From an uncultured Anaerolineales bacterium (lineage in GTDB: Bacteria > Chloroflexota > Anaerolineae > Anaerolineales > Villigracilaceae), in NCBI GenBank assembly GCA_937928015.1, contig CALFXA010000271.1:1-25493 (forward strand): a stretch of 25,493 nt of DNA, in the 5' to 3' direction. This document shows, in pieces, positions 1 through 25,493 of the stretch (position 1 is the first letter of the stretch; the number at the start of each line of letters is the position of its first letter). The notes under the pieces were generated by a model. It did not search any database, was not told the DNA's origin, and saw only the letters and a program-made list of their open reading frames with translations. Position numbers and translations under genes: made by a program.

Positions 1-45
1 CCACCGAGATCTACACTCTTTCCCTACACGACGCTCTTCCGATCT
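1..45 (+). other. Illumina TruSeq P5 adapter remnant (not genomic)
   Basis: These 45 bases match, from memory, the 3' part of the Illumina TruSeq universal (P5) adapter and read-1 primer, ending exactly at the terminal CGCTCTTCCGATCT. The RuvB reading frame becomes homologous to its family immediately after this point. The stretch is therefore untrimmed library adapter at a contig end, and any reading frame crossing it is an artefact. Confidence 0.97.
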
Positions 46-536
46 ATCGCCTCGACTATTACGATGCGCCTGCCATGCAGTCTATCGTCAGCCGCGCTGC
101 GGGCATGTTGAAAGTGGAAGTGGACCAGGGCGGCATCGAGGAAGTGGCTCGTCGCGCGCGCGGTACGCCGCGTGTGGCGCTGCGCCTGCTGCGACGCGTC
201 CGCGACTTTGCCCAAGTCCGCGCGGATGGAGTCGTCACCCGCAAGGTGGCCCAGGAGGCGCTCGACCTGTTACAGGTCGATCCGCTCGGCTTGGATGACG
301 TGGACCGCCGCGTGTTGAAGACCATCATTGAAAAATACAAGGGTGGACCCGTGGGCCTGAACACCATCGCCGCCTCGATCAGCGAAGAGCAGGACACCAT
401 CATGGACGTGGTTGAGCCGTACCTGTTGCAATTGGGATTCCTCGACCGCACCCCGCAGGGACGCGTGGCGACCAAGTCTGCGTATGAGCATCTCGGGTTG
501 GAATGGAAGGAAGAGGGGCAGCAGAGACTCCTTTGA
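46..536 (+). CDS. ruvB: Holliday junction DNA helicase RuvB, C-terminal part (5' truncated)
   Basis: RuvB is the AAA+ motor that drives branch migration of Holliday junctions with RuvA. Only about the last 163 residues are present. The frame opens right after the adapter with RLDYYDAP, equivalent to RLEFYQVP of E. coli RuvB, followed by [17 protein letters not shown] and LLRRVRDFA of the AAA+ lid. The winged-helix domain follows, with [20 protein letters not shown] and RTPQGRVAT. Walker A and B lie upstream and are missing because the contig starts here. The first complete codon is at 48; the ATG at 75 is internal and not the real start. The 3' end is intact, with a TGA at 534. A palindromic repeat follows directly and separates it from the DUF2905 gene. 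Confidence 0.96.
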
Positions 537-537
537 T

Positions 538-616
538 GTCATTGCGAGGCCGTAGGACGAAGAAATCCCAGCTTAACAGGAGATTGATTCACTTGTTACC
601 GCTCGCTCGCAATGAC
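538..616. repeat. Palindromic dispersed repeat, ATTGCGAG family, copy 1
   Basis: A perfect 11-bp inverted repeat bounds the segment: GTCATTGCGAG at 538-548 and CTCGCAATGAC at 606-616. It starts 2 nt after the ruvB stop. The ribosome binding site of the next gene (GACGGAG, 614-620) overlaps its right end. A second element with ATTGCGAG/CTCGCAAT ends lies at 19582-19653. Similar-looking ends occur as short dispersed repeats in many bacterial genomes; no transposase is encoded. Confidence 0.7.
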
Positions 617-627
617 GGAGCATGACG

Positions 628-855
628 ATGGAAACATTCGGACGCTATGTAATGCTCGGCGGCGTGATGTTGTTCCTGGTAGGAGGCGCGATCTTTCTCT
701 CTGCCAGGTTCGGTTTCCCGCTGGGACGCCTGCCCGGAGATATCCGCATCGAAGGGGCAAACGGCAGTTTCTATTTCCCGCTGACCAGCTCGATTCTGGC
801 CTCTGTCATTTTGACAATTATGCTGAATGTGATCGTCAGGCTATTTAAGAAATAG
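628..855 (+). CDS. DUF2905 family small membrane protein
   Basis: A protein of about 75 residues with two predicted membrane segments. The first covers roughly residues 7-25, the second roughly 50-70. Between them lies the GRLPGDIRIEG motif followed by FYFPLTSSI, which is the hallmark of DUF2905, a family without a known biochemical role. I prefer the ATG at 628 over the in-frame ATG at 622, because GACGGAG at 614-620 is then 7 nt upstream, whereas it would abut the earlier start. The gene follows ruvB on the same strand, so the two may be co-transcribed despite the palindromic repeat between them. The product should sit in the cytoplasmic membrane. Confidence 0.88.
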   Translation: METFGRYVMLGGVMLFLVGGAIFLSARFGFPLGRLPGDIRIEGANGSFYFPLTSSILASVILTIMLNVIVRLFKK

Positions 856-863
856 GGCGTTAC

Positions 864-1649
864 CTAGATTTCCGCCTGCATGACATTTCCGCTCTCATAT
901 CGCTTCAATCCCCGATAGAAAACCCAAATTGAAAACAACATCAAGAACACCGCGCTGACCAGCAGTTGCAGCAGGGTACTCCACGAAAACGACTTGACGA
1001 ACTCGGCGGGCAGCGAGCCGATCAACGAGGCGGGGATGATGGTCAGTAGGATGAACTTCGCCGCACCCTCGAACAGGGAGCCTGGATACAGCGAAAAGGT
1101 CAAGAGCGCGTTCAGGGCCAGTTGACTGATGGCAGTGGTGTTTCCCATCCAAAAGGACAGGCTCTGGACCAGGGTCAGGAAAGAGAGAAAGATCGAGACC
1201 GCCACGGTCACGCCGACCAGATAACGCAGGAAGCCGTCGGGGGTGAGGTAGCCTGAGAGGATGTAGCTCCCCAGGCCGTAGATCAGGTCACCCATGCCGC
1301 TGCCAAGACTGCGCGAGGCCAGGGTATGCAGCAGCACAGGTCGGGGCAGGGACAGGTAATAATCCAGCCGCCCGAGGGTGATGATCTCCGAGAGCGTCGT
1401 GAAGTTGCCGAAGAAATAGGCGGCAATACCCCAGGCCGTGGCTGCGATACCAAAGAGCAGCATCATGTCCTGCAAGGTCCAGCCGCGCACCGCGTTGAAC
1501 TTGTTGAAGTACAACACCCAGAACATGAAGTAAGCCAGGTTATTGAGCATCATGAAGACCACCTGCGTCAGGAACGCGGCGCGATATTCCATGGCGCTTT
1601 GCAGATTGGCCTTCCATAATGCGATGAGTAATTGCAGGTTGCGCCTCAT
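864..1649 (-). CDS. ABC-2 type exporter permease (second subunit)
   Basis: A polytopic membrane protein of about 261 residues with six likely membrane spans. It resembles the ABC-2 permeases of the ABC2_membrane_6 group, which usually occur as two unequal subunits with one ATPase. Recognisable stretches are the N-terminal WKANLQSAMEYRAAFLTQV, then LGRLDYYLSLPRP in the cytoplasmic coupling region. The stop codon of the upstream permease (1651-1653) ends 1 nt before the ATG at 1649, so the two are translationally linked. An alternative ATG at 1661 would overlap the upstream gene; GGTGG about 5 nt before 1649 favours the shorter form. The substrate is unknown; lipids, drugs or peptides are typical of the family. 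Confidence 0.88.
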   Translation of the reverse strand: MRRNLQLLIALWKANLQSAMEYRAAFLTQVVFMMLNNLAYFMFWVLYFNKFNAVRGWTLQDMMLLFGIAATAWGIAAYFFGNFTTLSEIITLGRLDYYLSLPRPVLLHTLASRSLGSGMGDLIYGLGSYILSGYLTPDGFLRYLVGVTVAVSIFLSFLTLVQSLSFWMGNTTAISQLALNALLTFSLYPGSLFEGAAKFILLTIIPASLIGSLPAEFVKSFSWSTLLQLLVSAVFLMLFSIWVFYRGLKRYESGNVMQAEI

Positions 1650-1650
1650 G

Positions 1651-2436
1651 TTAACCACCATTCACTGCCAGAGAGCGGACGCTGCTACGGTAGGCCAGCC
1701 CGAGCAGGAAGACGAGCACGATGATCCAGATCCACTGCATGGACAGGAACTGCCAGAACATGGTGAGATTAGGCTTAACGAACAGACGCGCGGGCGCATA
1801 CATCATGTAAGCGAAAGGCAGCGACTTGGCGGCGGGTTGCAGCCAGCCAGGAAACATGTCCAGCGGCAGCAGCATCCCACCCAGGATGAAGACCGCCTTC
1901 TGATAGATCAGCTCGAAGGAGTTGGTTTCTTCTACGAGGAAAGCCAGCAAGCCGATCAGCGACATCATGCAGAAATGCAGCACCCAGGCGCCGAAAGCCA
2001 ATGTCACGGCCATGCCCCAGCCGATCAGCGTGGGCGGCGGACCGACCAGCAGCCACACGGCAGGGATGCCCACCAGCAGGTTGAGCGCCGCGCGCACGCC
2101 GCCATCTCCCAGCCCGTGGAAGAAATGATAGATCAGAAAGTTATACGGCTTGCTGAGCAGATACGCCACCTCGCCGCTCTTAACCTGCTCCGAGATGACG
2201 CGGTTCACGCGTGGACGTCCCAACTCGATGACCTCGCACATCAGCAGGTACCACAGCATGTTCGGGAAGGTCAGCCCGTTGATGGACTCGGTCCCTGCCG
2301 CCGCAAAGGTGGCGCGCCACAACCCCGCGAAGATCAGCATAAAGATGACGATGCTGGCCGAACGCCCGAGGAAGTCGCCTGGGTAGGCGAGAGAGTTGAC
2401 GATCTGAGTCGAGAAGATAGCCCAATATTTTTTCAT
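1651..2436 (-). CDS. ABC-2 type exporter permease (first subunit)
   Basis: A 261-residue membrane protein with about six spans. It starts with MKKYWAIFSTQIVNSLAYPG, contains EQVKSGEVAYLLSKPYN in the cytoplasmic coupling region, and has a Gly/Pro-rich central part. The E-x-(V/I)-x-x-G-x-(V/L)-(A/D)-x-L-L-x-(K/R)-P pattern is typical of the permease that pairs with a DUF990/ABC-2 partner. The neighbouring permease follows directly on the same strand. The ATPase lies about 1 kb upstream, separated by the DUF2785 gene and the folded repeat at 2479-2603. No strong Shine-Dalgarno sequence is visible before the ATG. Its membership of one transporter with the two flanking subunits is inferred from gene order. 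Confidence 0.88.
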   Translation of the reverse strand: MKKYWAIFSTQIVNSLAYPGDFLGRSASIVIFMLIFAGLWRATFAAAGTESINGLTFPNMLWYLLMCEVIELGRPRVNRVISEQVKSGEVAYLLSKPYNFLIYHFFHGLGDGGVRAALNLLVGIPAVWLLVGPPPTLIGWGMAVTLAFGAWVLHFCMMSLIGLLAFLVEETNSFELIYQKAVFILGGMLLPLDMFPGWLQPAAKSLPFAYMMYAPARLFVKPNLTMFWQFLSMQWIWIIVLVFLLGLAYRSSVRSLAVNGG

Positions 2437-2478
2437 AGTTTATTACTTCGCCCTGCCTGCACCGTGCGCAGGCACGCG

Positions 2479-2603
2479 TGAGCGGAGGCGGAGCCGCAGT
2501 CGAAGGGCGCTTCTTGTGGATATTTGCGCTCCCTGGCACCGCCTGTGATTTGCTTAGCAAATCAGGCAGGTGTCGACTGCGCTCCCGTTGGCCACTCCGC
2601 TCA
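2479..2603. repeat. Composite inverted-repeat element in ABC operon
   Basis: A 125-bp nested palindrome. The outer arms are TGAGCGGAG (2479-2487) and CTCCGCTCA (2595-2603). The inner arms are GCAGTCGA (2496-2503) and TCGACTGC (2573-2580). In the centre is a hairpin, TGATTTGC-TTA-GCAAATCA (2546-2564), extended by GCC/GGC. A further hairpin, TGCCTGC (2454-2460) with GCAGGCA (2468-2474), lies beside it. There is no open reading frame inside. It occupies the gap between the DUF2785 gene and the first permease, so the transcript should fold strongly here and could separate expression of the ATPase from that of the permeases (inference). The element at 4491-4616 has the same plan and length. Confidence 0.75.
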
Positions 2604-2611
2604 GCGCGGAG

Positions 2612-3448
2612 TTAATATGGTTTTAAATTTGCATTCGCTTCCAGCAGCAAAGATTGCAACTTTTCTTTATGCTTCAATTCTTCTGCGGCGACCACGCGCA
2701 GGGTGAGACTGCGCAGGAAGTTGCGGACGTTGAAGTAGGCGAAACTGCGCTCTTCATTCATCCAGGCGCCCTTCCAGCCGTCGGCGCTGGGAGTTGTCAG
2801 GCTGGTGAGCCAGCCCTGGACGGCGGCTTCGTCAAGCAGATCCCGTTCCAGGGCGGTCAGCGTGGCGCGGACGAGGCGGTCGTCCTCGCCGTGGATGTAG
2901 ATCCAGTTCGTAGCGTGGACCAGCTTGGCCGAGATTCCGTTCAGGATCAGGAGCAGGTCATTGGCTCGTAGGTGCGGACTGCGCGCCAGCACGAACAGCA
3001 GATCGGCGGTGTGGGCCAGGGCGTGGCCCCAGCCCTTTTCGCCTGTATAGCCGCGCGGGTCGGCTTCCGATTCGAGATAGGCCAGCCCACGGGTGAGCAG
3101 GTTGTGGACCTCGTCCGCATCTAGGAAGGGCTGCTGGTTGTCGTGATTGACGATCTCGGCCAGGCACAGCACCGAGAAGGCGCGCAGGTACAGGCTGTCG
3201 TCGCCGACCTCGCCCAGGCCTTCGTTGAGGTTGGCCAGCAGGCGCATGATGTACGTGCGCACCAACTCGGGTGGATACAGTCCCTTGTCGAGCCAGGTGG
3301 CGAAGACCTCGTAGGCGATGGTGTCGCGCAGGTCGGGGTCGGGGCTGCCGAGGTAGACGAACAACTCCTCGGTCAGGGTGAAGACGTCCTGCCCTTCGGG
3401 GACGGCGAACTCGTTGTTGCGGATGTCGAGCCAGAATTGTTTGTTCAT
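2612..3448 (-). CDS. DUF2785 family protein
   Basis: A soluble protein of 278 residues, with no signal peptide and no membrane span. The middle contains GEKGWGHALAHTADLLFVLARSP, the most recognisable part of DUF2785, followed by a helical repeat-like C-terminal half ending in LRSLTLRVV and a charged tail. The biochemical function of the family is unknown. Its ATG (3448-3446) overlaps the TGA of the ABC ATPase (3447-3445) in an ATGA arrangement, so its translation is probably coupled to that ATPase. That suggests a job linked to the exporter, but this is inference. It ends a few bases before the folded repeat element. Confidence 0.85.
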   Translation of the reverse strand: MNKQFWLDIRNNEFAVPEGQDVFTLTEELFVYLGSPDPDLRDTIAYEVFATWLDKGLYPPELVRTYIMRLLANLNEGLGEVGDDSLYLRAFSVLCLAEIVNHDNQQPFLDADEVHNLLTRGLAYLESEADPRGYTGEKGWGHALAHTADLLFVLARSPHLRANDLLLILNGISAKLVHATNWIYIHGEDDRLVRATLTALERDLLDEAAVQGWLTSLTTPSADGWKGAWMNEERSFAYFNVRNFLRSLTLRVVAAEELKHKEKLQSLLLEANANLKPY

Positions 3449-4434
3449 GTCGGATTCGCTTCCTGATAAATTCTTGCAATGACTTCTTCCAGCGGCGGGT
3501 CGGAGATGGTGATGTCGACCACGTCGCCTGCTTCGGTGAGGTGTGCGAGCACTTTCTGGACGGGCGTCTGGTGCGTGTCGAAGCGCAGTTTGACGCCGTA
3601 GTGGCCGACCTTGAGCACCTCCACGCCGTCGAGGTGGAAGTCACGCGAGACCTGTTCGGCGTAGCGCACCTCCACCATCTTGCTGGCCAGGTATTTGCGC
3701 TTGAGGTTCGAGACCTTGTCTTCGTACACGATCTGTCCGTGGTTGACGATGATGACGCGCTTGCACATGGCTTCCAGGTCGCCTGCGTCATGCGAGGTGA
3801 GTAGCACGCCCACGCCTTCCTCCTGGTTCATGCGGCGGATGGCGTCGCGGATGTGTTGTTTGGCGACCACGTCCAGGCCGATGGATGGCTCATCGAGCAG
3901 GAGCAGCTTCGGGCGGTGAAGCAGAGAGGCGGCCACCTCGCAGCGCATGCGCTGTCCGAGTGAGAGCTTGCGCACGGGCGTCTCCAACAGGTCCTGGATC
4001 TCGAAGGCCTCAGACAGGAATCCGATGCGGCGCTTGACGTCTTTGTCATCCAGTTCGTAGATCTTGCCGAACAACATGAACGTGTCGATGGCGGGCAGGT
4101 GCACCCACAACTGCTGGCGCTGACCGAAGACCGTGCCGATCTGATAGGCCAGCTTCTGACGGTCCTTCCAGGGCGTGAAGCCAAGCACGCTGGCCTCACC
4201 CGCGCTGGGATGCAGGATACCTGTCAGCATCTTGATCGTGGTGGATTTTCCCGCCCCATTGGGACCGATGAACCCGAGCAGTTCGCCCGCTTCCATCTCG
4301 AACGAGAGGCCGCGTACCGCTTCGACGGTGCTGTACTGCGGGCGGACGAGGGCGCGCAACGACCCGCCCAGCCCTGCGGCTTTGCGCTTGGCTCGGAAGG
4401 TTTTCTGGAGGTTGGTGACGGTGATGGAGGACAT
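3445..4434 (-). CDS. ABC transporter ATP-binding protein
   Basis: A 329-residue nucleotide-binding subunit that should power the two ABC-2 permeases encoded downstream. Visible motifs in order are Walker A GPNGAGKS (57-64), a Q-loop region TVFGQRQQLW (101-110), the signature LSLGQ (157-161), Walker B LLLLDE (177-182), D-loop GLD (186-188), and the switch His in LLTSHD (His215). All catalytic positions are intact. The N-terminal insertion GLGGSLRALVRPQYS before EAVRGLSF and a C-terminal domain of about 90 residues are typical of ATPases paired with ABC2_membrane_6 permeases. The minus-strand upstream region has a possible -10 box TACAAT (4477-4472) but no clear -35 box or Shine-Dalgarno sequence. 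Confidence 0.93.
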   Translation of the reverse strand: MSSITVTNLQKTFRAKRKAAGLGGSLRALVRPQYSTVEAVRGLSFEMEAGELLGFIGPNGAGKSTTIKMLTGILHPSAGEASVLGFTPWKDRQKLAYQIGTVFGQRQQLWVHLPAIDTFMLFGKIYELDDKDVKRRIGFLSEAFEIQDLLETPVRKLSLGQRMRCEVAASLLHRPKLLLLDEPSIGLDVVAKQHIRDAIRRMNQEEGVGVLLTSHDAGDLEAMCKRVIIVNHGQIVYEDKVSNLKRKYLASKMVEVRYAEQVSRDFHLDGVEVLKVGHYGVKLRFDTHQTPVQKVLAHLTEAGDVVDITISDPPLEEVIARIYQEANPT

Positions 4435-4490
4435 GTTGGTTATCAGTAATCAGCGAACAGTAGTTGTGTTTATTGTACAGGAATTTCGCG

Positions 4491-4616
4491 CTGAGCGGAG
4501 AGGCGGTATTCTTTCGCCTCGTAGTCGACATCGTACCCGGAATGGGTAAGCGCAATGGATGCAAGATTGCCGCACTTCGACTGCGGCCTTCGACAAGCAC
4601 TCAGGCCTCCGCTCAG
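4491..4616. repeat. Composite inverted-repeat element upstream of ABC operon
   Basis: The arms CTGAGCGGAG (4491-4500) and CTCCGCTCAG (4607-4616) are perfect 10-bp inverted repeats. A small central hairpin TACCC-GGAAT-GGGTA lies at 4534-4548. The right half (4571-4620) is itself a palindromic unit with CGCACT/AGTGCG ends, and that unit is interrupted by another one, with GGCCT/AGGCC ends, at 4585-4607. The overall plan and the 126-bp length mirror the element at 2479-2603. No protein is encoded. It lies between the promoter region of the ABC ATPase gene and the duplicated YgjP 3' end. Confidence 0.75.
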
Positions 4617-4622
4617 TGCGTA

Positions 4623-4680
4623 TTATTCCAAATGTAATTTGTTCCCGTGTTCCTTCAACCAGCGGACATGGACCTTGAAG
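4623..4680 (-). pseudogene. Orphan 3' end of a YgjP-like metallopeptidase gene
   Basis: Read on the minus strand, this stretch encodes FKVHVRWLKEHGNKLHLE and a TAA stop (4625-4623). The intact YgjP-like gene upstream ends in FKVHVRWLKEHGNKLHLK. The first 48 nt (4680-4633) differ from 5605-5558 at one base, a synonymous Glu codon change. The last codons differ more at DNA level but still encode His-Leu-Glu versus His-Leu-Lys. It is therefore a real, slightly diverged gene end and not a chance match. It is in the same frame as the hypothetical gene just upstream, separated only by that gene's TGA and two codons. Confidence 0.85.
4633..4680 (-). repeat. 48-bp direct repeat, copy A
   Basis: It is identical to 5558-5605 at 47 of 48 positions; the one difference is T4650 against C5575. 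The two copies bracket the AT-rich hypothetical gene and lie 925 bp apart. This copy is the outer, gene-less one. Confidence 0.95.
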
Positions 4681-4685
4681 CTATC

Positions 4686-5501
4686 TCATGGCTTTTGACC
4701 ATATAGATCAATATAGTTTCCGTATCCTTTCCAGTCTTGAAGATCGGCCTCTCGAAAATAACCAGGAACATCTCTTTGCGCTGCTAATCGTTCTTTTATG
4801 GTGCTCGGTTTGAACAACAAAACATTATTGATGGGACTGGATGGTGTAATTTGTGCATTTTCAAGATTTGTTTCCTGCCAAAAAAGATCAATTTCAAATC
4901 CTCGCTTGGGATAGTACAAGGTAGCACACAGCGGGATAGTAGAAATAGAATGTCCTGGGCACACTTCAAAAGCAAACTTTTCTGGCGGACCGAATCTATT
5001 GATCACCTTTTCAAGAGGCATCTCATGGAGATTTGAATAACTATTTAGAGAAATGCTGTCGACAACCCAATCTTCCCACGATACGCGCACAGAAATTGAT
5101 TGCCCTTTATCAAGAGCCCAACCCCAATTTGTGGAACCAAAATCTCTATCATTGTTATCCATTTGAGGCGGGAGTTCTATCAGCCCCGGGGAAACAATTA
5201 ACTTGATTACCCCCGTGGTAACATTTAACTTTTGAGTCGCTTCCATGCTTGTGGTCAGGCCAGGTGTAATGCCCTGCCAGCAAGGCCATGTACAGGAAAT
5301 GTCCCCAAAAATGTTGTTTACCGCTGTGGCGGAAAACGGCTCAAAAGCAAGTGTCGGAACCCTGGATGGCACCTGAGTGGAATAAGGCTTGGTATGGGAT
5401 GCGGCCAAAACTCGCATAGAGTACAAGACAGTCGCTGAAAGGAGGATAAACCCCAGCACGATCACAATTCTGGAAACAAACACTACTTTATTGTTTTTCA
5501 T
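4686..5501 (-). CDS. Hypothetical membrane-anchored extracytoplasmic protein
   Basis: A protein of 271 residues with one N-terminal membrane segment at about residues 9-30 (VSRIVIVLGFILLSATVLYS), acting as an anchor or uncleaved signal. The rest should lie outside the cytoplasm. Its most distinctive motif is CTWPCWQGITPGLTT at about residues 70-84; I associate this Cys-x-x-Pro-Cys-Trp-x-Gly-Ile pattern with hypothetical proteins of Anaerolineae. Two further Cys, in VCPGH and PLCATLYY, may form disulfides. A good ribosome binding site AGGGAG lies about 6 nt before the ATG. The gene is clearly more AT-rich than its neighbours and is flanked by 48-bp direct repeats, both signs of acquisition. 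No function can be assigned. Confidence 0.85.
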   Translation of the reverse strand: MKNNKVVFVSRIVIVLGFILLSATVLYSMRVLAASHTKPYSTQVPSRVPTLAFEPFSATAVNNIFGDISCTWPCWQGITPGLTTSMEATQKLNVTTGVIKLIVSPGLIELPPQMDNNDRDFGSTNWGWALDKGQSISVRVSWEDWVVDSISLNSYSNLHEMPLEKVINRFGPPEKFAFEVCPGHSISTIPLCATLYYPKRGFEIDLFWQETNLENAQITPSSPINNVLLFKPSTIKERLAAQRDVPGYFREADLQDWKGYGNYIDLYGQKP

Positions 5502-5528
5502 AATAGACTCCCTTTCATGTTGATAGTG

Positions 5529-5547
5529 GTCACGCTATAAGCGTGAC
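5529..5547 (-). terminator. Hairpin directly after the YgjP-like stop codon
   Basis: GTCACGCT (5529-5536) and AGCGTGAC (5540-5547) form a perfect 8-bp stem with a 3-nt loop. It begins at the base after the YgjP-like stop codon. No T-run follows on the minus strand, so it may be a weak terminator, an mRNA stabiliser, or a boundary structure of the cassette. Confidence 0.4.
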
Positions 5548-6231
5548 TCACTTAAGGTGTAATTTGTTCCCGTGCTCCTTCAACCAGCGGACATGGACCT
5601 TGAAGTTTGGCAAAATATCTGCCACCAGTTTCCAGAACTTCGGTCCGTGGTTGTGGTGGACGGTGTGAGCCAATTCGTGGACGACGACGTAATCCACGAC
5701 TTCAGGCGGAGCCATCAGCAGACGCCAGGTAAAAGCCAGTTCGTTTTTGGAGTTGCACGATCCCCAGCGTGTGCGAGCGGAGGTGATGCGCAGTCCGCGA
5801 TAGGTGAAATGGTGCAGGCGGGCGAAGTGCTCAAGGCGGTCTTGCAAATAAATGCGGGCCTGTTCCTTGTACCAGTTCTCGAAGTGACGTTTTGCATTCG
5901 GTTGGGCATTTTGAGCCAGCGTGAAGCACTGACCGTCGAATTGCAGGGCGGGCCGTTGGGCAGGGACCAGGGTCAACGGGTAGGCCCCTCCCAGCCAGAG
6001 GAACGAGTCGCCTGTTTCGAAAGTGTGGCGTGGTCGCTGTGCAGCGCGCGCCTTCAGCTTGGACTGGGTCTTGTGAACCCAATCTACCTTTTGTGTCAGG
6101 AATTCCTGAATGGCCGAGTTGGCCAGCTTCAACGGCGCGCGGACGGTCAACGTGCCGTCCGCGTCGATCACTAGTGCCAGCGTGCGCCGCCGCGAGCGCA
6201 CCAGATGATATTCAGGCAGGGGAGAGGTCAT
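5548..6231 (-). CDS. YgjP-like zinc metallopeptidase (DUF45 family)
   Basis: A soluble 227-residue protein of the YgjP/DUF45 family, related to SprT and wss-type metallopeptidases. The conserved C-terminal half shows RWGSCNSKNELAFTWRL (about 155-171), APPEVVDYVVVHELAH with the zinc motif HELAH (185-189), and the third probable ligand in NHGPKFW (His195). The N-terminal half has the usual RRRTLALVID beta strand start. The physiological substrate is not known. The last 48 nt are duplicated at 4633-4680. A possible -10 box TATGAT lies 12 nt before the ATG on the minus strand, with no Shine-Dalgarno sequence, so the transcript leader would be very short. The gene is divergent from tgt across a repeat-filled gap. 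Confidence 0.92.
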   Translation of the reverse strand: MTSPLPEYHLVRSRRRTLALVIDADGTLTVRAPLKLANSAIQEFLTQKVDWVHKTQSKLKARAAQRPRHTFETGDSFLWLGGAYPLTLVPAQRPALQFDGQCFTLAQNAQPNAKRHFENWYKEQARIYLQDRLEHFARLHHFTYRGLRITSARTRWGSCNSKNELAFTWRLLMAPPEVVDYVVVHELAHTVHHNHGPKFWKLVADILPNFKVHVRWLKEHGNKLHLK

Positions 6232-6243
6232 GCGGGGAAGTCT

Positions 6244-6249
6244 ATCATA
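6244..6249 (-). promoter_or_regulatory. Possible -10 box of the YgjP-like gene
   Basis: TATGAT on the minus strand lies 12 nt before the ATG at 6231. It borders the palindrome starting at 6250. No convincing -35 box was found. Confidence 0.35.
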
Positions 6250-6313
6250 AGACCTCGGAGGTCCGCTATGCCGAGCCCACGTTGGAGAGTCCTCGTGCGG
6301 ACCTCCGAGGTCT
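6250..6313. repeat. AGACCTCSGAGGTCT palindrome pair
   Basis: AGACCTCGGAGGTCCGC (6250-6266) is a perfect 17-bp inverted repeat of 6297-6313. Each arm is itself nearly palindromic. The loop is 30 nt. The segment lies between the divergent YgjP-like and tgt genes. The same core recurs at 6412-6426 and, as a variant, at 14869-14901. Confidence 0.8.
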
Positions 6314-6318
6314 GGTCT

Positions 6319-6384
6319 GAAACGAGTCTTAACACGATTCCAAACGAGTTATAACAGGATTGGAAATGAGTCTTAACAGGATTT
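6319..6384 (+). repeat. Three tandem 22-bp direct repeats upstream of tgt
   Basis: Three adjacent units of exactly 22 bp lie at 6319-6340, 6341-6362 and 6363-6384. The shared pattern is AAAYGAGTNWTAACASGATT. Units 1 and 3 differ at three positions, and unit 2 differs from each of them at about five. They sit between two palindromes in the tgt upstream region. A regulator-binding array or a fragment of a larger dispersed repeat are both possible. Confidence 0.7.
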
Positions 6385-6406
6385 AAATCCTCTGCTGAGA
6401 AGGTGA

Positions 6407-7570
<1,164 letters not shown>

Positions 7571-7606
7571 GGCTGACGCCGCCGTTTCTCACAACAGGAT
7601 TCCCCC

Positions 7607-7624
7607 TTCCGCCTGTCAGCGGAA
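7607..7624 (+). terminator. Possible weak terminator after tgt
   Basis: TTCCGC (7607-7612) and GCGGAA (7619-7624) form a 6-bp stem with a 6-nt loop, followed by an AT-rich stretch but no real T-run. It lies between tgt and the uppP promoter. Confidence 0.3.
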
Positions 7625-7641
7625 ATTAATCCGCCTATGGG

Positions 7642-7647
7642 TATAAT
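7642..7647 (+). promoter_or_regulatory. -10 box of the uppP operon
   Basis: A consensus TATAAT lies 33 nt before the uppP ATG, leaving room for a leader that contains AAGGAA at 7669-7674. The -35 region has no good match to TTGACA. Confidence 0.55.
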
Positions 7648-7680
7648 CTGGGACATCCTACAAGACTCAAGGAATATTTC

Positions 7681-8499
7681 ATGACGATATTGCAGGCGTT
7701 GATTTTGGGGGTCATTGAGGGGTTGACCGAGTTTCTTCCCGTTTCGAGCACCGCCCATATCCTGCTCACCGAGAAGTTGTTGGGCGTTCCCGCGGATCAG
7801 ACGGCGTTCATCTTTACGGTCCTGGTGCAAATGGGTGCCATCGCCGCCCTGGTGTTGTATTTCTGGAACGACCTGTGGTCTCTGCTGTTGGCCTTCCTCA
7901 AAGGAATCCGCACCCGCAAGCCGTTCGAGGATTTTGACTCCAGGCTGGCCTGGCTGGTCCTGTTGGCCAGTCTGCCGACGTTGGCGATTGGTTACCTCAT
8001 CCGTAACCTGGTTACGGACCTGTTCGCCGATCCGCTGGCCAGCGCGGGCCTGCGCCTGTTAGTGACGGCCGTCCTGCTGACCGCCGCCGAATTGCTCTAC
8101 AAGGCCCAGCGTCCGTTGACGAGGATCACCTGGCTGGACGCGTTGTGGATCGGCGTGGTGCAGGTGCTGACGATCCTGCCTGGCTCCTCCCGCTCGGGTG
8201 CGGCCATTTTGGGCGGCATGTCGCGCGGCTTCGACCGTTCGTCTGCGACGCGCTTTGCCTTTCTTATGTCCGTGCCGATCATGTCCGCGGCGGGAATCTA
8301 CGAAGGCTTGGGCGCGCTCACACACGAGACCCTGTCGTTTCTGCCTGTCATCCTGGTTGGGTTGGTCGCAGCGGGCATCTCGGGCTGGTACTCCATCCGC
8401 TGGCTGGTGAAGTACGTCAGCAAGCGTTCGCTGTATCCCTTTGTGATTTATTGTCTCGTGCTGGGCGTCATCTGCTTTGCCGCCTACCTCCTCCGCTGA
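7681..8499 (+). CDS. uppP: Undecaprenyl-diphosphatase
   Basis: UppP (BacA) dephosphorylates undecaprenyl pyrophosphate, recycling the lipid carrier for peptidoglycan and other surface glycans; high dosage gives bacitracin resistance. The protein has 272 residues with about eight membrane spans. The two family motifs are clear: GVIEGLTEFLPVSSTAH at residues 10-26, with catalytic Glu and Ser-Ser, and LPGSSRSG at about 172-180, with the catalytic Arg. AAGGAA lies 6 nt before the ATG, and a TATAAT lies further upstream. It is the first gene of a closely spaced plus-strand run that continues to the AMP-ligase. Confidence 0.96.
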   Translation: MTILQALILGVIEGLTEFLPVSSTAHILLTEKLLGVPADQTAFIFTVLVQMGAIAALVLYFWNDLWSLLLAFLKGIRTRKPFEDFDSRLAWLVLLASLPTLAIGYLIRNLVTDLFADPLASAGLRLLVTAVLLTAAELLYKAQRPLTRITWLDALWIGVVQVLTILPGSSRSGAAILGGMSRGFDRSSATRFAFLMSVPIMSAAGIYEGLGALTHETLSFLPVILVGLVAAGISGWYSIRWLVKYVSKRSLYPFVIYCLVLGVICFAAYLLR

Positions 8500-8512
8500 C
8501 CCTGAGGCTCTC

Positions 8513-9610
8513 ATGGACATGAAATCCCTGCTTCGACAACTGGTCGAGATCGAATCTCCCTCCAGCGACAAGGCCGCCGTGGACCGTGTCGGCGCGCGGG
8601 TGGCCGAAGAAGCCCGCAGATTGGGCGCGCAGGTCGAGGTCGTGCCCAACGTCGAGACGGGTGACCACGTCATCTTGCGCTTCCCGTCCGCGGATGGACG
8701 CACCCAGGGCGGCATCCTGCTGCTCTGTCATATGGACACGGTCTTCCCGCTCGGCACGCTCGAGCGGATGCCCTTCCGCGAAGCCGACGGAAAACTCTAT
8801 GGTCCAGGCGTGCTCGACATGAAGGCGGGCATCGTCATTGCGTTGGCGGCGGTCGAATCCGCCCAGGCGCATAGGCTGAGGCATCCCGTCACTCTGCTGT
8901 GCACCTCCGATGAAGAAACGGGCAGTCACACTTCGCGCGCGTTGATCGAACGCCTGGCCCGCGAGTCCGCGATGACCTTCGTACTCGAAGGCGCCATGCC
9001 CGATGGCGCGCTCAAGATCTGGCGCAAGGGCGTGGGCGAATTCAAGGTCCATGTCAGGGGACGTGCGGCGCATGCAGGCGGCGATCACAAGAATGGGCGG
9101 AATGCCATCGAGGAGATGGCGCATCAGGTTATCGCCATCCAGAAGTTGACCGACTACGACAAAGGCACGACCGTCAGCGTGGGGGTCATCCAGGGCGGCA
9201 CGGTCTCGAACGTGGTGCCCGAGGAAGCCTCCATCGAAGTGGACGTTCGCATCCTCCAACCCGAAGAGTGGTCCCGTTTGGAGACCGCCATGCGATCCTT
9301 GCATCCCGTGCTGGACGGCACGACCATCGCCATGACAGGCTTCCTCAATCGCGGTCCCATGCCCGTCACCGAAACGACGAAAACTGTCTTCGCCAAGGTT
9401 CAGTCGATTGCGGCGGACCTCGGCATGGACGTCCAGTCGGGCGGCACGGGCGGCGTCTCGGATGCGAACTTCGTGGCGGCCCTTGGCCTGCCTGTGCTAG
9501 ATGGTTTAGGCGCGGTTGGTGAGGGCTATCATTCCGAACGCGAGTTTATCCGCGCCGCCAGCCTGGAAGAGCGCGCCAAACTCCTCTCTGCATTGATTCA
9601 AAACTGGTGA
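8513..9610 (+). CDS. M20 family metallopeptidase, carboxypeptidase G2-like
   Basis: A cytoplasmic two-zinc hydrolase of 365 residues. Metal ligands and catalytic residues are visible: His73 and Asp75 in CHMDTVFP, bridging Asp102 in GVLDMKAG, catalytic Glu134 and ligand Glu135 in SDEETGS, Glu159 in VLEG, and the final His in GEGYHSERE. The dimerisation domain begins around RKGVGEFKVHVRGRAAHAGG. The closest family I recognise is glutamate carboxypeptidase (CPG2-like), so release of C-terminal Glu from peptides or folate-like compounds is plausible, but the substrate is inferred. GAGG at 8504-8507 lies 5 nt before the ATG at 8513, which sits 13 nt after the uppP stop. No signal peptide is seen. 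Confidence 0.9.
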   Translation: MDMKSLLRQLVEIESPSSDKAAVDRVGARVAEEARRLGAQVEVVPNVETGDHVILRFPSADGRTQGGILLLCHMDTVFPLGTLERMPFREADGKLYGPGVLDMKAGIVIALAAVESAQAHRLRHPVTLLCTSDEETGSHTSRALIERLARESAMTFVLEGAMPDGALKIWRKGVGEFKVHVRGRAAHAGGDHKNGRNAIEEMAHQVIAIQKLTDYDKGTTVSVGVIQGGTVSNVVPEEASIEVDVRILQPEEWSRLETAMRSLHPVLDGTTIAMTGFLNRGPMPVTETTKTVFAKVQSIAADLGMDVQSGGTGGVSDANFVAALGLPVLDGLGAVGEGYHSEREFIRAASLEERAKLLSALIQNW

Positions 9611-10248
9611 CCTTGAACCTGCGACGGACCCTGATCGCCTTCATGTTGTTATGGATCGCCGCCTGTGCTCCCATGCCGACGGCGGCTCCCGTTTCCCAGG
9701 CGGACATCTACGCCTCGGCTGCGGCAGGCCCCTGGTTGACGGACGCCTTCACCTGCGCCGCGGACTCGAACCTCGTCCTGAATGTGGTCCATGACCCCGC
9801 TCAAGCGGACCTGGTCTTGCGCGTCGGCGAACCCGTCGCACTCTCCACGCCCGCCTTCCAGATCGACACGGAAGAAATTCTGGTCGTCACGCATCGCGAG
9901 AGTCCGCTGCAAAATATGACCCTCGAACAGGTGCAAAGCCTCTTCACGAACGGCGACCCGTCGGTGCAGGTCTGGGTCTATGCCTCAGGCGAGGACGTGC
10001 AAGGGGTCTTCGACCAACTGGTGATGGCGGGGCGGCCTGTCACTTCCTTTGCGCGGCTGGCCTCCTCGCCGCAGGAAATGTCCGATGTGTTGAATACCCA
10101 GTCGAGCGCAGTCGGCATCCTGCCGCGCCACTGGCTGGCGGGGAGTCCACGTTTTATCTACTCGGTCGGAACTGTGCCCGTGTTGGCTGTTGTCTCATCG
10201 GAGCCGCAGGGCGCTTTGAAAAACTTGATCGCCTGTTTGCAAAAATAG
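9607..10248 (+). CDS. Lipoprotein with PstS-like substrate-binding fold
   Basis: A predicted lipoprotein of 213 residues: the lipobox IAAC places the modified Cys at position 20 after a hydrophobic stretch, RTLIAFMLLWIAA. The mature part resembles one lobe of phosphate-type periplasmic binding proteins, with EEILVVTHRESPLQNMTLEQVQSLF and AVGILPRHW. No ABC permease or ATPase for uptake is next to it, so it may bind a ligand for sensing or have lost transport. The start is a GTG at 9607, whose last bases overlap the TGA of the peptidase gene (GTGA); a TTG at 9613 is an alternative. The overlap suggests translational coupling. Confidence 0.8.
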   Translation: MTLNLRRTLIAFMLLWIAACAPMPTAAPVSQADIYASAAAGPWLTDAFTCAADSNLVLNVVHDPAQADLVLRVGEPVALSTPAFQIDTEEILVVTHRESPLQNMTLEQVQSLFTNGDPSVQVWVYASGEDVQGVFDQLVMAGRPVTSFARLASSPQEMSDVLNTQSSAVGILPRHWLAGSPRFIYSVGTVPVLAVVSSEPQGALKNLIACLQK

Positions 10249-10256
10249 GAGGCAGA

Positions 10257-10652
10257 ATGTTTGCGATTCCCGTCTTTGATGTAGCTGGCCCTGGGATCGT
10301 CTTCTTTGTATTTGGAATGGGACTGCTGGCCCTGTGCGTCCTGACCGCGTTGATCGTCGTGGTCGAGACGGCTGTTTTGTTCTTCCTCAAGTGGGGGACA
10401 TTCAAGCATAGCCTGCTGGCTTCGCTGGTGATGAACCTGGTCACGACCTTGATCGGCGGCGGGTTGATATTCTTGTTCTCGAACGTTTACCTGGCCCTGT
10501 TGGCGAGTTTCGTTCTGTCGGTTTTGATCGAGGGCGGCGTGCTGCTGCTCTTCAACCGCGAGACAGTCGGCAAGAATTGGATCGCCGCTTTGGCGGCCAA
10601 TGCGGCCAGCTATCTGCTGATCCTCCTGCCCGCGGTCTTGATCTTCCGCTAA
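10257..10652 (+). CDS. Hypothetical integral membrane protein
   Basis: A very hydrophobic protein of 131 residues with about four membrane spans and short loops (KWGTFKH and NRETVGKN among the few charged stretches). I recognise no domain. AGGAGG at 10247-10252 is 4 nt before the ATG, a strong ribosome binding site. It begins 8 nt after the lipoprotein gene and its stop codon abuts the ATG of the next membrane protein gene, so it is surely co-transcribed. A role together with the neighbouring lipoprotein and MFS-like protein is possible but unproved. Confidence 0.82.
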   Translation: MFAIPVFDVAGPGIVFFVFGMGLLALCVLTALIVVVETAVLFFLKWGTFKHSLLASLVMNLVTTLIGGGLIFLFSNVYLALLASFVLSVLIEGGVLLLFNRETVGKNWIAALAANAASYLLILLPAVLIFR

Positions 10653-11669
10653 ATGAACTGGCTCCTGCCGCTCCTGCTCGGGCTGGCGCACGGCGTCTCG
10701 GACGCTTCCGCGGGACTGCTGGTGGGCCTCATCTGGAGGTCGAGCCTGCCGAACGGAGCGCTGCTGGTTTTGCTCTACAACGGAATCGCTTTCGGTCTTC
10801 AGCCTGTGGCGGGCCTGGCCCTCGACACGTGGAATCAGCCCAGGCAGGGCGCCGCGCTCGGCCTGCTCTGTACCGCGCTGGGACTGTCTACCAGCCTGCA
10901 TTCTCTCGCGCTCGGCGTGCTGCTGATGGGGATCGGCTCTGCCTTTCTGCATGCGGGCGGCGGGGCGGTGGCCATCCAGGCGCGTCCTGGGCGCGCGGCG
11001 CAGATCGGTTTGTTTGCCGCCTTTGGCGTGGTCGGCCTGGCATTGGGGACTATAGTCTCAGAATTTTTCTCGTTCAAGACCGTGATGTTGTTTGTCCTGC
11101 CCCTGTTGAGCGTGGCGGGGTTGGTCTGGTTCTGGAAGCCACGCCTCCTAGCGGATTCTCATCCCGCAGCCGCCGATCCGTTTGTCTCCACCGCGTGGAC
11201 GGCGGCCGCCGTTTTGGTGGCGGCGGTTGCCGTCCGCTCCCTGGCTTGGACGGGGACTCAGACCAGTCAGCAGGTCGTGTCTGCATTCGAGTTGGCTCTC
11301 GCGGCAGGGACGGGCAAACTACTGGGCGGCTTCCTCTCCGACAGTCTCGGCTGGCGGACCTGGTCCATGTTGGCATTGACGGGAGCGTTGGGGCTGCTGA
11401 CCTTTGGCGCGGATTGGGCCTTGGCGGTGATGGTCGGTGTGGCGTTGCTTCAGTCGCTGACTCCGCTCTCGATGGCGGCCATGTCCAGGCGGATGCCAAA
11501 CTCGCCCGCCCTGGCGTCCGCGCTGACCAACGGCCTGGGCGTGATGTTGGGCGGCGCCGTTTTCTTCTTCCTCCCACCTGGCTGGTTCAACCCGATCATC
11601 TTCATTTCCGCCGTGGTCGTCAGCGGCCTGTTGTACTTTTGGGCTTTGACAGTAAAATACGACTCGTAA
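10653..11669 (+). CDS. MFS-like membrane protein
   Basis: A protein of 338 residues with about ten or eleven membrane spans, shorter than the usual 12-span MFS transporter of about 400 residues. Features of the fold are GLAHGVSDASAGLL in the first span and LGLLCTALGLSTS and GIGSAFLHAGGGAVAIQ in the N-terminal half, then a linker near residue 170 (SHPAAADPF) and a C-terminal half with GTGKLLGGFLSDSLGWR, like the MFS loop motif. The substrate is unknown. Its ATG immediately follows the TAA of the previous gene. The 3' end may carry a promoter for the AMP-ligase gene. Confidence 0.78.
   Translation: MNWLLPLLLGLAHGVSDASAGLLVGLIWRSSLPNGALLVLLYNGIAFGLQPVAGLALDTWNQPRQGAALGLLCTALGLSTSLHSLALGVLLMGIGSAFLHAGGGAVAIQARPGRAAQIGLFAAFGVVGLALGTIVSEFFSFKTVMLFVLPLLSVAGLVWFWKPRLLADSHPAAADPFVSTAWTAAAVLVAAVAVRSLAWTGTQTSQQVVSAFELALAAGTGKLLGGFLSDSLGWRTWSMLALTGALGLLTFGADWALAVMVGVALLQSLTPLSMAAMSRRMPNSPALASALTNGLGVMLGGAVFFFLPPGWFNPIIFISAVVVSGLLYFWALTVKYDS
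11631..11658 (+). promoter_or_regulatory. Possible internal promoter for the AMP-ligase gene
   Basis: TTGTAC (11631-11636) and TAAAAT (11653-11658) are separated by 16 nt inside the 3' end of the MFS-like gene. A transcript from here would have a leader of about 40 nt including AAGGAGA at 11694-11700. Confidence 0.3.
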
Positions 11670-11704
11670 CGCAAATTTTTCGTTTCCTTGCCAAAGGAGA
11701 AGCC

Positions 11705-13684
<1,980 letters not shown>

Positions 13685-13708
13685 AGACTTAGGATTAAAA
13701 CCTTTTGG

Positions 13709-13793
13709 ACGCGGATTACGCGGATGGACACAGACAAACACGGATTCTTAAAGGTTTTTCCGTGAGAATCCGCGAAATCCGTGGTATCCGTGT
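13709..13793. repeat. CGCGGATTACGCGGAT-type dispersed repeat
   Basis: A stretch rich in GCGGATT, CACGGATT and their complements. The inverted pairs are ACACGGA (13738-13744) with TCCGTGT (13787-13793), and GGATTCT (13742-13748) with AGAATCC (13765-13771). Sequences of this look are common intergenic repeats in environmental bacteria and give rise to spurious reading frames. It fills the gap between the AMP-ligase and the next lipoprotein. Confidence 0.65.
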
Positions 13794-13833
13794 ACAAAAC
13801 ACGGCAACTTCCAGAGAGTCCACTTTCCAAAAA

Positions 13834-13863
13834 TTGGGAGAGGACGGGAGGGGGGAGTATAAT
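13834..13863 (+). promoter_or_regulatory. Promoter of the 13885 lipoprotein gene
   Basis: TTGGGA (13834-13839) and a consensus TATAAT (13858-13863) are 18 nt apart. The ATG at 13885 is 21 nt downstream of the -10 box, with AGGAGG at 13873-13878 in between. Confidence 0.6.
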
Positions 13864-13884
13864 TCCCACAACAGGAGGCCACCC

Positions 13885-14688
13885 ATGAAAAATATTATCC
13901 TCATTTCCCTTTTGATTGTCCTGCTTACGGCCTGCGCCGCGCCAGCGGTATCTCCTACGGCGACAGTAACAGCCTTGCCTTCTGCTTCCCCCTTGCCGAG
14001 TGCAACGGCCACTGAAACGATGACTCCATCTCCCACGGGCACGCCCACCGCGACTCCGCTACCCCCTATCACACTCGTGACAAGTCGGGAGCAGATGTAC
14101 CAGCACCCGGAGACTATGCCGGATGGGTCGACAGCCGAGAAGCGCAAAGTAATCGCGGAGACTATTTTGCAGATGTATAAAGATGGGCAAATCCCCAACT
14201 TTGGTCCTGATGTGCAGCCATATATCCCGACGCGGGACCGGATAAACGACAGTGCCAGCAAATTCCAAGATTTCTTTATCCCTGAGGATAGTGGTAATTG
14301 GGATGATGTGAGTAAGCGGCCGATCATGGGGGTGACGATCGTGAGTGGCGGCGAGGGAGTGTACTACGCGGTGCAGGCCGTGAAGCAAGAGGGGACAGGT
14401 GTACCGGGACTGATTTGGTACCAGCTAAGCAAGCCAGAGAATACTGATTGGGAACTTATACACTTCCTAAATCAGGATCCTACGGGCATGGTGCGACCTG
14501 TATTGGTGAAAGGACAGGGCTGTAATGAGGTTCTTGGGAAGGCATTGTGTATCCAATATCTCGACCCGGCTGTGGTCGAGGCACAGACCGAGGTAGTCAA
14601 TGAGTTTGTGGCGACACATAGGATCCCCGACGCGATGACTAATGGGGACGTGATCTTTTTGATGGGTTGCGGCTCGATAGGTGTGTAG
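13885..14688 (+). CDS. Hypothetical lipoprotein with Thr/Pro-rich linker
   Basis: A predicted lipoprotein of 267 residues. A short Lys-containing start and hydrophobic stretch (IILISLLIVLL) lead to the lipobox LTAC, giving Cys17. Residues of about 20-65 form a Ser/Thr/Pro/Ala-rich linker (PSATATETMTPSPTG), a style very common in Anaerolineae surface lipoproteins. The remaining 200 residues form a domain I do not recognise, with two Cys near KGQGCNEVLGKALCIQYLD that could form a disulfide and a third in the last residues (MGCGSIGV). AGGAGG lies 6 nt before the ATG. The frame stays open upstream through the dispersed repeat, but that extension is not coding. Function unknown. Confidence 0.85.
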   Translation: MKNIILISLLIVLLTACAAPAVSPTATVTALPSASPLPSATATETMTPSPTGTPTATPLPPITLVTSREQMYQHPETMPDGSTAEKRKVIAETILQMYKDGQIPNFGPDVQPYIPTRDRINDSASKFQDFFIPEDSGNWDDVSKRPIMGVTIVSGGEGVYYAVQAVKQEGTGVPGLIWYQLSKPENTDWELIHFLNQDPTGMVRPVLVKGQGCNEVLGKALCIQYLDPAVVEAQTEVVNEFVATHRIPDAMTNGDVIFLMGCGSIGV

Positions 14689-14732
14689 ATTCGGTTTTGC
14701 ATTTTCCGCTTGATTTGTTGTAGGATGGGGGT

Positions 14733-14870
14733 ATGCGTCGCGTGTGGCTGGGTGGTGTATTTGCTTTTATAATTATTACTGTAGGACTCTTGTTTTGGTG
14801 GTGCTATATCCCCGGGATCAGTATCGTCGCGAGTCCGCGGGACGAGGAGAGTCTGCTGGTCGTATTTTAG
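14733..14870 (+). CDS. Possible 45-residue single-span membrane peptide
   Basis: The frame starts MRRVWLGGVFAFIII and ends in ESLLVVF. It has a positively charged N-terminus, one clear membrane span (about residues 6-24) and a short tail containing SPRDEES. This charge pattern looks like a genuine small membrane protein and not random sequence. AGGA lies 7 nt before the ATG; alternatively TAGGAT at 14721-14726 is a weak -10 box 6 nt upstream, the same spacing as the predicted leaderless genes nearby. The stop codon overlaps the hairpin at 14869-14901. There is no homology I can name, so this is a moderate-confidence call. Confidence 0.45.
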   Translation: MRRVWLGGVFAFIIITVGLLFWWCYIPGISIVASPRDEESLLVVF

Positions 14871-14901
14871 ACCTCCGAAGTCTCGAAGACTTCGGAGGTC
14901 T
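14869..14901. repeat. Perfect 15-bp hairpin, AGACCTCCGAAGTCT type
   Basis: AGACCTCCGAAGTCT (14869-14883) and AGACTTCGGAGGTCT (14887-14901) pair perfectly around a CGA loop. It lies between convergent genes, the small peptide gene and the amidase. With TTGTTT after it on the plus strand it could be a weak terminator. The core is a variant of the palindromes at 6250-6313 and 6412-6426. Confidence 0.75.
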
Positions 14902-14920
14902 TGTTTGGCGCTATTGGAAT

Positions 14921-16285
14921 TCACAAATTGGGATGCAAATATTTCCCATCGGGCCGCGTGACATTTTCATAGGCTTGTGCCGCGCGCAATACTTTGGCCT
15001 CCTGCCAATGCCCACCGACGATCTGCAAGCCAATCGGCATCCCCGCGGACGAGAATCCGCACGGCAGCGAAAGCGCAGGCAGGCCTGTCAGATTGAAGGG
15101 CGCGGTGAAACGCGTCAGGCGGCGAGCCTGTTCGAGCGCGTCGTTGCCCTCGATGAGCGGGGCGGTGATCGGCGTGGATGGCAGCAGCAGCGCGTCATAT
15201 TTTTGGAAGAGGATCTCGGCCTGCCTGCGCGTCTCGGCCTGTTTCCGCCGCGCGAGCGCATACTCGCTGGAGGTGTAGGCCGCGCCCATCTCCAACCGCT
15301 GGCGAATGTCCGCGCCGAAGAGTTCAGGCTGAGATTGCAGCCGCTCACGATGAAAGGCGGCTCCGTCGGCCTGCGTCATCAGGGAGTTCGCCAAGGCCGC
15401 TTCGCGTAGCCACTCAATTTCAATCTCCTCTACTTGCGCGCCCAACGACTGGAAGATTTCCGCCGCCGCGCGGACGGCCGCCAGCACCTCGGGGTCGGAG
15501 TCCGCGATGTAGTCGCCGACGGCCAGCGCCGCCCGCCAGCCCCTCACGCCCTCGTCGAGGGGAGCGAGGTAGTCATCCACGGGGATATTTGCCGAGCCAG
15601 GGTCGAGTTCATCGTAGCCTGCCAGCACTTGCAGGAGCAGGGCCGCATCCCGCACGGATTTGGTCAGCGGGCCCGCATGGTCAAGGTTCCACGAGAGCGG
15701 AAAGACCCCGCGCAGGCTGACACGCCCGTAGGTGGGCTTGAGTCCCACCACGCCGCACAGTGAAGCAGGAATGCGGATCGAGCCGCCCGTGTCGGTGCCG
15801 AGCGCCGCCAGCGCCATGCCGCCCGCCACCGCCGCCGCGCTACCGCCCGAAGACCCGCCCGTGATGCGGTTCGTGTCCCACGGGTTGCGGCAGTTCCCGA
15901 AATTCGGATTGACGTTCGTCACACCCAGCGCGATCTCGTGCGTGTTGGTCTTGCCGAGCAGAACCGCGCCTGCCTGCTTGAGTTTCCGCACGGCGACAGC
16001 ATCCTCCTCGGGCACGAAGTCCGCGAAGTGGCGCGTCCCCGCCGTGGTGCGGATGCCCGCCGTGTAGTACAAGTCCTTGACGGCGACGGGGATGCCCGCC
16101 AATACGCCCTGAGCGGAGCGGCCAAGCTGCGAAGTCGAAGGGCGGAGAACGGTGAGGAAGGCGTTGATCGTCGGGTTGAGGCGCTCGATTTGATGGAGGC
16201 AGGCCTCGGTCAGGTCGGTGGCGGAAAGTTCCCCTCGGGCGAGGGCGGCCTGGGCTTGGGTGAGGGTCAGGGAGGCTATATCCAT
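14921..16285 (-). CDS. Amidase signature family protein (GatA-like)
   Basis: A 454-residue hydrolase of the amidase signature family, which cleaves or transfers amide nitrogen through a Ser-Ser-Lys triad. The triad is visible: Lys70 in GIPVAVKDL, the cis-Ser145 in ITGGSSGGSA, and nucleophile Ser169 in GTDTGGSIRIPAS. The C-terminus has FNLTGLPALSLPCGF and GLQIVGGHWQE. Without gatB or gatC nearby it is more likely a stand-alone amidase than the tRNA amidotransferase subunit. The segment between NAFLTVL and VLAGIPV is short, and residues 48-60 are encoded by a palindromic repeat (16105-16144). TATAAT lies 6 nt before the ATG on the minus strand with no Shine-Dalgarno sequence, suggesting a leaderless transcript. 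Confidence 0.93.
   Translation of the reverse strand: MDIASLTLTQAQAALARGELSATDLTEACLHQIERLNPTINAFLTVLRPSTSQLGRSAQGVLAGIPVAVKDLYYTAGIRTTAGTRHFADFVPEEDAVAVRKLKQAGAVLLGKTNTHEIALGVTNVNPNFGNCRNPWDTNRITGGSSGGSAAAVAGGMALAALGTDTGGSIRIPASLCGVVGLKPTYGRVSLRGVFPLSWNLDHAGPLTKSVRDAALLLQVLAGYDELDPGSANIPVDDYLAPLDEGVRGWRAALAVGDYIADSDPEVLAAVRAAAEIFQSLGAQVEEIEIEWLREAALANSLMTQADGAAFHRERLQSQPELFGADIRQRLEMGAAYTSSEYALARRKQAETRRQAEILFQKYDALLLPSTPITAPLIEGNDALEQARRLTRFTAPFNLTGLPALSLPCGFSSAGMPIGLQIVGGHWQEAKVLRAAQAYENVTRPDGKYLHPNL
16105..16144 (-). repeat. CTTCGAC palindromic unit inside the amidase gene
   Basis: A 40-bp segment with perfect CGCCCT/AGGGCG ends. On the minus strand it contains CCCTTCGACTTCGC and CCGCTCAGGG. 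It encodes residues 48-60 (RPSTSQLGRSAQG) in frame. It is related to units at 2477-2509 and 4571-4620. Confidence 0.75.
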
Positions 16286-16291
16286 GCCCCG

Positions 16292-16297
16292 ATTATA
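16292..16297 (-). promoter_or_regulatory. -10 box of the amidase gene; predicted leaderless
   Basis: TATAAT on the minus strand lies 6 nt before the ATG at 16285, leaving no space for a ribosome binding site. Confidence 0.6.
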
Positions 16298-16349
16298 TCC
16301 TTACCCCCATATCTGGCGGATGCAAAAAATCCCTTTCGGCGGCTTGCAT

Positions 16350-16355
16350 TATAAT
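16350..16355 (+). promoter_or_regulatory. -10 box of the SUMF1 lipoprotein gene
   Basis: A consensus TATAAT lies 23 nt before the ATG at 16379, with AAGGAG at 16368-16373. Unlike the divergent amidase, this gene has a conventional leader. No good -35 box was found. Confidence 0.55.
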
Positions 16356-16378
16356 AGCGGGCGTCAAAAGGAGACCGA

Positions 16379-18139
16379 ATGAAAAGAGCCTCAAACTGGA
16401 CGCTGACCGTGGTGCTGGCCGTGCTGTTGCTGGCGGCCTGTGTGCCTGCGACCGCCACCCCGACCGCCGCTCCCACGCTGCCGCCTGCCACCGAGCCGCC
16501 GACGGCCCTTCCGCCCACCGCCACGCCGACTCTGTTCCCCGTGTCGCTGGCGGGACCCCAGGCGGGCACCTCCATGAAATGGATCGACACCTCCGTGCTG
16601 GCCTTCGTGCCCGCGGGCGAATTCCAAATGGGGAATAGTGTGGCCAACACGCCTCAGCATACCGTGTACCTGGACGGCTTCTGGATCCAGCAGACCGAAG
16701 TGACCAACGGCATGTATAGTCAGTGCGTGGCCTCGGGTTCGTGCACGCCGCCCACGCAGGAACTGGGCGCGCCGCAGTACACCAACCCCGAGTACAACAG
16801 CCATCCCGTGGTGGGCGTCACCTGGGACCAGGCCAACGGCTACTGTCAGTGGATCGGCGGCAGCCTGCCGACCGAGGCCCAATGGGAGAAGGCCGCGCGC
16901 GGCACGCAGGCTGGGCAATTCCCCTGGGGCAATGACGGCGCCGCCTGCGACTTCCTCAATTTTGCCAACTGTATCAACCACACCACCGACGTGACCGACT
17001 ATGCCGAAGGCCGCAGTCCGTACGGGTTGTATGACATGGCGGGCAACGTCTTCGAGTGGGTCAACGATTATTACAGCGAGACCTATTACAACGAGTCGCC
17101 CGCCCAGAATCCGACGGGACCCGCCTCGGGCGATTCCCGCGTGGTGCGCGGTTCGAGCTTCGAGACCGACCCCGACCAGGCGGATTCTGCCATCCGCCAC
17201 TATAACAACGCGGGGAATTCCCGCCGCGACTTGGGCTTCCGCTGTGTGGTGACCCAGCCCAAGCCGCTGGCCCCGTACTGCCAATTGACCTCATACGTGC
17301 CCAGCGCTTCATCCCTGCCGCAGGGACAGTGCGAACTACCCGTGGTGGATTTGCGCGGTCAGTATTGCTCGAAGGGCGACGGCTTCGTAACCATGAACAT
17401 CTCGGAGGGCGCAGTCTATCAACTGAACCGTACCGACTACGATTGTGTCGAAACCCTGGTGGACGGCAAGCGTCTGCTCACCTGTAAGGGTCCGCGCAGT
17501 ACCGAGACCACGGCCGAGGTGACGGTCTGCAACGCTTCCTGCACCGAGACATCCACCAATGCTACGGCGGCAGTCTGCGACCCAGGCTACACCCTCGACA
17601 CGAACACGGGCACGTGTGTCTACTCGCCGATCCCTTCGCAGGTCGGCGTGACGGGCTGTCCCGTCGGCTACCGCACCATCGACCGTGGCGGAGTCAAGAC
17701 CTGTGCCTTGGCGGCGGGCAATGACGGTCTGTGTCCGCCTGGGCTGTACCTCGACAGCCAGTACGGCGCGTGCATCTCGCCCACGGGTATGGCCGACATC
17801 CCCTACGGCTTGAGCAGCCCAGACCTGGCCCAGCAGTCCTATGCAGGCTGCGCGCCTGGCTACAACTATGACCCGTCCTTCCAATGCTGTCAGGCTTCGA
17901 ACGCGGCGGCCTATCCCGCCTGCCCCGCAGGGACGCGCTACAGCGTGGAGCAAAAAGCCTGTCTCTCTACCCAGGTGCGCTTGAGCGGACCAGGCTGTGT
18001 CACCGTGCAGGCCACCACACTCAAATGCAGCGAGCCTGTGGATATCTGCTCGAAGATCGTCTTCGAGCCTGTCTGTCGCCGTAACTCCTACGCCTGCGTA
18101 TGGGACGACAAGAACGACAAATGTGAGATGAAGGAATAA
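16379..18139 (+). CDS. SUMF1 (FGE-like) domain lipoprotein with cysteine-rich tail
   Basis: A surface lipoprotein of 586 residues. The lipobox LAAC gives Cys21, followed by a Thr/Pro/Ala linker to about residue 55. Residues 70-295 form a formylglycine-generating-enzyme-like (SUMF1) domain: FVPAGEFQMGN, GFWIQQTEVTN, LPTEAQWEKAARG, GLYDMAGNVFEW, RVVRGSSF and GFRCV. The Cys pair that binds copper in true FGE (around RGGSW...C....C) is absent: the segment after RGSSF has no Cys. The domain is therefore probably not a formylglycine-generating enzyme. The remaining 290 residues contain 24 Cys, including five C-x-x-G modules of 14-16 residues (for example CPPGLYLDSQYGAC), suggesting a disulfide-rich, EGF-like extracellular region. 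TATAAT and AAGGAG precede the ATG. Confidence 0.9.
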   Translation: MKRASNWTLTVVLAVLLLAACVPATATPTAAPTLPPATEPPTALPPTATPTLFPVSLAGPQAGTSMKWIDTSVLAFVPAGEFQMGNSVANTPQHTVYLDGFWIQQTEVTNGMYSQCVASGSCTPPTQELGAPQYTNPEYNSHPVVGVTWDQANGYCQWIGGSLPTEAQWEKAARGTQAGQFPWGNDGAACDFLNFANCINHTTDVTDYAEGRSPYGLYDMAGNVFEWVNDYYSETYYNESPAQNPTGPASGDSRVVRGSSFETDPDQADSAIRHYNNAGNSRRDLGFRCVVTQPKPLAPYCQLTSYVPSASSLPQGQCELPVVDLRGQYCSKGDGFVTMNISEGAVYQLNRTDYDCVETLVDGKRLLTCKGPRSTETTAEVTVCNASCTETSTNATAAVCDPGYTLDTNTGTCVYSPIPSQVGVTGCPVGYRTIDRGGVKTCALAAGNDGLCPPGLYLDSQYGACISPTGMADIPYGLSSPDLAQQSYAGCAPGYNYDPSFQCCQASNAAAYPACPAGTRYSVEQKACLSTQVRLSGPGCVTVQATTLKCSEPVDICSKIVFEPVCRRNSYACVWDDKNDKCEMKE

Positions 18140-18142
18140 CGA

Positions 18143-18162
18143 CCGACAGAGAAAGTTGTCGG
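18143..18162 (+). other. Short hairpin after the SUMF1 lipoprotein gene
   Basis: CCGACA (18143-18148) and TGTCGG (18157-18162) can pair around an 8-nt loop, starting 3 nt after the stop codon. It has no T-run and probably only assists the stronger terminator that follows. Confidence 0.4.
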
Positions 18163-18171
18163 ACTTCAGAC

Positions 18172-18203
18172 AAAAAACGAGCGGACTCATCGAGTCCGCT
18201 CGT
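18172..18203 (-). terminator. Rho-independent terminator of the aminotransferase gene
   Basis: A perfect 12-bp stem, ACGAGCGGACTC (18177-18188) with GAGTCCGCTCGT (18192-18203), around a 3-nt loop. On the minus strand it is followed directly by six T (complement of 18172-18177), the textbook form. On the plus strand it is followed by TGCATTTT, so it may also stop the convergent lipoprotein transcript. Confidence 0.88.
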
Positions 18204-18219
18204 TGCATTTTGGATTGAC

Positions 18220-19551
18220 TTACTTGCCCGCCTTGGCTTCCTTCTCGGCCAGGGTCACGGCTTCTTCGAAGATGGCCAGGCCCTCGTCCACCTCGGACTT
18301 GGAGATGGAGAGCGGCGGCGCGATGCGGATGACCGACTTGCCGCAGGAGAGCATCAGCAGGCCGCGCTCGAAGGCCAGGTCCACCACGCGCTCGGTCAAC
18401 TCACCTGCGGGCTCTTTCGAGGTGCGATCCTTGACGAATTCCACGCCGATCATCAGACCGATGCCGCGCACGTCGCCGATGGACGGGTGGCGGCTCTGAA
18501 TCTCGGTCAGCGCGTCGAGGGTGTATTGGCCCACCGTGGCGGCATTCTCCATGTACTCGTTCTCTATCAGGTCGATGGTCGCCAGCGCAGCGGCGCAGGA
18601 GATCGGGTTGCCGCCGTAGGTATTGCCATGTGCGCCCTTCTCCCAATCCATGATGTCGCGGCGGGCGATGCACGCGCCGAGCGGCATGCCCGAGGCGATG
18701 CCCTTGGCTGCGGTCACGATGTCGGGCTCCACGCCGAAGTGCTCGATGGCCCACCACTTGCCCGTGCGGCCCATGCCCGACTGGACTTCGTCCACGATGA
18801 GCAGGATATCGTACTTGTCGCACAGTTCACGCAGGGCGGGATAGAAGCCCGCCGGGGGGACGATGTATCCGCCTTCGCCCTGGATGCTTTCCACCAAGAT
18901 GCCCGCCACTTCCTCGGGCGGCAGGATGTGGCCCAGGATCTGGTCCTCGATGTAACGCACCACGGTCTGGCCGTCGTCCTCGCCCTTGCGACGTTCCAGC
19001 ATCGGGCGGTAGGGGTTGGGGTACGGCGCATGCAGCACGCCGTTCATCAGCGGATAGAAGCCCTTGTGATATTTCGGCTTGCTGGCGGTGAAGGTCACCG
19101 CGCCCATCGTGCGCCCGTGGAAGGCGCCCGTGAAGCCGATGAAATTACTGCGGCCCGTGTGATAGCGCGCCAGCTTGATGGCCGTCTCGACCGCCTCGGT
19201 GCCCGAGTTGGTCATGAACGATACGCCATAATCGTCGAACGGGGCGATCTCGGCCAGCTTCTCGCCGAGCTGGATCCACTTCTCGTGATAGAAATCGGAC
19301 GAGATGTGGATGAACTTCTCAGCCTGCTCCTGGATGGCCTTGACCACCTTGGGGTGGGCGTGCCCCGTCGAGGTCACGGCGATGCCCGCCATGAAGTCGA
19401 GGAAGCGGTTGCCGTCCACGTCCCACACCTCGGTGCCCTTGCCGTGATCCATCGCAAAGGGGTATCCGCGCGGATACGACGGCGAAATAACGGCGGAATC
19501 GCGCTTGATCAGCGCGCGGGTCTTGGGGCCTGGCAACTTCATTGGTTCCAT
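18220..19551 (-). CDS. Class III PLP-dependent aminotransferase (acetylornithine/GABA type)
   Basis: A fold-type I aminotransferase of 443 residues that moves an amino group from an omega- or alpha-amino acid to a 2-oxo acid. Visible are the start LPGPKTRALI, NSGTEAVE (115-122) for phosphate binding, FHGRT (144-148), the PLP-contacting Asp254 in IVDEVQSGMGRTGKW, and the Schiff-base Lys283 in TAAKGIASGMPLGA. The family includes 4-aminobutyrate and acetylornithine aminotransferases and some amino acid racemases; the substrate cannot be settled from the sequence. AAGGAG lies 6 nt before the ATG at 19551. The gene sits 179 nt after the ROK kinase gene on the same strand, separated by a palindromic repeat, and ends in a strong terminator. 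Confidence 0.93.
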   Translation of the reverse strand: MEPMKLPGPKTRALIKRDSAVISPSYPRGYPFAMDHGKGTEVWDVDGNRFLDFMAGIAVTSTGHAHPKVVKAIQEQAEKFIHISSDFYHEKWIQLGEKLAEIAPFDDYGVSFMTNSGTEAVETAIKLARYHTGRSNFIGFTGAFHGRTMGAVTFTASKPKYHKGFYPLMNGVLHAPYPNPYRPMLERRKGEDDGQTVVRYIEDQILGHILPPEEVAGILVESIQGEGGYIVPPAGFYPALRELCDKYDILLIVDEVQSGMGRTGKWWAIEHFGVEPDIVTAAKGIASGMPLGACIARRDIMDWEKGAHGNTYGGNPISCAAALATIDLIENEYMENAATVGQYTLDALTEIQSRHPSIGDVRGIGLMIGVEFVKDRTSKEPAGELTERVVDLAFERGLLMLSCGKSVIRIAPPLSISKSEVDEGLAIFEEAVTLAEKEAKAGK

Positions 19552-19581
19552 GAGATTCTCCTTGAATTATCTGTCGATACG

Positions 19582-19653
19582 ATTGCGAGGAGGACGGAGG
19601 ATGCTCCCGCCAAGGGAGTCGGACTTCGCGAAGAAGTGTCCCCGTCTCGCAAT
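19582..19653. repeat. Palindromic dispersed repeat, ATTGCGAG family, copy 2
   Basis: Ends are ATTGCGAG (19582-19589) and CTCGCAAT (19646-19653), a perfect 8-bp inverted repeat. Inside is a small CTCCC/GGGAG hairpin (19604-19618) and a CTTCGCGAAG palindrome. The ends match the copy at 538-616 but the middle differs. A second hairpin, GCTCC/GGAGC (19681-19697), lies nearer the ROK gene. No gene is seen in the 179-nt gap. Confidence 0.65.
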
Positions 19654-19730
19654 TCAATTTTTGGTTTGGACCGTGAACCTGCTCCCGTGTCAGGAGCCGA
19701 TTCTCCCCTCATGCGGTTCGGTTACGCCCT

Positions 19731-20675
19731 TCAGGGCGGGTCCTCTTCGGACATGCGCGCCAGGGCCAGCGCCCCCAGCAGGCCCGCGTCATCGCCCAGC
19801 GCGGCGCGGGCAATGACCAGGCGTTCGAGGTAACGCGGATGGAAGACTCGCTTGCGCAGGCTTTCCTCGAACGGTACGAATAGCAAGTCGCCCACCTGTG
19901 AGACCCCGCCGCCGAAGATCAGCGCCGAGGGGTCGAAGGTGTGCAGGAAATTGACCACGGCGATACCGAGGTAATCACCCGCACGCTCGAAGGCCGAAAT
20001 AGCCAGCGCGTCGCCCTGACGGGCCGCTTCTGCGATTTGATAGGTGGAAAGTTCGGGATTCGCCTTCAGGCTGGACTTCGCGCCTGCCTGAAGCTGTTCA
20101 TTGACGTAGCGCGCAATGGCCCGTCCCGACGAAAGCGCCTCGATGTGACCTGGCGCTCCGCATGAGCAGGGCGGACCGTTGGGGTCTACGGTGACGTGAC
20201 CCAACTCCGCGGCCAGACCGTGATAACCTTCCAGCAGACGCCCGTTGCAGATCACTCCGCCGCCGATGCCCGTGCTGATGGTCAGGTAGAGCAGATCGTC
20301 GTGGCCGCGTCCCGCTCCGTATTTCCACTCGCCCAGTGCCGCCAGATTGGCGTCGTTGTTGATATAGACGGGCACGCCGAAACGCTCGGCCAGTTTGGGG
20401 CCGACGGGGAAATTCTGCCATTCGAGGATATTGGGGGTGTTGAGAATGATCCCCTGGTGCAGGTCGAGCGCGCCTGGCACGGCCATGCCAATGGCAGTCA
20501 CGTCTCCGTTGGCAGGCCAGACGGCTTCCACGGCCTGGACGAGACGGTCGAACACGCCTGGCTTCAATCCCTCCGAGGGGACGCGATGGTGCTTGACGGG
20601 AGTGGTCTGGTCGGGTTCATAGGCAGCCACGCGGATGTGCGTGCCGCCGATGTCCACGGCGATGACGAGGCTCAT
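19731..20675 (-). CDS. ROK family sugar kinase (glucokinase-like)
   Basis: A cytoplasmic kinase of 314 residues from the ROK family, most like bacterial glucokinases that phosphorylate glucose with ATP. Motifs are the phosphate loop AVDIGGTHIR (6-15), AVPGALD, NNDANLAALGEW with the catalytic Asp, and STGIGGGVICNGRLLEGYHGLAAELGH. The zinc motif reads CSCGAPGHIEA, so the third Cys of the usual C-x-C-G-x-x-G-C-x-E is replaced by His; His can bind zinc and the change is not unusual. No N-terminal DNA-binding domain is present, so it is a kinase and not a ROK repressor. TATAAT lies 6 nt before the ATG with no ribosome binding site, suggesting leaderless expression. Confidence 0.93.
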   Translation of the reverse strand: MSLVIAVDIGGTHIRVAAYEPDQTTPVKHHRVPSEGLKPGVFDRLVQAVEAVWPANGDVTAIGMAVPGALDLHQGIILNTPNILEWQNFPVGPKLAERFGVPVYINNDANLAALGEWKYGAGRGHDDLLYLTISTGIGGGVICNGRLLEGYHGLAAELGHVTVDPNGPPCSCGAPGHIEALSSGRAIARYVNEQLQAGAKSSLKANPELSTYQIAEAARQGDALAISAFERAGDYLGIAVVNFLHTFDPSALIFGGGVSQVGDLLFVPFEESLRKRVFHPRYLERLVIARAALGDDAGLLGALALARMSEEDPP

Positions 20676-20681
20676 ACCGCC

Positions 20682-20687
20682 ATTATA
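20682..20687 (-). promoter_or_regulatory. -10 box of the ROK kinase gene; predicted leaderless
   Basis: TATAAT on the minus strand lies 6 nt before the ATG at 20675. The spacing equals that at the amidase gene and is 1 nt shorter than that at tgt. Confidence 0.62.
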
Positions 20688-20748
20688 ACCGAGGCCGTGA
20701 GGCGGGACATCACGCGGCGGATATGCCGAATCTCACATTCTATCATGT

Positions 20749-21771
20749 CTATTTTTTCTTCGGGTCGATCAGTAGAATCAAATCTTTCAAATACCGTTCT
20801 GAAAACTCGATAATGACCACGTCGGGCTTCTGCTCGTCCACCCAGGAGAGATTCCACAGGCCGCCGCCCATGTAGTTTTGGACGTACACCCCGTAGCTGA
20901 AATGCTCTCCCAGCAGCGGGATGACGCGGAAGAAGAACGAGTCGTGGTAAAGCACCAGGCGCGGCAGGCTGGAGTCAGGATTGGCCGAGAACATCAACTT
21001 CCGCCCGCCGACGGTCACGTTCTTGTAGGTGGTATGCGTCTCGTATTGGGGCGCAAACTGGATGCGGGGTTCCTCATAATAGGTCGTGCCGATATTGGCC
21101 GCCAAATCGAACTGTTCAGGTGCGCGGACCTCCACTTTGAAATCCGATATCGGGTGTGAAACCAGGTTTGGGTAAGCCTCGTGCAATTCATCCATGACGG
21201 CGGCATAGGCGATGTACGCGCCATAATCGTTCCAGTGTGTGTCGGTGGCGTAGTAGACCTGGCGCTCCGCTTTGGCGGCCAGCAGTGCGGGACGCAGGTC
21301 TAGCAACTGGACCTGGCCGTGATCCTTCAAGTATTCGATCAGTTGATCCAATTTGGAAACGTCGCCGAAGACGGGCACCTGCGGCGGGACGCGCTCGGGG
21401 TAGATGGTGTTCTTGTTGGGCGGTACGACCACGATCAACTGGATGCCCCGTTCCTTGTAACGCGCAGACAGGGCATCCAGGTTCTTCTGGATTTGCGCCA
21501 TCTCGTCCTCGGTGAAGGGGTCGGTGTGCTGATAATCCTCGATGTCGCTCTCGGCGGTGTAGACCAGCCAACCATCCTCTCCGACGATGACCTTGGGGAA
21601 GACGCGGTCGCCGATCCACAGGCGCACGCGCGCTGTCCAGTCGATCAACCGCCCGCGCGGATAGAAGGATTCCTCAATGGCGTTCGGGTCCAGGTTTAGG
21701 GTCCGCAGGGGAGTGAGGAGCAAAAGAATGAAAGCGGCGATCAGCAGGAATGGATAATATTTTTTGAACAT
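20749..21771 (-). CDS. AlgJ/AlgX-like SGNH O-acetyltransferase
   Basis: A 340-residue protein with one N-terminal membrane anchor (about 6-22) and an extracytoplasmic SGNH-hydrolase-like domain of the AlgX/AlgJ family. It has GEDGWLVY (64-71), VVVPPNKNTIYPE, the catalytic Asp-x-His in DTHWND (Asp177, His179), and the probable nucleophile Ser278 in YHDSF. Family members transfer acetyl groups, received through an MBOAT partner, to exported polysaccharide. The MBOAT gene lies 6 nt upstream on the same strand, which supports this role. No strong Shine-Dalgarno sequence precedes the ATG, so translation is likely coupled to the MBOAT gene. The acetylated polymer is unknown because no polymerase or glycan operon is in view. 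Confidence 0.88.
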   Translation of the reverse strand: MFKKYYPFLLIAAFILLLLTPLRTLNLDPNAIEESFYPRGRLIDWTARVRLWIGDRVFPKVIVGEDGWLVYTAESDIEDYQHTDPFTEDEMAQIQKNLDALSARYKERGIQLIVVVPPNKNTIYPERVPPQVPVFGDVSKLDQLIEYLKDHGQVQLLDLRPALLAAKAERQVYYATDTHWNDYGAYIAYAAVMDELHEAYPNLVSHPISDFKVEVRAPEQFDLAANIGTTYYEEPRIQFAPQYETHTTYKNVTVGGRKLMFSANPDSSLPRLVLYHDSFFFRVIPLLGEHFSYGVYVQNYMGGGLWNLSWVDEQKPDVVIIEFSERYLKDLILLIDPKKK

Positions 21772-21777
21772 GGCAGG

Positions 21778-23211
21778 TTAGAAATTTCCATAGATGCCAG
21801 GCAGGAAACGGCTGCTGGTCATCATGCCGATGGATAACACGAAGAGTGCCAACAATGACAGGTCGCCCGCAATCGTCAAGGGGAAAGCCAGACGTGGACG
21901 CGCCTCGATTTGTTTCTGGAGCCATGGGCCGACAGGCAGGGATAAAATCACCGCGGCGATGAAGGCCAGCACGAAGGATGGCTCGATGAACGGCAGGGGC
22001 GCGGTCTCGCTAAAGGAGAGTTGCACCGTCTGCTGGACATTCCCGACCAGCAGTCGCAGGAAGCCGAGCGCGTATCCCAGGCTGGGCGCGCGGAAGAAGA
22101 CCCAGGTCAACAATAGGGCCGAAAGAGTGTACAAGTGACGGACGGGTCGCAGCCAGTCCGCTTTTAACCAGCGATTGAGGAATAGGCCCTCGATGACCAG
22201 GAAGAAGCCGTGCAGCAGACCCCAGATGACGAAGCCGATTGTCACACCATGCCACAGGCCCGTGAGCAGGAAGACGATCAGAACGTTGATTTGCTGTCCC
22301 GCCACGGGCAGGCGCTTGCGTTCGAGTGGATAGAAGACATAGTCACGGAACCATGTGGATAGTGAAATATGCCAGCGCCGCCAGAAGTCGCCGATGCTTT
22401 GCGCGATGTAGGGGGAATTGAAGTTTTCGCTAAAGCGCAGGCCCATCATCACGGCCAGACCGATGGCCATATCGGTGTAACCCGAGAAGTCGAAGAAGAT
22501 TTGCAGGGCATAGCCGACTAGGGCCAGCCAGGCGTATGCAGGTGTGGACGCCGCCACAGGCAGGACGAATATGGCGTTGACCGTCCTGGCCAGCACGTCA
22601 GCGATGAGGATCTTCTTGGCGATGCCGCGCAAAAAGCGGCGGACGCCGTCCGCGACTTGGGCGGCTTTGAGGGTCGGCGCGGGCAGGGAGTCGGCCAGGG
22701 TACGGTAGCGGACAATCGGTCCGACCAGCAGCTTGGGGAACAGCAATACGTAAAAGGCAAAAGTCACCAGATTCCGCTCGGGCTGGACTGTCCCCTTGTT
22801 CACATCCAGTAAGTACGAAATGACCTGAAAGCTGACGTACGAAAGCCCCAGTGGGAAGGTTAACGAGGTGAGAAGGTTGGTCAGGCGGACAGGGAAGTGT
22901 GGAGCCAGCCCAAGGAACAGGTCCAGGCCGTAGGCGGCAAATAACTTGAAGAAGGCCAGCAACCCCACGTTCACGAGCAGGCCGAGAGGCAGCAGCCACT
23001 TGGCAGGTTTGTCTTTCAGACGCAGTCCCAGCCAATAGTTGAAGAGGATCAGGCCGATCATCCACAGCAGATTGACAGCGCTGCCCCAGGCGTAGAACAG
23101 CAGGCTTTCCAAAATTCCCACCACGGGCCGCCAGCGTGGCTGGGCGAAGAAATAGGCGAGCAGGAAAATAGGCAAAAATAAGAACAGGAACAAGGCGGTG
23201 TTGAAGTTCAT
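21778..23211 (-). CDS. MBOAT family O-acyltransferase (AlgI-like)
   Basis: A polytopic membrane protein of 477 residues with about eleven spans. The MBOAT signatures are present: FPKLLVGPIVRY (158-169), FFDFSGYTDMAIG (239-251), DFWRRWHISLSTWFRDYVFYPL (from 275; conserved Trp280/His281), and TGLWHG with the catalytic His321. AlgI-type proteins pass acetyl groups across the membrane to an SGNH partner, here the AlgJ-like product encoded just downstream. GAGG lies about 8 nt before the ATG. The promoter appears to share a symmetrical -10 element with the divergent glycosyltransferase gene. Confidence 0.95.
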   Translation of the reverse strand: MNFNTALFLFLFLPIFLLAYFFAQPRWRPVVGILESLLFYAWGSAVNLLWMIGLILFNYWLGLRLKDKPAKWLLPLGLLVNVGLLAFFKLFAAYGLDLFLGLAPHFPVRLTNLLTSLTFPLGLSYVSFQVISYLLDVNKGTVQPERNLVTFAFYVLLFPKLLVGPIVRYRTLADSLPAPTLKAAQVADGVRRFLRGIAKKILIADVLARTVNAIFVLPVAASTPAYAWLALVGYALQIFFDFSGYTDMAIGLAVMMGLRFSENFNSPYIAQSIGDFWRRWHISLSTWFRDYVFYPLERKRLPVAGQQINVLIVFLLTGLWHGVTIGFVIWGLLHGFFLVIEGLFLNRWLKADWLRPVRHLYTLSALLLTWVFFRAPSLGYALGFLRLLVGNVQQTVQLSFSETAPLPFIEPSFVLAFIAAVILSLPVGPWLQKQIEARPRLAFPLTIAGDLSLLALFVLSIGMMTSSRFLPGIYGNF

Positions 23212-23229
23212 GAAGTGACCTCAAACACA

Positions 23230-23237
23230 ATTATAAT
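23230..23237. promoter_or_regulatory. Symmetrical divergent -10 element
   Basis: ATTATAAT reads TATAAT on both strands (23232-23237 plus, 23235-23230 minus). It lies 13 nt before the plus-strand ATG at 23251 and 18 nt before the minus-strand ATG at 23211. It could serve as -10 box for both genes, which lie only 39 nt apart. Confidence 0.55.
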
Positions 23238-23250
23238 GGACGGGCTTGCC

Positions 23251-24849
23251 ATGAACCCAACCAACCTTTTTCAACGCTACAAGACCCTGCCCGTCCTTTT
23301 GCTGATCCTGGTCAACGTAATCATTGGCCTGCGTACTTTCCGCGATTATGGGCTTTCCATCGACGAACCCCTGTTTTATGGATATGCCGACGCCATTGGC
23401 TACGCCTACAACCCCGTCAACTGGTTCAGCGGACATTTCGACCTGGAAGCCAACGCCTACGGTCCCAGCCCGTGGGATCACCGCAACCGTGGCCCTGCCT
23501 ACCTGCTGCTCACGCGCGGACCCGTCCACCTGCTCCAATCCATGGGCGTGGATCAGGCCTCGGCCTGGCACCTGGTCAATTTCCTGGCTTTCCAGGTGGC
23601 GGTGTATTTCTTCTATGTGCTGGCCCGCCGCTGGATGGGACAGTGGCCAGCATTGTTCGCCACGGCCTTCTTTTCGTCCCAGCCTGTGTTGTGGGAACAC
23701 GCCTTCATCAACCCCAAGGACCCGTCCTTCCTGTTGTTCTTCCTGCTCTCGCTGGAGTTTGGCCTGCGTATGGCCGACCATCTGGCGAATGCTTCCGCGG
23801 ATGAGAAGCCGCTTCAAACTCTAAAACACATTCTCTTCCCTGCTATTCTGCTGGGGTTGACCACCAGTATCCGTATCCTGGGTCCGCTGGCGGCGGCGTT
23901 GGCGGGACTGTATTTCCTTTTGCTCAAAAAGCCCAAGCGAATCTGGTGGTTCGTCCCCTATGGATTGATCGCCATCCTGACGATGTTCGCCTCGTGGCCG
24001 TACCTGTGGGAGAATCCCATCCAGAATTTCCTCGGAACGTTGACCTTCATGGCCGATAACCCGACCACCTTGAGGGTTCTGTTCTACGGTCAGTTGTATC
24101 GCGCCGACCAGCTTCCGCTGCGATATTTGCCAGCCATGATGCTTTTCACCCTGACCGAGCCAGTCTGGCCGCTGGCAGCGCTGGGCCTCATCATTGCCGT
24201 ATTCCGCATCCGCAAGCAGAACCTTGAGTGGAAAAGCTTCTTGGTCACCTTCCTCTGGTTGGCCGCTCCAATGATCTATGTGCTGTGGAAGAAGCCGCCC
24301 ATGTATGATGGCTTCCGCCACTTCATGTTTATTGTTCCGCCATTGTTTATCCTGGCGGGGTTGGGTGTGGAATGGTTGTTTGCGAAGTTTCGTCTGGTCT
24401 GGTTGAATGTCTTGCTGGCGCTGGCATTACTCGCTCCCGCCCTTTTTGCGGATGTTCGTCTGCACCCATATCAATATACGTACTACAATCAGTTCGTCGG
24501 CGGGACAGGCCAGGCTGCCTACCAATTCGAGACCGATTATTGGCTAACCTGCTATAAAGATGCGATTCTTGTGCTCAACAAATCTCAACAAACAGACATT
24601 ACAGTGTTTGCACGTCGTGATGCGCGGACGGCTCAATACTATGCGCGGACGGGTATCATAGTTATCGATGGTAGTGATAGGCTTCGCTCGCCTGATTTTG
24701 GAGATTATCTATTGCAGGGAGCACGCGCCGATCCGAACATTCAAAAATATCGTGGAACAAGGGAGTTCCTTGCTATCCACCGTGATGACGCCGTTTTTTG
24801 CATTCTCCTTAAATATACAAGTAAAACTCAAAATGAAAACACACCGTGA
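23251..24849 (+). CDS. GT39-like (PMT/ArnT family) membrane glycosyltransferase
   Basis: A protein of 532 residues with about ten membrane spans, a GT-C fold transferase that moves a sugar from a polyprenyl-phosphate donor on the outer face of the membrane. Diagnostic parts are the first-loop acidic motif LSIDEPLFYGYAD after span 1, the HDR-like WDHRNRGPAYLL loop, NPKDPSFLLFF, and a C-terminal extracytoplasmic domain with FETDYW. The start at 23251 (MNPTNLFQRY) is chosen over the upstream in-frame ATG at 23236, which overlaps the -10 box. There is no Shine-Dalgarno sequence and the leader would be only a few nt. The last 100 codons are more AT-rich than the rest. The 3' end overlaps the next gene by 17 nt. 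Confidence 0.88.
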   Translation: MNPTNLFQRYKTLPVLLLILVNVIIGLRTFRDYGLSIDEPLFYGYADAIGYAYNPVNWFSGHFDLEANAYGPSPWDHRNRGPAYLLLTRGPVHLLQSMGVDQASAWHLVNFLAFQVAVYFFYVLARRWMGQWPALFATAFFSSQPVLWEHAFINPKDPSFLLFFLLSLEFGLRMADHLANASADEKPLQTLKHILFPAILLGLTTSIRILGPLAAALAGLYFLLLKKPKRIWWFVPYGLIAILTMFASWPYLWENPIQNFLGTLTFMADNPTTLRVLFYGQLYRADQLPLRYLPAMMLFTLTEPVWPLAALGLIIAVFRIRKQNLEWKSFLVTFLWLAAPMIYVLWKKPPMYDGFRHFMFIVPPLFILAGLGVEWLFAKFRLVWLNVLLALALLAPALFADVRLHPYQYTYYNQFVGGTGQAAYQFETDYWLTCYKDAILVLNKSQQTDITVFARRDARTAQYYARTGIIVIDGSDRLRSPDFGDYLLQGARADPNIQKYRGTREFLAIHRDDAVFCILLKYTSKTQNENTP

Positions 24850-25493
24850 ACGAATTCAAACCTGTATTGCGGGCGAACTGCCCGACCGTCTGCCCGTGGC
24901 GTTGTGGCGGCATTTCCCTGTCGACGACCAGACTCCCGAGGGCCTGGCTGCTGCGACCCTGCATTTCCAGCGGACGTATGACTTCGACCTCGTCAAGGTG
25001 ACGCCGTCTTCATCTTTTTGCCTGCGCGATTGGGGCATCGAAGATGAGTGGCAGGGTAACCCCGAGGGGACGCGCACGTACACCAAACGTGCGATCCGTG
25101 ACCCGCGCGATTGGGAATCCCTGCCCGTGCTGGATCCCGTTTCCGCGTCGCATCTCTCTGGACAATTGGCCTGTCTCCGTTTGATCCGCGCGGAACTCGG
25201 CCCCGAGACGCCCATACTCCAGACTGTGTTCAGTCCACTGGCGCAGGCGCGTAACCTGGCAGGCGCGGACGTGCTGCTGGCTCACCTGCGTCTATATCCC
25301 GAGGCCGTAATGAAGGGGTTGCGAACCATCACCGAGACGACCCGCCGCTTTGTGGAAGCCTCGATGGAGACGGGCATCGACGGCGCGTTTTATGCCATTC
25401 AACATGCACAGGCGCAATTGCTCAGCCTGGACGAATACAAGACCTTCGGCGTGCCTTTTGACCAAAAGGTCCTCGAGTCAACGCGGGACTTGT
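24833..25493 (+). CDS. Uroporphyrinogen decarboxylase (URO-D) family protein, 3' truncated
   Basis: The frame begins MKTHRERIQTCIAGELPDRL at 24833 and runs open to the window end, giving 220 codons. PVALWRHFPVDDQ (about 21-33) and FDLVKVTPSSSFC are typical of URO-D-like proteins, which include haem-pathway decarboxylases and corrinoid methyltransferases. The RHFPVDD form and the absence of haem genes nearby argue for the broader URO-D superfamily and against a safe call as HemE. The start overlaps the stop of the glycosyltransferase gene (24847-24849) by 17 nt in another frame; no Shine-Dalgarno sequence is visible, so coupled translation is likely. The C-terminal part lies beyond the window. 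Confidence 0.85.
   Translation, partial: MKTHRERIQTCIAGELPDRLPVALWRHFPVDDQTPEGLAAATLHFQRTYDFDLVKVTPSSSFCLRDWGIEDEWQGNPEGTRTYTKRAIRDPRDWESLPVLDPVSASHLSGQLACLRLIRAELGPETPILQTVFSPLAQARNLAGADVLLAHLRLYPEAVMKGLRTITETTRRFVEASMETGIDGAFYAIQHAQAQLLSLDEYKTFGVPFDQKVLESTRDL

Follow-up and report, generated by a model that had tools for sequence, protein, structure and literature searches.

A 925-bp unit containing a single gene lies at the 3' end of a YgjP-like zinc metallopeptidase gene in an uncultured Anaerolineales bacterium (contig CALFXA010000271.1; the whole stretch of DNA analysed, 25,493 nt in length, is referred to as the window). The unit is absent from both of the close relatives found, is bounded by a direct repeat of the gene end whose two copies continue into different tails, has left the native end in its outer position, and contains no integrase. 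It is explained here, with moderate confidence, as a module composed of a gene end and a passenger gene that would have been inserted by recombination at the YgjP 3' end, displacing the native end.

The direct repeat (4633-4680 and 5558-5605) comprises 48 nt with one mismatch at a spacing of 925, and ranks first in length and similarity among the three listed direct-repeat families of at least 32 nt in the window. A 20-nt probe from position 4630 had no further match in the window and none in 100 shuffles, with up to three mismatches allowed. The inner copy is the 3' end of the YgjP-like gene and reads NKLHLK-stop, the outer copy reads NKLHLE-stop, and both stops are in frame. The first-pass annotation had described the recurrence with one difference and had taken both copies for true gene ends, as is the case. 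It had also described one AT-rich gene between them, and this description holds: the passenger gene is the sole open reading frame (ORF) between the copies, has a GC content of 43.6% compared with 59.4% for the window, is preceded by a ribosome-binding-like site, and shares its frame with the outer copy, 5 nt short of which it stops (Table 1). An integrase was correctly said to be missing from the 925-bp unit, the one ORF of which has no family match. Elsewhere in the window, the gap between YgjP and tgt (6231-6425) contains the palindromic AGACCTCGGAGGTC at three places as well as three 21-nt units at 22-nt spacing, both REP-like, and the DUF2785 gene (2612-3448) overlaps a long same-strand ORF in another frame (2958-3791).

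Table 1. Features of the YgjP locus and of the inserted unit, in window coordinates.
Feature	Position	Strand	Description or basis
YgjP-like zinc metallopeptidase gene (host)	5548..6231	-	227 aa, HELAH motif, ends HLK-stop; PF01863, E 7.1e-61
Inner 48-nt copy of YgjP 3' end, within the complete gene	5558..5605	-	repeat comparison
Inner tail, comprising the final codons, the stop and the palindrome GGTCACGCTNNNAGCGTGAC; same type of allele as behind YgjP in L002/G002	5528..5562	-	
Ribosome-binding-like site AAAGGGAG of the passenger gene	5508..5515	-	sequence read directly
Passenger gene	4686..5501	-	271 aa, N-terminal hydrophobic helix, motif CTWPCWQGI...DWKGYG
5-nt junction, passenger stop to displaced host end	4681..4685	-	
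Displaced native YgjP end (48-nt copy and HLE-stop codons), L001-type	4623..4680	-	flank collinear with L001
Native downstream flank as far as the ABC transporter gene	4435..4622	.	

The closest genomes found are those of the loci L001 (JACPVF010000016.1) and L002, which together represent the whole genus of L001 in the collection searched. The identity of YgjP to that of the window is 88% in L001 and 77% in L002. In L001, YgjP ends in HLE-stop and passes directly into sequence matching the window below position 4623, without an insert; this is the empty site for which the first-pass annotation had proposed to search. The insert is absent from L002 too, and the presence of empty sites in both close relatives supports the claim of an insertion at the YgjP 3' end with retention of the complete gene. 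The window is 88.9% identical to L001 over 3838 bp starting at the outer copy, and 87.9% identical over the 5725 bp that end with the inner copy. The 300-bp flank behind the outer stop is 77% identical to L001, and the inner side matches L001 over 12 bp only. The outer flank is collinear with L001, which is empty, so the outer copy is the native end of the resident gene and still occupies its original position. The outer tail is common to the window and L001. The sole other match of the 35-nt inner tail is the YgjP tail of G002/L002, with 4 substitutions in 35 positions (1.62 Mb searched on both strands, up to 8 substitutions allowed). Since L001 is the nearer relative and the inner tail is of the L002 type, the preferred reading on sequence grounds is that this tail was brought in with the passenger, the insert having arrived as the YgjP tail of another allele plus one gene. 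The earlier claim of a replacement end is upheld in that one end is a replacement, and is refined by the flank and the allele, which identify the outer end as native and the inner tail as the import. Relative to L001 the 48-nt copies have 5 and 6 differences, relative to L002 they have 9 and 10, and four bases common to both copies are absent from L001 and L002, which counts against the favoured explanation. Being nearly identical to each other yet unlike the relatives, the copies suggest either a very close donor or homogenisation. The YgjP of L002 (5001-5681) has an in-frame TAG at codon 35 and is either a pseudogene or affected by a sequencing error.

In the proposed origin, a segment with the YgjP 3' tail of another allele and one gene would recombine at the resident YgjP 3' end. 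The product would contain, in order, a complete YgjP with the imported tail, the passenger, and then the resident's last codons and tail, displaced. A single crossover inside the common gene end, by a circle or a tandem module of gene end and passenger, would give this topology. The donor would be closely related and carry a tail of the L002 type, and the recombination would most likely have been carried out by the homologous machinery of the host. For transposed plant genes bordered by repeats, homologous integration of a circle has been proposed (PMC2869330). Neither a circle nor a donor with a YgjP end and the passenger was seen, which is counted against this explanation.

Some other genes in related bacteria are likewise followed by small integrase-free insertions. 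About 1.4 kb separate FolD in G002 from a second FolD end (141-144 bp, 90%), and in G001 FolD directly adjoins the gene that sits behind the outer FolD copy in G002. The outer flank is 77% identical between the two genomes over 333 bp, and the inner flank matches over 9 bp only. Identity to G001 is 91.0% for the inner FolD end and 87.2% for the displaced end; with the inner one marginally nearer to G001, these values do not show that the FolD end was imported, and a plain duplication followed by drift would also fit. A paired stray FolD end is present in 1 of 152 genomes. Behind a membrane-protein gene of G002 (no Pfam match) there are two members of the passenger family, and the end of this gene has two further copies, of 58 bp (78%) and 130 bp (89%), the longer of which precedes a third, unrelated small gene. 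The orthologue in G001 ends in IYRVSGK-stop, as does the outer copy in G002, and the inner copy in G002 ends in GPR-stop; the polarity is taken from these last codons, since the sequence beyond either copy has little similarity to G001. Other small ORFs are found at this site in G001. An M55 D-aminopeptidase gene has three more copies of its 3' end around a minus-strand RHS array (L120 9967-10866; G001:C15 311521-326163), and a lone copy of this gene end is located at G002:C19 163802-163882.

In G002, a single DUF559 gene separates a type IIG restriction gene (PF07669; PADLOC type IIG) from its displaced 120-bp end. The last 71 aa of the restriction gene were sought in 152 family genomes and yielded 92 match rows, namely 56 full-frame rows (55 genes, two rows belonging to one gene) and 36 short rows; the IIG typing was made on the G002 gene itself, the other genes being its relatives. 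A short stray end was located 82-1777 bp downstream on the same strand in 10 of the 55 full-frame genes, and upstream within 5 kb in none of the 55. Seven of the ten loci were inspected (all except those of G019, G077 and G145). Four of these contain cargo ORFs, identified as DUF559, DUF2726, RhuM and, in the fourth, two ORFs of which the one scanned had no family. The cargo-free loci are those of G032 (687 bp, in which no ORF reaches 60 aa), G106 (82 bp) and G016 (109 bp). The distance from the cargo stop to the recognised displaced end is at most 7, 9, 22 and 32 nt in the four cargo loci, the corresponding distance in the window being 5 nt. A subset of seven cargo proteins of other hosts was scanned, and none of the seven is a recombinase. 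A REP-type transposase-like gene (by eye) lies just past the displaced end in the G002 restriction locus and is counted against the favoured explanation; the labels glycosyltransferase-like, transposase-like and restriction-type were assigned to other genes by eye as well. At G100:C1 1048378-1050286 (L193), two lone type IIG-like gene ends are located between restriction-looking genes (by eye).

Gene-end duplications were also surveyed in 1.58 Mb of G001 and G002 (1180 called genes), pairs covering at least 60% of the gene being dropped as paralogues. A partial copy of the 3' end was present downstream of 6 genes and a partial copy of the 5' end upstream of 3 genes, a modest excess; the 3' cases include the M55 gene, with two copies in this survey, and the weak cases 181243 (resembles a repeated domain), 236689 (41 bp) and 273159 (no ORF between). 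One 400-kb contig of the survey contained no end duplications. The repeat length varied by host from 41 to 208 bp. In comparator genomes, of which 200 kb each were surveyed, the numbers of genes with 3' versus 5' copies were 0 versus 1 in G100 and 1 (doubtful) versus 1 in G401.

The passenger protein has no Pfam, NCBIfam or PADLOC family and no significant match in Foldseek. The predicted structure consists of an N-terminal helix (residues 4-36) followed by an alpha/beta part, which on this model would be located outside the cell. The context of the family was assessed from 58 other family ORFs in 40 regions, picked non-randomly from the top and the clusters of the listed matches. Fragmentary genes, a pair of copies with identical scores and loci truncated at a contig edge were retained among them. 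Of the 58, 23 are directly preceded by a gene that carries a zinc-peptidase motif, compared with 7 of 759 in the control, under differing criteria: the upstream ORF of the 58 was the longest stop-to-stop frame ending -120 to 400 bp away, and the control consisted of called genes. RHS signatures occur in 19 of these 23 upstream genes, and an RHS gene with a zinc-peptidase motif is the commonest context (19/58), both labels being short ad hoc patterns. Pfam searches of six upstream proteins gave sub-threshold zinc-peptidase matches only, in five of the six; RHS repeats were recognised in one. The passenger's close relative in L057 follows an RHS gene, and those of L055 (two) and L056 do not. The window passenger follows YgjP, unlike the family members located directly behind RHS tip-encoding genes. 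The first-pass annotation had proposed a search for other CTWPCWQGI genes flanked by YgjP ends, and none was encountered: 0 of the 58 ORFs had a YgjP-like motif upstream (judged by the HExxH motif only). As judged from sequence and gene context, the passenger is probably an orphan immunity-type gene, its family being the putative partner of RHS proteins that bear zinc-peptidase-like tips. The putative benefit of the passenger here would be protection against a neighbour's RHS protein with a zinc-peptidase-like tip. In L083 (1419-2117), a family member lies between the copies of a 135-bp direct repeat of 86% identity, which leave 13 nt before its start and 7 nt after its stop.

A linear allelic fragment carrying YgjP and the passenger is a possible, though less probable, source of the same arrangement. 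Such a fragment would have recombined homologously in or upstream of YgjP and would have been joined illegitimately 48 nt into the resident end, leaving the displaced end as a scar. The joint GATAG/CTTCAAGG is free of microhomology visible by eye, and the lengths of the displaced ends differ between hosts, both of which speak for a linear fragment, as does FolD, where the inner end is no more foreign. Precedents in the accessible literature are a Helicobacter duplication with one homologous and one non-homologous junction (PMC4615327) and the 'insertion with long target duplication' known for restriction genes. However, the short distance between cargo stop and displaced end, seen five times, would call for selection or luck, and the downstream-only placement at restriction genes (10 versus 0) is not predicted without selection. 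The single crossover of a module explains the topology, the compact joints and the stacking, and is favoured over the linear fragment.

Movement in trans, as suggested by the first-pass annotation, would require site-specific integration by an integrase or transposase encoded elsewhere, with the gene end serving as attachment site, like e14 at icd. This is improbable. The end architecture is the same as that of icd/icdC, where the displaced native end icdC in the e14 record is 165 bp long with 92.7% identity, but the unit consists of one ORF without family match, the scanned cargo proteins of other hosts include no recombinase, the host ends are unrelated and the repeat lengths differ among them. 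The closest published pattern is integrase-free; of the original interpretation, the 3'-end insertion, the restored gene and the absence of an integrase are retained, and the movement in trans is not. Decay of a tandem duplicate, in which a second YgjP behind the passenger lost everything except its end, is very unlikely. It would yield an identical final sequence, but no remnant of YgjP lies upstream of the 48 nt, the passenger stop almost abuts the outer copy, and the outer end with its flank is collinear with relatives that have one YgjP match. An assembly artefact is scarcely credible, since the copies differ within the repeat and in both tails, similar architecture is found in independent genomes, and the passenger protein is listed on 5 contigs, although the junctions themselves are not thereby covered.

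A general integrase-free cassette economy in these Chloroflexi is rather doubtful and is put forward tentatively: cassettes of a replacement 3' end and one or two small defence or immunity genes would enter gene ends by single crossover and stack there, linking housekeeping genes, type IIG genes and RHS arrays. If gene-end modules do carry single defence or immunity genes with no recombinase in the module, the arrival of lone accessory genes behind housekeeping genes would become traceable, and displaced gene ends would be a marker for seeking new defence and immunity families. The type IIG relatives, with their downstream displaced ends, are a ready test set.

The arrangement was compared with known systems as described in the accessible parts of the cited reports; no report of gene-end cassettes in Chloroflexi was found in the open-licence literature so available, which is weak evidence. 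The minimal mobile elements of Neisseria are likewise small cassettes without mobility genes between conserved genes, and homologous recombination is credited there (PMC3082526). Their definition, as given there, omits a gene-end duplication. At the window site no alternative cargo was seen, both relatives being empty. Transposed Arabidopsis genes resemble the window in that a moved gene lies between direct repeats of host sequence, but they show no gene-end allele difference in the accessible account (PMC2869330). Orphan (displaced) Rhs-CT/immunity modules contain displaced gene-end fragments with an immunity-type gene between them (PMC3967940), and the family of the passenger sits in such displaced-end arrays. 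The host in the window is YgjP and not RHS, and the insert has no toxin tip, unlike the modules as described there. The nearest precedents are two. One is the type of insertion of restriction genes named 'insertion with long target duplication' after Nobusato et al. (2000) (PMC1643837, PMC3154945, PMC3031569, PMC3874152), the other e14 at icd. The former is similarly recombinase-free, with a long direct repeat and an empty relative; its repeats are reported as variable and on the order of 100 bp, and restriction genes are concerned there as type IIG relatives are here. It differs from the window, as far as described, in that the window cargo is no restriction gene, the repeat is a gene 3' end, and the two ends bear different tails, so that one tail came with the cargo and a plain target duplication is not what is found. 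Prophage e14 at icd of E. coli K-12 likewise leaves the host gene complete through a replacement 3' end and displaces the native end (PMC6379469), but is about 15 kb long and carries intE, whereas the window unit has 925 bp, one gene and no integrase. The window case thus departs by one defining feature each from insertion with long target duplication (the plain duplication) and from e14 at icd (the integrase).
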